From: Rhodopseudomonas palustris
GTDB lineage: Bacteria; Pseudomonadota; Alphaproteobacteria; Rhizobiales; Xanthobacteraceae
Reading direction: 5' to 3'
Assembly: GCF_007005445.1 (NCBI RefSeq)
Contig: NZ_CP041387.1
Span: forward strand, 2,232,001 to 2,296,000
DNA length: 64,000 nucleotides
This document shows, in pieces, positions 1-64,000 of this stretch. Position numbers and translations under genes: made by a program. The notes under the pieces were generated by a model. That model saw only the letters and a list, made by a program, of their open reading frames with translations, was not told the origin of the DNA and did no database searches. How positions within the stretch are numbered: position 1 is the stretch's first letter; the number at the start of each line of letters is the position of its first letter.

Positions 1-444
1 CAGCACCGGCACGCCGCTGTGGTTGACCGCCTCGATGATCTCCAGCGCCTGATCCTTCACCGGCCGGTTGAGACCGGAGCCGAACAGCGCGTCGATGATC
101 AGCGCCGGTGCACCGATCGACTGGGTCAGGAACGGCAGCAGCGGCCCCTTCCACTCTCTTGCCGCCAGCGCCGCGTCGCCTTTCAGCGCGTCGCGCTCGC
201 CAAGCAGCATCACGTGTACCGTGCGCCCCAATGCAACCAGCTCGGTCGCGGCGATCAGTCCGTCGCCGCCATTGTTGCCGGGACCGGCAATCACCAGGAT
301 CGGACCCTCGTCGGCGAGTTCGATCGCCGCCTGGGCGACGTGGCGGCCGGCATGCAGCATCAGCGCAAAGCCCGACGATCCGCCGGCGATCGTCAGCAGG
401 TCGGCACGGTCCATTTCAGTGGGCGTCAGCAGTTCCATGCCCAT
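1..444 (-). CDS. nnr: NAD(P)H-hydrate epimerase/dehydratase, N-terminal part (cut by window edge)
   Basis: The reverse strand encodes the start of a YjeF_N domain; the rest lies left of the window. The family repairs hydrated NAD(P)H: the N-terminal domain epimerises NAD(P)HX, and in bifunctional bacterial proteins a C-terminal ADP-dependent dehydratase follows. Visible motifs are MELLTPTEM at the start, the glycine-rich GPGNNGGDG binding loop near residue 57 and a conserved DALFGSGLNRP segment. The start is either the ATG at 444 or the in-frame ATG at 438; both give a normal N terminus. In many alphaproteobacteria nnr lies next to glnB, as here, divergently. Whether the dehydratase domain is present cannot be seen. 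Confidence 0.9.
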   Translation of the reverse strand, partial: MGMELLTPTEMDRADLLTIAGGSSGFALMLHAGRHVAQAAIELADEGPILVIAGPGNNGGDGLIAATELVALGRTVHVMLLGERDALKGDAALAAREWKGPLLPFLTQSIGAPALIIDALFGSGLNRPVKDQALEIIEAVNHSGVPVL

Positions 445-841
445 TTCCCAGTACACACGCCTGTGGCGAAGGCAGCGCTTCTCGCGCCGCTCGCCATCTG
501 CACAAGAGGCAAGCCAATTGCTCAAAACTTAATCACACAACGTGCATCGCGCCTTCCAGCAAACAGCCATACGCCCGATTAATATCCTGATAAAGCACTA
601 CAATCAGCCGCCCCGACAAGTTGGCACGGACCCTGCTTTTACGGAAGCCAGTTTCGATCCCTCGCGCTCGCCTCTCGGGAGGCGGGGTCTGCGCGACCGT
701 CTCTGAGTTCCGAGCCTGGCGGAGCTTGGGGGCGGTGTTGCTCACCCAGTCGGCCGCGGTGTTATCGATCAACTGCGCAGCGTCGCGCAATCTGGCATAC
801 AGATGCCGACTCACGACGTGGGAAGTCCGGGGAGAGTGTAA
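445..841. other. nnr-glnB divergent intergenic region
   Basis: No gene is supported here. The stretch holds a sigma-54-like promoter (622-636) and, in the presumed glnB leader near 668-683, a short perfect hairpin (CGCCTC, loop TCGG, GAGGCG). Reading frames crossing it lack family resemblance. Confidence 0.6.
622..636 (+). promoter_or_regulatory. Candidate sigma-54 promoter for glnB
   Basis: TGGCACGGACCCTGC matches the -24/-12 pattern: GG at 623-624, exactly ten bases, then GC at 635-636, with the full TGGCAC -24 element. It would start transcription near 647, about 195 bases before glnB. Sigma-54 (NtrC-dependent) control of glnB is well known in this group. I did not find a convincing pair of NtrC enhancer sites. 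Confidence 0.5.
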
Positions 842-1180
<339 letters not shown>

Positions 1181-1216
1181 GCGCCCGGCCTATCACCTCG
1201 CCTGATCGCATCACCT

Positions 1217-1235
1217 GGCGGCCTCTCCGGCCGCC
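1217..1235 (+). terminator. Hairpin between glnB and glnA
   Basis: A perfect 7-bp stem (GGCGGCC, loop TCTCC, GGCCGCC) lies in the glnB-glnA gap. It has no T-run, so it may be an attenuator or processing site that sets the ratio of the two products rather than a full terminator. Confidence 0.35.
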
Positions 1236-1267
1236 ATTTCACGACGACCCGAAGCAAAGGGGCACTC

Positions 1268-2677
1268 ATGACGACCGCTAAAGAAGTCCTGAAATCCATC
1301 AAGGACAACGACGTGAAATACGTCGATCTGCGTTTCACCGATCCGCGCGGCAAGTGGCAGCACGTCACCTTCGACGTGTCGATGATCGACGAGGACATCT
1401 TCTCCGAAGGCACCATGTTCGACGGCTCCTCGATCGCCGGCTGGAAGGCGATCAACGAGTCCGACATGACGCTGATGCCCGATCCGTCGACCGCGACGAT
1501 CGATCCGTTCTTCGCAGAGACCACCATGGTGATCACCTGCGACATTCTCGAGCCGTCGACCGGCGAGCCCTACAACCGCGACCCGCGCGGCATCGCCAAG
1601 AAGGCGGAAGCCCAGGTCAAGGCGCTCGGCATCGGCGACACCGTGTTCGTCGGTCCGGAAGCCGAATTCTTCGTGTTCGACGACGTGCGCTATTCGGCGA
1701 ACCCGTACAACACCGGCTTCAAGCTGGACTCCTCGGAACTGCCGACCAACTCGGACACCGAGTACGAGGGCGGCAACCTCGGCCACCGCATCCGCACCAA
1801 GGCCGGTTACTTCCCGGTGCCGCCGCAGGATTCCGTGCAGGACATGCGCTCGGAAATGCTCGGCGCGATGGCCAAGATGGGCGTCAAGGTCGAGAAGCAT
1901 CACCATGAAGTCGCTTCGGCCCAGCACGAGCTCGGCATGAAGTTCGACACCCTGACCCACATGGCCGACCAGATGCAGATCTACAAGTACTGCATCCATC
2001 AGGTCGCCCACATCTACGGCAAGACCGCGACCTTCATGCCGAAGCCGGTGTACGGCGACAACGGCTCGGGCATGCACGTGCACCAGTCGATCTGGAAGGA
2101 CGGCAAGCCGACCTTCGCCGGCAACAAGTACGCCGACCTGTCGGAAACCTGCCTCCACTACATCGGCGGCATCATCAAGCACGCCAAGGCGATCAACGCC
2201 TTCACCAACCCGTCGACCAACTCCTACAAGCGTCTGGTCCCGGGCTATGAAGCGCCGGTGCTGCTGGCCTATTCGGCCCGCAACCGCTCGGCCTCGTGCC
2301 GCATCCCCTACACCACCTCGCCGAAGGCCAAGCGCGTCGAAGTCCGCTTCCCGGACCCGATGGCCAACCCGTATCTCGCCTTCGCGGCGATGCTGATGGC
2401 CGGCCTCGACGGCATCAAGAACAAGATCGATCCGGGTCCGGCGATGGACAAGGATCTGTACGACCTGCCGAAGGAAGAGCTGAAGCAGATCCCGACCGTT
2501 TGCGGCAGCCTGCGTGAAGCGCTCGAGAACCTCGACAAGGATCGCGCCTTCCTCAAGGCCGGCGGCGTGTTCGACGACGACTTCATCGACGCCTTCATCG
2601 AGCTGAAGATGACCGAAGTCGCGCGGTTCGAAATGACCCCGCACCCGGTCGAATTCGAGATGTACTACTCGTACTAA
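1268..2677 (+). CDS. glnA: Glutamine synthetase type I
   Basis: A 469-residue type I (beta subtype) glutamine synthetase, the normal dodecameric enzyme that makes glutamine from glutamate, ammonia and ATP in the cytoplasm. Visible family segments are FDGSSIAGW near residue 60, the metal and ATP-site stretch [20 protein letters not shown], the [10 protein letters not shown] loop and NRSASCRIP. The adenylylation tyrosine is present at about residue 398 in DLYDLPKEE, so the enzyme should be controlled by GlnE through GlnB. The ATG at 1268 has an AAAGGGG ribosome site a few bases upstream. A strong terminator follows. It is probably co-transcribed with glnB, and may also have its own promoter. 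Confidence 0.97.
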
Positions 2678-2701
2678 GCGCTTCGGCGATACGACCTAAG
2701 G

Positions 2702-2732
2702 AAAGGCGCTCCCTCGCGGGGCGCCTTTTTCT
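2702..2732 (+). terminator. Rho-independent terminator of glnBA
   Basis: An 8-bp stem (AAAGGCGC with GCGCCTTT) with an inner CCC/GGG pairing and a following T-run lies 25 bases after the glnA stop codon. Confidence 0.85.
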
Positions 2733-2797
2733 TTGCCCGTCGACACCCGCGCCCCGGTCCGCAGGTCGCCGCCCCGGTTGATCCAGCTCAAAGCCTC

Positions 2798-2813
2798 ATT
2801 CATTCGAATGAAT
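2798..2813. promoter_or_regulatory. Perfect 16-bp palindrome, likely TetR operator
   Basis: ATTCATTCGAATGAAT is a perfect inverted repeat 28 bases upstream of the TetR-family gene. Its size, symmetry and position are typical of an autoregulatory TetR operator. This is inferred from position only. Confidence 0.55.
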
Positions 2814-2840
2814 TAATCGGATGAGCATGAGGCGACCGCA

Positions 2841-3584
2841 ATGAAGTCCAACGGATACGCAGCACCGCTCCGCATCACGCCGCTGTACGGCGGCCACAGC
2901 CGCGACACCCGCGCCCGAATGATCGAGGCGGCGATCGAGGTGTTCGGCTCGGTCGGCTACGACGGCGCCACCACCCGCCAGCTCGCCGAGCGGGCAAAAG
3001 TCAATCAGGCGGCGATCCCCTATCATTTCGGCGGCAAGCGCGAATTGTATCTCGCCGCCGCGCAGGCGATCGCCGACTACATGCGATCCCGGATCGAGCC
3101 GCTGATCGATCAGCTCCGCACCGCCGCCGCCGACCCGGTCCGCCATATCGATGCGGTGGTGATGCGCTTTTTTCAGTTCATCGCTGGCGACGAGGAGCCG
3201 GAAGCCTGGACGGTGTTTTTCGTCCGGTGCGAGCGCGACGCCGACGATGCTTTCAGGATCATCTATTATCAATCGGTCGCACGGTTTCAGGCCGCGCTGA
3301 TCGCCGAAGTGGCCGCCGCCACCGGGCGTTCGCCGGACGACGAGGACCTGAAAGTCCGGGTCGCGATCGTGCTCGGCGCGATCTCCAACTTCCGCACCCT
3401 GCGCAACGTCATGCTGAGTTCACTCGGCTGGGACACATTCGACGCCGCGCGCAAGCGGACCGTGGAGATGGCGGTGCGGCGGCTGGCGCTGGCCGAACTG
3501 CTCGGTATCGGCGCCGATGATCCGTCCATCGCCCATCCCCCGCTCGGCTCCGCATCCGGAGTTCACCCCTCACCCACGGCCTGA
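2841..3584 (+). CDS. TetR-family regulator, CecR/YbiH-like
   Basis: A 247-residue TetR regulator. The N-terminal helix-turn-helix spans about residues 20-70 (ARMIEAAIEVFGSVGYDGAT, then LAERAKVNQAAIPYHFGGKRELY). The remainder resembles the long C-terminal ligand domain of the CecR/YbiH group, regulators of transport and drug-sensitivity genes. The ATG at 2841 follows the palindrome at 2798-2813, which it probably binds. The stop codon is 18 bases before the next gene, so regulator and coiled-coil protein are likely one operon. The ligand is unknown, and unlike E. coli ybiH no exporter gene follows. Confidence 0.8.
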   Translation: MKSNGYAAPLRITPLYGGHSRDTRARMIEAAIEVFGSVGYDGATTRQLAERAKVNQAAIPYHFGGKRELYLAAAQAIADYMRSRIEPLIDQLRTAAADPVRHIDAVVMRFFQFIAGDEEPEAWTVFFVRCERDADDAFRIIYYQSVARFQAALIAEVAAATGRSPDDEDLKVRVAIVLGAISNFRTLRNVMLSSLGWDTFDAARKRTVEMAVRRLALAELLGIGADDPSIAHPPLGSASGVHPSPTA

Positions 3585-3602
3585 CTGCAAAAGGAGGCTG
3601 CC

Positions 3603-4214
3603 ATGACCAAGCCTGATCTCACGCAAGCCTATCTCGAATGGACCAAGCAGAAGCTCGACGAGTCCGCAGCGACCATCGCCAAGATCGAGGAAGCCGCCAC
3701 CAAGCTCGGCGACGCCTCGAGCGCCAAGGCGCAGGAAGCGCTCGCCCAGTTCCGCACCGCGCGTGACGCCTTCCAGGCGCAGGTGACCGCGCTGCAAGCC
3801 GATCTCGGCGCCTCCAAGCAGGTGACCGACGCCGCGCTGGCGTCCGTCTCAGCACAATGGAACGAGGTCGAGCTGGCGTTCCAGAAATTCCTCGGCACCG
3901 CCGGCGATCAGGCCGGGCTGGTCAAGGATGCGCTCGCCGCCCGCGCCGAAGCACAGCGGCAGTCGTTCCTGTCGTCATTGGAGACGATCCAGAGCGGTGC
4001 CGCCGCGGCGCTCGAGCAGGGCCGCAAGGAAATGGAATCCTCGCTGCGGCGCTGGACCGAAGAGACCGAAAAGACGCTCGGCCCCAAGCTGACGCAATTG
4101 TCGGCCGCCGGCGACGAGACCTGGACCGCGGTGAAGGCCGGTCTCGACGAGACCGCCGCGGTCTACGAGAAGACCTGGGCCCGGATCTCGCAGGCGTTCA
4201 CCACGAAAAAGTAA
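3603..4214 (+). CDS. Coiled-coil protein, phasin-like, unknown function
   Basis: A 203-residue protein rich in alanine, glutamine, glutamate and lysine, with heptad-like spacing through most of its length, so it should form long coiled coils. There is no signal peptide, membrane segment or cysteine. An excellent ribosome site (AAAGGAGG) precedes the ATG. Composition and length resemble phasins, the amphipathic proteins that coat polyhydroxybutyrate granules, but I see no definite phasin motif, and lipid- or membrane-coating and generic scaffold roles are equally possible. Its close spacing behind the TetR gene suggests that the regulator controls it. Confidence 0.6.
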   Translation: MTKPDLTQAYLEWTKQKLDESAATIAKIEEAATKLGDASSAKAQEALAQFRTARDAFQAQVTALQADLGASKQVTDAALASVSAQWNEVELAFQKFLGTAGDQAGLVKDALAARAEAQRQSFLSSLETIQSGAAAALEQGRKEMESSLRRWTEETEKTLGPKLTQLSAAGDETWTAVKAGLDETAAVYEKTWARISQAFTTKK

Positions 4215-4294
4215 CAGCAAACAGTCTGCTCTCCCCCCCCTCGCCTCGAATGCTTCATCGATCAGCTGAAGCGATAGCGCCAACGAAGCACGGG

Positions 4295-4308
4295 CTCCTC
4301 ATCCTGAG
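4295..4308. repeat. Left fragment of a dispersed repeat, split by the IS110 element
   Basis: CTCCTCATCCTGAG is the first part of the repeat that is intact at 22865-22970. The rest resumes at 5475, directly after the insertion element. Confidence 0.7.
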
Positions 4309-4314
4309 CAACCA

Positions 4315-5268
4315 TTAGATCGCGGCTGGTTTAGCGATCCAAGGGGTGCCGCGGGCGACGACGGTGTTGAGGAAGATGATCAGCTTTCGGGCGCAGGCGA
4401 CCAGGGCAACTTTGTGGGGTTTTCCCTGGCCGGTCAGCCGCCGGTAGTGCGCCATGAGTTGCTGATTCCACTTGAAGGCGGCCGGCAGGGAGGCTGCATA
4501 GAGGCTGGTCCTGAGCCGTTCGCGGCCGAAAGCGATGTGGCGTTGGCCGGTTCGACTCCCGCTGTCGTCGTCATAGGGAGCGAGGCCAGCCAGTGCCGCG
4601 GCCTGTTCACGGCTGACGTTGCCGATCTCGGGCATCCGGATCAGTACGGCCACTGCGGTACGCAGGCCGACGCCATCGACGCTTGTGAGCAATTCGAGCC
4701 GTGCTGCGAGGTCGGAGTGCTTGCGGATGTCAGCGACCAGCTGTTTGAGCTCGGTGCGGATGCAAGCTTTGAGGCGAGCAATCTCGTCCCGCCAGAACTC
4801 CAGACCATGCGGGTCGCGGCAGGCCTCGCATCGGGTTTTGAGCCGGGCGACGTCTTCGGTGAGTTGTTCGATCATCGTCAATCGGCTGGCCAGGACTGCA
4901 AACCGCGGATCCGGCGGCGGTCGAACTTCGGCAACCGCGGCCGTACAGGTCGCGATCAGGGCGGCGTCGATCCTGTCGTTTTTGGCGCGTTGCAGCTTGA
5001 AGGTCGCGTAGGCGCGGACCTGGATCGGCTGCAGACAAACGACAACGAAGCCGGCGCGGCGCAGCGCCGCCATCACCGGCAGTTCGTAGCCTCCGCTCGC
5101 CTCCATCCCGACCCGCTTGACGCGGTGCCGGCGCAGCCAGGCGGCCAAGGCGATGTAGCCGTCGGGCGAGTTGCCGACTTCCAGGCTCTCGTTGCGGCCT
5201 TCGATCGCCGCGTCGAGCTTGAATTTGCCGATGTCGATGCCGGCGCAGACCATGCTAAGCTTGGCCAT
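4315..5268 (-). CDS. IS110-family DEDD recombinase (transposase)
   Basis: A 317-residue IS110 recombinase. The N-terminal RuvC-like DEDD domain shows GIDIGKFKLDAAIEG (acidic residue at position 12), MEASGGYE, and KNDRIDA. The C-terminal Tnp_20 domain shows SVDGVGLRTAVAVL, then AGLAPYDDDSGSRTGQRHI, where the serine following DD is the candidate nucleophile. I chose the ATG at 5268 because an AAGGAGGGG ribosome site sits 9 bases upstream; the ATG at 5277 directly abuts that site. The length is usual for the family and no frameshift is seen, so the element may be active. The family is now known to be guided by an RNA from the element's own non-coding end. Confidence 0.93.
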   Translation of the reverse strand: MAKLSMVCAGIDIGKFKLDAAIEGRNESLEVGNSPDGYIALAAWLRRHRVKRVGMEASGGYELPVMAALRRAGFVVVCLQPIQVRAYATFKLQRAKNDRIDAALIATCTAAVAEVRPPPDPRFAVLASRLTMIEQLTEDVARLKTRCEACRDPHGLEFWRDEIARLKACIRTELKQLVADIRKHSDLAARLELLTSVDGVGLRTAVAVLIRMPEIGNVSREQAAALAGLAPYDDDSGSRTGQRHIAFGRERLRTSLYAASLPAAFKWNQQLMAHYRRLTGQGKPHKVALVACARKLIIFLNTVVARGTPWIAKPAAI

Positions 5269-5474
5269 CTTCGTCATCCCCTCCTTGTGATGCGAACCCT
5301 CGGTTCCTTCAACCATCCGGGCCTGATGAAGAGCCGATCGCGATCTTGCTCAGGAACAGCCCACAAGGCTGGAAGCCCAACGATCCGACGACCGGCGCCC
5401 CGTCCCGGATGGCCGTCCGGGACGGGGCATTCCCCGAAAGGAACGATGAAGGATAGCAGGTCGCGCTAATACAA
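5269..5474 (-). ncRNA. Candidate IS110 bridge RNA region
   Basis: The non-coding end upstream of the recombinase is where IS110-group elements encode the bridge RNA. It contains a perfect 13-bp hairpin (5397-5409 pairing with 5416-5428, loop TGGCCG). Read on the minus strand it contains TCCTGAGCAA (5355 to 5346), identical to the left flank-element junction at 4302-4311; seven of these bases (TCCTGAG) belong to the target repeat. This would fit a target-binding loop. Exact RNA ends cannot be read from sequence. Confidence 0.5.
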
Positions 5475-5573
5475 GGAGCCCGGCGGAGCCGGGCGTCTCG
5501 AAGGATGAAGGCACCGCACGGGCTCGCGGCACATGGTTCGAGACGGCGCTTCGCGCCTCCTCACCATGAGGTC
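5475..5573. repeat. Right fragment of the dispersed repeat split by IS110
   Basis: Starts GGAGCCCGGCGGAGCCGGGC and ends CTCCTCACCATGAGG, closely matching the intact copy at 22865-22970. It contains the hairpin CCCGGCGGAGCCGGG and abuts the bioA stop codon. Confidence 0.75.
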
Positions 5574-6857
5574 TTAGAGCGAGCTTACGTCGCAGCTACG
5601 CGCCAGTACCTCGGGCGCCGCAGCAATCGCCTGATACACCGTCTCGATCTCCGCCGCCGTGCTGCAATAGGGCGGCATCAGATAGATCGTGTTGCCGAGC
5701 GGACGGACCAACAGGCCGCGGGCGATGAAGTAGGCGTATAGCCGCGGGCCGACGTCCGCGAGATAGCCGCTGTCGCCGACCTGCAGATCGACTGCCGCGA
5801 TGGTGCCGATCTGGCGGACGTTGGTGAAGCGCGGATCGTCGCGGAAACGATCGAGCGCGCGGGCGTGACCAGCGGCGAGATCATCGATCCGCTGCCGCAC
5901 CGGCTCGCTCCCCCACACCTGAAGATTAGCCAGCGCTGCGGCGCAGGCGATCGGATTGGCGGTGTAGGAGCTGGAGTGAAAGAACGTCTTGCGCCGGTCG
6001 GTCGAAAAGTGCGCATCGAAGATCTCGCGCCGGCACATCGTCACTGCGAGCGGCACCGAGCCGCCGGTCAGTCCCTTGGAGTAGCAGGCGATGTCGGGGA
6101 CGACGTTCGCCTGTTCGCACGCGAACAGCGTGCCGGTGCGACCCCAGCCGGTCATCACCTCGTCGGCGATCAGCAGCACGCCGTGCGCCTTGCAGATCCG
6201 CGCCATCTCGGCCAGCACCCAGGGCGGATAGATCAGCATGCCGCCCGCGCCCAGCACCAGCGGCTCGACGATCAGCGCCGCCACCGCCTCGGTGCGGCAC
6301 GCCCGCTCCAGCGCGTCCAGCGTCGCCTGCTCGGCGCCGGCGCGCGGGAACGGCAGCCGGCTGACGTCGAACAGCAGCGGATCGTAGGGCGCGTTGAACA
6401 CGCCGCGCTCGCCCACCGACATGCCGCCGATGGTGTCGCCGTGATACGCGCCTTCGAGCGCCAGGATGCGCCGCCGGCTCTCGCCGGAATGCAGCCAATA
6501 GCCGAGCGCCATCTTCAGCCCGACCTCGACCGAGGTCGAGCCGCTGTCGGAGAAGAACACGTGCGCCAGTTCGGCCGGCGTGATCTCGACCAGGCGCTGC
6601 GCCAGTTGTTCGGCCGGCGGATGGGTGAAGCCGGCGAAGATGATCTGATCGAGCTGATCCGCCTGCTGCTTGATCGCGGCGATGATCGCCGGATGGCGGT
6701 GGCCGTGTGTCACGACCCACCACGAGCTGATCGCATCGAAGATCCGCCGGCCGTCGTCGGCTTGAAGCCAGGCGCCTTCGCTGTGCACGATGTTTGGAGT
6801 GTCGCCCTGCACCGCATGCTGGGTGAACGGATGCCAGACCGGCGAGGCGTGGCTCAT
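5574..6857 (-). CDS. bioA: Adenosylmethionine--8-amino-7-oxononanoate aminotransferase
   Basis: A 427-residue class III PLP aminotransferase that converts KAPA to DAPA with S-adenosylmethionine as amino donor, the third step of late biotin synthesis. Typical segments are WHPFTQH near the N terminus, [53 protein letters not shown] and the PLP-lysine segment CYSKGLTGG. The ATG at 6857 overlaps the bioD stop codon (ATGA), so an upstream extension is not needed. It is the last gene of bioF-bioD-bioA; the IS-disrupted repeat follows its stop. Confidence 0.95.
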
Positions 6858-7492
6858 GGTGCGTCTCCAAGAAAATCGCGTGGATCGAACGCCGCCGCGA
6901 ACGCATCGCGCAGCGAGGCCGCCTCGAGCGAGGCCAGCCACGGCAATCGGCCGAGCCGGCGGGTATGGCCGAGCTCGATGATGATCTGCTCGGAGTCGGC
7001 GTTTTCATCGCCGAGGAAAGCGACGCCGAGCAGCGGAATGTCGCGCGCCCGGATCGCCTCGATCGACAGCAGCGTGTGATTGATCGTGCCGAGCGAGGTG
7101 CGGGCACACAGCACCAGCGGCGCTCCCCAGCGTGCGAACACGTCGATGTAAGTCACCTCGCGCGTCAGCGGCACCATCAATCCGCCGGCGCCTTCGACCA
7201 CCAGCGGACGCGGCACGTCCGGCAGGTCGAGTGCGGCGACGTCGATCCCGACCCCGTCGATCGCCGCGGCGAGATGCGGCGACGCCGGCGTCTTCAGCCG
7301 ATAGCGCTCCGGCAGGATGCGATCGGCGGGAAGTCCCGACAGGCGCTGCACCGCGCGGGAGTCGGTCTCGTCTTCCAGGCCGGACTGCACCGGCTTCCAA
7401 TAGGTCGCGTCGAGCGCCCCGGCGAGCGCGGCGGCGAACACCGTCTTGCCGACGCCGGTGTCGGTTCCGGTGACGATGATCCGTGCGCTCAT
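6854..7492 (-). CDS. bioD: ATP-dependent dethiobiotin synthetase
   Basis: A 212-residue P-loop enzyme that closes the ureido ring of dethiobiotin from DAPA, CO2 and ATP. The Walker A segment is near the start ([11 protein letters not shown]), followed by the KPVQSG substrate loop, [12 protein letters not shown], and the [10 protein letters not shown] motif. Start and stop codons overlap with bioF upstream and bioA downstream by four bases each (ATGA), so the three genes are translationally coupled. Confidence 0.95.
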
Positions 7493-8619
7493 GCCGCGGC
7501 CCTCATGTCCTCGGCGAGCGCCGCGAACAGTGAGGCAATCACCTCCTCCGACAGATTGGCGCTGAGCGCGATGCGCAGCCGCGCGGTGCCTTCGGGCACG
7601 GTCGGCGGCCGGATCGCGCGGACGTCGAAGCCGCGCCGCTGCAGCGAAGCGGCGAGCGCCACCGCGGTGCGGTTGGCGCCGACGATGATCGGCAGGATGT
7701 GCGAGCCGGACGAGGTGATGCCGCAGCGCTGCTTCAGTTCGCGATCCGCGAACGCGACCAGCGATGCGAGCCGCTCCCGCCGCTCCGGCCGGGTGCGGCT
7801 GATGTCGAGCGCCGCCCGCGTTACCGCAGCGATCAGCGGCGACGGCGCGGTGGCGAAGATGAACGGCCGTGCCCGGTTGACCAGGAAGTCGCGGACAATC
7901 TTGGGGCCGAGCACGAAGCCGCCCATGGTGCCGAGCGCCTTGCCGCAGGTGTGCAGCGTGATGACGTTGGGTCGCCCCTCGAATGCGGCGGCCAGTCCCC
8001 GCCCCTCCGGTCCGACCACGCCGGTGGCGTGCGCCTCGTCGATCACCAGCACGGCGTCGTGTCGATCCGCGACCGCGACCAGTTCGTCGAGTCGGGGGCT
8101 GTCGCCGTCCATGCTGTACACGCTTTCGATCGCGATCCAGGCGCGCCCGCGGCCACCGCCGGCACGCCACTGCCGCAGCCGCGTATCGAACGCCTCGACA
8201 TCGCTGTGCGGCACGCTCTCACATGTCGCGCGACCGCGGCGCATGCCTTCGTGCACGCTGGCGTGGATCAGTTCGTCGTACAGCACGAGGTCGCCGCGCT
8301 GCGGCAGCGTCGCGAAGATCGCGTGATTGGCACTAAAGCCGCCGCCGAGATACAGCGCGCTTTCCGCGCCGAAGTAATCGGCCGCTTCCGCTTCGAGCGC
8401 TTCGTGCTCGTCGTGATTACCTCGCAGCAGCCGCGAGCCGCCGGCTCCGATCGGCACGCCGCGCGCGATGGCGTCGGCGGCGGCCTGGCGCAGTTCGTCC
8501 GACTCGGCGAGACCGAGATAGTCATTGGACGTAAAGTCGACGCCGGCGCGCGGCTGGAGCTTGCGTCGCCGCCCGGCGTCCCCGAGTGAACGCAGATCGG
8601 CTTCAAGGCTCTGATACAT
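7489..8619 (-). CDS. bioF: 8-amino-7-oxononanoate synthase
   Basis: A 376-residue alpha-oxoamine synthase that condenses pimeloyl-ACP (or -CoA) with L-alanine to give KAPA, the first ring-building step for biotin. Visible segments are [55 protein letters not shown] and the PLP-lysine segment LHTCGKALG. It is the first gene of this operon. No bioB lies upstream, and I found no BioR-type operator in the 146 bases before it, so the operon's regulation is not apparent. Confidence 0.95.
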
Positions 8620-8765
8620 TGATGATCGTCCCGGAGGTGCAGCCGATCGCCAGACGGAATATCGACGATCAGACCTCCTGCCGTCGCAGGTGTTGAAGTT
8701 CGAAGGCGCACGACCGCGACGCGACGACGGTTCGCGCCGCTGCGGTCGGTCAGCGCAAGCCTTGC

Positions 8766-9344
8766 TTAGCGCTCGGCGTCGGTCTCGTCACCGTCTTCTT
8801 CATAGCCGCGCTCGGATGGCCCCATCACGATCTCGTTGCGCAACGCTTCGAACCGGCGACGCGTCTCGGCGTCGCGAGCCTCGATCAAGCCGATCGCCTC
8901 GCGGCGCGACAGCGGGCCGGTGGTGATCGGATGGACGCTGGCGCCGATGGTCTCGTCGACGAAATAGCCGCGCTCGTCCCGCCGCATCCGCCACTTGAAC
9001 CGGAGGGCATCCAGCGGACCCGGCCCTTCGCGGGTGTAGCGCTCGAGATCGTCGTCACCGTCGTCGTCGCCCGCGGAGACGACCTGCTCGGGCTCGTTTG
9101 CCGGATTGACTGCCGGTTCGTCCGCCGGCTCGGCATCGGACTCCTGCTCGGCCCAATCCGCATCGGGGGTCGCTTCGGACTCAACAGGCTCGTCGTGACG
9201 CGTGTCGGCATCGGACGGCGGCTGGACGGAGGACGATCCCTCCTCCGGCACCGCTTCGTCTCGCGCCTCCGCCTTGGCGTCGGGCTTTTCGAAGATGCTC
9301 GCGATCGCCGCGAGCGCTTCATCGGTTGGGTCGTTGGCAGTCAA
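8766..9344 (-). CDS. Hypothetical protein, acidic linker plus conserved basic C-terminal region
   Basis: About 192 residues if the TTG at 9344 is used; this start has a GGGGGAG ribosome site seven bases upstream and gives MTANDPTDEAL. The first 110 residues are strongly acidic and low in complexity (Asp, Glu, Ala, Pro), probably disordered. The last 75 (from GPGPLDALRFKWRMRRDERG) are ordered and charged, with a LSRREAIGLIEARDAETRRR helix. No membrane or signal segment is present. I do not recognise the family. It lies downstream of the amidase in the same direction, 89 bases away. Confidence 0.6.
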   Translation of the reverse strand: MTANDPTDEALAAIASIFEKPDAKAEARDEAVPEEGSSSVQPPSDADTRHDEPVESEATPDADWAEQESDAEPADEPAVNPANEPEQVVSAGDDDGDDDLERYTREGPGPLDALRFKWRMRRDERGYFVDETIGASVHPITTGPLSRREAIGLIEARDAETRRRFEALRNEIVMGPSERGYEEDGDETDAER

Positions 9345-9433
9345 TACAAGGCTCCCCCAGCTCCGACCCGAAGAACCTCTCCGGGCCGAGCACGTCAACG
9401 CCGACAATGGTCGCTGGTTTCTATTTTGTGTGG

Positions 9434-10864
9434 CTATGTCGAGGCGCAAACCGGCGGACGCCGATTTTTCCACGGGCGTTCGCGTTCGAGCTGCGCAGCG
9501 AGACGCAAGAGCGTCGCTTCATCGCCGAACCGGCCGGCGAACATCATGCCGATCGGCAACCCGCCCGCACTCCAGGCCAGCGGCACCGACATTGCCGGCT
9601 GCCCGGACATGTTGGCAAGGCTGGTCCCCGGAATATACCGGCGAAGCGTCGGGCTGATCCCTGACAGATCCCGCGCCATGGTGTCGATCTCGCCGATCCG
9701 GAGCGGCAACGCGCACAGCGTCGGCGACAGAAACACGTCGACGCTCGCGAAGAACTCCGCCAGCGCCCGCGAGATCTGAAACGCGATCAGCTCGGCGGCG
9801 CAGTAATCGACGCCATTCGCCTTGCGCGCATTGGCGGCGGACGCCAGCGTCAGCACTTCGAAGTCGCGTTCGGTCATCGGCCGGCCGAAGGTCTGCTCGG
9901 CGAGCCGCACCGCAAGACCGGTGTTGCAGGCGACGATGGTGGCGATCACCTCCGCCGGATCAGCCGGCAGCACCGGCGCGCGCTCCTCGACATGATGGCC
10001 GAGGCCTTCGAGCAGCTTGGCCGTATCACGCACCGCTGCGGCGATTTCGGGATCGATCGGATCACCATAGGTCGAGCGATCGCTGAACGCGATCCGCAAC
10101 CGTCCCGGCTCGCGGCCGACTTCGTCCGCGAACGGCCGCTCCGGCGGCGGCGCGACGTAAGGGCTCGACGGCTCGGGGCCGTGCAATGCGTCCAGCATCG
10201 CGGCGCTGTCGCGCACGCTGATACTCACCACATGGCCGCAGGCGAAGCCGCCCCAGCCGGCGCCGCGGTCCGGCCCGATCGGATTGCGCGCCCGGGTCGG
10301 CTTCAGACCGAACACGCCGCAAGCCGAGGCCGGAATCCGGATCGAGCCGCCGCCGTCGCTGGCATGCGCCACCGGCAGGATCCGCGCGGCGACTGCCGCC
10401 GCAGCGCCGCCCGACGAGCCGCCGGAGGAGTGATCAATATTCCACGGATTGCGGGTCGGCCCGTGCAGCCGCGACTCGGTGGTCGGCATCAGACCGAGTT
10501 CCGGGCTGGCACTCTTGCCGAACACGGTGACGCCGGCATTCAGAAAGCGCTGCGCCAGCGTGCCGGTGTGCGGCGCGACGAAGTCCTTGTAGAGACTGGC
10601 GCCGAAGGTGGTGCGGGTGCCGGCGATCAGATCGAGATCCTTCAATAAAAACGGCACGCCCTTGAACGGGCCGTCCGGCAGACCGGCTTCGACCTGCTTG
10701 CGCGCGTAGTCGTCGTGGCGGACGACGACCGCATTCAGCCTGGGATCGACCGCCTCGGTGCGCGCAATCGCCTCGTCGAGCAATTCGGCCGCCGTGACCT
10801 GCTTGCTCCGCACCAGCTCGGCGAGGCCGACACCGTCGTAATCGCCGTACTCCTTGAACGCCAT
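9434..10864 (-). CDS. Amidase (amidase-signature family)
   Basis: A 476-residue cytoplasmic amidase-signature hydrolase. The Ser-cisSer-Lys triad can be placed: Lys75 in LLKDLD, cis-Ser150 in HSSGGSSGG and nucleophile Ser174 in [10 protein letters not shown], with the family's usual 24-residue gap between the two serines. Relatives include 6-aminohexanoate-cyclic-dimer hydrolase-like and aryl-amide hydrolases; the substrate cannot be told from sequence. The ATG at 10864 begins [18 protein letters not shown], a normal start for the group. The upstream gap carries a dispersed repeat. Confidence 0.88.
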
Positions 10865-10916
10865 GATGGGCCTCTCCCCGAATCTTGTTTTGGTGATGAT
10901 GCAATGATGTTTGAGG

Positions 10917-11035
10917 CGTCATTACGAGCGAAGCTAAGCAATCCAAAGCCTCAGTGCACGGAGCTGGATCGCTTCGTCGCGGAGCCTGTGCTCGGACGGC
11001 GCGAAGCGCCGACCCGGGTGCTCGCAATGACGCGC
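10917..11035. repeat. Dispersed intergenic repeat (GCGTCATTACGAGCGAAG... type)
   Basis: GCGTCATTACGAGCGAAGC at the left is mirrored by GCTCGCAATGACGCGC at the right, with near-mirror inner parts (GCAATCC...GGATCGCTTCG). This long imperfect palindrome resembles repeats common between genes of Bradyrhizobium and relatives. Confidence 0.65.
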
Positions 11036-11060
11036 GTTGTGAGGCGCGCCGAGCGCCCAA

Positions 11061-12050
11061 CTAACCGAGCACATCCTGATTGACCACGTTGGCGCGGATC
11101 GGGTCGCCGTCGAGGACGCTCAGCATGTTGCGGGCGGTCTGCTCGCCCATGCGGTCGAGCGCCTCGCGGGTGACGCCGGCAACGTGCGGCGCGATGATCA
11201 CGTTGGGCAGATCGAACAGTCTGTGGCCGTGTGGCGGCGGCTCCTGCTCGAACACGTCTAACCCGGCGCCGGCGAGCTTGCCGGCGAGCAGAGCGTCGTA
11301 CAGCGCCTGTTCGACCACGATGCCGCCGCGCGCGGTGTTGATCAGATACGCGGTCGGCTTCATCTTCGACAGCCGGTTCGCGTCGAACAGCCCGGTGGTC
11401 TCCGCGGTCTTCGGGCAATGCAGGCTGACGAAATCGGCCTCCGGCAGCGCCGCGTCGAGATCGGAAACCTGCTTGCAGCCGGCCGCTTCGATCGCCGCCG
11501 CGGGCACGTAGGGATCGTACACCTCGACGTTCATTTCCATCGCCAGGCAGCGCTTGGCGGTGCGGGTGCCGATCCGGCCGAAGCCGACGATCAGCACGGT
11601 CTTGCCGAACAGGTCGAACGGCAGCAGCCCGAGCCGCGTCGCCCAGGCGCCGGTCTTCACCAGCGCGTGCAGCTCGGCGCCGCGCTTGGCCAGCGTCAGC
11701 ATCATGAACAGCGCCTGCTCGGCGACCGAGGGCGAGTTCGCCGTGCCCGCGGTCATCAGCGGCACCTTGCGCCTGCTCAGCGCCGGCACGTCGATCGCAT
11801 CAAAGCCGACGCCGATCCGCGCCACCACGCGCATCTGCTGCGCCGCGTCGAGTTCGCGCTCGCCGAACCTTGTGGCGCCGAGCGCGACGCCGTGCACCGG
11901 CGCTTGGCTGCGCAGCAGCGCGTCGAAATCGTCGGCGGAGATCATGTTGGGAAATTCGATCATCTCGATGTCGCCGCGTTCGGCGATCAGCGCCCTGCCC
12001 CGCTGCGACAACGATTCCGTCACCAGCAGCTTCTTGATGTTGGACGTCAT
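11061..12050 (-). CDS. D-isomer-specific 2-hydroxyacid dehydrogenase
   Basis: A 329-residue NAD-dependent oxidoreductase related to D-3-phosphoglycerate dehydrogenase but without its C-terminal ACT domain. The Rossmann motif is GFGRIGTRTAKR near residue 150. The catalytic Arg, Glu and His are in NTARGGIV, DVFEQEPP and APHVAGVT. The ATG at 12050 begins MTSNIKKLLVTE behind a GGGGCAGGAA ribosome site; the upstream extension lacks family resemblance. The substrate (phosphoglycerate, hydroxypyruvate or another 2-hydroxy acid) is not evident. Confidence 0.88.
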   Translation of the reverse strand: MTSNIKKLLVTESLSQRGRALIAERGDIEMIEFPNMISADDFDALLRSQAPVHGVALGATRFGERELDAAQQMRVVARIGVGFDAIDVPALSRRKVPLMTAGTANSPSVAEQALFMMLTLAKRGAELHALVKTGAWATRLGLLPFDLFGKTVLIVGFGRIGTRTAKRCLAMEMNVEVYDPYVPAAAIEAAGCKQVSDLDAALPEADFVSLHCPKTAETTGLFDANRLSKMKPTAYLINTARGGIVVEQALYDALLAGKLAGAGLDVFEQEPPPHGHRLFDLPNVIIAPHVAGVTREALDRMGEQTARNMLSVLDGDPIRANVVNQDVLG

Positions 12051-12156
12051 TTCCTGCCCCGGACTCTTGTTCGTTGGTCGCGCCGCTGATGATGCGGCGG
12101 CGACCTGTTTCTGTATCAGGCGGCGCGTCGCGCGGTCCACCGGCAATTGCCGCGGA

Positions 12157-13056
12157 TCAGGACCGCGTCGCCAGCGCCACGCCGGCCAGCGTCATCACCA
12201 GCGCGGCGATCTGGCCGAGCCCGAGCGGCTCGCCCAACGCAACCGCCGAGGCGACGACACCGATCACCGGCGTCGCCATGGTGCCGATCGCCGCGACCGA
12301 CGCCGGCAGCCGCTGCAGCGCGGCGAACCAGCAGACGTAAGCGATGCAGAACTGGATCACGACCAGATACACCAACCCGGCCCAGCCGAGCGGCGTCAGC
12401 ACCGAGACGTGCGGGATCTCGAACGCCAGCCCGATCACCGCCACCGGAATGCAGCCGAGCCCGATCTGCCACGCCGCCGAGGTGGCGCCGGGCAGCGCGA
12501 TCGGAAACCGCTTCAGGAAGATGGTGCCGAGCGCAAAGCCGAGCGCGCCGGTCAGCGCCAGCATGATACCGGGCAGCTTCGTCATGCTGGCGGCAAAGCC
12601 CGCCGCGCCCATCAGAGCGGCGATGCCGCCGAACGCCAGCGCCAGCGCCGCCACCCGCCGCAGCGTCAGCCGCTCGCCGAGCAGTGGCCAGGCCAGGAGC
12701 GCGGTCCACACCGGCATGGTGTAGGCGATCACCGCGGTCTCGCCGGCCGGCAGCCACAGCAGCGCCAGCCCCATCACCGCCATCCACAGCGTGACGTTGA
12801 AGAACGCCGAGACCACCAGTCGCAGCCGCTGACTGCGCGGTACCGCCAGGCTATCGCCCCGCAGCGCGGCGTAACCGAACAGCGCCAGCGACCCGGCGAT
12901 GCCGGTCAGGCCGCGCAGCGGCAGCGGCGGCCATTGCGAGATCAGATATTTGGTGACCGGCCAGCTCAGGCCCCAAGCCACGGTGGTGACGGTCAGGAAC
13001 ACCAGGCCGCCGGACGCGAGGCGCCCGCGCGCAGGACTCGGAGATGGTTCGGACAT
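12157..13056 (-). CDS. EamA/DMT-family membrane transporter
   Basis: A 299-residue integral membrane protein with about ten hydrophobic segments in two repeated EamA halves, typical of drug/metabolite exporters such as RhtA and YdcZ-like proteins. The first half has VAWGLSWPVTKYLI and AYTMPVWTALLAW; the second has GTMATPVIGVVASAVALGE, a typical last-but-one segment. The start chosen is the ATG at 13056 (MSEPSPSPARG); no strong ribosome site is seen. Substrate unknown. Confidence 0.85.
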   Translation of the reverse strand: MSEPSPSPARGRLASGGLVFLTVTTVAWGLSWPVTKYLISQWPPLPLRGLTGIAGSLALFGYAALRGDSLAVPRSQRLRLVVSAFFNVTLWMAVMGLALLWLPAGETAVIAYTMPVWTALLAWPLLGERLTLRRVAALALAFGGIAALMGAAGFAASMTKLPGIMLALTGALGFALGTIFLKRFPIALPGATSAAWQIGLGCIPVAVIGLAFEIPHVSVLTPLGWAGLVYLVVIQFCIAYVCWFAALQRLPASVAAIGTMATPVIGVVASAVALGEPLGLGQIAALVMTLAGVALATRS

Positions 13057-13721
13057 GGGAAACCCGGCAGGAGGAGCGCGCACAATGCCGGTGTTGGGCT
13101 CCGGACGCCACCCGTAACCCGGCACCTTTCAGGGGTCTTTCGTGAGTCGGCATTGGCAAGCCCCCGCAGCGAAAAAATACCTGCCCTGTGAACAGCGGGT
13201 GCAGGTGCAATCGGCAGCATGTCGCCGACTTTTTCGACTTTGGAATCTCTGAGGACTCACCGATACTTGACCGGGTCAGGGCGAGCCGCGGCCCCTGTTT
13301 TCCACCCTAATCCACCACATTTAGTATTTGATTCAGGAACCCGCACTATTGCTTGACGGGTCGGACGGAGTCGGCCTAGCTTCAGGCCGTCCAGCGAGGG
13401 AGTGCTTTTGTCCCGCCGGACGTTTCCCAGAAGGGTCCAGACCGACCACCTCCGACAGCCACAGCGGCAGCGGGGCGAGGCACCGTCTGCTCCTAAATCG
13501 ACCGTTGGGGCGCATTCCGACGGGCCGGCAAAACGGCTCGCAAAGCGACATGGGGCGTTATGATGGGTGGAGGGTCCGGCTCGCAAAAATGCGGCCGTCG
13601 CCTCTGCCCGCGAAAACAGATGGAGCCGGGCCACGGCTCGCCGGGCGAACAAGGTTCGTCCATCTAGCAACTTCCCGGGCTACCCAAGGCGGGGGTTCGG
13701 GCGACTTGAACGGGGCACGAG
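13057..13721. other. Long intergenic region before nrdJ, no gene supported
   Basis: This 665-base gap separates the divergent EamA gene from nrdJ. Frames crossing it look like non-coding GC-rich sequence. The nrdJ side (13350-13680) holds several GC-rich complementary blocks (for example GGCCTAGCTTCAGGCC at 13372-13387) that could make a structured leader. I found no cobalamin-riboswitch B12 box and no good NrdR box. Confidence 0.5.
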
Positions 13722-16700
13722 ATGAAGATCGAACGGCGCTACACCAAGGACGGCCAGTCTCCCTACGCGGCGATCGCGTTCAGGCTGACGACCAGCGAGA
13801 TCCGCAATCCGGACGGGTCGGTGGTGTTCCGCCTCGAAAATGTCGAGGTGCCGGAATTCTGGTCGCAGGTCGCCTCCGACGTGCTGGCGCAGAAGTATTT
13901 CCGTAAAGCGGGCGTCGCCGCACGCCTGAAGAAGGTCGAGGAAGAGAGCGTGCCGTCGTGGCTGTGGCGCTCGGTCGCCGACACCGACGCCCTCACTGCC
14001 CTGCCCGAGAGCGAGCGTTACACCTCCGAGCATTCCGCCAAGCAGGTGTTCGACCGCCTCGCCGGCTGCTGGACCTATTGGGGCTGGAAGGGCAGCTACT
14101 TCTCCAGCGAGGACGACGCCCGCGCGTTCTTCGACGAGTTGCGCTACATGCTGGCGATGCAGATGGTGGCGCCGAACTCGCCGCAGTGGTTCAACACCGG
14201 CCTGCATTGGGCCTACGGCGTCGACGGCCCCGGCCAGGGCCACTATTACGTCGACTACAAGACCGGCAAGCTGACCAAGTCGAAGTCGGCCTACGAGCAC
14301 CCGCAGCCGCACGCCTGCTTCATCCAGGGCATCGAGGACGACCTCGTCAACGACGGCGGCATCATGGACCTGTGGGTCCGCGAGGCGCGGCTGTTCAAGT
14401 ATGGCTCCGGCACCGGCTCCAACTTCTCGCGGCTGCGCGGTGAAGGCGAACGGCTGTCGGGCGGCGGCAAGTCCTCCGGCCTGATGAGCTTCCTGAAGAT
14501 CGGCGACCGCGCCGCCGGCGCCATCAAGAGCGGCGGCACCACCCGCCGCGCCGCCAAGATGGTGGTGGTCGACGTCGATCACCCGGACATCGAGGCCTAT
14601 ATCGACTGGAAGGTGAAGGAGGAGCAGAAGGTCGCCGCTCTCGTCACCGGCTCCAAGGTCAACCAGAAGCACCTCAAGGCAATCCTGAAGGCCTGCGTCA
14701 ACTGCCAGGGCTCGGGCGACGACTGCTTCGATCCGGAGAAGAACCCGGCGCTGCGCCGCGAGGTCAAGCTGGCGCGCCGCGCGCTGGTGACCGACGCGAT
14801 GATCAAGCGCGTCATCCAATTCGCCAAGCAGGGCTACAAGGAGATCGACTTCCCGATCTACGACACCGATTGGGATAGCGAGGCCTACCTCACCGTCGCC
14901 GGCCAGAACTCCAACAACTCGGTGTCGCTCCGGGACGACTTCCTGCGCGCGGTCGAGACCGACGGCGACTGGCACCTCACCGCCCGCACCAACAAGAAGG
15001 TGGTGAAGACGCTGAAGGCCCGTGACCTGTGGGAGAAGATCGGCACCGCGGCCTGGGCCAGCGCCGATCCCGGCCTGCACTTCAACACCACGATGAACGA
15101 CTGGCACACCTGCAAGGCGTCCGGCGACATCCGCGCGTCCAATCCGTGCTCGGAATACATGTTCCTGGACGACACCGCCTGCAACCTCGCCTCGGCGAAC
15201 CTCTTGGCGTTCTACGATGTCGGCGCCAACCGCTTCGACCTCGACGCCTACGAGCATCTGTGCCGGCTGTGGACCGTGGTGCTCGAAATCTCGGTGCTGA
15301 TGGCGCAGTTCCCGTCCAAGCAGATCGCCGAGCTGTCCTACGAATTCCGCACCCTCGGCCTCGGCTTCGCCAATATCGGCGGTCTCTTGATGACCATGGG
15401 TCTGTCGTACGACTCCAAGGAAGGCCGCGCGCTGTGCGGCGCCCTCTCCGCCATCATGACCGGCACTGCGTATGCGACCTCGGCCGAGATGGCCGCCAAG
15501 CTCGGCGCCTTCCCCGGCTACAAGAAGAACGCCGACCATATGCTGCGCGTGATCCGCAATCACCGCCGCGCCGCGCATGGCGAGACCCGGGTCTACGAGG
15601 CGCTGTCGGTCAACCCGGTGCCGCTCGACCACGCCGGCTGCCCGATCCCGGATGCCGTCGCCCACGCCAAGGCGGCCTGGGATAAGGCGCTCGAACTCGG
15701 TGAGCGGCACGGCTACCGCAACGCGCAAACCACGGTGATCGCGCCGACCGGCACCATCGGCTTGGTGATGGACTGCGACACCACCGGCATCGAGCCCGAC
15801 TTCGCGCTGGTGAAGTTCAAGAAGCTGGCCGGCGGCGGCTACTTCAAGATCATCAACCGCGCGGTGCCGGCCGCCTTGCGCGTGCTCGGCTATCCGGAGC
15901 ACCAGATCCAGGAGATCGAAGCCTATGCCGTCGGCCACGGCTCGCTGTCGAATGCGCCGGCCATCAATGCCTCGACCCTGAAGGCCAAGGGCTTCACCGA
16001 TGAAGCGCTCGCCAAGGTCGAAAAGGCGCTGCCGACCGCCTTCGACATCAAGTTCGCCTTCAACAAATGGACCTTCGGCGAGGACTTCCTCAAAGACGTC
16101 CTCAAGATCGAAGCCGAGCAGATCGCGCAGCCGAATTTCGACCTGCTCACCGCGCTCGGCTTCACCAAGCGCGAGATCGAGGCCGCCAACATCCACATCT
16201 GCGGCGCGATGACGGTCGAGGGTGCGCCGCATCTGAAGCCCGAGCACTACGCGGTGTTCGATTGCGCCAATCCGTGCGGCAAGATCGGCAAGCGCTATCT
16301 GTCGGTCGAGAGCCACATCCGGATGATGGCCGCGGCGCAGCCATTCATCTCCGGCGCGATCTCCAAGACCATCAACATGCCCAACGACGCCACGGTGGAG
16401 GACTGCAAGTCCGCCTACATGCTGTCGTGGAAGCTGGCGCTCAAGGCCAATGCGCTGTACCGCGACGGCTCCAAGCTGTCGCAGCCGCTGAACTCGCAGC
16501 TCATCGCCGACGACGACGAGGACGAGGACATCGACACCTTCCTGGAGAAGCCGATGGCCGCCCGCGCCGCGCACGTCTCCGAGAAGGTGGTGGAGCGCCT
16601 GGTCGAGCGCATCGTGGTGATGCGCGAGCGCGAGAAGATGCCGGATCGCCGCAAGGGATACACCCAGAAGGCGGTGGTCGGCGGCCACAAGGTCTATTTG

Positions 16701-17495
16701 CGCACCGGCGAATATGATGACGGCCGCCTCGGCGAGATCTTCATCGACATGCACAAGGAGGGTGCCGCCCTCCGGTCGTTCATCAACAACTTCGCCATCG
16801 CCGTGTCGCTCGGCCTGCAATACGGCGTGCCGCTCGAAGAATATGTCGACGCCTTCACCTTCACCCGGTTCGAGCCAGCCGGCCCCGTCCAGGGCAACGA
16901 CTCGATCAAATACGCCACCTCGATCCTCGACTACGTGTTCCGCGAGCTGGCGGTGAGCTACATGGGCCGGTTCGACCTCGCCCATGTCGACCCGACCGAA
17001 ACCGGCTTCGACGCCATCGGCAAGGGCGTCGACGAAGGCAAGGCGCCGGACGGCAGCGGCGTCGCCGGCCCCGCGGCGGCGACCAAGTATCTGTCCAAGG
17101 GCCTGACCCGGTCGCGCACCGACAATCTGGTGGTGATGCGCAGCACCCCCGCCCACCCGGCGGAGACGACGCCGCGCAACGCCCCGGCGGGCGCCGCGCC
17201 GACCGTCACCGCGCTGGCCTCCTCCCGCGTCGGCGACGCCCTCGAAGGTGCCACCGCGCTGAAGCAGGAAACCCAGACCGATCTGTCGCCGACCGAAAAG
17301 CTGGAAGCGCTGCAGTGGAGCAAAGCCACCACCGCCGCGACCCAGGCCGCCCCGACCAAAGCCGAACGCCGCGCCGAAGCCAAAGCCAAGGGCTACGAAG
17401 GCGAGATGTGCTCGGAATGCGGCAACTTCACGCTGGTGCGCAACGGGACGTGCATGAAGTGTGATACTTGCGGCAGCACGACGGGGTGCTCGTGA
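13722..17495 (+). CDS. nrdJ: Adenosylcobalamin-dependent (class II) ribonucleoside-diphosphate reductase
   Basis: A 1257-residue class II ribonucleotide reductase, which makes deoxyribonucleotides using adenosylcobalamin to create the thiyl radical, so it works with or without oxygen. The N terminus ([15 protein letters not shown]) is typical of the long alphaproteobacterial type. Family segments include [31 protein letters not shown], the active-site stretch [20 protein letters not shown] and [15 protein letters not shown] 90-residue low-complexity linker leads to a C-terminal cysteine cluster ([19 protein letters not shown]) that re-reduces the active site. The ATG lies in the right place after a GGGGCACGAG site. 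It is monocistronic, with a strong terminator after it. Confidence 0.96.
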
Positions 17496-17570
17496 ACGGC
17501 ACTCTTAGTACAACACTTGCCGCCGCCGCGGACCCACAACGTCATAGCCGACCAACTTAACTCTTCCCCC

Positions 17571-17603
17571 AAAGGGCTCCCCGCAACACGGGGAGCCCTT
17601 TTA
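17571..17603 (+). terminator. Rho-independent terminator of nrdJ
   Basis: A perfect 12-bp stem (AAAGGGCTCCCC with GGGGAGCCCTTT, loop GCAACAC) followed by T residues, 75 bases after the nrdJ stop codon. Confidence 0.9.
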
Positions 17604-17682
17604 CTATGAATCACCCATTGACCCACATAAACAAAGTTCCGAATATCTTCTCTCGCAAACGCCGATCGGTCAGTCGGAACCT

Positions 17683-17710
17683 CAATATTCAGCCGACAAT
17701 CGGAATATTG
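17683..17710. promoter_or_regulatory. Inverted repeat upstream of the SIR2-STAND gene
   Basis: CAATATTC and GAATATTG form a perfect 8-bp inverted repeat with a 12-base spacer, 27 bases before the start codon. It sits where a promoter or operator would be. No regulator gene is adjacent. Confidence 0.4.
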
Positions 17711-17736
17711 TTAACTAATCTCTGAAACTGAAAATC

Positions 17737-20181
17737 ATGGGCAACAACTCGATCGCAGATAGCCTGCGAACCTATGTTCCGACCGGGCGCGCCATTCTAA
17801 TTCTCGGAACAGGGTTCACTTACGGCGCAAAGAACCGCTACTCCGTCCAAGTTCCCGGAGCCGACACTCTTGTTAAGCTCCTTCTCGACGAGGCACGCAT
17901 TCCAGCAGATGATCGCGAGGGATTCAGCCTTGTAACTGCCATCGACGCATACTTGGAAAACGCTGACAACCCGGGACAACTCTCACAATTTTTGCATCGA
18001 CACCTTCAATGCGTTGAAGTCCAGGATCACCATAGGACAATTTCCAAATTACCATGGTTCCGCATATACACCACCAACTACGATAACGTCATCGAAGTCT
18101 CATTAGATCGCGAGAACGTCCAATACGAAGTGTTTGACCAGAGTGGCCGAGCAATCAGTCGCAAGCACGATACAACTCAAGTTATTCACCTTCACGGATA
18201 CATCTCATCGACAAACCCCCGCGATGAACCGAACCGATTTATCGCAGGTGTCCGCTCTTATGCAGAGCCAGATCTCTACGAATCCGATTGGTTACGACAA
18301 CTCGAAAGAGACGTCGATAATGCCCCAGCGATATTTGTGGTCGGGCAGTCGCTCCGCGACATTCACCTTGCGCGCATTCTTCGCAAGAAGCCTCAGTTCG
18401 CCGAGAAGACCCATCTAATAATCGAGTCAGCCCCCAAGCCGGCGCTACTATTCGCTACGAAAAGCTTCGGCGATGTTCACACCATTGGCGTAGACGGCAT
18501 GGCCTCGTTGTGTGTCGGCATCAACAAGGCAGCCCCACTTCTAACAAGGCCCCCGCACCTCGAAGAACTTTCGTTTGAATCCCCAATGCAGGAAGCCAGC
18601 CAGTCCAACATAGAATCCCTACTCTTGAAGGGGAGAGTTGATCGCGGATTTATGACCAAGCAAATTCGAGGAGAGCATCGCGTTGTGTATTTTGTCGAAC
18701 GAGCATCGCGCTACAAGAAAGAAATTATCGACAGGCGAAAACGAATTGTGTTCGTCCATTCCAGCATCGCGAATGGCAAGACGATATTCCTCACCGAACT
18801 AGCAGCCCGCCTCTCTCAAGACGGATGGACAATTTTTAAACTCCATCCAGAACGCGGCGACTCACAAGACGCCTTCGACTTCATTTCGCAAAGATTGCAG
18901 AACGATGCAATTATCATCGAAGACGTCTTCCAGTACGAATCCTTACTCGATCGAGCCTGCGCCATAGGTAGAACAAATGTGTTGCTTCTGTTCGGAACCC
19001 GCACATCCGCATTCGAGCTGCGTTTCGGTTCAGTTCAACGTGAACTCTCTGGTCGATATTTTGAAATCGACCTAAACGTCTTGAATGAGGGCGAACTTCA
19101 ACAGACCGCAGAGTATTTGGGGCAGTTCGGCTATTGGCGCGAACGTGCAGCATCAAGCGTCAAAGAGAAAATTCGTTTCCTTTCGTACAACTGTCATCGC
19201 GAAATGAGAAGCACCCTCCTTTCGCTACTTGAGAGTCCAGCAATCCGGTCTAAACTGGACAATTACTTCGAAGCGATAAACGCTCTTCCACCAAGACTCT
19301 CGGAATTCATCGCACTGTCTGCATACGCGAGAATGATAGGCGGCGCCGAGATTGACGCCTTCACAATGGGGTCAATCATGGGTTACGATTACTATAGAGA
19401 AATCGTCTCTTATCGACGAACCCTTGATACCGAATTGTTCTCGCCAGGAGGGGAGGCGCAATTCCGATCTCCAGTGTTTGGCGAATACTACTTAAGAGAG
19501 CACATAGAGGATGAACGAACTCTTGAACTCATCTCTGAATTTGTTCATGCATTGGACCGGTTTTCGAATCGAGAAGCGAATTACAAACCAATCTTACGTC
19601 AAGCCCTAAGATACCGCTTCATCAAAGCAACAATGAAGTCATCTCTGGCGAACGAGCTAGTCGACAGATTCTTTGAACAGTTACACAATCTCAAGATAGC
19701 AAAAAGCGATCCACTTTTCTGGATTCAAGCCTCGATTGCGAAACTGGCAATTCCAAATTATCTAGCGTCCGAGAACTATATTGCAACCGCAAGAAGCTTT
19801 TCGAGGCTACTTAGAAATTTTGATCCATACCAAATCGATACTCACGAAGCGAAATTTCTTATCGAAAGCCGCCTGGGTGGCTACCAGCGCGACTACGGAC
19901 TAGCCCTACTAAAGTCAGCCAACTTGGTAATTGGAGTAATTTCACGACGAGAGGAAGATCTCGTTCTACCAATCGAGATTGTCACCACATATCCGGATTA
20001 CTATGCGCGATTCAAAGAGGAAATACCCGACCATGAGGTGAATTCCGTCAGGCAGCGTTTGGTTGAAATTGAAGCGCGCATGAATACGTACAGCGACGCC
20101 GTTTTAGCGCGTAAGAGAATCGGTGAGCGAGGTCGGGATGCGATACGAAGAGTAATGTCTCTCTCTGACAATTATACGTAG
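17737..20181 (+). CDS. SIR2-like / P-loop (STAND-like) protein, probable anti-phage defence
   Basis: An 814-residue protein. Residues 1-260 are SIR2-like: the GTGFTYGA nucleotide loop at 24-31, TTNYDN at 112-117 and the catalytic HG at 153-154, as in NAD-hydrolysing defence SIR2 domains. Residues about 300-480 look like a STAND-type NTPase: a Walker A-like HSSIANGKT (Thr at 349, first Gly replaced) and Walker B-like AIIIED at 391-396. The helical remainder has no domain I recognise and could be the sensor. No membrane segments. The gene is visibly AT-richer, with different codon use from its neighbours, sits alone between a terminator and a repeat, and lacks a clear ribosome site. SIR2 plus STAND architecture is known from NAD-depleting defence systems (Avs5-type, DSR-type); assignment to a subtype is not possible here. 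Confidence 0.75.
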   Translation: MGNNSIADSLRTYVPTGRAILILGTGFTYGAKNRYSVQVPGADTLVKLLLDEARIPADDREGFSLVTAIDAYLENADNPGQLSQFLHRHLQCVEVQDHHRTISKLPWFRIYTTNYDNVIEVSLDRENVQYEVFDQSGRAISRKHDTTQVIHLHGYISSTNPRDEPNRFIAGVRSYAEPDLYESDWLRQLERDVDNAPAIFVVGQSLRDIHLARILRKKPQFAEKTHLIIESAPKPALLFATKSFGDVHTIGVDGMASLCVGINKAAPLLTRPPHLEELSFESPMQEASQSNIESLLLKGRVDRGFMTKQIRGEHRVVYFVERASRYKKEIIDRRKRIVFVHSSIANGKTIFLTELAARLSQDGWTIFKLHPERGDSQDAFDFISQRLQNDAIIIEDVFQYESLLDRACAIGRTNVLLLFGTRTSAFELRFGSVQRELSGRYFEIDLNVLNEGELQQTAEYLGQFGYWRERAASSVKEKIRFLSYNCHREMRSTLLSLLESPAIRSKLDNYFEAINALPPRLSEFIALSAYARMIGGAEIDAFTMGSIMGYDYYREIVSYRRTLDTELFSPGGEAQFRSPVFGEYYLREHIEDERTLELISEFVHALDRFSNREANYKPILRQALRYRFIKATMKSSLANELVDRFFEQLHNLKIAKSDPLFWIQASIAKLAIPNYLASENYIATARSFSRLLRNFDPYQIDTHEAKFLIESRLGGYQRDYGLALLKSANLVIGVISRREEDLVLPIEIVTTYPDYYARFKEEIPDHEVNSVRQRLVEIEARMNTYSDAVLARKRIGERGRDAIRRVMSLSDNYT

Positions 20182-20261
20182 CCCGTAGGGCGGATTAGCG
20201 AAGCGTAATCCGCCACTCAATACGCGAGGCGCAATACGCTGCGCTATTGCGCCCTACGGGC
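20181..20261. repeat. Dispersed palindromic repeat (GTAGGGCGGATTAGCG... type)
   Basis: GCCCGTAGGGCG at the left and CGCCCTACGGGC at the right form a perfect 12-bp outer inverted repeat; inside, GGATTAGCGAAGCGTAATCC is a second palindrome. It begins at the stop codon of the SIR2 gene and could act as its terminator. Confidence 0.7.
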
Positions 20262-20402
20262 TCGCGAGACGGCAATGCGGTGGCCTTCTGGCCTCGCCAC
20301 AAGTGCCGTGAGATCCGGGTTCACGCCGCAAGTCGGCGTGCCCGGAATGACGGCGGTGGGGTTGGACGAGCAAGCAAAGCCCGGAGCCCGCAGAGTGGAT
20401 CG

Positions 20403-20490
20403 GCGTAGCCGGGTGAGCGCAGCGATACCCGGGACTCTTCGTACCGCCGAGATGCCGCTCCCGGATGTCGCTTCTCATCCGGGCTACGGG
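20403..20490. repeat. Dispersed repeat (GTAGCCGGGTGAGCGCAGCG... type), copy 1
   Basis: Opens CGTAGCCGGGTGAGCGCAGC and closes CATCCGGGCTACGGGACTA, an imperfect long palindrome closely related to the copy at 21377-21474. The 140 bases before it contain further repeat-like debris and no gene. Confidence 0.65.
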
Positions 20491-20491
20491 A

Positions 20492-21133
20492 CTAGCTGCG
20501 CGGCGACTGGACGGCCGTCTGCCAGTGACGGTGAAGGGCCGCAACGTCGCCGCTGGTCAGGATTGGCATCGCAGCTCTCAGGTCGTCGTCGCTCCAATCC
20601 CACCAGCGAAGCTCGAGCAGCCGCGCGATGTCGGGGTCGCCAAACCGCTTTCGGATCACCTTCGCGGGGTTGCCGCCGACGATGGCGTAAGGCGCGACGT
20701 CGTTCGTCACCACAGCCCGCGCGCCGATCACCGCGCCGTCGCCAATTCTGACGCCGGGCATGACGATGGCTTCGGTGCCGATCCAGACATCGTTGCCGAT
20801 CACCGTGTCGCCGGCCGGTTGGAATCCATTTTCCGCGCCGGCAAAGGCTGGAACTTCAGGCATCCAGAAGTACGGGAACGTGCTGATCCAGTCGCTGCGA
20901 TGCCCCTGATTTCCGGCCATGATGAAAGCCGCGCCCGAGCCGATCGAGCAGAACGAACCGATCACGAGCTGGTCGACACCGTCGTCCGACAGCAGGAAGC
21001 GGGCGCAGTCGTCGAAGCCATGACCGTGATAATAGCCCGAATAGTAGCTGTAACGGCCGACCCGGATGTTGGGGTTGGTGACCAGGCGATCGAGCGTGAT
21101 GCCCTTGAAGGGGCTTTCGAAGACGTTATGCAT
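20492..21133 (-). CDS. CatB-like xenobiotic O-acetyltransferase
   Basis: A 213-residue left-handed beta-helix (hexapeptide-repeat) acetyltransferase very similar to the CatB (XAT) chloramphenicol acetyltransferase group. The match runs from the first residues ([11 protein letters not shown], against MENYFESPFRG in CatB) through [37 protein letters not shown] with the catalytic-type histidine, [11 protein letters not shown] and [14 protein letters not shown]. The ATG at 21133 fits that alignment; a TTG 12 bases upstream is less likely. Family members acetylate chloramphenicol or related hydroxyl compounds. Its real substrate is untested. It lies alone between two copies of one repeat family. 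Confidence 0.85.
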
Positions 21134-21471
21134 CGTGAGGACCAATGGTTCGCAAGCCGCGCATGCGGCGATGGCTCACCCGAGCTTTCTCGGGTGACCG
21201 ACAGCGAGCGATCCGGCCGATCGCCTGCTGCAGCTTCCAGCGTCAGATCCGCGGAAGCGCGATGCCGGTGGTACTGTGTGTGGCCTTCATTCTCGCATGA
21301 TGGCGCATTCTGCAGCCCGAGCCAAGGTCGGCTCACTTGGCCGTCGGCGTCCTGTGGATTTGAAATCCAATCGTAGCAAGCGTAGCCCGGGCGAGCGCAG
21401 CGACACCCGGGTTTCTTGGTGCCGCCGAAGCGCTGCTCCCGGATCTCGCTTCGCTGATCCGGGCGACGGGA
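21134..21471. other. Intergenic region with repeat, no gene seen
   Basis: Between the catB-like gene start and the diguanylate cyclase end. The right third is the repeat at 21377-21474; the rest (21134-21376) shows no supported gene. Confidence 0.5.
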
Positions 21472-21474
21472 CTA
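21377..21474. repeat. Dispersed repeat (GTAGCCCGGGCGAGCGCAGCG... type), copy 2
   Basis: Opens CGTAGCCCGGGCGAGCGCAG and closes CTGATCCGGGCGACGGGACTA; it is a diverged copy of 20403-20490 and reaches the stop codon of the diguanylate cyclase gene. Confidence 0.65.
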
Positions 21475-22623
21475 CATCCCGCGATCGACGGTGCGGTCCC
21501 GGCCCGCTGCCTTGGCCTGGTACAGCCGGCTGTCCGCCAGCTTGTACAGTGCCGCCCAGTCGCCGGCCTCGCGGATCGTCGCCACCCCGAAGCTCGCCGT
21601 CACGGGCCGCGTATCCAGGCCAGGAATGCGACTGTTCGCGATGGTCTGGCGGAGCCGTTCGGCGCATTCGGCGGCATCGGAGGGCGAGGCGTCCGGCAGG
21701 AACACGGCGAACTCCTCGCCGCCCCAGCGGCCGACGAGATCGCCCTTGCGGGCGGTTCTGCGCAGGATCGCGCCGATCTCCTGCAGCACGACGTCACCGA
21801 CGTCGTGACCGAAACTGTCGTTGATCGATTTGAAATGGTCGACGTCGCACAGGATCAGCGCCGCGCCTGCGGGCGCGCGGCGCATCGGCGCCGCGATCTC
21901 CGCCTCGAAGCCGCGGCGGTTGAGCAGCCCGGTGAGATGGTCGAGGTCGCGTTCGCGGCGCAGATCGTCGATCAGGTCCGACACCGCCGCAGCCAGGATG
22001 GCCATCGCCAAGGCGGCGCCCAGCACCGCGAGCGACAATTGCAGCGTCTGCCAGAACACCGAGTCGGCGAACGCGAGTGGTCCACCCGACGGCGGCGAGG
22101 CGCCGACCGTGAACACGGTGCGGGGAAAGAAGTGCAGCCCGAACAGGAGCAGCGTCCAGAACAGGATGCGGTCGACCACGCGGCCGTGTCTGAGCTGCGC
22201 AAGCCGCAGCGCGGCGACGCAGAGCAGCAGTCCGTAGCCGAAGTTCTGCACATAGATGCGCGCGAGCAGACTGCGATCGACGTAGAAGAAGTAGTACAGC
22301 GCCAGGCAAAACGCGGCGAAGATCGCGACATCGATCCAGATGCCGAACGCCCTGCCCGAGCGGATCAGCACGCCTTCGACAGCCGCGATCACGGCACAGG
22401 TGTAGAGCGCGCCCGACACCATCGCGTTGAGGCCGGTGTCACGCGGCCAGTACAGAATCTGGCTCGACGCCCCGAGCGCGAACAGCGCACACGCTGCCGC
22501 CAGAAGCGCGAGATAAGGACGTCGCCGGTCGTAGCTCCAGGCCGCGAGAAACGCGACGCCGAACACGCCGATGATGCCTGGCCCGATCAGGGACAGCGTT
22601 ATTCTGACTACGGAACCCGGCAT
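21472..22623 (-). CDS. Membrane-bound diguanylate cyclase (GGDEF)
   Basis: A 383-residue inner-membrane signalling enzyme. About six or seven hydrophobic segments fill residues 1-215, and a C-terminal GGDEF domain follows (DHLTGLLNRRGFE to the end). The active-site motif is GGEEF, which is catalytically competent in many cyclases. An RxxD inhibitory site (RKGD) lies five residues before it, so product inhibition by cyclic di-GMP is expected. The ATG at 22623 (MPGSVVRITLSL) is preferred over an upstream start giving a charged extension. No EAL domain is present. The signal sensed by the membrane part is unknown. Confidence 0.88.
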   Translation of the reverse strand: MPGSVVRITLSLIGPGIIGVFGVAFLAAWSYDRRRPYLALLAAACALFALGASSQILYWPRDTGLNAMVSGALYTCAVIAAVEGVLIRSGRAFGIWIDVAIFAAFCLALYYFFYVDRSLLARIYVQNFGYGLLLCVAALRLAQLRHGRVVDRILFWTLLLFGLHFFPRTVFTVGASPPSGGPLAFADSVFWQTLQLSLAVLGAALAMAILAAAVSDLIDDLRRERDLDHLTGLLNRRGFEAEIAAPMRRAPAGAALILCDVDHFKSINDSFGHDVGDVVLQEIGAILRRTARKGDLVGRWGGEEFAVFLPDASPSDAAECAERLRQTIANSRIPGLDTRPVTASFGVATIREAGDWAALYKLADSRLYQAKAAGRDRTVDRGM

Positions 22624-23028
22624 TTCGAACGTCGCGACCTCACAGGTTGAATCTCGCGTCTTTTGCCGCCATCCGCTGTCTAAATCCCCCACACACTCGA
22701 TTCAATTTTAGCAAAGCGAAAGCTGCGCGATTGCGAGCGCGCTGGCGACGCCGAGCAGCGTCCCCGGACAGCGCTTCGCTGATCCGCGCGGCGGAATTCT
22801 CTGTCGCCGCTAGAGCGGATCATCGTTTGATTGAAACTATCCGACCTTTCCGGAGGCACTGAGTCCTCATCCTGAGGAGCCCGGCCAAGCCGGGCGTCTC
22901 GAAGGATGGGGCAACGCATTCCCTGCGGCACATGGTTCGAGGCGGCGCTACGCGCCTCCTCACCATGAGGTTGTGCGTGTGGCAGGCGGTGCGGATCAGC
23001 TCTGATTCTATCAAAAACAGAACTGAGC
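22624..23028. other. Intergenic region with repeat, no gene seen
   Basis: Between the diguanylate cyclase start and the tautomerase end. It contains the intact repeat at 22865-22970 and other repeat-like fragments (AGAGCGGATCATCG near 22813), but no supported gene. Confidence 0.5.
22865..22970. repeat. Dispersed repeat (CCTCATCCTGAGGAGCCCGG... type), intact copy
   Basis: Runs from CCTCATCCTGAGGAGCCCGG to GCGCCTCCTCACCATGAGG, with an inner CCCGGCCAAGCCGGG hairpin. It is the uninterrupted counterpart of the copy split by the IS110 element at 4309-5474. Confidence 0.75.
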
Positions 23029-23376
23029 TCACGCCTGCTTCAGCCGTTTCTTGTACGCCTCCGGGTCCATGTCGCGGATGTCGACGCTGAGGCTGTGAAT
23101 GTCGGGGCAGTGCTCGGTCAGGGTCTGGCGCAGCGCGGTGCTGAGCGCGACCTTCTGCTCCGGCGTGCGGCCGGCCAGCATGAATACGGCAAGATGCACG
23201 AAGCTGTCGCGCTTGCCGGCGACCAGATAATCGTCGTAGCCGCGGGCCCGCACCTTGATGTCGGCGGCGTGCATCACCCCGGTCGCCCCGGCGGTGACGG
23301 CGAGCTGCGCGATGATGCGCCCGACGCGGTCGCGGCCGAGATGATCGGCCGAATAGTCCATCACGAGGTGCGGCAT
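23029..23376 (-). CDS. 5-carboxymethyl-2-hydroxymuconate isomerase-like tautomerase
   Basis: A 115-residue tautomerase-fold protein. It begins MPHLVMDYS, so Met removal exposes the catalytic Pro1; the family's usual length is about 115-125. In homoprotocatechuate degradation (HpaF/CHMI) it isomerises 5-carboxymethyl-2-hydroxymuconate. No other hpa genes are in the window, so the role here may differ. It is divergent from the alpha/beta hydrolase gene across a 191-base gap. Confidence 0.8.
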   Translation of the reverse strand: MPHLVMDYSADHLGRDRVGRIIAQLAVTAGATGVMHAADIKVRARGYDDYLVAGKRDSFVHLAVFMLAGRTPEQKVALSTALRQTLTEHCPDIHSLSVDIRDMDPEAYKKRLKQA

Positions 23377-23567
23377 CGTCGCTCCGGTTCGCTCCCTACG
23401 GTCTCCGCGGGTGTTATTTGGCGCTCGCGAGCGTGATCAAGCCCGGGCGGCGGATCGACGCAAGCGCCACGGCGCTCATGGCCGTATGCGTAAATGCGAT
23501 CGACAGGCTGTTCGCGTTGCGGCAAAGCTCGCCGCCAACGAGACGCTGCACGTTCGATGGAGCCGCA

Positions 23568-24401
23568 ATGACCACCGACCGCCCTGCCGATCCCCGCGCC
23601 CGCTGGGCGTATCTGTCGCAGAGCGAGCGCGACGCCGCCTACGATGTAGTCACCGCGGTGAAGAACAGTGCCGAGCTGAGCGCCGAGCGCAACGCCGCAT
23701 CGGCGCAGGCGCGCGCCAGGCTGAGATCGGTGCTCGATCTGGCTTACGGCCCGCGCCAAAACGCCAGGATCGACCTGTATCCGGCCGCGCGGCCCGACGC
23801 GCCCTGCCTGGTGTTCTGGCATGGCGGCTATTGGCAGAAGAATTCGCGCGAGCTGTTCGCCGCGCTGGTCGAGGGCATCGCCGCGCACGGCTGGTCGGTG
23901 GCGATTGCCGGCTATTCGCTGGCGCCGGAGGTGACGCTCACCGACATCGTCGCCGAGAGCCGCGCCGCGCTCGACTGGCTCGCTGCGCACGGCGTCGCCG
24001 GGCCGGTGGTGACCTCGGGCTGGTCGGCCGGCGGCCATCTGGTGGCGATGACGCTGGACCATCCGCTGGTCACCGCCGGGCTGTCGATCGCCGGCGTGTT
24101 CGAACTCGGCCCGCTGCGCGACACCTTTTTGAACGCGGCGCTGCGCCTCACCGACGCCGAGATCGAAACGCTGTCGCCGCTGCGGCTGCCGCCGGTCAAG
24201 AAGCGGCTCGACCTCGCCTACGGCACCCGGGAGCTGCCGGCGCTGGTGCTGGACTCCCGCGATCTGCACGCGCGCCGCGACGCCGCCGGCGCGCCCGGCC
24301 GGCTGCTGCCGCTTCCCGGCCACGATCACTTCTCGATCCTGGCCGAACTGCGCCGCCCGGATGGCGCGCTGGTGCAGGCCGCGCGCGCGCTGATCGGCTG
24401 A
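23568..24401 (+). CDS. Alpha/beta hydrolase, kynurenine-formamidase-like
   Basis: A 277-residue alpha/beta hydrolase with the HGGYW oxyanion motif near residue 85 and the nucleophile elbow GWSAGGH near residue 147; the acid and histidine are probably in VLDSRDLH and PGHDHF. This motif set is shared by esterase-type arylformamidases (BNA7/AFMID-like), which release formate from N-formylkynurenine, and by small carboxylesterases. The ATG at 23568 follows a TGGAG ribosome site; a longer frame upstream lacks resemblance. No other tryptophan-degradation gene is present nearby, so the substrate is open. Confidence 0.78.
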   Translation: MTTDRPADPRARWAYLSQSERDAAYDVVTAVKNSAELSAERNAASAQARARLRSVLDLAYGPRQNARIDLYPAARPDAPCLVFWHGGYWQKNSRELFAALVEGIAAHGWSVAIAGYSLAPEVTLTDIVAESRAALDWLAAHGVAGPVVTSGWSAGGHLVAMTLDHPLVTAGLSIAGVFELGPLRDTFLNAALRLTDAEIETLSPLRLPPVKKRLDLAYGTRELPALVLDSRDLHARRDAAGAPGRLLPLPGHDHFSILAELRRPDGALVQAARALIG

Positions 24402-24419
24402 GGTGCCGCCCGTCCCAGC

Positions 24420-25211
24420 TCACCAGGTGGCGTCGAGACCGAGCAGGCCGAGGATCTGGCGGCGCAGGTCGGCCAGATATGGATCGCCGCGGTGACGCGG
24501 ATACGCCGCCTCCACGGCGAGATCGGCCTTGAGCTTCGCGGGACGCTCGCTGAACACCAGCACCCGCTGCGCCAGGAACAGCGCTTCCTCGACATCGTGA
24601 GTCACCAGCAGCGTCGTGAAGCCCTGGCGCTGCCACAGCGACACGATCTCGGTCTGCATGCTGAGCCGGGTCAGCGAGTCGAGTTTTCCGAGCGGCTCGT
24701 CGAGCACCAGGATATCGGGATCGTTGACCAGCGCACGGGCCAATGACACGCGCTGCGCCATGCCGCCGGAGAGCTGGTGCGGATAGGCGTTGGCAAAGCC
24801 GCTGAGCCCGACCATCGCCAGCGCCGCATCGACCCGGTGACGCTCGCTCTTGATGATGCCCTGCGCCTCGAGCCCGAGCGCGACGTTCTTCCACACCGTC
24901 CGCCATGGAAACAGCGTCGGATCTTGGAACACAACGACGCGCGACGGAAGTGGCCCGGCAATGACGCGGCCGTCTTCGAGCAGCCGGCCGGCGCGCGGCG
25001 GCTCGAGCCCGGCAACCAGCCGCAGCAGCGTGGACTTGCCGCAACCCGACGGGCCGAGCAGCGCCACGAACTCGCCCGGCGCGGCACTGAGTGTGACGTG
25101 ATCGAGCACCGGCAGCTCGGCACCGTCGATGTCGAAATGGTGGCTGACGTCGACGACATCGAGCGCAGCGCCGGCCGCCTGCGGCTGCTGCAATGCGACG
25201 GCGCTCACCAT
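24420..25211 (-). CDS. ABC importer ATPase, SsuB/TauB type
   Basis: A 263-residue ATPase of the nitrate/sulfonate/taurine ABC group. Walker A is GPSGCGKST, the Q-loop is VVFQDPTLFPWRTV, the signature is LSGGMAQR and Walker B is ILVLDEPLGKLD, followed by the THD switch. Its start overlaps the permease gene by seven bases, so the importer is one operon (binding protein, permease, ATPase). The substrate cannot be read from the ATPase. Confidence 0.92.
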   Translation of the reverse strand: MVSAVALQQPQAAGAALDVVDVSHHFDIDGAELPVLDHVTLSAAPGEFVALLGPSGCGKSTLLRLVAGLEPPRAGRLLEDGRVIAGPLPSRVVVFQDPTLFPWRTVWKNVALGLEAQGIIKSERHRVDAALAMVGLSGFANAYPHQLSGGMAQRVSLARALVNDPDILVLDEPLGKLDSLTRLSMQTEIVSLWQRQGFTTLLVTHDVEEALFLAQRVLVFSERPAKLKADLAVEAAYPRHRGDPYLADLRRQILGLLGLDATW

Positions 25212-26233
25212 TTCACGACACCCTTCTGCCAGACCAGCAAGCGGTCACGGACCTTGAACAACGCCGTAATGGCGCCGGAGCACAATAGCGACATCACCAG
25301 CAGAGCCGCATACATGTTGGCGTAGGCCGCCCAGCCCTGCGCCCATTGCAGGTACCAGCCCAGACCGGATTTGACGCCCATCATCTCCGCGACCACCAGC
25401 ACCGCGAACGATGCGCCGAGGCCCATGAACAGGCCGACGAAGACGTGGGGCAGCGCCGCCGGGATCGCGACCTTGAACACCAGGAACGACGGCCTGGCGC
25501 CGAGCGTGCGCGCGACGTCGTAGTAAGCATTAGACACGCTGGCGACTCCCGACCAGGTCAGCACCGTCACCGGAAATCCGGTCGCCAGCGCGATCAGGAA
25601 GGTCGATGCGCTCCAGCTCGACGGAAACGCGAAGAACGCGATCGGCAGCCACGCGGTCGCCGGCAGCGGGCCGATGAACCGCAGCACCGGATGCACCCAA
25701 TAACCGACCGCACGCGACCAGCCGATCGACACGCCGGTGACGAAGCCGGCCGCCGCGCCGATCAGATAGCCGCCGAGCTGCAACTGTACCGAGGCCAATA
25801 CGCTGTCGATCAGTTTCGGCAGATCGTCGGTGTAGACTTCGACGATCGCCTGCGGCGGCGGGAAGAACGGTTGCGGCAGCAGCCCAAGCTTGGCCGTCGC
25901 CGCTTCCCAGACTGCGAGCAGCACGCCGAGCAGCAACAGCCACGGCGACCGTCGCCGCACCGCCTCGCCGACCCGTCGCGACCACAAACCGATCACGGCC
26001 GCCAGCGCGATCGCGCCGCCGATCACGAAGGCGGCGATCGCCACCTCCTTGGTGCGCGACCAATCGCCGAGGTCGTCACGCCACAGGCACGACAGACCGA
26101 ACACGGTCCAGCCGACGCCCGCGGCGAAGCCGGCAGCATGCCCGCGCACAGCGCGCAGCAGCGGCGACATGCGGGACGCCACCTGCGTCCCGACATCGAG
26201 TTCGAGCGCCTCAGACGCGGAATACGTCGGCAT
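25205..26233 (-). CDS. ABC importer permease, SsuC/TauC type
   Basis: A 342-residue inner-membrane permease. It is longer than usual because two extra hydrophobic segments (about residues 35-95) precede the standard six-segment BPD domain. The EAA-like loop reads ARTLGARPSFLVFKVAIPAALP. The ATG at 26233 overlaps the end of the binding-protein gene by 23 bases. It should form the channel with the ATPase encoded downstream. Confidence 0.88.
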   Translation of the reverse strand: MPTYSASEALELDVGTQVASRMSPLLRAVRGHAAGFAAGVGWTVFGLSCLWRDDLGDWSRTKEVAIAAFVIGGAIALAAVIGLWSRRVGEAVRRRSPWLLLLGVLLAVWEAATAKLGLLPQPFFPPPQAIVEVYTDDLPKLIDSVLASVQLQLGGYLIGAAAGFVTGVSIGWSRAVGYWVHPVLRFIGPLPATAWLPIAFFAFPSSWSASTFLIALATGFPVTVLTWSGVASVSNAYYDVARTLGARPSFLVFKVAIPAALPHVFVGLFMGLGASFAVLVVAEMMGVKSGLGWYLQWAQGWAAYANMYAALLVMSLLCSGAITALFKVRDRLLVWQKGVVKW

Positions 26234-27296
26234 AGATCTTGTCCGCAAATTTGGTGGTGTCGGTCGAACGTTTGATCACCGAGACCGCTTTGAGGTCGTC
26301 GGCATACAGCTTCAGTTCGCTCTTGAGCTGCGGGCCGACCGGATGGTGATCGTGAGTGTGGTACTTGATCAGCGCCCGGATATCCTCCTCGGTGACGATC
26401 TTCGGCGCGTAAGGCAGGAACGACATCGCCGCCTTTTCCGGGTTGTTGGACGAAAATTCCGCCGCATCGAGCAGCGCTTGGGTCACAGCCCGCGCCACCA
26501 GCGGCTCGTCGCGGATCAGGCTGCCGCGCACACCGACGATGCAGCAGCTCACGTTGCGATAGATGCCGTCGAGGTTGGAGCCGATCTCCTTGAATTCGCC
26601 GTCCTTGAGGAAAGCGTGCGCCAGCGGATCGGACGCCAGCGCCGCCTGCGCCTCGCCCTTCTCCACCGCGAGCCGGACCAGATTTCCCGGATACTGCTTC
26701 CAGTCGACCTCCGTGGCCGGATCGATACCGGCCTTGGCGAGCTGGATCGAGAAGAAGTTCTTGCCCGGCCCCGCCTGATCGTCGATCGCCACCACCTTGC
26801 CTTTGAGATCGGTGACCTTGCTGATCTCCGAGTTGGTCGGCGCGATCGCCCGCAGGCAGCCACCGTGCGTTCCGGCGACGATCTTGACGTCGAAGCCCTG
26901 CTCCAGTGGTTTCAGCCAGCGCAATGCCATCCCGACACCGACATCGCTCTTCCCGGTGGCGATCGCTTCCAACAACTGATCTGTCGAACCCGAGAAATTC
27001 ACCAGCTCGACATCGAGATTCTGCTTCCTGAAGAATTCGTAGTCGACCGCGACCGGCACCTGCACCGAGCACACCGAATTGGCGTTCCAAGACAGTTTCA
27101 GCTTGCGCGGCGCGCCGGTCAGCACAGCATCGCCGGATGTGCGGCAGATCGGGAAGTCGGAGAGATCATAACCGACGGGCACCGTCGGGAACGCCTGAAT
27201 GCCGAACGCTCCGACCGGCGCTGCGACCACGCCCGCCGCCGCGCCGAGCAGTACGGAGCGCCGGCTGATAGGCCGACCTTTCTTTTGGTTGCTCAT
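26211..27296 (-). CDS. ABC importer substrate-binding protein, Tat-exported, SsuA/NMT1 type
   Basis: A 361-residue periplasmic binding protein. It has a twin-arginine signal (ISRRSVLLGAAAG) and a NrtA/SsuA-like fold: TDQLLEAIATGKSDVGVGMALRW, KGKVVAIDDQAGPGKNFF and EEDIRALIKYH. The ATG at 27296 has an AAAGGTGA ribosome site. Tat export suggests the protein folds, perhaps with a bound cofactor or metal, before export. Relatives bind sulfonates, nitrate, pyrimidine precursors or other small ligands; the ligand here is not known. Confidence 0.87.
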   Translation of the reverse strand: MSNQKKGRPISRRSVLLGAAAGVVAAPVGAFGIQAFPTVPVGYDLSDFPICRTSGDAVLTGAPRKLKLSWNANSVCSVQVPVAVDYEFFRKQNLDVELVNFSGSTDQLLEAIATGKSDVGVGMALRWLKPLEQGFDVKIVAGTHGGCLRAIAPTNSEISKVTDLKGKVVAIDDQAGPGKNFFSIQLAKAGIDPATEVDWKQYPGNLVRLAVEKGEAQAALASDPLAHAFLKDGEFKEIGSNLDGIYRNVSCCIVGVRGSLIRDEPLVARAVTQALLDAAEFSSNNPEKAAMSFLPYAPKIVTEEDIRALIKYHTHDHHPVGPQLKSELKLYADDLKAVSVIKRSTDTTKFADKIYADVFRV

Positions 27297-27689
27297 CAAT
27301 GTCACCTTTCAGTTCAAGAGCCCGGCGGCGACGTTCAGGAAGGTGTCCGATCCGTTACGACCGATTCCGCCGACGAAATTCAGTGCCGTCATGATCGAGT
27401 TCGGCTGCTAGCAGGTCAATGAAACGTCATTTCAAATGTCGCACGGAACAGAGAACGCGATGCGCGTCGCACGCGCCTCAGGCAGCAGGTGGACCGATCG
27501 CAGAGAACCACGTTCTCACCGGCGGCGCTCCGGCAGAATGATGCTGCTGATAGCAGCGACGCCAATTGCAGCCGGTACGGCTCACATCACGGCCCCGAGC
27601 GCCTTCAGCTCTTATCCGAGCGTCGCATTGCGCGGGCGGTCACAGTCGATTAGTGCGGGCCGACAATCGCTGCATCAGGATCTTACATC
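27297..27689. other. Divergent intergenic region, no gene seen
   Basis: Separates the importer operon from the DUF1847 gene and presumably holds both promoters. No palindrome or known regulatory motif stands out. Confidence 0.45.
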
Positions 27690-28355
27690 ATGGCCAAGCC
27701 GAAGCCCGACGCCATCACCTGCTCCGAATGCGGGCAGTTCAACTGTTATCGTCTCGACAAGCGCTATCCGGCAATCTGCGCCACGACCGATCTGGCGCCC
27801 GAGGAGCGACAGGAACTGGTGAGCCTATATACCGGCGATACGATCGACGCGACGCTCGCGCGCGCCGCGGCGGAGATCGAGGGGCAACACTATTGCAAGC
27901 TCAATCGTGTCGAAGAGACGGTTGCCTTCGCGCGCCGGATTGGTGCGACCCGGATCGGCATCGCCACCTGCGTCGGCCTGATCGAGGAGACCAAGCTGCT
28001 GGTCGAGATTCTCCGGCTCGCCGGATTCGAAACCCGAACCGCGCTGTGCAAGGTCGGCTCGATCGACAAGACCGAGATCGGAGTGCCGGAGGAACTGAAG
28101 ATCAAGGGCGGTCACGAAGCCTGCTGCAATCCGGTCCTGCAAGCCCGCATGCTCAATCGGGAAGAAACCCATCTCAACGTCATCATGGGGTTGTGTGTGG
28201 GACACGACTCGCTGTTCATCCGCCACGCCGAGGCGCCAGTGACGACGCTGGTGGTGAAGGACCGTGTGCTCGGCCACAACCCGGTGGCGGCGTTTCACAC
28301 CATCAAGACCTACTCCAGCCGGATGCGCGACGCGCGGCGCATGCAGGAGCTGTGA
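27690..28355 (+). CDS. DUF1847 cysteine-rich metal-binding-type protein
   Basis: A 221-residue DUF1847 protein. Cysteine motifs are near the start (CSECGQFNCYRLDKRYPAIC), a single HYC at about residue 68, IGIATCVGL, EACCNP and MGLCVGHDSLF. The pattern suggests bound metal or a cluster, and the family is often annotated as metal-binding, but no reaction is known. No signal peptide. It is divergent from the SsuABC-type importer; a shared role is possible but unproved. Confidence 0.8.
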   Translation: MAKPKPDAITCSECGQFNCYRLDKRYPAICATTDLAPEERQELVSLYTGDTIDATLARAAAEIEGQHYCKLNRVEETVAFARRIGATRIGIATCVGLIEETKLLVEILRLAGFETRTALCKVGSIDKTEIGVPEELKIKGGHEACCNPVLQARMLNREETHLNVIMGLCVGHDSLFIRHAEAPVTTLVVKDRVLGHNPVAAFHTIKTYSSRMRDARRMQEL

Positions 28356-28765
28356 GCCACGGATCACCGCCTCATGCTCGTCTCGGACGGCATCCCTGCG
28401 GTCCGCCATAAACGCCGTGATTCCGCAAGGTGGCAAATGACGTGACGCAACGTCGTCCTTGTGGACGCGCCGTCCGCATCCTGTTAAACTGGTAGCAGAC
28501 GACGGCACGCAACGCCGCTTGCGGTCCGGCACAAATCCCCAGCGACAGCATCGCGCAAAGAAGGGATCGACCACAGTCCCCACCCGAACGTCACGTCGCA
28601 CGCAGCGTCACCGCTGGCTCATCAGAATGCAGACGCGCTGCCGTCCGCTCGACGTGCCGGTCCGGCTCACCACACGTCACCGAACCAATCTCGTCCGACG
28701 GCCGCAGTTCGCTCTTACTCCATCGTGCCGAAGGAGCACCGCCCTTGCCAGATCGTGAGACCTCG
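28356..28765. other. Intergenic region, no gene seen
   Basis: About 410 bases between DUF1847 and the quinone oxidoreductase gene. Open frames across it have no family resemblance. No terminator with a T-run was found. Confidence 0.4.
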
Positions 28766-29746
28766 ATGAAAGCCGTCGTCGTCGACGACTACGCCGCGAT
28801 CGACCAGATCGAATTGAAGGAGATCGCGCGGCCGGCGGTGACGCCGGGTGCAGTGCGGGTCCGGGTTCGGGCGGTCGGCATCGGCTTCGTCGACGGCCTT
28901 AAAGTGCAGGGCCGCTATCAGACCAAGGATCCGCTGCCGTTCATCCCCGGCACGGAATTCGCCGGCGTGATCGACGCGGTCGGCGATGGTGTCGCGAACC
29001 TCGCGCCCGGCCAGATGGTGATGGGCATGGCGCGCTCCGGTGCGCTCGCCGAATACATCGTGGTGCCGATCGAGGCGGTCGCGCCGCTGCCGGACGGCGC
29101 CTCGGCGGAAGAAGGCGCCTCGTTCCGAGCCAACTACCTGACCGCTTACTACGCGCTGGCCGAACGCGCCGCGCTGAAGGAGGGCGAAATCCTGCTGGTG
29201 CTCGGCGCCGCCGGCGGCGTCGGCACCGCCGCGATCCAGATCGGCAAGCTGCTCGGCGCCCGCGTCATCGCAGCGGCATCGAGCGCGGAGAAGCGCGACT
29301 TCGCGCTGGGGCTCGGCGCCGATGCCGTGATCGACTACACGCGGCCGGACTGGCGCGACACGTTGAAGGCGCTGACCCAGGACCACGGCGCCGACGTCGT
29401 GTTCGATCCGGTCGGCGGGCCGGTCGCGGTCGAAGCGTTTCGCTCAATCGCCTGGAACGGCCGGCACATCGTCGTCGGGTTCGCGGCCGGCAGCATCCCG
29501 GCGCTGCCGTTCAACCTGCCGCTGCTGAAGGGCGGCAGCCTGCTCGGCGTCGACCTCGCGCAACTGCCGCGACGCGAACCGGCTGTGCTGGCACGCTGCA
29601 CCGCGGAGCTGTCGCGGCTGCTCGCCAGCGGCGCGCTGAAGCCGGCGATCGTCTCGTCATTCGCACTGGAGGACTTTCACGCCGCGTTCAACGCCCTCGC
29701 CGGCCGCGACGCGCTCGGCAAGGTCGTGGTGCGGATCGGGCCGTAG
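28766..29746 (+). CDS. Zinc-independent quinone oxidoreductase (MDR family)
   Basis: A 326-residue medium-chain reductase of the NADPH:quinone oxidoreductase/enoyl reductase type. The GroES-like N-terminal half (FIPGTEFAGVIDAVGDGV) lacks the zinc-binding cysteines of alcohol dehydrogenases; the Rossmann half carries LVLGAAGGVGTAAIQIGKLLGA and GADAVIDYT. The ATG at 28766 (MKAVVVDDY) fits the family; an earlier TTG in frame would add seven residues. It reduces quinones or activated enoyl compounds; the exact substrate is unknown. Confidence 0.88.
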   Translation: MKAVVVDDYAAIDQIELKEIARPAVTPGAVRVRVRAVGIGFVDGLKVQGRYQTKDPLPFIPGTEFAGVIDAVGDGVANLAPGQMVMGMARSGALAEYIVVPIEAVAPLPDGASAEEGASFRANYLTAYYALAERAALKEGEILLVLGAAGGVGTAAIQIGKLLGARVIAAASSAEKRDFALGLGADAVIDYTRPDWRDTLKALTQDHGADVVFDPVGGPVAVEAFRSIAWNGRHIVVGFAAGSIPALPFNLPLLKGGSLLGVDLAQLPRREPAVLARCTAELSRLLASGALKPAIVSSFALEDFHAAFNALAGRDALGKVVVRIGP

Positions 29747-29775
29747 CTTCGCCTGATGTCCTGCCCCGAAGCTCC

Positions 29776-29807
29776 GTGGATGCGTGGGGCTCGGCCCGCG
29801 CATCCAC
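29776..29807. terminator. Hairpin between convergent genes
   Basis: A 9-bp perfect stem (GTGGATGCG with CGCATCCAC) lies between the convergent quinone oxidoreductase and DUF4142 genes. There is no T-run on either side, so termination is only likely. Confidence 0.4.
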
Positions 29808-29828
29808 AGCGCGCATGGACGCATCGGC

Positions 29829-30392
29829 TTACTTCGTCGCCGGCGACGCGCCGACCGTCGCGGCGTTGTCGCCACCGAGCTGCTGCGCCATCTTCAGATG
29901 ATGTTCGAGCACCGGCAGCGTCTGCGCGGCCCATTGCTTCAACTCGGGGAAGTCGCCGTTGCTGGCGTAGCTCTGGAACAGTTCGACCGCCTCCTGATGC
30001 GCCTGCACCTGCTGCGCGGCGTAGGCGGCGACGAACGCGTCGCCCCGCTTGTCGTTCAGTTCGTCCAGCATCGCCTGATGCCGGGCGTCGGGCTGGCTCG
30101 GCACGTCGACCTTGAGGCCGTGATTGGCGATCATGCGGCGAACGTCGGCCGAGGTCTTGCCGTGATCCTGCAGCATCTTGTCGGCGAACTGCTTCTGAGC
30201 GTCGGTGCCGCGGGCGAGCGCCAGCCGCGCCGCGGCGGTCTCGTACAGATCGGACACCGCGACCTGCTGAATGAACCCCGCGGTGGTCGAACTGATCGCC
30301 ACCGGCGGCGCGCCGGGCGCCTGCGCAGCCGTCTGCGCGGCGGCGGGGGTGGCGAGCAGTATGCAGCTCAGCAGAATGGCGGCGCCCTTCAT
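29829..30392 (-). CDS. DUF4142 exported protein
   Basis: A 187-residue protein with a clear Sec signal peptide (MKGAAILLSCILLATPAAAQ) and a DUF4142 four-helix domain: GFIQQVAVSDLYE, DAQKQFADKMLQDHGKTSADV, and HLKMAQQL. Related periplasmic proteins have ferritin-like folds, but no function is established. It is separated from the upstream gamma-glutamyltranspeptidase gene by 172 bases. Confidence 0.82.
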   Translation of the reverse strand: MKGAAILLSCILLATPAAAQTAAQAPGAPPVAISSTTAGFIQQVAVSDLYETAAARLALARGTDAQKQFADKMLQDHGKTSADVRRMIANHGLKVDVPSQPDARHQAMLDELNDKRGDAFVAAYAAQQVQAHQEAVELFQSYASNGDFPELKQWAAQTLPVLEHHLKMAQQLGGDNAATVGASPATK

Positions 30393-30564
30393 GTCGGTCT
30401 CTCCTGATGTCGCGTCGGTGTCGCCGCGCGATCAGTGACGATCTCGGTCGCGGCTGTCTGTCCACGCAACTCGCGGGCGAACCGTCCGTTCCTCGCTGCG
30501 ACATCGGGTGACCGGGCGACGCAAGGCGCGTCCGGCGTCGCCGATGACACGATCGCCGCCGGTC

Positions 30565-32142
30565 TCAGTAGCCGAGCGCGACGCCGTCCTTGCGATGATC
30601 GGAGGCGCCGAGCAGCACGCCACGGGCCCGATCGATCCTGATCGCCTGACAGCCGCCGATCGCTTCCTCGGTCCAGCGCACGGAGTGACCGCGGCGCTGC
30701 ATCTCGTCGTGGATGCCCTGGCCGATCGTGGTCTCCAGCGCCAGCGCGCCGTCGAAGCAGAAGCTGCGCGGACGTTCCGCCGCGGCCTGAATATCGAGGC
30801 CGAGGTCGAGCACGTTGGAGAGGAAGTTGGCGTGGCCCGCCGCCTGATAATGACCGCCCATCACGCCGAACGGCATCACCGCCTGATCGCCCTGCATCAG
30901 CATGCCGGGAATGATGGTGTGCATCGGCCGCTTGCCGGGCGCGAGCGAATTGGGATGGCCGGGCCTGGCGCGGAAGCTCCAGCCGCGATTGTGCAGCAGC
31001 ACGCCCGAGTTCGGCGCGTAGATGCCGCTGCCGAACGGCGAGAAGATCGAGTTGATCAGCGACACCGCATTGAGATCGCGATCGACCACGGTGACGTACA
31101 CCGTGTCGCGATGTTCGGTGTCGAGCCACGGCTGCGCCTCGCCGGCGCGGTCCATCGCGATGCTCTGCCGGATCTTGCCGATCACAGCGTCCGACAGAAA
31201 GCGCGCAGGTTCGAGCGGATGGACAGCCGGATCGCAGAAATACGCATCGCGCGTCGCGTAAGCCGCCTTGGTGGCCTCCGCAAGCAGATGAATCCGGTCG
31301 GCTTCACCGAGCCTGCCGACGTCGAAGCCCTCGAGCACGCGCAGGATCATCAGCGCCGCCAGCCCCTGCCCGTTCGGCGGACATTCCATCACGGTGAAGC
31401 CGCGATAATCGGCCGAGATCGGCGTCACGTCCTCGCCGCGATGCGCGGCGAAGTCATCGACGCTGTGGGCGCCGCCGAGCTTGCGCAGCACCGCGACCAT
31501 CTCCTCGGCGACCTCGCCCTCGTAGAATCCGGCGCGGCCCTCGCGTGCGATCTTGCGCAGCGTCGCGCCGAGCCGCGGCTGGGCGCGGACGTCGCCGATC
31601 TCGGGAACACTTCCTCCGGGGAGAAACTGCGCGGCGGCGTTCGGATCGATTTCGACGCGCGCGCGACAGCGGCGCCAGTCGGACGCCACGCGCGGGGTGA
31701 CGCAGAAGCCCTGCTCGGCGGCCTCGATCGCCGGCGCCAGCACGTCCGCCAGCGGCAGGCTGCCGTGGCGCTCGATCAAAGTGCACCAGGCGTCGATCGC
31801 GCCCGGAATGGTCACGGCCTCGGGCGACGTCGGCGGGATATCGCGGGCCTCGCCGCCGGCATATTTCTCCGCGTCGGTGCCGGCCGGGGTGCGGCCGGAA
31901 CCGTTCAGCCCGATCGGGCGACCGCCGCCCAGCGCGATCAGCGCGAAGCAATCACCGCCGATACCGGTCATCTGCGGCTCGACCACGCCCTGGATCGCGA
32001 CCGCAGCCACCGCGGCGTCGATCGCGTTGCCGCCGCGCCGCAGGATGTCGACCGCCGCCAGAGTCGCCCGCGGATGCGACGTCGCCGCCATGCCGTTCTG
32101 CGCGACCGCGAGCGAGCGGCCGGTCTTGTGAAAATCGCGCAT
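30565..32142 (-). CDS. Gamma-glutamyltransferase (gamma-glutamyltranspeptidase family)
   Basis: A 525-residue Ntn-hydrolase proenzyme. Self-cleavage should occur before the threonine in [12 protein letters not shown] (about residue 350), giving the two subunits. Other family segments are [22 protein letters not shown] and [12 protein letters not shown]. There is no obvious signal peptide, unlike many periplasmic members, so it may act in the cytoplasm. It is the last gene of the importer/gab run and would remove gamma-glutamyl groups from an imported substrate, or acylate one. It resembles the group sometimes annotated as GgtA/YwrD-like. Confidence 0.87.
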
Positions 32143-32227
32143 CGTTGGTTCCCTGTTGGATGTCGTTCGAGGCTATCCGCCGACAGCCCAGGCTTCGCAC
32201 CGCGCCGGACCCAGCCGGAGCACGCCG

Positions 32228-33882
32228 CTAGGCGGTCATCGCGTCTTGCGACGATGCGGCCTGCGGGCCGGCGAACAGGCTGCGACCCGGGATAGCGTCG
32301 AGCAAGGCACGAGTGTAGGCGTGCCGGGGCGACGTGAACACCGACTTGGTATCGCCCTGCTCGACGATCTCGCCGCGGCGCATCACCACGATGCGATCGG
32401 CGATCTCGGCGGCGACGCGCAGATCGTGAGTGATGAACAGCATCGCCAGATTCATCTCCTCGCGCAGCTCCGCCAGCAGTTCGAGAATCTGCGCCTGCAC
32501 CGAAACATCGAGAGCCGACACCGCCTCGTCGGCGACCAGCACCATCGGCTTCAGCGCCAGCGCGCGCGCGATGCAGATGCGTTGACGCTGGCCGCCGGAG
32601 AACTCGTGCGGGTAGCGCCCGGCCGCACTCGCCTCGAGGCCGACCCGCGCCAGCAGCCGCTTGGCGTCGGCCATCGCCTCGGCGGGCGGCGCGCCATAGG
32701 CCATCGGCCCGCGCGCGATCGCATCGCCGACCTTCTGCCGCGGATCGAGCGCCGCATACGGATCCTGGAACACGATCTGCACCTTGCGACGCATCGCTCG
32801 CAGCCCGCCGCCGCGCAATTCGAGGAAATCCATGCCGCCGAACTCGATCGCGCCGGAGTCCGGCTCGATCAGCCGCATGATGATGCGGCCGAGCGTCGAT
32901 TTGCCGGACCCGGATTCTCCGACCACCGCGACGGTCTCCCGCGGTCGCAGGCTGAGCGCCACGTCACGCACCGCCGGCACCGTGCGATGCGGCCGGAACA
33001 GGCCCTGCGAGGTGACGAAGGTCTTGTTCAGCCCGCGGGCGTCGAGCAACGGCTCGCCGTCCAGGTGACGGTCGAGCTCGGTGGCCGGGCGCGAGCCCGG
33101 CACCGCGGCGATCAGCGCCTTGGTGTAGTCGTCCTTCGGCCGCCGCAGCACCTCGTCGACGCAGCCCTGCTCGACGACGCGGCCGCCGCGCATCACCACC
33201 ACCCGATCGGCGATATCGGCGACCACGCCGAAATCATGGGTGATGAACAGCACGCCCATGCCGCGTTCCGCCTGCAGCCGCCGGATCAGCGCCAGGATCT
33301 GCTTCTGGGTGGTGACGTCGAGCGCTGTGGTCGGCTCGTCGGCGAGCAGCAGCGCCGGATTGTTGGACATCGCCATCGCGATCATCACCCGCTGGCGCTG
33401 ACCGCCGGAGAGCTGGAACGGATAGCTGCGGACCAGGGTGGCCGGTTCCGGCAGTCCGACAGCGGCGACGAGTTCGAGCACCCGCGCATCGAGTTCGGCC
33501 CGGCTCGGCCGCGGCGCGGCATGGACCAGGATCGCCTCGGCAATCTGATCTCCGACCCGCGCCAGCGGATTGAGGGCGCTGAGCGGCTCCTGGAAGATCA
33601 TCGAGATCGCGCCGCCACGAAGGCCGCGCATCGTGTCTTCATCCGCGTGCGCGAGGTCCTGGCCGCGAAACCGCACCGCGCCGCCGCCGATCGACAGATT
33701 CGGCGGTAGCAATCCGAGCACCGCATGCGCGGTGATCGACTTGCCCGAGCCGGATTCCCCGACCAGGCAGACGATCTCGTTGCGCCGCACGCCGAGCGAC
33801 ACCTCGGCGACCGCGTGGCTGCGATCGCCGCCCCTCGGCAGCGCGACCGACAAATTCTCGACGGACAACAGGATATCGTCGC

Positions 33883-33886
<4 letters not shown>
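32228..33886 (-). CDS. Fused peptide-type ABC importer ATPase (DppD-DppF)
   Basis: A 552-residue double ATPase: two complete oligopeptide/dipeptide-type ABC modules in one chain. The N-terminal module has [21 protein letters not shown] and [12 protein letters not shown]; the C-terminal one has [21 protein letters not shown] and [11 protein letters not shown], each with the oligopeptide-type C-terminal extension. Its start overlaps the upstream permease gene by four bases. It powers the importer encoded by the three genes before it. Confidence 0.92.
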
Positions 33887-34722
<836 letters not shown>

Positions 34723-34734
34723 CTCGACCTCCGC

Positions 34735-35757
34735 TCAGGACGCAGCACGCAGGGAGACGCGCGGATCGACGACCCGGTAGATCGCGTCGGTGAGAAGATT
34801 GAGCCCGATGACGATCACAGACATCACCAGGAAGATGCCGAGCATCAGCGGATAGTCGCGCTGCAGCACCGCATCGAAGGTCAGGCGGCCGAGACCGGGC
34901 CATGCGAATACCGTCTCGATCACCACCGCTCCGCCGACCAGCGTGCCGGCCTGCATGCCGGCCACTGTGACCACCGGCAGCACGGCGTTCCGCAACATGT
35001 GCCGGATGATGATCTGGCCGCGCTTCAAGCCCTTGGCCCGCGCCGTCTTGATGAAGTCCTGATGCGCGACATCGATCACCGCCGAGCGCATCAGCCGGGC
35101 GTAAATCGCCAGATGCACCGCGCCGAGCGAGATCACAGGCAGGATCAGATGAGCCGCGATGTCGCGAGCCCGCTCCAGCGGCGTCATCTCGACGCCGATC
35201 GTGACGTAGCCGAACGCCGGCAGCCAATCGAGCTGGACCGAGAACAGCAGCACCAGCATCAGTCCGAGCCAGAACACCGGCATGGCGTACAGAAACAGCG
35301 ACACGATGGTCAGCGCGGTGTCGGACCATTTGCCCGCGCGGACGCCGGCCAGCGTGCCGAGCGAAACACCGACCGAGAGCGACAGCAGGAACGCGCTGCA
35401 AGTCAGCAATAGAGTCGCCGGCAGACGCTCGGCGATCAGCGACAGTACCGAACGCTGCTGTCGATAGGAGTAGCCCAGATCCAGCGTCACGATCCGCTTC
35501 AGATAGATCGCGAGCTGGACCGGATACGGCTTGTCGAGCCCGTACTCTGCACGCAGCCGGGTGAGCATCTCCTCATCGGCCGCTCCGCTCTGCCCGGCCA
35601 TCACCTGCGCGGGATCACCGGGCGCGGCATGCACCAGCACGAAGTTGAAGGTGGCGATCACCAGCACCACCGCGACGAGGCGGACGGCCCAGCGGACGAT
35701 CGCCAGAGCGATCGCCACACCGCGGCTGCCGCCGATCGACTGCGCAAGCGCCATCAT
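34735..35757 (-). CDS. Peptide-type ABC importer permease, DppB-like
   Basis: A 340-residue permease, first of the two channel subunits. It has the DppB-type N-terminal region (FNFVLVHAAPGDPAQVM), a C-terminal BPD domain with ARAKGLKRGQIIIRHMLRNAVLPV and PGLGRLTFDAVLQRDYPLM. Its start overlaps the binding-protein stop by four bases. Confidence 0.9.
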   Translation of the reverse strand: MMALAQSIGGSRGVAIALAIVRWAVRLVAVVLVIATFNFVLVHAAPGDPAQVMAGQSGAADEEMLTRLRAEYGLDKPYPVQLAIYLKRIVTLDLGYSYRQQRSVLSLIAERLPATLLLTCSAFLLSLSVGVSLGTLAGVRAGKWSDTALTIVSLFLYAMPVFWLGLMLVLLFSVQLDWLPAFGYVTIGVEMTPLERARDIAAHLILPVISLGAVHLAIYARLMRSAVIDVAHQDFIKTARAKGLKRGQIIIRHMLRNAVLPVVTVAGMQAGTLVGGAVVIETVFAWPGLGRLTFDAVLQRDYPLMLGIFLVMSVIVIGLNLLTDAIYRVVDPRVSLRAAS

Positions 35758-37343
35758 CCGAACGAGACCGTCCCGAAGGTGTCGTGTACGCCGATCGCGG
35801 TGGTAACGACATTCTTCAGCCGCTTGTCCATGAAGTTCGGGTAGTCGATCTCGAGCAGCCAGGCGACCGGCACCTCCTCGACCATGATCTTCTGCAGCGC
35901 GCTGTAGTGCTCCTGGCGCTTTTCGTCGGAGGTCGCGACGGCAGCCTCCTCGAACAACCGGTCGACTTCCGGATTGGAATATCCGCAGGTGTTGGAGAAC
36001 AGGATGCCCTTGCGGATGTTGGACGAGACGTAGCTGCGCGACACGCCGAGCGCCGGATCGCCGAACTGATAGACGGTGGTCGAGGTCATCGAGAAATCCC
36101 AGTTACTGAACTTCTCGGCCCAGCCGGCAACGTCGATGCCTTTCAGTTGCAGATCGATGCCGACGCGGGCGAGCGATTGCCGCAGGAACTCGGACGCCCG
36201 CTGATGGGTTTCGCCATACGGCGGCACCAGATAGGGAATCGACACGCGCTTGCCGTCGGGGCCCGGCTTCAGCCCCATCTCGTCGAGCAACGCCTTCGCC
36301 TTTTCGGGCGAATAGTCGTAGCTCTTGACGTTCTTTTCGTAGAATTTCGTCTTCGACGACACCGGTCCGGTCGCGACCTTGCCGAGACCGAAATAGACGC
36401 GGGCGAGCAGCGCCTTGCGGTCGATCGCGTACATCACCGCCTGCCGGAACCGCTTGTCGTTCAGCGGCGCGACCCGGTTGTTGAACTCGAGCCAGGTGTG
36501 GGGTGCGAAGAATTCGTAGCCCTTCGTGGTCATCGTCAGGTTCGGCAACTTCGACAGCCGCGGCACCTCGAACAATTCGACGTCGGTCCACTGCGTGAGC
36601 TGAACGGTGCCCTGCTCCAGCGCAACCGAGCGCGACGCCGAATCCGGGATCACCCGATAGATGATTTCGTCGAGGACCGGCTCGCCCGGACGATAGTAGC
36701 CTTCATGCTTGACCAGATGGACGTGCGAGCCGCGCACCCATTCCTTCAGCTTGAACGGACCGGAACCGATCGCCTTCGCGTTCGCCGGGTTCTTGCGATA
36801 GTCGGTTCCCTCGTAAATGTGCTTCGGCACGATCGGCGCCGTCGTGCAATCGAACGCGGTGAGGAACGGCGCGAAGGGAGTCTTCAGTTTGAACACCACC
36901 GTGAGCGGATCCGGCGCCTCGGCCTTCTCGACCCGCGAGAAGGTGTTGCGCGCCCGCGCGTGGTTTTCCATCAGGATCTTCATCACCGAGAACACCACGT
37001 CTTCCGACGTCAGCGGCGTGCCGTCGTGGAAGGTGATGTTGGGGAACAGCTTGAACGTATAGGTCAGCTTGTCGGGCGACACTTCCCATGACTGCGCCAG
37101 GCCCGGCAGCGGCTTGAGATCGAAGTCGTAGCGCAGCAGGCTCTCGTAGATCTTGCCGCCCAGCGTCAGCGTCGGCTGCTGCTGATTGAGCGCGGTGACC
37201 AGGATCGGCGGCTCCGGCTGAATGATGGTGTTGAGCGTGCCGCCCCGAGTCTGCCCCGCCGCCCGGGTGATGCCGAGCGGAATGCCGCCGATGCCGGCCG
37301 CGCCAGCGAGCAGGCCGAGCTTGGTGAATTCGCGTCTGTTCAT
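35754..37343 (-). CDS. Peptide-type ABC importer substrate-binding protein
   Basis: A 529-residue family 5 (SBP_bac_5) periplasmic binding protein. The N terminus MNRREFTKLGLLAGAAG has a Tat-like RR motif. Fold landmarks are the GGTLNTIIQPEP start of the mature chain, LAQSWEVSPDKLTYTFKL, HDGTPLTSEDVVFS, AIGSGPFKLKEW, and KRFRQAVMYAIDRKALL. The family binds peptides, nickel chelates, opines and other solutes, so the ligand must be inferred from the neighbouring catabolic genes. Confidence 0.9.
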   Translation of the reverse strand: MNRREFTKLGLLAGAAGIGGIPLGITRAAGQTRGGTLNTIIQPEPPILVTALNQQQPTLTLGGKIYESLLRYDFDLKPLPGLAQSWEVSPDKLTYTFKLFPNITFHDGTPLTSEDVVFSVMKILMENHARARNTFSRVEKAEAPDPLTVVFKLKTPFAPFLTAFDCTTAPIVPKHIYEGTDYRKNPANAKAIGSGPFKLKEWVRGSHVHLVKHEGYYRPGEPVLDEIIYRVIPDSASRSVALEQGTVQLTQWTDVELFEVPRLSKLPNLTMTTKGYEFFAPHTWLEFNNRVAPLNDKRFRQAVMYAIDRKALLARVYFGLGKVATGPVSSKTKFYEKNVKSYDYSPEKAKALLDEMGLKPGPDGKRVSIPYLVPPYGETHQRASEFLRQSLARVGIDLQLKGIDVAGWAEKFSNWDFSMTSTTVYQFGDPALGVSRSYVSSNIRKGILFSNTCGYSNPEVDRLFEEAAVATSDEKRQEHYSALQKIMVEEVPVAWLLEIDYPNFMDKRLKNVVTTAIGVHDTFGTVSFG

Positions 37344-37421
37344 GGGATCCCCCGCGTTACGAGAAGTTGAACTGGTCGATCGTTCAGGACGTTGGTGAAT
37401 GAGGCGAAGGTGGTCCGTGCA

Positions 37422-39011
37422 TCAGACCATCGCCTCGATGAGATACGGACCACGGCGCGCGAGCGCCGCATCGAGCGCACTTGAGAATTCCGACAGCGTG
37501 GTGGCGCGGCCGGCATCGACGCCGAGGCCTTGCGACATCTTGGTCCAGTCGAGTTCGGGCTGGTCGAGCTGCAGCATCCGCTGCGCATTTCGGCCCGGTG
37601 TCTGCGCCCCGACCTTGCTCATCTCGCCCCACAGCGTGGCGTAGGATCGGTTCGAAAACACGATGGTGACGACGTCGAGGTTTTCCCGGGCGTGGGTCCA
37701 GAGACCCTGCACCGTGTACATGCCGCTGCCGTCGGCCTGCAGGTTGATCACCTTGCGGTCCGGGCACGCCACCGCGGCGCCGGCCGCCATCGGAATGCCG
37801 ATCCCGATCGCGCCGCCGGTTATCTGCAGATAGTCGTGCGGTGCCGCGTCGTAGGAATAGTCGAAGAAACCCGACGAGGTCAGTGCCTCGTCGCAGACGA
37901 TCGCCTGATCCGGCAGCCGCGCGGCGACCAGCCGGTTCACCATATCCACGGTCAAAGCGGCATTGGGCCCCGCCGTCGGCGCAGGAACGGCAAACGGTGC
38001 AATCGCGACCGGCTCGCTCGGTGCATTCACTTCGTCGGCAAGCCATTCCAGCGCCTGCACCAGATCCTGATCGGGCCCGGCGAGTTGGACGATCTCGCAA
38101 TTCGGCGGAGCCAACCGGCCGGGCCGGTTCGGATAGGCGAAGAACGACACCGGCTCCTTGGCGCCGATCAGCACCACCATGTCGGTGCCGCGCAGCATCT
38201 CAAGACCGATCTCGTGGGTCATCGGCAGCTTGGCAATCGGCGCCCGGCCGCGGCCGCGCTCGATCCGGCCATTGGCGCCCTGCGCGTAGATTTCCACCCC
38301 GGCGCTGCGCCGAATGTTGTCGGCGATCCGGAGCGGGTGCTCGCGCAGGGCGCCGCCGGAGAGCATCAGCACCACCTTGCGTTTGGTCCGGATCGCAGCG
38401 CCGATGCGCACGACCGTCTCCTGCACCACCGGCGTCTGCGGCAGACGTTTGCCGCGCACCGGCGCCGAACGGTAGCTGTGCTCATTCCACGCCATGTCGG
38501 CAGGCAGGATCAGTGTCGAAATCCCCGGCGCCATGCTCTGCGACCACGCATCCGCGACGTCCTGGTCGATCCGCACCGGATCGGCGATGCGCTTCACCCA
38601 GCGCGACATTGGTCGCGCCAGCGAGTCGATGTCGCTGGTCAGCGGCGCATCGAGCGGCAGATGCTCGACCGCATGGTCGCCGACGATGTTGATCATCGGC
38701 GAATGCGCGCGCCGTGCGTTGTGCATATTGGCCAGGCCGTTGGCGAGGCCTGGGCCGAGATGCAGCAGCGTCACCGCCGGCCGGTCGCGCATCCGTGCGT
38801 AGCCGTCGGCGGCGCCGGTGACGACGCCCTCGAACAGGCCGAGAATGCACCGCATCCGCGGCTGGCGATCGAGCGCCGCCACGAAATGCATCTCCGACGT
38901 GCCGGGGTTGGCGAAGCAAACGTCGACGTCGTGGGCGAGCAATGCGTCGCACAGCCGGTCGGCCCCGGTCATCGATTGTGTGGCGGAGATCGACGCGGCT
39001 GCGATCGCCAT
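37422..39011 (-). CDS. ThDP-dependent enzyme, acetolactate synthase large-subunit-like
   Basis: A 529-residue thiamine diphosphate enzyme with the three-domain layout of acetolactate synthase and benzoylformate decarboxylase. The cofactor-activating glutamate is in LGLFEGVVTGAADGYAR; the central domain is at about residues 190-330; the ThDP/metal motif is the variant QADGSGMYTVQGLW instead of GDG. The ATG at 39011 shares a base with the M20 gene stop codon, so the two are coupled. It has no regulatory subunit beside it and is most unlikely to serve valine synthesis; a 2-oxo acid decarboxylase or carboligase in this catabolic cluster is more plausible. Confidence 0.75.
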   Translation of the reverse strand: MAIAAASISATQSMTGADRLCDALLAHDVDVCFANPGTSEMHFVAALDRQPRMRCILGLFEGVVTGAADGYARMRDRPAVTLLHLGPGLANGLANMHNARRAHSPMINIVGDHAVEHLPLDAPLTSDIDSLARPMSRWVKRIADPVRIDQDVADAWSQSMAPGISTLILPADMAWNEHSYRSAPVRGKRLPQTPVVQETVVRIGAAIRTKRKVVLMLSGGALREHPLRIADNIRRSAGVEIYAQGANGRIERGRGRAPIAKLPMTHEIGLEMLRGTDMVVLIGAKEPVSFFAYPNRPGRLAPPNCEIVQLAGPDQDLVQALEWLADEVNAPSEPVAIAPFAVPAPTAGPNAALTVDMVNRLVAARLPDQAIVCDEALTSSGFFDYSYDAAPHDYLQITGGAIGIGIPMAAGAAVACPDRKVINLQADGSGMYTVQGLWTHARENLDVVTIVFSNRSYATLWGEMSKVGAQTPGRNAQRMLQLDQPELDWTKMSQGLGVDAGRATTLSEFSSALDAALARRGPYLIEAMV

Positions 39012-40309
39012 CACAGCTTCCTCAGCCCGCACCATCCCGCGACGAACAGCGCGATGCTCAGCGTCGTCTTGCGCAGGCTTTCGAGGTCGATGCGTTCGTT
39101 GAACGCGTGCGGCCCCTCGCCGTAGGGTCCGTAGCACAGCGCCGGGATGCCGTAGTCGACCGAGTAGTAGCGGGTGTCGTTGACGGCGGTCGACAGCCGC
39201 GCATCCAGCGGCGCCTTGAAGGCCGCCTGATGCGCGACGGTGAGCGCCGCTTCGGCGTCACTGCCCGGTTCGCAGACCGCCGGATCGGCCTTGAAGCCGC
39301 TCCAGATCAGTTCGGCCGGATTCTCCAACAGAAACGTGTCGCTCGCTTGCGCTTCGGCGAGGCATTGCTCGATGCCGCGCATCGCTTCCTGCGGCGTGTC
39401 GCCGGTCAGCAAGCCGAGCCGGCAATCCAGCTCGCACCAAGCGGAGGTGGAGCTCGCCCAATCGCCGCCCTTGATGATGCCGACGTTGAACTTGATCGGG
39501 TTCTTGACCTGACCGAACCACGGATCGCGCACCGCCTGGGCGTTGAGCTTCTTGGTGTACTCCTCGAAGGCGCGGATCAGATGCATCGCCGACAGGATGG
39601 CGCTGGTACCGGTCTCCGAATAGGCGACGTGCACCGGCGTGCCGCGTACCCGCAGCCGGAACCAGACTGCACCGACCTGCGCGCGAGTCAGGGTGTGGCC
39701 GGTCGGCTCCGGAATCAGACAGGCGTCGGCGCGATAGCCGCGCATCAGCGTCGACAGCGCGCCGTTGCCGGTGCTTTCTTCCTCGGTCACGGTCTGGACA
39801 TGGACGCGCGCATCGGGCGCATAGCCGGCAGTGCGGATCGCATCGAGCGCGAAGATCATCGCCGACACGCCACCCTTCATGTCCTGCGCGCCGCGGCCGA
39901 TCATCCAGCCGTCGCGCACCGTCGCGGCAAACGGCGGATCGCTCCACAGGTCGACCGGACCTTCCGGCACCACGTCGATATGCCCCTGCAGGATCAGGCT
40001 GCGGCCGTTGCCGTCGCAGTCGGCGGTGGCGACGACCTGCATCGACCCGGCCGGATCGATGTCGTCCATCGGCGCGGCCTTGGGATGGCTGGCGATGTCG
40101 ACGTCTGCGAGACTGAAAGTGTCGATCTTGTAGCCGCGTTCGGCGAACTGCTGCGCCAGCCATTCCTGCTGCGGAGCCTCCTGGCCGCGCAAGCTGCGGA
40201 ACTGCACCATACGCTGGAGAAACGCGACCTGGTCGTTGAAATTGCGATCGACCGCCGCCCGCAGGCTTTCAGCAATCGCATCCGATTTGGTCAATGTCTC
40301 AGTCGCCAC
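39011..40309 (-). CDS. M20-family deacylase (ArgE/DapE-like)
   Basis: A 432-residue zinc amidohydrolase of the M20 group. Metal-site segments are LQGHIDVVPEG (His and Asp), IGRGAQDMKGG and TVTEEESTGNGA (the catalytic and metal glutamates), with a C-terminal HAFNERIDLESL. The N terminus MATETLTKSDAI has no signal peptide. Members remove acyl groups from N-acyl amino acids or cleave small amides. In this cluster it would release an amine such as GABA or a related amino acid for the GabT step; that order is inferred. Confidence 0.85.
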   Translation of the reverse strand: MATETLTKSDAIAESLRAAVDRNFNDQVAFLQRMVQFRSLRGQEAPQQEWLAQQFAERGYKIDTFSLADVDIASHPKAAPMDDIDPAGSMQVVATADCDGNGRSLILQGHIDVVPEGPVDLWSDPPFAATVRDGWMIGRGAQDMKGGVSAMIFALDAIRTAGYAPDARVHVQTVTEEESTGNGALSTLMRGYRADACLIPEPTGHTLTRAQVGAVWFRLRVRGTPVHVAYSETGTSAILSAMHLIRAFEEYTKKLNAQAVRDPWFGQVKNPIKFNVGIIKGGDWASSTSAWCELDCRLGLLTGDTPQEAMRGIEQCLAEAQASDTFLLENPAELIWSGFKADPAVCEPGSDAEAALTVAHQAAFKAPLDARLSTAVNDTRYYSVDYGIPALCYGPYGEGPHAFNERIDLESLRKTTLSIALFVAGWCGLRKL

Positions 40310-40358
40310 GTCTCTGTCTCCCCTGGATCTGATAGTTCTCGTTATGCAGATGGCAGCG

Positions 40359-41810
40359 TCAGCGATCGAGACCGCCGAGCAGGATGTATTTGGTCTCGAC
40401 GTATTCCTCGATGCCGTGGCGCGAGCCCTCGCGGCCGAGGCCGGACTGCTTGACGCCGCCGAACGGCACCACGTCGGCGCCGAGCAGCGCCGAGTTGACG
40501 CCGACCATGCCGGACTCGAGCGCCTCGGCGACGCGGAACACGCGTCCGAGGTCGCGCGCGTAGAAGTACGCTGCCAACCCGAACGGCGAGTCGTTGGCCT
40601 GCGCGATCACGTCGGCTTCGTCGCTGAAGCGATACACCGGCGCGACCGGACCGAAGGTCTCCTCGCGCGTGACGACCATGTCGGCGGTGACGCCGGTGAC
40701 CACGGTCGGTTCGAAGAACGTGCGCCCGAGCGCGTGGCGCTTGCCGCCGAGCACGATGTTGGCGCCCTTGGCGACTGCATCCGCGAGATGATGCTCGACC
40801 TTGGCCACCGCCTCCTTGGTGATCAGCGGCCCCTGGGTGACGCCGTCGTCCAGGCCGTTGCCGACCCGCAATTTGGCGACCTTCGCGGCGAGCTTCTCGA
40901 CGAAGGCGTCGTAGATCTTGTCCTGCGCGTAGATCCGGTTGGCGCAGACGCAGGTCTGCCCCATGTTGCGAAACTTCGAGGCGATCACGCCGTCGACCGC
41001 GGCATCGAGATCGGCGTCGTCGAACACGATGAACGGCGCATTGCCGCCGAGTTCGAGACCGACCTTCTTCACGGTCGAGGCGGCCTGGCGCATCAGGATC
41101 TTGCCGACCTCGGTCGAGCCGGTGAAGCTGATCGCCCGCACCGTCGGATGTTCGGTCCACGCCTTGCCGATCGCCGGCGCATCGCCGGTGACGATGTTGA
41201 GGACGCCGGCCGGAAAGCCGGCGCGCTGCGCCAGCACGCCGAGCGCGAGCGCCGTGAACGGCGTCTCCGGCGCCGGCTTGATCACCACGGTGCAGCCGGC
41301 TGCCAGCGCCGGTGCGACCTTGCGGGTGATCATCGCGGCGGGAAAATTCCACGGCGTGATCGCCGCGACGACGCCGACCGGCTGCCGGATCACCATCGTT
41401 CTGGAATCGGCGCGATGGGACGGGATGGTCTCGCCGTAGATGCGGCGCGCCTCCTCGGCATAGAATTCCACGAACGACGCCGCGTAGTCGATCTCGCCCA
41501 GGGCTTCCGCCAGCGGCTTGCCCTGTTCCTGAGTCAGCAACCGGGCCAGATCGTCACGGTGGGCGACGATCTGATCGAACCAGCCGCGCAGCATCGCTGC
41601 GCGCTCCTTCGCCAGCAGTTTCGACCATTGCCGGAACGCGAGGCCGGCCGCGCGAACCGCTTCCTCGGCCTCGTCGGTGCCGAACCGCGGCACCGCACCG
41701 ATACGATCCCCGGTCGCGGGGTTGTACACCGCGTCGACGGGCTCGCCACACCACTTGCCGCCGATCAGGCAGCGTTCGGCCAACAGGCCCGGATCACTCG
41801 GCATCAGCAT
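40359..41810 (-). CDS. gabD: Succinate-semialdehyde dehydrogenase (NAD(P)+)
   Basis: A 483-residue aldehyde dehydrogenase that oxidises succinate semialdehyde to succinate. The GabD subgroup is supported by PWNFPAAMITRKVAPALAAG, ISFTGSTEVGKILM, the catalytic glutamate in LELGGNAPFIVFDDAD and the nucleophile cysteine in GQTCVCANRIY, plus FGGVKQSGLGREGS near the end. It lies 39 bases after gabT in the same direction. Confidence 0.92.
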   Translation of the reverse strand: MLMPSDPGLLAERCLIGGKWCGEPVDAVYNPATGDRIGAVPRFGTDEAEEAVRAAGLAFRQWSKLLAKERAAMLRGWFDQIVAHRDDLARLLTQEQGKPLAEALGEIDYAASFVEFYAEEARRIYGETIPSHRADSRTMVIRQPVGVVAAITPWNFPAAMITRKVAPALAAGCTVVIKPAPETPFTALALGVLAQRAGFPAGVLNIVTGDAPAIGKAWTEHPTVRAISFTGSTEVGKILMRQAASTVKKVGLELGGNAPFIVFDDADLDAAVDGVIASKFRNMGQTCVCANRIYAQDKIYDAFVEKLAAKVAKLRVGNGLDDGVTQGPLITKEAVAKVEHHLADAVAKGANIVLGGKRHALGRTFFEPTVVTGVTADMVVTREETFGPVAPVYRFSDEADVIAQANDSPFGLAAYFYARDLGRVFRVAEALESGMVGVNSALLGADVVPFGGVKQSGLGREGSRHGIEEYVETKYILLGGLDR

Positions 41811-41849
41811 GTTCGATCATTCCCGTTCGGCGCAGGCGCGCGCCTCCTT

Positions 41850-43124
41850 CTAGGCAGCCAGACAGCGTTCCAGGATCGCCAGGCCCTCGTCGACGATCGC
41901 GTCGGAGGCTGTCAGCGGCACCAGGATTCGGATCGTGTTGGCAGCCGTGCCGCACGACAGCAGGATCAGGCCGTTCTCGTGCGCGAGCTGTGTCACCCGC
42001 TTGGTGGTCTCGGCATCAGGCTCGTTGCCGCCGCGCTGCTTGAGAATGTCGAATGCGACCATCGCGCCCGGCCCGCGTGCCGGCGAGGTCGGCACCAGCG
42101 TGTTGGACAGTGCAAAGCGATCGATCGCCGCCCGCAGCCGATCACCGATCTGGTTCGCACGTGCGATCAGATTTTCCTGCTCGAACACGTCCAGCACCGC
42201 CAGCGCGGCAGCGCAGGCCAGCGGATTACCCGCATAGGTGCCACCGAGGCCACCGGGTTCGGCGGCATCCATGATCGCGGCGCGGCCGATCACGCCCGAC
42301 AGCGGCAGACCGCCGGCGAGGCTCTTGGCGACGCAGACGATATCGGCCTGGACGTCGTAGTGCTCCATCGCGAACATCTTGCCGGTGCGGCCGAAGCCGG
42401 TCTGCACTTCGTCGGCGATCAGCACGATGCCGTTCTCGTCGCACAGCCTCCGCAAGCCCCGCATCAACTCCGGCGGCGCCTGATGGAAACCGCCTTCGCC
42501 CTGCACCGGCTCGATGATGATCGCGGCAACCTGCGAGGCGTCGATATCGGCCTTGAACACGAACGACACGCAACGCAGCGCATCCTCGACCGAGACGTCG
42601 CCGCCCGCGGCAGGAAACGGCACGTGCCAGACGCCAGGAAGCGGCGGACCGAGCGCCTTCTTGTAGGGAATGACCTTGCCGGTCATCGCCGACGCGAACG
42701 CGGTGCGGCCGTGGAAGCCGCCGGTGAAGGCGATCACGCCGGCGCGCCCGGTCGCTGCGCGCGCGATCTTCACGGCGTTCTCGGTCGCCTCCGCACCGGT
42801 GCTGAGCAGGATCGATTTCAGCGGCCCGTTGATCGGCGCCAGTTCGTTCAGCCGCTCGGCGAGCCGGATGTAGCCTTCGTAAGGCGACACCTGAAAGCAA
42901 GTATGCGTGAAGCGGTCGAGCTGAGCGCGGATCGCCGCGACGACATGTGGATGGCAATGGCCGGTGTTGAGCACGGCGATGCCGCCGGCAAAATCCACGT
43001 AGCGCTTACCCTCGACGTCCCAGATCTCGCTATTCAGCGCTCGCTCTGCAAACACCGGCGTGGCCTGGCTGACACCGCGCACCACAGCCGCCTGCCTGCG
43101 CGTCAGCAATTCACTATTCGTCAT
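41850..43124 (-). CDS. gabT: 4-aminobutyrate aminotransferase
   Basis: A 424-residue class III PLP aminotransferase of the GabT type, moving the amino group of GABA (or 5-aminovalerate) to 2-oxoglutarate. Segments are [42 protein letters not shown], the [12 protein letters not shown] motif and the PLP lysine in [13 protein letters not shown]. The ATG at 43124 begins [13 protein letters not shown], a usual GabT start. It heads the catabolic run, immediately downstream of the LysR gene. Confidence 0.92.
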
Positions 43125-43309
43125 CAGCTCTCTCCCGAACTGACGACGACGCTAAAGCGACGAGGAGGACAATCAATCAGCTTGTAAGTTCGATCTGGTG
43201 ACTTCCATGCACCAATCGAAAAATGCTGCACCAATGCGAGCAGGGAGTGGCGCTTTGTTGAGCGAACCGCCCAACCGATGGCCAGACAGCTCTCGGTCGG
43301 CCGCGGCGG

Positions 43310-44200
43310 CTAGATCTCCGTCAGCACGCGCTTCAGCCAATTGCGCAACGCGACGATCTCCGGATCGTCCCACCGTTCTTTCAGAGCAACGAGCTGATAA
43401 GTCTCCATATAAACCGACGAAGTAATCACCTCGACGAGCGCGCCCGAGCGCAGATCTTCCTCGACCAGCACATCGTTTCCAAGCGCGACGCCCTGTCCGA
43501 GCCGTGCCGCTTCAATCGCCAGATGGGCATGCCACAGCCGCTGACCGCGCAGCGGCGGCAGATCGTCGAGGCCCGCGAGTTCGAACCAGCGCGTCCACTG
43601 ATCGGTGGATTCTTCGTGAATCAGCGCGATCTTCGACAGGTCGTCGAGACTCCCGATCGCCGGATAGCGGGCCAGATAGGCCGGGCTCGCAACCGGAAAC
43701 ACCCGCGGACGCACGAGGATCTCGGCCATCAGCGGCCCGCGGGCGTCGATTATGTCGGCATAGACGATCTCGGCATCGGCCTCGCCGCGCGCCAGATCCG
43801 GATGCGTCAAGGTCGGCTGCAGATTCACTTCCCAGTTGCGCGGCGGACCGGTCAGTTCGGGAAGCCTGGACAGCAGCAGCCGATTGGCGATGCCGGGAAT
43901 GCACCAGATGTTCAATGTCGGCAGTGACGACGGACGCGCGCTCGTGGTGGCGCGGGCGATGATGTCGAATGCCTGCGCGATCTGGGTATGAAAGCTCAGC
44001 CCGGCTTCGGTCAGCATCACCCCGCGGCCCTCCCCGCGCACCAGGGCCACGCCGAGGGATTTCTGCAGGTTCTGCAAGTGCCGCGACACGACGGTATGGC
44101 TGACCGCCAGCTCATCGCCCGCGGCGCGAACGCTACCGGTGCGGCCGACCGCTTCGAAGGCGCGCAAGGCGATCAGCGACGGCAAACGACGGCGCATCAT
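43310..44200 (-). CDS. LysR-family regulator of the gab/peptide cluster
   Basis: A 296-residue LysR regulator. The winged helix spans about residues 4-62 (LPSLIALRAFEAVGRTGSV, then ELAVSHTVVSRHLQNLQ), followed by a GcvA-like effector domain. The ATG at 44200 (MMRRRLPSL) gives the family's normal start; a longer frame upstream does not match. It is transcribed in the same direction as gabT, 185 bases upstream, so it probably controls the run 43124-30565. GcvA-like regulators respond to amino acids. Confidence 0.85.
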   Translation of the reverse strand: MMRRRLPSLIALRAFEAVGRTGSVRAAGDELAVSHTVVSRHLQNLQKSLGVALVRGEGRGVMLTEAGLSFHTQIAQAFDIIARATTSARPSSLPTLNIWCIPGIANRLLLSRLPELTGPPRNWEVNLQPTLTHPDLARGEADAEIVYADIIDARGPLMAEILVRPRVFPVASPAYLARYPAIGSLDDLSKIALIHEESTDQWTRWFELAGLDDLPPLRGQRLWHAHLAIEAARLGQGVALGNDVLVEEDLRSGALVEVITSSVYMETYQLVALKERWDDPEIVALRNWLKRVLTEI

Positions 44201-44657
44201 GAGCCTCGCATCGCCCGGGCCACGTAACGACGCATACGCATTTTTGACTTGTTGCCTCCACGCTCTCGTCGCGACCGGGTCATCCCCGATCGAAATTTCG
44301 AACTGCCGACGAAAAAACTCATCCCTCTTGTCGCACGCCGACGCAACCGTCACAAACGCCGGACCTACCCGTCGCCGCGGAGGAGCAGTGTCTCGCCACA
44401 CGATTCGCTCAAATTTGAACAGTGCGGACGGTGCATGAGGCGGACGGGCGGAGAATCCGAACTGGATACGGCAAACCCGCGATCCTCGACAATTTTAGCG
44501 AAACGGTGCGGCACGACCGAGCCGCTTCCGGTTTGTGGACATCAGCCGACGCCGCGCGCTGTCTGCAATCACGACACGTTAAAATTGCGTGCAGCGTCTC
44601 CCGATCACGCTGCAATCGATCCTGCGCGACTGTCGGCCCCTCGTACTGCCGCTGGCT
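44201..44657. other. Intergenic region, no gene seen
   Basis: Between the LysR start and the cydC end. No supported gene. A few A/T-rich symmetrical words (CGAAATTTCG at 44296, CTCAAATTTGAAC near 44408) could be part of the LysR promoter. Confidence 0.4.
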
Positions 44658-46307
44658 TCACCTAACGAGGTCGGGCACCGCTCCGGGATGTGGCGAGACA
44701 TTTCGATGCGAGACGATCAGCAGGCTGCGCCCGCCGCGCAGCCGTTGCACGCCTCGCATCACGTCCGCTGCGGTCGCGTTGTCGAGGCCTTCGGTCGGCT
44801 CGTCCAGGATCAGGATGCGGGCATCGGTGCGCAGCAGGCCGCGCGCGATTGACAGTCGCCGCACCTCGCCGCCCGACAATCTGGCGCCCCCCTCGCCGAC
44901 GTAGGTCTGAAGCTGATCGGGCATCCGCGCCACCGCCTGCTTCAGCCCGGCGCCGTCGAGTGCCGCCCACAGCTCGGCGTCGCTCGCATCCGGCGCGAAG
45001 CTGCGCAGATTGTCGGCGATGGTCGCGGCGAAGATGTGCGGCTGCTGCGGCACCAGCGCGATCACCGACCGCAGATCGGCCAGCGCCAGCCGGCGGATCG
45101 GCACGCCGCCGAGCCGGATCTCGCCGGCATCGGGATCGCGGACACGCACCAACAGATCGATCAGCGTCGACTTGCCGCTACCGCTCGGACCGTCGAGCCG
45201 CCGCTCGCCGCCCTGCGGCAGGACGACATCGGCGGCGCGCAGCGCAGGCGTGGTGCGTCCCGGAAAGGTCAGCGACACCTTGTCGGCGACCAGATCGTAC
45301 GCTTGCGGCAGCGGCGCCGGCTGCGCCGGTTCGTCGACCAGCGGCGCGCGGTCCCACAGCGCGAACAACCGCCGCAATGACACCAGGGTCGCGCCCAGCC
45401 CAGCCGCCGCGACGGGGAGCGGCGCGAACGCTTCGAACGACGCCAGTACCAGTAGCAGGACCAAGGTGAGGTCGGGGCCGCTGAGCGCCGCGCTGCCGAG
45501 CGCCGAGCTACCCACGCCGAGCACGGCGATCACCGCGGCATCGGACGCGGCGCCGAGGCCGATCGCGCCGAGCGCGCTACGCGCCGCGATCGTCCGCTCG
45601 GCGGCGATCCGCCGCGCCAGCAATCCGTCCAGCGCGTCGATACGGCGGCGATCGTCGCCGGTGACCAGCAGCGTCGCCAGCCCGTCGAGATGTTCGGTGG
45701 TGCGGCGGCGCAGCGTCGCGGCCAGCACCGCGTCGCGATCGGCGGCCTTGCGTGTGGCGCGCACCACCAGCGCCGGGCCGATCAGCCCGCCGGCCGCCAG
45801 GATCGCCGCGAGCCCCCACGCCAGCGCGCTCTGGCCGAGCCAGACGACGGCGCCGACCACGACGCCAGCCACCACGATCGCGACCACCGCCGGCGCGGCC
45901 AGCCGCAGGAACACGATCTCCAGCCGGTCGATGTCGAGCTTCAGCCGCGCCGCCACCTCACCCGAGCGCAGATCGGCGAGACCGCCGGGCGCGATCTCAG
46001 CCAGCCGCGCGAACAGCGCGACGCGGGTCGATGCCAGCAGCGCGAAGGTCGCCTCGTGGCTGACGACGCGGTCGAGCCAGCGGCCGCCGGTGCGGACGAT
46101 CGCGGCGAAGCGGATGATCGCCGACGGCGTGAAGTAGTTCATGGTCACACCGGCAGCGCCGGCGACCGCCATCGCGGTGACGAACCAGCCGGCCGTCGCC
46201 ATCAGCGCCAGATTGGCGAAGGTGGTGAGCAGCGAGATCGCGAGCGCACCGAACAGCAGCGGCAGCGAGCCGCGCCACAACCGGACCAGACGGATCAGGT
46301 CACGCAT
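44658..46307 (-). CDS. cydC: Thiol reductant ABC exporter subunit CydC
   Basis: A 549-residue half transporter: an N-terminal six-segment membrane domain and a C-terminal ATPase. The CydCD pair exports glutathione and cysteine to the periplasm and is needed to assemble cytochrome bd. CydC-type landmarks are the early ATAGWFVTAMAVAG and the IIRFAAIVRTGGRWLDRVVSHEATF stretch. The ATPase has [20 protein letters not shown] and ILILDEPTEGLD. The ATG at 46307 has a CGGAG ribosome site and overlaps cydD by eight bases. Confidence 0.9.
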   Translation of the reverse strand: MRDLIRLVRLWRGSLPLLFGALAISLLTTFANLALMATAGWFVTAMAVAGAAGVTMNYFTPSAIIRFAAIVRTGGRWLDRVVSHEATFALLASTRVALFARLAEIAPGGLADLRSGEVAARLKLDIDRLEIVFLRLAAPAVVAIVVAGVVVGAVVWLGQSALAWGLAAILAAGGLIGPALVVRATRKAADRDAVLAATLRRRTTEHLDGLATLLVTGDDRRRIDALDGLLARRIAAERTIAARSALGAIGLGAASDAAVIAVLGVGSSALGSAALSGPDLTLVLLLVLASFEAFAPLPVAAAGLGATLVSLRRLFALWDRAPLVDEPAQPAPLPQAYDLVADKVSLTFPGRTTPALRAADVVLPQGGERRLDGPSGSGKSTLIDLLVRVRDPDAGEIRLGGVPIRRLALADLRSVIALVPQQPHIFAATIADNLRSFAPDASDAELWAALDGAGLKQAVARMPDQLQTYVGEGGARLSGGEVRRLSIARGLLRTDARILILDEPTEGLDNATAADVMRGVQRLRGGRSLLIVSHRNVSPHPGAVPDLVR

Positions 46308-48024
46308 CGGAGCGCTCCGCATCGGATCGGTCGCGCGCGCCTTCGAGGATCTGCGCGGGCCTGCCCTGCGCGGCGACGCGGCCGCGCTCGATCACCACCA
46401 CACGGTCGGCGGCCGCGATGGTCTCGCGCCGGTGCGCGATCGTCAGCACGGTGCGTCCTTCGCGCAGCCGCGCCAGCCCCTGCATCACCACGCGCTGCGC
46501 TTCGGCGTCGAGATGCGCGGTCGGCTCGTCGAACAGCAGCAGCGGCCCGGCGGCGTAGATCGCGCGCGCCAGCGCCAGCCGCTGCGCCTCGCCGCCGGAC
46601 AGATTGGCGCCGCGCTCGGCCAACGGGGTCGCGGCGCCGTCCGGCAGCCGGTCGACCCACGCCGCGGCGTCCGCGGCGCGCAGCGCCTCGCGCAGCGCTG
46701 TATCATCGGTCGTGGCCGCGCGGCCCATCACCACATTGTCGGCGATCGAGCCCTCGAAAAACTGCGGCGTCTGCGCCATCGCCACCAGCGCCCGTCGCCA
46801 CTCCGCCGGATCGATTTCGGACAGCGGCACGCCGTCGATCAGCACCCGGCCGCCGCTCGGCTCGACGAACCGCAGCAGCAGCGCCAGCACCTTGCTCTTG
46901 CCGGCGCCGGACGGGCCGACCAGCGCGACGTGTTCGCCGGCGGCGATGTCGAGGCTGAAGCCGTCGAGCGCAACGCGGCCGTCGGCATGGACGACGCGCA
47001 CGTCGTCGAACCGGATCGCCGGCGGCGCCGCCGCAACGTAACGCCGGCCGGCCGCGGGCGGCGTGTCGAGCAGCGGCGCCAGCTTGTCGAGCGCGGCCAG
47101 CGCTTCCAGCCTGGCGTGGCGGCGCGCGCCGATGTCGCGCAGCGGCGCGAAGAACTCCGGCGCCAGCAGCAGCACGAACAGCCCGGTGGCGAAATCCATC
47201 TCGCCCCACAGCAGCCGGAAGCCGACCGCGATCGCCACGCCGGCGATTGCCGCGGTCGCGACGAATTCCACAACCAGCGCCGACAGGAAGGCGATCCGCA
47301 GCACCGCCATGGTCTCGCGGCCGTAGCGCTCGGCGGCGGCTTTCACCGCGGCGACGGCGCGGTCCGCGGTTCCTGCGAGCTTGCGTTCGGGCAGGCCGCG
47401 GATTTGATCGAGCAGATGACTGCCGAGCCGCGCGAGCCCGGCCCAGCGCTCGCCGCTCGCCCGCTCGGCACCCTGCCCGGCCAGGATCGAGAACCACACC
47501 AGCAGCGGCAGCGCGACGAGCAGGATGCCCGCCGCCAAAAGATCGCGCCACGCCACGATCGCCAGCACCGCGACCGGGACCACCGCGGCGCGCACGATCG
47601 CCGGCTGCCACGCGCGCCACAGCGGCGCCACCGCGTCGAGCGAGTCCGTCAGCAACGCCACCAGTTCTCCCGGCGGATGCTCTCCGAGCCGCACCGGGCC
47701 GAGCGCCGACACTCGCTCCAGCGCCCGCCGAAACAGATGCCGCCTCACCTTGGCGGAAGCCTCGAACGCCGCCCGCTCGGTGAGCCACGCCGCCGCGGCA
47801 CGGAGCAATGCGACGCCGGCGAGCAGAGCCAGCAGCGGCATGATCGCCGGCAGCGCCGCATGGCCGAACACCAAACGGTCGACCGCGATCGCGATCAGTT
47901 GCGCCGTCGCCACCGCCAGCACGCCGCCGACCGCGGCAGCGAACGTCGCAATGCGGGCGTGGCATCCGGCGACCACGCGGAGCGAACGCAGTAGCGCGGC
48001 GGACGGGGCGGAACGTGCAGTCAC
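46300..48024 (-). CDS. cydD: Thiol reductant ABC exporter subunit CydD
   Basis: A 574-residue partner of CydC with membrane domain and ATPase. The stretch FVLLLAPEFFAPLRDIGARRHARLEA is the CydD hallmark, distinguishing it from CydC. The ATPase motifs are GPSGAGKSKVL (with Lys where Thr is usual after GKS), LSGGEAQRL and LLLFDEPTAHLD. It lies 122 bases after cydX and overlaps cydC, completing the cydABX-DC operon. Confidence 0.9.
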   Translation of the reverse strand: MTARSAPSAALLRSLRVVAGCHARIATFAAAVGGVLAVATAQLIAIAVDRLVFGHAALPAIMPLLALLAGVALLRAAAAWLTERAAFEASAKVRRHLFRRALERVSALGPVRLGEHPPGELVALLTDSLDAVAPLWRAWQPAIVRAAVVPVAVLAIVAWRDLLAAGILLVALPLLVWFSILAGQGAERASGERWAGLARLGSHLLDQIRGLPERKLAGTADRAVAAVKAAAERYGRETMAVLRIAFLSALVVEFVATAAIAGVAIAVGFRLLWGEMDFATGLFVLLLAPEFFAPLRDIGARRHARLEALAALDKLAPLLDTPPAAGRRYVAAAPPAIRFDDVRVVHADGRVALDGFSLDIAAGEHVALVGPSGAGKSKVLALLLRFVEPSGGRVLIDGVPLSEIDPAEWRRALVAMAQTPQFFEGSIADNVVMGRAATTDDTALREALRAADAAAWVDRLPDGAATPLAERGANLSGGEAQRLALARAIYAAGPLLLFDEPTAHLDAEAQRVVMQGLARLREGRTVLTIAHRRETIAAADRVVVIERGRVAAQGRPAQILEGARDRSDAERSDA

Positions 48025-48146
48025 GGTGACGGCGCCTCGGTGCGAAAACCCAGTCAGTGAAACCTGGTCAGCGAAACCTGATCATAAGGCGCGAGGCCGG
48101 CGCGTCGATCGCACCGGCCTCGTCCGGATGTCACGCCTTTCGGCTG

Positions 48147-48299
48147 CTAAACGACGCGGTCGGGGATCTGCGAGCCGTCGGGTTGGTCGTGGGTCGGCAC
48201 CGCGACCATCAGACCGTCCTGAAACTCGTACCACATCACGTTGATGACGGCGATCGCCGCAGCGGCGGTGACGCCGAGAATCCAGGCGAAGTACCACAT
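48147..48299 (-). CDS. cydX: Cytochrome bd small subunit CydX
   Basis: A 50-codon gene directly downstream of cydB (12 bases). It begins MWYFAWILGVTAAAA, nearly the same as the first residues of E. coli CydX (MWYFAWILG), then one membrane helix and a 25-residue polar tail ending IPDRVV. A strong GAAGGAGAT ribosome site lies at the proper distance. CydX stabilises the haem centres of the CydAB oxidase. The tail is longer than in E. coli (37 residues). Confidence 0.92.
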   Translation of the reverse strand: MWYFAWILGVTAAAAIAVINVMWYEFQDGLMVAVPTHDQPDGSQIPDRVV

Positions 48300-48311
48300 G
48301 GTCGATCTCCT

Positions 48312-49463
48312 TCAGTAGGCCGAATGGGCGCGGGCTTCGATCTCGCCGGCGGTGACCCTGCCCCACATGTTGGCGTAGCACCACACGGTGTAGGCGAGCA
48401 CGATCGGCAGGAAGATCACCACCGCCCAGAACATCACCGTCAGGGTCAGTTCGCTCGATGCCGCATCCCAGATCGTCAGGCTCGATCGCGGATCGATGCT
48501 CGACGGCATGATGAACGGGAACATCGACAGCCCGGCGGTGCCGATGATGCCGACCATCCCGAACGCGCTGGTGACGAAGGCGAGGCCCGGCCGATGCACG
48601 GCCGACAGCAGCATGGTGAGCAGCGGCGCGATCAGGCCGATCGCCGGAACGATCATCGCCAGCGGCTGCTTGGCGTAGATATCGAGCCAGGCGCCGGGCG
48701 CGCGCACCACTTCCTTGGTGAGCGGGTTCGATGCCGCGCTGTGCGCCGCCTCCTTGACGATGCGATAGCCGTCGATGCCGAGCCACAGCCAGACCCCGGC
48801 CAGCGCGAACGCCACCGCCACGATCGGTGACAGCAGCAGCACGGCCTTGCGGGCGCGATCGGCGACCGCATCGGAGGCGCGAAGCTGCAGCCAGACCCCG
48901 CCGTGCGCGGCGAGCATCGCCAGGCTGATCACGCCGGCGAGCAGCGCGAACGGGTTGAGCAGCGGCAGCAGCGCCGTCAGCAGCGAGCCCTGATAATGGG
49001 CGCGCAGCAGGTCGTCGAGCCGGAACGGCACGCCCTGCAAGAGATTGCCGAAGGCGACGCCGAAGATCAGCGCCGGGATGGTGCCGCCGGCGAACAGTCC
49101 CCAGTCCCAGGCGTTGCGCCAGGTCGGGTTCTCGATCTTGGAGCGATAGTCGAAGCCGACCGGCCGGAAGAACAGCGCGAACAGCACCAGCAGCATTGCC
49201 ATGTAGAAGCCGGAGAACGCGGCGGCGTAGACCGCGGGCCAGGCGGCGAAGATCGCGCCGCCGGCGGTGATGAACCAGACCTGGTTGCCGTCCCAATGCG
49301 GGCCGACCGAGTTGATGGCGATGCGGCGTTCGACGTCCTTGCGGGCGACGAACGGCAGCAAGGTGCCCACCCCCATGTCCATGCCGTCGGTGATGGCGAA
49401 GCCCATCAGCAGCAGGCCGACGAAGATCCACCAGACGAATTTGAGAGTCTCGTAGTCGAGCAT
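48312..49463 (-). CDS. cydB: Cytochrome bd ubiquinol oxidase subunit II
   Basis: A 383-residue integral membrane subunit with about nine helices. Landmarks are MLDYETLKFVWWIFVGLLLMGFAITDGMD at the start, the conserved NSVGPHWDGNQVWFITAGGA and FSGFYMAMLLVLFALFFRPVGFDYRSK, and the last helix VLAYTVWCYANMWGRVT. It starts behind a GGAGGAGA ribosome site, 16 bases after cydA. Confidence 0.96.
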   Translation of the reverse strand: MLDYETLKFVWWIFVGLLLMGFAITDGMDMGVGTLLPFVARKDVERRIAINSVGPHWDGNQVWFITAGGAIFAAWPAVYAAAFSGFYMAMLLVLFALFFRPVGFDYRSKIENPTWRNAWDWGLFAGGTIPALIFGVAFGNLLQGVPFRLDDLLRAHYQGSLLTALLPLLNPFALLAGVISLAMLAAHGGVWLQLRASDAVADRARKAVLLLSPIVAVAFALAGVWLWLGIDGYRIVKEAAHSAASNPLTKEVVRAPGAWLDIYAKQPLAMIVPAIGLIAPLLTMLLSAVHRPGLAFVTSAFGMVGIIGTAGLSMFPFIMPSSIDPRSSLTIWDAASSELTLTVMFWAVVIFLPIVLAYTVWCYANMWGRVTAGEIEARAHSAY

Positions 49464-49479
49464 GATGATCTCCTCCGGC

Positions 49480-51066
49480 TCACACCACAGCCGCGGCGGA
49501 CTTGGCAGCGGTCTTGGCGTCGGCCTCGAAGTGATAGCGTCCGGTACCGAGCGAACTCGGACCGAGCCGGGCGAATTTGAACATCAGGAACAACTCGATC
49601 ACCAGCAGCAGCGTGTAGAAGGCGAGGAAGCCGGTCAGCGAGAAGATCAGGTCGCCCGAGGTCAGGCTCGATGTTGCCAGGAAGGTCGGCAGCACTTCGC
49701 CGATCGCCCATGGCTGCCGGCCGAACTCGGCCACGAACCAACCGGCTTCGGATGCCAGCCACGGCGCCGGGATCAGCAGCACCGTGAACCACAGGAACCA
49801 GCGCCTGCGTTCGAGGCTCTTGTTGGCATTGAACCAGAAGCCCGCCGCGAAGGTGAACAGCATCACGAAGCCGAGGCCGACCATGATGCGGAACGCCCAG
49901 AACAGCGGCCAAACCGTCGGAATGGTCGAGGCCGCGGCAGCCTTGATCTGCTCCGGCGTGGCGTTGGCCGGGTCTTCGACGAACTGCTTCAGCAGCAGGC
50001 CGAAGCCGAGATCCTTGACGTGGGCGTCGAAGGTCTTGCGGGTCTCCGGCGAGGTATCACCGGCGCGGATCTTGGTCATCGCCGCATAGGCGATCTGCCC
50101 GGATTCGATCCGCGCCAGATGCTCGCGTTCGAGATCGGCGAGCCCCTTGACCGGCTTGTCGATCGACCGCGTCGCGATCAGACCGAGCACCGCGGGAATC
50201 TTGACAGCGTCGGCGATCGCCTGGCCGGTCTGGCTCGGGAAGCCGAACAGCGTGAACGCCGCCGGTGCCTTCTCGGTGTGCCATTCGCCCTCGATTGCGG
50301 CCAGCTTGACCTTCTGCACGTCGCCGAGGGTGTAGCCGCTCTCGTCACCAAGCACGATCACCGACAGCGACGACGCCAGGCCGAATCCGACCGCGACCGC
50401 GAACGAACGGCGCGCGAACGCGAGATCCCGCCCCTTCAGGATGTACCAGGCCGAGATGCCCATCACGAACACCGAGGCGGTGACGTAACCCGCCGCCACG
50501 GTGTGAACGAACTTCACCTGCGCCACCGGATTGAGGAACACCTCGGCGAAGCTGGTCATCTCCATCCGCATCGTCTCCGGCGAGAACACCGAGCCGACCG
50601 GGTTCTGCATCCAGCCGTTGGCGATCAGGATCCACAGCGCCGACAGGTTCGATCCGATCGCAGTGAGAAACGTCACCGCCAGATGCTTGCGTTTCGAAAG
50701 CCGGTCCCAGCCGAGGAAGAACAGGCCGATGAAGGTCGATTCCAGGAAGAACGCCATCAGGCCTTCGATCGCCAGCGGCGCGCCGAACACGTCGCCGACA
50801 TAGTGCGAGTAGTACGACCAGTTGGTTCCGAACTCGAACTCCATGGTCAGGCCGGTGGTGACACCGAGGGCGAAGTTGATGCCGAACAACTTGCCCCAGA
50901 ACTTGGTCATGTCCTTGTAGATCTCCTTGCCGGTCATCACGTAGACCGTCTCCATGATGACCAGGAGCCAGGAGAGTCCGAGCGTCAGCGGCACGAACAG
51001 GAAATGATAGAGCGCGGTCGCGGCGAACTGCCAGCGCGACAGTTCTACGAATGTTGAGTCCACCAT
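49480..51066 (-). CDS. cydA: Cytochrome bd ubiquinol oxidase subunit I
   Basis: A 528-residue quinol-oxidising haem subunit. It begins [24 protein letters not shown], with the haem b595/d-type axial histidine near residue 21, then [25 protein letters not shown] and [15 protein letters not shown]. The long insert between residues 255 and 390 ([13 protein letters not shown] onward) is a long-type Q-loop as in E. coli. The ATG at 51066 has GGAAGG 12 bases upstream; the ATG at 51078 touches that site and is less likely. It heads cydABX-DC, giving respiration at low oxygen and resistance to sulfide and NO. Confidence 0.96.
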
Positions 51067-51311
51067 GATGGCCGACATCCTTCCGAGGAGTGAAGCCGAT
51101 CCGCCGCAGGCGGCGGCTCCGTAGCGATGCGGTGAGATTGAGCATGCGAGGCTTCGCATGCAGCCGACAGGGAGGTGTCCAGAAACATGACGGCGAAGTC
51201 CCGATCACGATCGGGCCCCCTGTTGCAGAGATGCCGCCGATGGCCGATCGGGCGATGGCTTGGTCGAGCGGCGCTGCTGCGACAGAATGTCAGAGGCATT
51301 CGAATCGCTCG

Positions 51312-51324
51312 GTGACTTCGTCAC
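51312..51324. promoter_or_regulatory. Palindrome GTGAC-TTC-GTCAC upstream of cydA
   Basis: A perfect 5-bp inverted repeat with a 3-base spacer, about 250 bases before the cydA start. It matches the sites at 51467 and 55307. The regulator is unknown. Confidence 0.5.
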
Positions 51325-51466
51325 AGGACTCGGCATTCGCCGACCTCGGAGCGCGTCCACTCCGTACTGATACGGAGGAGTCCGACGCGCGATTGTTGGT
51401 GCTTTGCAAATCATACATCCTGCGCGCGCAAGCGACCGCCGCTCGTGTCACGGCCCGGTGTTGAAA

Positions 51467-51479
51467 GTGACATCGTCAC
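51467..51479. promoter_or_regulatory. Palindrome GTGAC-ATC-GTCAC upstream of the SQR gene
   Basis: AGTGACATCGTCACT is symmetrical over 15 bases, about 195 bases before the SQR start. A degenerate copy (GTGACAGCGTTGC, 51507-51519) lies exactly 40 bases further on, as expected for paired operator sites. Confidence 0.5.
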
Positions 51480-51667
51480 TGTGCGCGCGGCCGTGGCGGC
51501 CCAATAGTGACAGCGTTGCTGGTGGCAGAGCTGCGCCGAATCTTGCGCAGGTGGACATTCAAAGGTGACGCGCGAAGCACCTGTCCGACCGTTTCCCGGA
51601 GTCTGTTCGCCAGACAGCACGTCGTTTCGAAAATGATCGCCGGAAAACGGCGCAAGGGGGGGTTGGC

Positions 51668-52975
51668 ATGGCTTCGGACGCATTCATCTCACGACGGCAC
51701 TTCATGGGCATCGTCTCGGGGGCGCTCGCCGCCGGCGCCGCTGGTTCGGCGGCGGCGCAGACGATCGCCACAAAGGCGCGCATCGTGATCATCGGTGCCG
51801 GCGCGGCCGGTACCGCGATCGCCAACCGGCTGGCGATGCGGCTGGAACAGGCCAGCATCGTGATCATCGACGGCCGGCGCGACCACATCTACCAACCCGG
51901 CCTGTCGCTGGTGGCGGCAGGGCTGCGCCCGGCCTCCTACGTGGTGTCCCGCACCCGGGACTGGCTGCAGCCGGGCGTCAAGCTGATCGAAGAGCCGGCG
52001 GTAGCGATCGATCCGGTGGCCAAGACGGTCGCGACCGCCGCGCGCAACACCGTGCCGTACGACTATCTGATCGTCGCACCGGGGCTGGTGCTGGATCACG
52101 CGGCGATCGAAGGCTTCTCGCTCGATCTGGTCGGCAGCAACGGCGTCGGCGCGCTGTATGCCGGCCCCGAATATGCAGCGCGGACCTGGGCGGCCGCATC
52201 GCGCTTCGCCGAGACCGGCGGCACCGGACTGTTCACCCGGCCCGCAACCGAAATGAAATGCGCCGGCGCGCCGCTCAAGCACACCTTCCTGATCGACGAC
52301 ATCGCCAGCCGCAAGGTCGGCGCCGGCCGCTACAAGATCACCTATGCGGCACATGCAGACTCGCTGTTCAGCGTGCCGATCGTCTCCGAAAAGGTGCGGA
52401 TGCTGTTCGAGGAGCGCGGTATCAATGCCGTGTACAGCCGCGTCTTGAAGGCGATCGATCCGGGGCGCCGGATCGCCACCTTCCAGACCCCCAAGGGCAC
52501 CGAGGAGCTCGGCTACGATTACATCCACGTGATTCCGCCGCAGCGCGCTCCGGCCCTGATCCGGCAATCCGACCTGTCGTGGGCCGACAAATGGACCGAC
52601 CAGGGTTGGGTCGAGGTCGATCAGTACACGCTGCGCCACCGCCGCTATCCGGACATCTTCGCGCTCGGCGACGTCGCCGGCGTTCCGAAGGGCAAGACCG
52701 CGGCCTCGGTCAAATGGCAGGTCCCGGTGGTCGAGGATCATCTGGTCGCGGCGATCCAGGGCAAGGAAGGCACCGAGCGCTTCAACGGCTACACCTCCTG
52801 CCCGCTGATGACCCGGGTCGGCCGCGCGATGCTGATCGAGTTCGACTACCGCAACAATCTGGCGCCGTCGTTCCCCGGCCTGATCGCGCCGCTCGAAGAG
52901 CTGTGGATCAGTTGGCTGATGAAGGAGGTCGCGCTGCGTCCCACCTACTACGCGATGTTGCGCGGCAAGGCCTGA
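51668..52975 (+). CDS. Sulfide:quinone oxidoreductase-like flavoprotein, Tat-exported
   Basis: A 435-residue FAD enzyme of the SQR/flavocytochrome c sulfide dehydrogenase group. A twin-arginine signal (ISRRHFMGIVSGALAAGAAG) precedes the FAD fingerprint VIIGAGAAGTAIANRL. The two redox cysteines expected for SQR are visible: Cys198 in MKCAGAPLKHTF and Cys378 in GYTSCPLMT. The C-terminal half has FALGDVAGVPKGKTAASVKWQ, a normal SQR end. SQR moves electrons from sulfide to the quinone pool at the membrane; Tat export places this one on the periplasmic side. The next gene codes for a small membrane protein. The divergent quinol oxidase operon could take the electrons. Confidence 0.85.
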   Translation: MASDAFISRRHFMGIVSGALAAGAAGSAAAQTIATKARIVIIGAGAAGTAIANRLAMRLEQASIVIIDGRRDHIYQPGLSLVAAGLRPASYVVSRTRDWLQPGVKLIEEPAVAIDPVAKTVATAARNTVPYDYLIVAPGLVLDHAAIEGFSLDLVGSNGVGALYAGPEYAARTWAAASRFAETGGTGLFTRPATEMKCAGAPLKHTFLIDDIASRKVGAGRYKITYAAHADSLFSVPIVSEKVRMLFEERGINAVYSRVLKAIDPGRRIATFQTPKGTEELGYDYIHVIPPQRAPALIRQSDLSWADKWTDQGWVEVDQYTLRHRRYPDIFALGDVAGVPKGKTAASVKWQVPVVEDHLVAAIQGKEGTERFNGYTSCPLMTRVGRAMLIEFDYRNNLAPSFPGLIAPLEELWISWLMKEVALRPTYYAMLRGKA

Positions 52976-52986
52976 GGAGAACCGCC

Positions 52987-53361
52987 ATGAAGCAACTGAC
53001 GTTCGAGACTCTGATCGCGGTGTTCGAAGAGCTGTACGGACCGGCGCTGTTCTGGACCCTGGTCGGGGTCGCCGCGGTGATCACGGCCGGCTATCTCTAC
53101 GTGCTGATCCGCGACCACAAGATGTCGATGCGGCGCTTCCTGTGGGCGCAACTGTCGATGCCGTTCGGCGCGATCGCGGCGGTACTGTTCGTGCAGGCGG
53201 TCACCCATTCCGACTTCCGCGATCTCGGCGGGCCGGTCGACTGGATCGTCATGCTGGCGGTCGCGGTGCTGGGCGCCGGAGGCTCGGCGATCCTGGTGTA
53301 CACGCTGCAGTCGCTGCTGCGGACCAGCCCGTTCGTGATCCGGCGCAGATCCAGCCTGTAG
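52987..53361 (+). CDS. Small membrane protein paired with the SQR gene
   Basis: A 124-residue protein with three hydrophobic segments (about residues 20-40, 54-72 and 86-110) and a basic C-terminal end. It starts 11 bases after the SQR stop codon, behind a GGAGAA site, so the two are one operon. It resembles small DUF5368-type proteins but I cannot confirm that. It might anchor the SQR protein or help in quinone access. Confidence 0.7.
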   Translation: MKQLTFETLIAVFEELYGPALFWTLVGVAAVITAGYLYVLIRDHKMSMRRFLWAQLSMPFGAIAAVLFVQAVTHSDFRDLGGPVDWIVMLAVAVLGAGGSAILVYTLQSLLRTSPFVIRRRSSL

Positions 53362-53399
53362 CCGCCCGGTCGCGGGCGTCGGGCGGGACGCGACAGCAT

Positions 53400-53429
53400 C
53401 TCCGGTTCTGCGACAAACCAGAACCGGAG
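53400..53429 (+). terminator. Hairpin after the SQR operon
   Basis: A perfect 11-bp stem (CTCCGGTTCTG with CAGAACCGGAG, loop CGACAAAC), about 40 bases after the membrane-protein stop; a T-rich stretch (GTTTATTTT) follows at 53438. Probably a terminator. Confidence 0.55.
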
Positions 53430-53509
53430 CTCCGGTCGTTTATTTTCACACGCCCCTCTCGCGAACCGGTTTCCACCTTGATCGAAGATGCTGTAGCCGG
53501 AAACTGTCC

Positions 53510-53968
53510 ATGGATGCCTTTCAAGACCACTACCCCGAGAACGTCTCGCACTGCTTCGGCTGCGGACGGCTCAACGGCTACGGCCACCAGATCAAGACCC
53601 GCTGGGACGGCGACGAGAGCGTGACGCGGTTCATGCCCGAGCCGTATCACACCGCCGTACCCGGCTTCGTCTATGGCGGGCTGATCGCTTCGCTGGTCGA
53701 TTGTCACAGCACCGGGACCGCAGCCGCCGCGATGTACCGGCACGAGGGCCGCGACATGGACAGCCTGCCGGAATTCCGTTTCGTCACCGGCTCTCTGCAC
53801 GTCGATTATCTCAAGCCGACGCCGCTGGTCGAACTCGAGCTGCGCGGCCGCGTCGTCGAGATCAAGGGACGCAAGGTGGTGGTGGAGACCTCGGTGATCG
53901 CCGCCGGTCAGGAAACCGCGCGCGGCCGCGTGGTCGCGGTGCAGATGCCGGAGAGCTTCCGGTCATAG
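53510..53968 (+). CDS. PaaI-family hotdog thioesterase
   Basis: A 152-residue hotdog-fold protein. The central helix motif VYGGLIASLVDCHSTGTA carries the catalytic-type acidic residue, and GSLHVDYLKPTPL and EIKGRKVVVETSV are usual strand segments. The N-terminal HCFGCGRLNGYGH segment is typical of one PaaI subgroup. It likely hydrolyses acyl-CoA thioesters; the acyl group is unknown. It follows the SQR operon's hairpin, so it is probably transcribed separately. Confidence 0.82.
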   Translation: MDAFQDHYPENVSHCFGCGRLNGYGHQIKTRWDGDESVTRFMPEPYHTAVPGFVYGGLIASLVDCHSTGTAAAAMYRHEGRDMDSLPEFRFVTGSLHVDYLKPTPLVELELRGRVVEIKGRKVVVETSVIAAGQETARGRVVAVQMPESFRS

Positions 53969-53982
53969 TCCACCCAACGCAA

Positions 53983-54017
53983 AAGCTCCGGCCCTGAATT
54001 GATCAGAGCCGGAGCTT
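53983..54017. terminator. Bidirectional terminator between convergent genes
   Basis: AAGCTCCGGC and GCCGGAGCTT form a perfect 10-bp stem between the thioesterase gene (plus) and the cytochrome b561 gene (minus). It is symmetrical enough to serve both. Confidence 0.65.
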
Positions 54018-54051
54018 CAAGCTTGGGTCGGCGATGCCGGGCCGGCGCCGG

Positions 54052-54726
54052 CTACAGCAGCCGGCCGGCCATGATGTAAAGCGGCGCCAGCACGATGAAC
54101 GCCGCAACGAGGAGGCAGGCGAACGCCCTGCCCCACGGTCCCGGTTCGGCCGCCTGCATGTCGGCATAGCTGTCGACAGGCTTTCGGCCGGTGATCATCG
54201 CCTGGATCAGCGGTTCACGACTGAACAGCGCGTAGATCACGTTGGCGGCGACGTGCACCACCACGAAGATCTCGATCGCGGTGAAGATCCGCCGGTGCCA
54301 GAGCGTGGCGCTCTCGACGGCGGCATCGGAGACCGTCTTGGCGAGCGGCCCGTCGATGATCAGACGATCTTCGTCACCGGAAAACAGGCCACTGGTGGCC
54401 ATCGCCAGCACCAGCGCCAGCAGCGCCACCACCATCCAGCCGCCGAGCGGGTTGTGACCGAGAAACTTCTTCTTGTCGGCGATGTAGGCCATCACCTTGC
54501 CGGGCATCGCCACGAAGCTGCCGAACCGCGCCGTCGACCCGCCGACGAAGCCCCACAGGATCCGGAACACGATCAGCACCAGTGCGGCGTAGCCGTTGAG
54601 CTTGTGCCAGGCGGGGAAGCCCCCGCCATATCTGTTGCTGATCCAGCCGTCGACGACGACGAGGACGAGCGCCCACTTGAAGACGCGCGTGGGCCCGTCC
54701 CAGGCGACGACGCTCGCTTCCTTCAT
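54052..54726 (-). CDS. Cytochrome b561-family membrane cytochrome
   Basis: A 224-residue membrane cytochrome with four or five helices. Histidines lie at the places expected for haem ligands: WHKLNGYAALVLIV in helix 2 and FVVVHVAANVIYAL in a later helix, with a WHRRIF histidine at its start. The N-terminal WDGPTRVFKWALV is the family start, although the usual His there is Phe-Lys. It lies 3 bases after the cytochrome c' gene, so the two form one operon and probably one electron-transfer pair. Confidence 0.85.
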   Translation of the reverse strand: MKEASVVAWDGPTRVFKWALVLVVVDGWISNRYGGGFPAWHKLNGYAALVLIVFRILWGFVGGSTARFGSFVAMPGKVMAYIADKKKFLGHNPLGGWMVVALLALVLAMATSGLFSGDEDRLIIDGPLAKTVSDAAVESATLWHRRIFTAIEIFVVVHVAANVIYALFSREPLIQAMITGRKPVDSYADMQAAEPGPWGRAFACLLVAAFIVLAPLYIMAGRLL

Positions 54727-54729
54727 CCG

Positions 54730-55170
54730 TCAGCTCTTCTTGGCGCGGAAATCGTCGTGGCACGACTTGCAGGTGCCGAACACGCTGCCCATGCTCGCCT
54801 TGAGCGAGGCTTCGTCCTTGACGCTGCCCTGAGCCGCCGTGGCAGCCGCCGCCAGCTTGGCGAACAGATCGTCGAACTTCGCCTTGTCGTCCCAGATCTT
54901 CGGAAGCGCAGCGGTGTCTCCGCCTGTCTTGGAATCCGCAGGGAAAAGCGCAGGCAGTTTCTTCGCATCATCCGCGATCGACGCCAGCGATTTCTGCACC
55001 ACCGCTTGGTCGAACTTGGCCTCGCCCTTCATCATCGCGGCGATCGGCTTGGTCGAGTCGCCCATCTGCTTCAGCATCGCCTTGCGCTGCGCGATCACAT
55101 CGGTCTGCGCAACCGCGACGCCGCTGACCAGGACAGCCAGACCAGCAATAGTAACGATTCTCAATTTCAT
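54730..55170 (-). CDS. Cytochrome c'
   Basis: A 146-residue exported four-helix cytochrome. The Sec signal ends near VSGVAVAQ, and the haem motif CKSCH is at the C-terminal end (FGTCKSCHDDFRAKKS), as is usual for class II cytochromes. Cytochromes c' bind NO and protect against it. The ATG at 55170 follows a GGAAAGGAT site. It is co-transcribed with the b561 gene; a GTGAC-N3-GTCAC site lies about 140 bases upstream. Confidence 0.9.
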   Translation of the reverse strand: MKLRIVTIAGLAVLVSGVAVAQTDVIAQRKAMLKQMGDSTKPIAAMMKGEAKFDQAVVQKSLASIADDAKKLPALFPADSKTGGDTAALPKIWDDKAKFDDLFAKLAAAATAAQGSVKDEASLKASMGSVFGTCKSCHDDFRAKKS

Positions 55171-55797
55171 CTCTTCAGATCCTTTCCCGATCATTCGGAT
55201 CGTCGCGGATCGCCGCGACGACGACAGCATCACCCATGCGGGTGCGTCATTTCCATGGCCGCGAACGTCCAGGATCAAAGACTCGCACACACAACCTGAC
55301 ACTGCAGTGACAACGTCACAGACGAGGACGAGCCATCACGTGATTCGCCACCCCGGCTCGTTTCCATATCGCTGCGCCGACACAGCCGCAAACCGCCGAC
55401 GTCAGCCGACCGCAACGACCGCCACAGGATCGCCCCCCGAGTCCGGACGCGCGCTGGCGTCAGCCGAGACACATTGTCCCGCCTGCCTTCGTCGAGCCCG
55501 CGCCGGCCACAATCCGATGCCGCTCAAATGATACACGGTACGGTGACGGACGGCCGGACGCCGGCTCGCAGAGTGGTCACCCGTCACGGGGTCGCGCTTC
55601 TCCGTCTTGCTACTCAGTCCGACTTTCCAGCGATTCTAAAATTCACGGAGAAGCCTGTCGGGCGAGACGGTTACGCCGAACGCCGGCGTCTGCTGCACGC
55701 GTTGCGCGAGGGTATGAAATTGCTGCCCCCTCGCGTTGTTGGTAGGCGGGACCGGCATCCCGTCCTCCCTGGTTCGTCAGGCAAAACCGGCTCCGAC
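55171..55797. other. Divergent intergenic region, no gene supported
   Basis: A 627-base gap between cytochrome c' and the FmdE-like gene. It contains the palindrome at 55307-55319 and an overlapping CACTGCAGTG. A long frame continues upstream of the FmdE-like start, but its residues are not protein-like. Confidence 0.5.
55307..55319. promoter_or_regulatory. Palindrome GTGAC-AAC-GTCAC upstream of cytochrome c'
   Basis: The third copy of the motif also found before cydA and the SQR gene. Flanks also match (CAGTGAC...GTCACAG). Confidence 0.5.
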
Positions 55798-56325
55798 ATG
55801 ATCAATGCTATCGAGTTAGTCCCCTCACTGACCGTCGGGGGCGAGGAAGACCTCATTGACATCCGCTTCGACGCGGTCGCGGCGTATCACGGCCATTCGG
55901 CCCTCGCGATGCTCGCGGTGACGTTTCAGGCGCTGCGCCTGATGCTGCCGGCGCTGTCGCCCGAGCGACCGCCGCTTCGCACCGATCTCATCGTCGTCAG
56001 CGGCCATCCCGGCCCCGGCGTGCGCGACGCCTTCGAATTCGTCACCCGCGCAGTGACCCGCGGAGTCTACACCGTCGACCGCGCGCTGCCGCATGCGCGG
56101 CTGTGTCCGGGCGTCGACATGTCCTATAGCTGGCGGCTCTCGGCGGGCGACCGCAGCGTCGGCGCCGCCCTGCGCGCCGGCGTGGTGCCGGAGCGGTTCT
56201 TCGAACTGATCGCCCGCGGCGGCGCCCGCAGCGACGCAGAGAACGTCGAGCTGTCGGCACTGAAGCGACGTGTTGCCGACGACGTGCTGGCCGCGGCGCC
56301 GGACACGCTGTTCGACCGGCTGTGA
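55798..56325 (+). CDS. FmdE-like protein (uncertain), first gene of the NifH-linked cluster
   Basis: A 175-residue cytoplasmic protein. The segment FDAVAAYHGHSALAMLAVTF and the later VSGHPGPGVRDAFEFVTRAV recall the FmdE/FwdE family (HGHxCPG... and a second glycine-rich region), but the cysteines of that family are missing. Start chosen at the ATG 55798 (MINAIELVPSL); it has only a weak ribosome site. It is followed within 16 bases by the next gene. The link to FmdE is tentative and no reaction is proposed. Confidence 0.5.
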   Translation: MINAIELVPSLTVGGEEDLIDIRFDAVAAYHGHSALAMLAVTFQALRLMLPALSPERPPLRTDLIVVSGHPGPGVRDAFEFVTRAVTRGVYTVDRALPHARLCPGVDMSYSWRLSAGDRSVGAALRAGVVPERFFELIARGGARSDAENVELSALKRRVADDVLAAAPDTLFDRL

Positions 56326-56341
56326 TCCGAACGGCACGACC

Positions 56342-56944
56342 ATGAAGACCATCATTCGCCCGTTCTGCGGCCACAGGACATCGTCGGCAGCCTGGGCCGA
56401 ACGGCTCACCGGTCTCGACTGCAGCATTCGCGATGTCGATCTCTATACGCTCGATGCCGCGCTGCTCGGCAGCGCCGACGCGCTGCTGATCGGCATGCAC
56501 ATGGACCAGCGCTTCCTGCAAGCGAACACCGCACTGCTCGACGACTACGTCGCTGCCGGCGGCCGTGTAGTGATCAGCGGGCACATCGCCCACCCGTTCC
56601 TCACCGGCCTTTCCCCGGTGCAGCCGCTCGGCGGCGGCATCGCCGACCTCACCGTGTCGCGCGCCGCCCCGCATCCGATCTGGGACGGCGTCGCGCTCGA
56701 CGACCTCACCTTCCGCCGTGGCGTCGCCGGTTTCTATGGACACGCCTGGCACAGCCCGCCGGAGGGCGCGACGGTGATCCACACCCTCGGGCCGGACGCA
56801 CGTCCGCTCGATTTCATTTATCGCGTCGGCCGCGGCGAGGTGCTGATGCACGGCGGCAACGACCTGTGGAGCTTCGGCGGCGACGACTCGACGCGGCGCC
56901 TGCTGCCGCAACTGATCGCCTGGCTGGTGGAGGCACGCCCATGA
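56342..56944 (+). CDS. Amidotransferase-fold-like protein 1 (function unknown)
   Basis: A 200-residue protein with alternating strand/helix pattern. DALLIGMHMDQRFL, DYVAAGGRVVISGHIAHPFL, and GEVLMHGGNDLWSF fit a class I amidotransferase/ThuA-like Rossmann fold. There is no nucleophile cysteine in the expected GxCxG position, so amidotransferase chemistry is unlikely. Its stop codon overlaps the next gene by four bases (ATGA). Confidence 0.55.
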   Translation: MKTIIRPFCGHRTSSAAWAERLTGLDCSIRDVDLYTLDAALLGSADALLIGMHMDQRFLQANTALLDDYVAAGGRVVISGHIAHPFLTGLSPVQPLGGGIADLTVSRAAPHPIWDGVALDDLTFRRGVAGFYGHAWHSPPEGATVIHTLGPDARPLDFIYRVGRGEVLMHGGNDLWSFGGDDSTRRLLPQLIAWLVEARP

Positions 56945-57570
56945 CCGTAGCTGTTCTCGACGGCGGCACCTATTATCATCACGAGACGATCTTCGGCGAC
57001 CGCTTCCGCGACCGTTTCGATCGGGTGATCTATACCCCGGCGCTGACCGCGGACGATCTCGCCGAACCGACGCTGCTGATCGTGCCCGATCGCAGCAATC
57101 CCGAACTGATGCGACAGCATCGGCCTCTGCTGAACGAGTTTCTCGCCCGCGGCCGGACCCTGGTGGTGCTCGGCGAAAGCGACGCCGAGACCTGGGCCCC
57201 CGGCGTGCGCGCCGCACCGCGCCCGACAAATTTCTGGTGGTGGCTCGACCCCGCGCAGAAGCCGCCGCACCAGTTCGTCGCGCCCGATCACGAGATGTTC
57301 GGCCACGTCGCCCCGGCCTCGACGATCTGGCACATCCACGGCGTGCTGTTTCCGCCGGAGGGCGCGCAGCCGCTGGTCACCGTTCCGGAGGATCGCGACG
57401 GCCGCGATCCCGGCGGCGCGCTCCTGTACGACGACCGCATCTCGACGCCGGGCCGGCTGATCGTCTCGACGCTCGATCCGTTCTATCATCACGGCAGCCG
57501 GTTCATGCCGGCGACGACGCGCTTCCTCGACGGCTTCCTGCGCTGGGCGCAAGCCGCCGCGCGATCATGA
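56941..57570 (+). CDS. Amidotransferase-fold-like protein 2 (function unknown)
   Basis: A 209-residue protein with the same style of fold as its neighbour: VAVLDGGTYYHHE at the start, LLNEFLARGRTLVVLGE in the middle, and IVSTLDPFYHHGSRFMPATTRFLDGF near the end. The YYHHE and YHHGS histidine pairs may bind a metal. No catalytic cysteine. It overlaps the previous gene (ATGA) and meets the ABC ATPase gene tail to tail, their stop codons being adjacent at 57565-57570. Confidence 0.55.
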   Translation: MTVAVLDGGTYYHHETIFGDRFRDRFDRVIYTPALTADDLAEPTLLIVPDRSNPELMRQHRPLLNEFLARGRTLVVLGESDAETWAPGVRAAPRPTNFWWWLDPAQKPPHQFVAPDHEMFGHVAPASTIWHIHGVLFPPEGAQPLVTVPEDRDGRDPGGALLYDDRISTPGRLIVSTLDPFYHHGSRFMPATTRFLDGFLRWAQAAARS

Positions 57571-58335
57571 TGGCACAGCGCCCGGTGCGTCGGTCACCAG
57601 CCGATGCACCGGCACGGTCGCTTCGATCCGCTCGCCGTCCGCCACGATCGTGACACGGCGCACCGTCACGCCGTAGAGGCGCGCCAGATTGGCTTCGTCG
57701 AGCGTCGTCGTAGCGGGGCCGAACACCGGCTCGCCCGCCATCATCAGCACCTTGTCGGCCACCGCCAGCGCGTGGTCGGGATGATGGGTGGTGAACACCA
57801 CGGTCATGCCGTCGTCGCGCACCAGCCGGCGGATCAGCCGCAGCACCACGCCCTGGTTGGCGAGATCGAGTGCCGAGGCCGGCTCGTCGAGCAGCAGCAC
57901 CCGGCAGTCGCAGGCCAGCGCGCGGGCGAACAGCACGAGCTGGCGCTGGCCGCCGCTCAGCCGGTCGTAACGCCGTTCGGCGAGCTCGGCGATGCCGACC
58001 GCGTCGAGACAGGCTTCGGCGCGGGCGAGATCGCGGCGGCCCGGCGCACCGAACCGGCCGAGATAGCGGCTGCGGCCGAGCAGCACCATATCGATCACCC
58101 GGTAGCCGACGTCGCCGCGCAGCGCCTGCGGCACCACGCCGACGACGCCGTCGACGCTGATCCGGCCCTGCTTCAACGCCAGCGTATTCGCGAGCGCGCG
58201 CAGCAACGTCGTCTTGCCGCAGCCGTTCGGCCCGAGTATCGCGGTCGCCTCGCCCTCCGCCACCGCGAACGACAGATCGCGAAACAGCCATTGCTCCGGC
58301 CGGAACCAATGCCCGGCCTGCTCGACGCGGATCAT
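57565..58335 (-). CDS. FecE/BtuD-type ABC importer ATPase
   Basis: A 256-residue ATPase of the iron-siderophore/cobalamin/molybdate importer group. Walker A is GPNGCGKTTLL, the signature is LSGGQRQLV, and Walker B is VLLLDEPASALD, followed by FTTHHPDHAL. The ATG at 58335 overlaps the permease gene by four bases. It completes an importer with the two genes upstream. Confidence 0.9.
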   Translation of the reverse strand: MIRVEQAGHWFRPEQWLFRDLSFAVAEGEATAILGPNGCGKTTLLRALANTLALKQGRISVDGVVGVVPQALRGDVGYRVIDMVLLGRSRYLGRFGAPGRRDLARAEACLDAVGIAELAERRYDRLSGGQRQLVLFARALACDCRVLLLDEPASALDLANQGVVLRLIRRLVRDDGMTVVFTTHHPDHALAVADKVLMMAGEPVFGPATTTLDEANLARLYGVTVRRVTIVADGERIEATVPVHRLVTDAPGAVPS

Positions 58336-59423
58336 GCCGCCTGCCCTCTCGCATGCCGGCGCAGCAACCAGGCGAACACCGGCGTGCCGACGATCGCGGT
58401 GACGATGCCGACCGGAATCTCCGCCGCCGACAGATCGCGCGCCAGCGTGTCGGCCGACATCAGGAACGCCGCGCCGGCGACCGCCGACACCGGCAACAGC
58501 CGCCGATGATCGGCGCCGACCACCATCCGCACCAGATTGGGAATCACCAGGCCGACCCAGCCGATCGTGCCGGACACCGCGACCTGCGCCGAGATCGCCA
58601 GGCAGGTCGCGGCGAGCAGGATGACGCGGTCGCGGCCGGGCTCGACGCCGAGCGCACGCGCTTCTTCGTCGCCGAGCGACAGAACGTTGACGCGCCAGCG
58701 CATCGCCAGCATCACGCCGCCACCGGCGATGGTACACGCCGCCAGCAGCGCCAGGTTCGGCCAGCTCGCCGCCGCGAAACTGCCGAGCAGCCAGAACACG
58801 ATGCCGGGCAGCTTCACTTCCGGATCGGCGATGAAGGTGACGAAGCCGACCAGCGCGCCGCAGAACGCGCCGACCACGACGCCGGCGAGCACCAGCGTCA
58901 GCACCGGCGAGACGCCGTCGCCGCGATGCACCAGCAGCACCGCGGCGAGCGCCAGCGCGGCACCGCAGAACGCGCCGAGATGCACCGGCAGTCCGAAGCC
59001 GAACAGCAGAATCGCCACGACGCCGCCGAGCGACGCCCCGGATGCGGCGCCGATGGTCTGCGGCCCGACCAGCGGATTGCGAAACATGCCCTGCAGCACC
59101 GCGCCGGACAGCGCCAGCCCCGCGCCGGCGATGCCGGCCATCAGCACCCGCGGCAGCCGCACCGTGGTCACCACGATCCGCTCGGTCGGCGTCCAGTTCG
59201 CGGCGGCCCAGCCGGGCGGCAGCCAGCCGGACGGGTCGAGCCCGACGAGGCTCAGACAATCGTGCAGCAGAATGCCGAACACATGCGCCGTCGGCACCTG
59301 ATAGCGCCCGGCCGAGAGGCACAACATCGCCGTTGCGATCGGCAACAGGATCAACGCGCCGATCGCGATCGGAGCAGTGATCGATCGGGCGGGACCGACC
59401 GTGGCAGCGTCGAGCGTACTCAT
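58332..59423 (-). CDS. FecCD-family ABC importer permease
   Basis: A 363-residue permease with about ten membrane helices. Family landmarks are VRLPRVLMAGIAGAGLALSG, GMFRNPLVGPQTIGAASGAS, GWVGLVIPNLVRMVVGADHRRLLP and the C-terminal PVGIVTAIVGTPVFAWLLRR. It serves as the channel, probably as a homodimer, for a chelated metal, haem or cobalamin-like ligand. It overlaps the genes on both sides by four bases. Confidence 0.92.
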   Translation of the reverse strand: MSTLDAATVGPARSITAPIAIGALILLPIATAMLCLSAGRYQVPTAHVFGILLHDCLSLVGLDPSGWLPPGWAAANWTPTERIVVTTVRLPRVLMAGIAGAGLALSGAVLQGMFRNPLVGPQTIGAASGASLGGVVAILLFGFGLPVHLGAFCGAALALAAVLLVHRGDGVSPVLTLVLAGVVVGAFCGALVGFVTFIADPEVKLPGIVFWLLGSFAAASWPNLALLAACTIAGGGVMLAMRWRVNVLSLGDEEARALGVEPGRDRVILLAATCLAISAQVAVSGTIGWVGLVIPNLVRMVVGADHRRLLPVSAVAGAAFLMSADTLARDLSAAEIPVGIVTAIVGTPVFAWLLRRHARGQAA

Positions 59424-60511
59424 CGCGCCGCCGCAAATCGTGCGTAGCCGGCGGAGCCGCCGTTCTGCCGCGCATGCAGGATGTCGTCGATCTCGCTGTC
59501 GACCAGGGCGTGATCGTACAGGAACGAGTACCAGGCGCGCATCTCTGCGCGCAGATCGGTCGCGACCAGCGCCGGATGCAGCAGCGCCGCGAGCCAGGTC
59601 CAGGCCAGTGCCGACTCGTGGCTCGGGGGATCCCAGCGATAGCCGCCGAGCGGAATGCGATATACCCGCCGATCCCTCACCGCCGCGACGCCCTGCAGCC
59701 GCGGATCGCGATACAGATCGTCGGGCGTCGCCGTATCGAAGTTACCGAGCAGGATGACGTCCGGATTCCACACCAGCATCTGTTCGAGCGTGACGGTGCG
59801 GCTGCCGCCGATCTCGCCCGCCGCGTTGCGACCGCCTGCCGTGCGAATGACGAAGTCCGAATAGGTGTCGCGGCCGGCGGCGGCAAACGAGTCCGACGCC
59901 CGCGACAGATGCAGCACGCGCGGACGCTCGGCATCGGACAAGGCGCCGAGCGCGGCGGCGAGCGCGTCGCGCCGCTGCCGCTGCCGTTCGACGATCGCGG
60001 CCGCGCGCGGCGCCTGCCCGGCGAGCCGCCCCATCATCATGATCGCGCCTTCGACCTCGTCCTGGCCGCCGTAGCGCAGCCCCAGCACGGTCAGTCCGGC
60101 GCGGTCGAGCATCGTGATCGGCTCGTCGCCCGACGTCGCCCATTGCAGCACCGCGTCAGGATGCAGCGCCATGATCGCCTCGACATTCGGCACCACGCCG
60201 GCACCGCGGGTGATGCCGGTCGGGATCTTGTCGAACGACGGAAAGATGCGGCCGAGAATACCGGACTGCATCGCGCTCGCGGAGGCCGGGTTCATGCCCG
60301 CGACATGCGCAGCCGAGCGGTCGACCGCCATATAGGTCGAAGGCGCCGGCATCGGCAGGAATACGACCCGCTGCGCCGGCGTGGCGACCGCAACCGTGCG
60401 GCCACGCTGATCGGTGAGCTCGCCGGCATGCGCCGAGCCGAGCATCGCCACGGCGACGACGCCGATCACGACAGCAGCTAATGATCTCGTCCGACGCGAC
60501 GATCGCAGCAT
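59420..60511 (-). CDS. Periplasmic metal-chelate binding protein (BtuF/FecB type)
   Basis: A 363-residue helical-backbone binding protein. A signal peptide lies in LAAVVIGVVAVAMLGSAHAG. Body landmarks are the start RGRTVAVATPAQRVV, NVEAIMALHPDAVLQW, LEQMLVWNPDVILLGN and the end part YSFLYDHALVDSEIDDIL. ATG 60511 (MLRSSRRTRSL) is preferred because a GAGGG site is 11 bases upstream; an ATG at 60568 is possible. It presents the ligand to the FecCD/BtuCD-type channel. Confidence 0.88.
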   Translation of the reverse strand: MLRSSRRTRSLAAVVIGVVAVAMLGSAHAGELTDQRGRTVAVATPAQRVVFLPMPAPSTYMAVDRSAAHVAGMNPASASAMQSGILGRIFPSFDKIPTGITRGAGVVPNVEAIMALHPDAVLQWATSGDEPITMLDRAGLTVLGLRYGGQDEVEGAIMMMGRLAGQAPRAAAIVERQRQRRDALAAALGALSDAERPRVLHLSRASDSFAAAGRDTYSDFVIRTAGGRNAAGEIGGSRTVTLEQMLVWNPDVILLGNFDTATPDDLYRDPRLQGVAAVRDRRVYRIPLGGYRWDPPSHESALAWTWLAALLHPALVATDLRAEMRAWYSFLYDHALVDSEIDDILHARQNGGSAGYARFAAAR

Positions 60512-60850
60512 CAATTCAGAGACCCTCGAAACACCGGCGATCCCGCGCCGGACACGATGTGTCTTCATAGGGCGACGATACGCAAACGCAAAACCAAAAC
60601 ACCGCCGCTGCGCCCGAAGACCGGGGCCGCAGAATAGAATCGCTCAACGAGTGAACGCATCAGGTTGCGGGCATTGCTAATCGCACCTGCTCGGAACGGA
60701 TCAATCAGAACGGACCCGCGATTTGTAATGTGTCGAAGTTTGCATCCGCATGGTGGTAGCCCGCCCGCGCGCTAACGTGGGGATGGTGGTGAAGCGGACG
60801 GCGACTCGCTAATGACCCAACTCACTAATGTGAGCTGGGGGACATCGATT
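60512..60850. other. Divergent control region of the importer and receptor
   Basis: The gap holds the promoters of the importer operon (minus) and the TonB receptor (plus). Two 12-base near-copies (ACTCGCTAATGA at 60804, ACTCACTAATGT at 60820) are spaced 16 bases apart, and CTCACTAATGTGAG (60821-60834) is an inverted repeat. No Fur/Irr box or cobalamin riboswitch was recognised. Confidence 0.45.
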
Positions 60851-63190
60851 ATGATTCAAAGGGCATTCACACTCGACTCCAGGAGACGCGCATTGCTCGC
60901 GTCGACGTGCGGCTTCAGCATCGCGCTGGCCTGCGCGATCACGGCAGGTTCGGGCGTCGACGCGCGCGCGCAGACCGCGGAGGCTGCCACGCAGCGCACG
61001 CGCCACGTCTTGCCGGAAGTGCGAGTGGAGTCCGCGAACTCATCGAGACCACGGCGCCAGGACGGATCCGGTGCGGGACGCGCGACGCGGCGGACGGCGA
61101 CGCCAGCGCGAACCCAGACGCAGACGCAGCAGGCGACGGTCGCCACCTCCGGCACGACGAACGACAATTCGCTCAGGCCGATGGGCGGCAAGCTGCCGCA
61201 GGCTGGTATCCCGCATCCGGCGCAGCAGAGCATCACCGTGGTCGACCGCGCGCAGATCGAGCAGACCAGCCCGACCAGCCTGCTCGACATTCTGCAGAAC
61301 GTCCCCGGCGTGTCGATCGCGCGTGCCGGCGGCATCGGCGGTCAGATTTATCTGCGCGGGTTCTCGTCGAACAATTGGCGCTCGCCGATGTATATCGACG
61401 GCGACCGCTTCCGCGGCCGCAACACGCTGCAGCTCAATTATTTCGCGCCGGAGGAAATCGAGCGCGTTGAAGTGATCCGCGGACCCGGCTCCGTGGTGTA
61501 CGGCTCTGAAGCGATGACCGGCCTCGTCAACGTCGTCACCCGGCGGCCTCAGGTCGATCCGTTCGGACCGTGGCGGATCGCACATGGCGGGTTCTCGGCG
61601 GGCTACAGTTCGGTCGACAACGGATTCAGCACCTATGAATGGGCGCAGGCGGCCGGACTCGGCTTCGACGTGCTCGGCGGCATCAGCTATCGCAAGGGCG
61701 GCAACTATCAAACGCCGAGCGGCGCCGCGCTGAACAGCGACTACGAGAGCATCGGCGGCAATCTGCGGCTCGGCTGGTCGCCGACCTACAACCAGCGCTT
61801 CGAGTTGACGCTGCGTGATTATTGGGAAGAAGACGGCCGCGCCGGCGGCGTCGGCGGCGCCCCGGGCGCGCCGTACACACAAGTGCGGCAGCAGCCGAAC
61901 CAGGTTCACATGGCCAAGCTGTCCTATTCCGGCGACTTCACCGATCAGTTGGTCCAGCACGTCGAAGGCTCGTTCTACGCCAATTACTTCGACACCAAGC
62001 TCTCCACCGTCAATACCGCCACGGCCGGGGTCGTCACCCGTTCGGTGAGCAACGTCGGCGGCCCGCTGGTGATCGGCGGCCGCGCCCAGGGTGTGATCCC
62101 ATGGGAGCCGGCGCCGTGGGGCCTGGTGAAGACGACGTTCGGCATCGACGGTTTCCAGGAATGGCGGCCCGGCAGCACCTCGTGGTCGGTGCGGCAGACT
62201 GCGACGACATCGACGATCTCGCCGGAAACCAAGACGGCTCCGGACAACACCCAGGCCAATGTCGGCGCTTTCGTGCTGAACGAGTGGACCCCGCTCAAGC
62301 TATTGACGCTGTCGGCCGGCGGACGGTTCGACTGGTTCAATACGACATCCGAACTGTCGCCGGTCAGTTCGACGAAGGCGCTTGAGGTGCTTCGCCGCAA
62401 CGCCGACGTCAGCACCACTGCGCCGACCGGCAGCTTCGGCGCCACCGTTCACGTGACACCGATCCTCGACCTGCTCGCCTCGGTCGGCACCTCCTATCGC
62501 TATCCGACCAATTCCGAGTTGTTCACCTTCTCGGCCACCACAATTCCGAATCCGGAGCTGAAGCCGGAGACCGGCCTCACCTACGAGGGCGGCTTCCAGC
62601 TCAACTTCCCGACCGCCACCGTCAAGGTGACGGCATTCGACAGCCACTACGCGAACTTCCTGCAGACGGTGTTCGTCAACTACAACGGCTCGTCGATGAC
62701 GCAGCGGCAGAACGTCGGCCATGCCACGGTCAACGGCGTCGAGGCCGAGTGGCGCTGGCAGGCGACGCAGTCGTTCAACCTGTACGGCAACGCCGCCTGG
62801 CTGCAGGCCACCAACACCGATACCGACACACCGCTGCCGTTCATCGCGCCGTGGAAGGGACGTGTCGGCGTGCAGTACGCGCCGCTCGGCTCCGGCTATT
62901 CGCTGGGCGCGGCGGTCGACTGGGCGGGCGCGAAGACCCGCATCAGTTCCACCGAGGAGTATCCGACCGGCGGTTACGCGGTTCCGAGCATCTACGCGTC
63001 GTTCGATCTCGGCATTCTGATCTCGCCGCGCCTCGGCGACACCAAGGTGCATCTCAGCCTGCAGAACATCTTCGACACGTCCTACGTCAGCGCAGCGACC
63101 TACGTGAACAGGTCGTATCCGCAGTCGATGTACAACCCGCTGCTGGAGCCCGGCCGCAACTTCACCGCCCGGCTCGTCCACACCTTCTGA
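60851..63190 (+). CDS. TonB-dependent outer-membrane receptor
   Basis: A 779-residue receptor. After a signal peptide (hydrophobic core near residues 17-35, ALACAITAG) comes a 100-residue low-complexity linker, then the plug domain ([67 protein letters not shown]) and a 22-strand-type barrel ending FTARLVHTF. The ATG at 60851 has GGGGG about nine bases upstream; an earlier ATG at 60812 lacks one. It takes up a siderophore-, haem- or cobalamin-like ligand and is divergent from the matching ABC importer. The NifH-like gene follows it after 83 bases. Confidence 0.92.
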
Positions 63191-63201
63191 TGACGCGGTT
63201 T

Positions 63202-63254
63202 GGCGCCGCTCCTCTCGCCGCGGCGGCGTTCGCCGACGAGCCAAGAGCGGCGCC
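63202..63254 (+). terminator. Long stem between the receptor and the NifH-like gene
   Basis: GGCGCCGCTC (63202-63211) and GAGCGGCGCC (63245-63254) are perfect 10-bp complements, with a GC-rich loop that can pair further. There is no T-run, so it may be an attenuator or RNA-stability element instead of a terminator. Confidence 0.35.
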
Positions 63255-63273
63255 GGATTCGTGGAGAATGTCC

Positions 63274-64000
63274 ATGAAGAAGATTGCCATTTACGGCAAA
63301 GGCGGTATCGGCAAGTCGACCACCGTCTCCAACCTGTCGGCCGCGCTGGCGCGGCGCGGGCTTAAAGTGATGCAGATCGGCTGCGATCCGAAGGCCGATT
63401 CCACCAAGGGACTCACGGGCGGCCAGCCGATCACCTCGGTGCTCGACGTGCTGAAGGTCAAGAAGACCAGATCTACGCTCGACGACCTGGTGGTCGAGGG
63501 CGATCTCGGCGTGCTGTGCGTCGAGGCCGGCGGGCCGACACCGGGCATCGGCTGCGCCGGCCGCGGCATCATTTCGGCGTTCGACCGGCTGGAGGAGCTC
63601 GACGCTTGGGGCAGACTGCGTCCAGACGTGGTACTGTTCGACGTGCTCGGCGACGTGGTGTGCGGCGGCTTCGCGATGCCGATGCGCAAGGGCTATGCCG
63701 ACGAAGTGGCGATCGTCAGCTCCGGCGAGATGATGGCGCTGTACGCCGCCCACAACATCGCCAACGCACTCGCCAATTTCGCCACCCGCGGCTATGCGCG
63801 GCTCGCCGGCGTGATCCAGAACTCGCGCAACATCGCCGACGAGGACGAGCTGGTGCGGCGCGCCGCCGCCGAAATCAACACCCGTGTGCTCGGCATCATC
63901 CCGCGCTGCGACCTCGTGCAGCAGGCCGAGGATCAGGGCCGCACCGTGGTGGCGTGTTTTCCGGATTCGCAGCAGGCCGCCGTCTATCACGAATTGACGC
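63274..64000 (+). CDS. NifH-like (nitrogenase-like) reductase ATPase, cut by window edge
   Basis: The first 242 residues of a NifH/BchL-family protein. It has the P-loop [11 protein letters not shown] (residues 7-17), [11 protein letters not shown], and the two cysteines that bind the bridging 4Fe-4S cluster: Cys94 in GIGCAGRGI and Cys130 in [10 protein letters not shown]. Arg97 is the position ADP-ribosylated in Nif[13 protein letters not shown] replaces the usual VEPGGPEPGVGC. The ATG at 63274 follows a GTGGAG site. It donates electrons to a NifDK-like partner, presumably encoded beyond 64000. Nothing else typical of nif, bch, vnf or anf clusters is present, so it belongs to an unassigned nitrogenase-like group (Mar/Nfl-type possible). 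Confidence 0.9.

Follow-up and report, generated by a model that had tools for sequence, protein, structure and literature searches.

The genes nflHDK, which encode a nitrogenase-like enzyme, are truly linked to one class of ABC importer, and we tentatively favor the reading that they specify a two-component, nitrogenase-type, ATP-driven anaerobic reductase that may act on an imported metal chelate. The gene set, its conserved residues, its clade and its linkage are established by the comparisons that follow. The sequence analyzed was a 64,000-nucleotide stretch of the photosynthetic bacterium Rhodopseudomonas palustris (NZ_CP041387.1, positions 2,232,001 to 2,296,000; the window); gene coordinates, given here as window positions, were verified by translation, and identities were assigned by comparison with Pfam, NCBIfam and PDB entries. 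NflH, a NifH-like ATPase (63268 or 63274..64065, plus strand, running past the window's end at 64000; PF00142, 302 bits), starts 77 or 83 bases after the stop codon of a TonB-dependent receptor gene (60851, or 60812, to 63190, plus strand; PF07715 and PF00593), as close behind it as the preliminary description had stated. On the minus strand lie the genes of a FecBCD/BtuFCD-type importer, namely a periplasmic Peripla_BP_2 substrate-binding protein (SBP; 59420..60511; PF01497, 78 bits), a FecCD/BtuC-type permease (58332..59423; PF01032, 269 bits) and a FecE/BtuD-type ATPase (57565..58335; PF00005, 94 bits). All six of these families score above their Pfam cut-offs, so that the importer proposed to lie beside the NifH-like gene is confirmed in each of its three components. 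Three small plus-strand genes complete the block. OrfA (55798..56325, 175 aa) has no Pfam family, and its structural match to FmdE proteins qualifies it for the FmdE fold; GAT1 (56342..56944, 200 aa) scores 17.8 bits with DUF7408 and 17.3 bits with DUF4350, both below cut-off, and some of its homologues bear the UniRef name 'ThuA-like domain'; GAT2 (56941..57570, 209 aa) scores 20.7 bits with DUF4350 (cut-off 30.4). The trio thus comprises one FmdE-fold protein and a pair of ThuA/DUF4350-like ones. Since the three small genes point toward the importer genes, which in turn are transcribed away from the TonB receptor and nflHDK, the locus is not a single operon in this organism.

The P-loop of NflH and its cluster cysteines, Cys96 and Cys132, are the same in all 78 aligned rows, its own included (a single P-loop glycine is kept in 77 of the 78); translation and alignment thus bear out the intact ATPase and cluster motifs noted earlier. 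In a tree of 55 rows, 26 NflH rows form a clade of their own (support 96/99), and the NifH/AnfH rows form a separate one (99/98). NflH also falls outside the MarH and BchL rows of this tree, from which BchX is absent; the BchL rows, which carried the name BchX in the tree output and were assigned to BchL from gene order, branch off at 100/100. NifH sequences of this kind should not be counted as evidence of nitrogen fixation. The NifDK-like partner expected to the right is present, as two PF00148 proteins directly after NflH and past the window edge: NflD (64062-65387, 441 aa, 81 bits) and, downstream of it, NflK (65397-66611, 404 aa, 80 bits; cut-off 28.6). NflD C65 and C125 are conserved in 80 of 80 rows and align with NifD Cys88 and Cys154; NflK C37, conserved in 79 of 79, aligns with NifK Cys95; and NflD C36 is found in only 28 of 80 rows, this one among them. 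In a distant alignment of 18 NflD rows, the column of NifD Cys275 is a gap in all 18 and that of His442 holds T, S or A in all 18. Judged by these alignments, NflDK is a pair that lacks both FeMo-cofactor ligands and carries a predicted [4Fe-4S]-type cysteine set. The missing ligands and the position of NflH outside the NifH/AnfH clade led us to reject a nitrogenase identity (NifHDK, VnfHDK or AnfHDK).

The importer linkage was measured in 80 homologous loci from four phyla, 45 of which have at least 5.5 kb on either side of nflD. A FecCD permease gene lies within 7.5 kb of nflD in all 45, and the whole ABC trio in 44, although these loci share descent and so are not independent observations. 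By our own estimate, a random 15-kb stretch would contain a FecCD gene about 2% of the time (10 host genomes, 2.3-6.9 Mb in size, each contain 2-10 such genes). Most clostridial loci examined carry nflHDK, SBP, permease and ATPase on one strand; in locus L021 SBP, nflHDK, permease, ATPase, GAT1, GAT2 and orfA all share a strand; and two Rhodoplanes genomes have the identical set of ten genes. The hosts include gut, rumen, termite and soil bacteria, the termite origin being partly assumed. Uptake genes thus do co-occur with the reductase in other genomes, as had been anticipated. At locus L032 nflHDK is present but flanks of about 5 and 10 kb contain no FecCD gene, and L038 and L042 have none within 2.5-3.9 kb downstream or about 10 kb upstream. 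Of 15 congeners, 8 carry the receptor-importer-small-gene block without nflHDK and have no NflD anywhere in the genome; the block also recurs in 6 other family members, where no nfl gene occurs in the surrounding 17 kb. Since the block occurs without nfl genes, its cargo has another use too.

What the importer carries is suggested by several clues. The best NCBIfam model for the permease is BtuC (258 bits, below the cut-off of 461) and that for the receptor is TonB-hemin (230 bits, below 317). Heme TonB receptors typically have a His between the FRAP and NPNL boxes; none is found there in 11 of 11 receptors (from the window, 8 congeners and 2 Rhodoplanes genomes), and a heme-type receptor was rejected. 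The nearest solved structure to the SBP is 4ovk (E 1.1e-46), and the nickel-binding protein chains 4ino and 4ls3 are among its weaker PDB matches. Nickel- or cobalt-type genes near a minority of nfl loci are a hint of these metals; their families were called by models run on representatives, several scoring below NCBIfam cut-offs. Five spirochaete loci, which may reflect one inherited event, have a NikB-like permease, and four of them a NicO-type protein. In L026 CbiM-CbiQ-CbiO replaces the FecBCD importer, and the nearest PDB entry to its CbiM is 4m58, which we take to be the nickel protein NikM2. A CobW/HypB-like GTPase cluster is found in 10 of 81 loci (Pfam was run on one member), and ABC ATPase and SBP_bac_6-like genes adjoin some nfl loci. 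A P-loop protein near the Ni/Co-type genes belongs by family model to the CbiA/ParA superfamily and presumably resembles CooC. Searches of 21 nfl loci and 8 nfl-less blocks gave no cobalamin or Ni/Co riboswitch that reached Rfam thresholds. The importer-side genes probably import a metal-binding compound.

The recurring pairing of enzyme and importer suggests that the enzyme reduces something taken up by the cell. Because a TonB receptor is used, and because at a 90% level Arg, Trp and Tyr residues are conserved in the SBP whereas His, Met and Cys are not, we infer that the cargo is a large chelate; its metal would be nickel or cobalt, and it would be the substrate of NflHDK. The linked ABC importer would bring the chelate in, together with the TonB receptor in some Gram-negative hosts. 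ATP-driven electron transfer from NflH might then supply a single [4Fe-4S]-type cluster in each NflDK pair; this cluster would reduce the imported complex so that it is freed or activated. FmdE-GAT1-GAT2 could form another cytosolic module that handles the same cargo and does not require nflHDK. The preliminary description had likewise suggested a reductase that acts on, or needs, an imported metal-tetrapyrrole or chelate: the separate clade, the NifDK-like partner and the uptake genes partly support this, with a metal-tetrapyrrole cargo still conjectural. Two findings weaken its plain form, namely that a relative of the receptor was found in only 4 of the 80 related loci and that the block also occurs without nflHDK. 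We know of no ligand for any of these binding proteins, and this too counts against a chelate substrate. Also counted against the chelate-reductase reading were the nfl-less blocks, the three loci with no FecCD gene in the flanks covered, the lack of riboswitch hits and the minority status of the Ni/Co neighbors. With so nearly fixed a link to one importer class, finding the SBP ligand would likely reveal the substrate.

An unlikely alternative is that the importer feeds the enzyme, its metal or chelate being built into the NflDK active site or used in assembling it. For such genes Dos Santos et al. (2012) proposed that metal transport is coupled to cofactor assembly (PMC3464626), and the GTPase, ABC ATPase and SBP_bac_6-like neighbors would suit this. 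However, NflD lacks the ligands of the known complex cofactor, His, Met and Cys are not conserved in the SBP, and a motif scan of ORFs within 6.5 kb in 81 loci found no conserved radical SAM (NifB-like or B-type) partner, CxxxCxxC-type motifs occurring in 8 scattered ORFs of 180 aa or more; the scan covered linked ORFs, and a B protein could lie elsewhere in the genome. Improbable, in our estimate, is that NflHDK acts as a reductase in metal delivery to, or maturation of, nickel or cobalt enzymes, with the metal supplied by the importer. The Ni/Co transport genes, the GTPase and the CooC-like protein speak for it, as does the observation of Dos Santos et al. (2012) that in Coprococcus genes of this kind adjoin hydrogenase maturation genes (PMC3464626). 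Such neighbors are confined to a minority of loci, however, and although nitrile hydratase adjoins the nfl-less block in 3 genomes, 23 of the 26 carriers (among 30 genomes) have no adjacent block. Distinctly improbable is a special form of the chelate reading, in which NflHDK would be an anaerobic metal-salvage enzyme. Given a tetrapyrrole of nickel or cobalt that the cell has imported, such as F430, a corrinoid or a metalloporphyrin released by neighbors, it would attack the compound reductively so that the ring gives up its metal, and hosts without NflHDK would rely on FmdE-GAT1-GAT2 instead; if true, NflHDK would be to anaerobic cells what heme oxygenase is to aerobic ones, but built on the nitrogenase fold. 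We consider it quite improbable that NflHDK scavenges sulfur as a C-S reductase of the Mar or Isr kind, with the importer bringing in an organosulfur compound. MarH is the top PDB match of NflH (252 bits, narrowly above 250 for NifH) and Isr works with an imported sulfonate, but Isr is described as having one cysteine in D and three in K, whereas nfl has two or three in D and one in K (PMC11423573, available in part, a description and not sequences); the importer is FecBCD-type rather than Ssu/Tau-type, and the radical SAM partner is missing among neighbors by motif. Given the Rhodoplanes loci and the recurrence of the link in four phyla, it is very improbable that in this genome nflHDK only travels alongside an iron or chelate uptake block to which it is unrelated, as the nfl-less congeners might suggest.

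Reactions have been assigned to few of the group IV nitrogenase-like enzymes, namely Cfb, Mar and Isr, and DPOR, COR and CfbCD are also named in the same source (PMC11423573). Among the matches listed in the open-licence PMC literature we found no assigned function for the nfl clade and no paper describing a nitrogenase-like enzyme with a TonB receptor or with FmdE/ThuA genes as neighbors. The 'red' clade of group IV (Mlab_1040/1039, Dhaf_1539/1540, Coprococcus catus and Dorea longicatena among its members) was given no function in the part of Dos Santos et al. (2012) available to us; like nfl it has NifH and two component-1 proteins, and ABC transporters lie beside some members (PMC3464626). 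NflD and NflK follow its cysteine rule (aC88 and aC154 in D, only bC95 in K), this sequence and some others adding C36; the match is one of pattern and description, not of sequence, and the part of that paper available mentions neither TonB receptor, FmdE or ThuA-like genes nor the generality of the link (PMC3464626). IsrBHDK isethionate reductase and MarBHDK methylthio-alkane reductase are likewise group IV H-D-K enzymes, and identity with either was rejected for want of a linked B (radical SAM) protein by motif scan, for the different importer class and, in the case of Isr, for the cysteine distribution. CfbCD was rejected as well: CfbC is the best-scoring NCBIfam model for NflH but at 326 bits falls below its cut-off of 402, NflK scores only 13 bits with the Cfb catalytic model, and a K-type protein is present whereas Cfb has no K subunit. 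Nickel uptake in Helicobacter (TonB/CeuE-NikZ/FecDE) uses a TonB receptor, a class III binding protein and a FecCD importer; the nfl locus shares these three elements and adds the nitrogenase-like enzyme. Tetrapyrroles are the substrates of the [4Fe-4S]-type relatives DPOR, COR and CfbCD, a point in favor of the chelate reading. This genome has separate bchLNB and bchXYZ genes; no biosynthesis genes are linked to nflHDK here, and DPOR identity was rejected because NflH is not in the BchL clade (of a tree without a BchX row). DPOR (BchLNB) and COR (BchXYZ) have three cysteines in one subunit and one ligand in the other; in the nfl rows C65 and C125 of NflD and C37 of NflK are constant, and C36 is present in 28 of 80 NflD rows. 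Like NflHDK, DPOR and COR pair an ATP-driven NifH-type donor with a heterodimeric acceptor that holds a [4Fe-4S]-type cluster, predicted in NflDK, in place of the FeMo-cofactor.

Ten genes make up the block, and eight of them lie inside the window. On the forward strand orfA, whose product has an FmdE fold, and GAT1 and GAT2, ThuA/DUF4350-like with weak scores, occupy positions 55798-57570 and converge on the ABC importer genes (57565-60511, reverse strand), which diverge from the TonB receptor gene (60851-63190, forward); nflH follows on the forward strand at 63268-64065. The preliminary description had expected a NifDK-like partner to the right, and the genome sequence beyond the window's end contains two such genes, nflD (64062-65387) and nflK (65397-66611), both matching PF00148 over cut-off. 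There is a four-base overlap between nflH and nflD, and nine bases separate nflD from nflK; given this tight spacing, the three genes look co-transcribed. An Mrp-type antiporter set on the opposite strand comes after nflK. Cytochrome c' and cytochrome b561 genes stand upstream of orfA (window 54052-55302); in two congeners (L147, L148) a b561 gene lies at the TonB end of the block, which suggests that the block is inverted there. A short palindrome (e.g. CTCAC-TAAT-GTGAG; within 60512-60850) directly precedes the TonB gene start and is perfect in six of 11 aligned rows.

Five strong matches of the NifH type are encoded in the genome: NifH, AnfH (the name used here for a further nitrogenase H protein), BchL, BchX and NflH, the names being assigned from gene order and partners. 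In a 55-row H-protein tree NflH clusters with 25 relatives in a single clade (support 96/99), NifH/AnfH form a separate one (99/98), and the single MarH row and BchL also stand apart; NflH thus does not group within NifH/AnfH or BchL. Its two best NCBIfam scores, CfbC (326 bits, cut-off 402) and NifH (318 bits, cut-off 394), are both below threshold. The AlphaFold model of NflD (pLDDT 88.8) has an ordinary component-1 fold, with matches tied among nitrogenase beta, DPOR, NifEN and Mar chains. In an alignment of NflD and NflK with the Nif, Anf and Bch proteins of the same genome, NflD C65 and C125 (80/80 rows) line up with NifD Cys88 and Cys154, and NflK C37, which like D14 is present in 79/79 rows, lines up with NifK Cys95; both FeMo-cofactor ligands are absent from NflD in this alignment. 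NflD C36 occurs in 28/80 rows.

We used an alignment of 32 NflD proteins to scan a single genome from each species and confirmed 106 loci; among the best 80 of these, nflD is flanked by both nflH and nflK in 77, a FecCD permease is present in 67 and the full binding protein-permease-ATPase trio in 63. In the 45 loci with at least 5.5 kb on either side of nflD, a permease lies within 7.5 kb of it in all 45 and the trio is complete in 44. Since host genomes carry only two to ten FecCD genes (10 genomes), this link is far over chance, though the loci are kin by descent and not independent. Of the 13 permease-less loci, L026 and L032 are true or almost true exceptions, and the remaining eleven end less than 4 kb away on at least one side; two of those eleven, L038 and L042, have no permease in about 10 kb upstream or in 2.5-3.9 kb downstream. 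The proposed tie to uptake therefore holds for the ABC importer; a TonB receptor was rarely found with it, in 4/80 loci (L019, L020, L021, L023; BLAST with the window's receptor); Bacillota or Spirochaetota make up many of the other hosts, and several loci have short flanks. The same set of ten genes is found in two Rhodoplanes loci, and Sulfuritalea L021 has members of all ten families; among 149 genomes of the same family, only the window's and two others have a close NflD copy. A Cellulosilyticum contig holds two nflDK-importer sets (L041, L086) within 28 kb, with GAT1 and GAT2 between them.

Other genes also adjoin nfl: a class I SAM methyltransferase gene between nflD and nflK (L025:11335-12108), a C-terminal [FeFe]-hydrogenase domain match linked to nflHDK (L035:3378-4295, 65 bits; also L037, L039) whose cluster motifs appear degenerate by eye, a gene after nflK that by eye is P450-like and not a binding protein (L042:12484-13740), and a Crp/Fnr-type regulator gene close to nflH at 15 loci (Pfam applied to the L057 copy alone, 8516-9178).

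The seven genes of the block other than nflHDK (orfA, GAT1, GAT2 and those for the importer and receptor) also occur by themselves. They are present in eight of 15 other congeneric genomes at 78-96% identity, where NflD searches of all 15 gave nothing beyond weak 24-28% matches in three, and at lower identity in six more family members (in L199 the binding protein gene is read in two pieces), with no nfl match in the 17 kb around the block. Thus the importer, receptor and small genes are one system, and the importer with nflHDK is another; the window strain, Rhodoplanes and Sulfuritalea have both, and there one importer may supply two cytosolic modules. In some relatives FmdE-like gene pairs adjoin an ABC ATPase (L204:7252-10968, L205:7913-12091), the rest of the block being absent.

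The importer's binding protein conserves N109 and E111 (70/70 aligned rows), R292 (69/70), W248 (67/70), and Y291 and W293 (64/70), while no position reaches 90% for His, Met or Cys; this pattern would suit an organic chelate as cargo better than a bare metal. Conserved residues and homology make it most likely that NflH, with ATP, would pass electrons to a cluster of the [4Fe-4S] type bound jointly by NflD and NflK. From the gene linkage we infer that the importer, with the receptor where present, would carry a metal chelate into the cell for NflDK to reduce. The main alternative is that the metal, once imported, would be used by the enzyme itself or by a metal-insertion pathway.

As to which metal, the clues are thin and favour nickel or cobalt. 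In five spirochaete loci (L025, L026, L027, L029, L034) a NikB-like permease gene, followed by a fused NikCDE-like gene, diverges from nflH, four of the five have a NicO-type protein, and L032 has a NikC-like permease at that position; these calls come from family models run on representatives, several scoring under cut-off, and for the linked SBP_bac_5 protein the oligopeptide model outscores the nickel model. CbiM, CbiQ and CbiO (L026:7763-10293) directly follow nflK in the importer's place. In 10/81 loci a CobW/HypB-like GTPase gene is found close to nfl, with two to eight such genes per genome in 10 hosts; in L040 and L072 (the latter's order taken from offsets) it is directly upstream of nflH, in line with genes for an ABC ATPase and an SBP_bac_6-like protein. 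Three nfl-less blocks adjoin a nitrile hydratase with the VCTLCSC motif of the cobalt type; the enzyme is found in 26/30 genomes, and the three sites have common flanks. In these (L198, L200, L202) the seven genes come after the hydratase genes, which share orfA's strand. No B12 or Ni/Co riboswitch passed Rfam thresholds in 21 nfl loci and eight nfl-less blocks.

A close published counterpart is a clade that Dos Santos et al. 2012 (PMC3464626) described with no function assigned. Its members come from Methanocorpusculum, Desulfitobacterium, Coprococcus and Dorea, the last two with paired copies close together, ABC transporters adjoin a few of the genes, and those authors proposed metal transport coupled to cofactor assembly. 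The nfl proteins are like this clade in having the same cysteine pattern, a match made to the published description.
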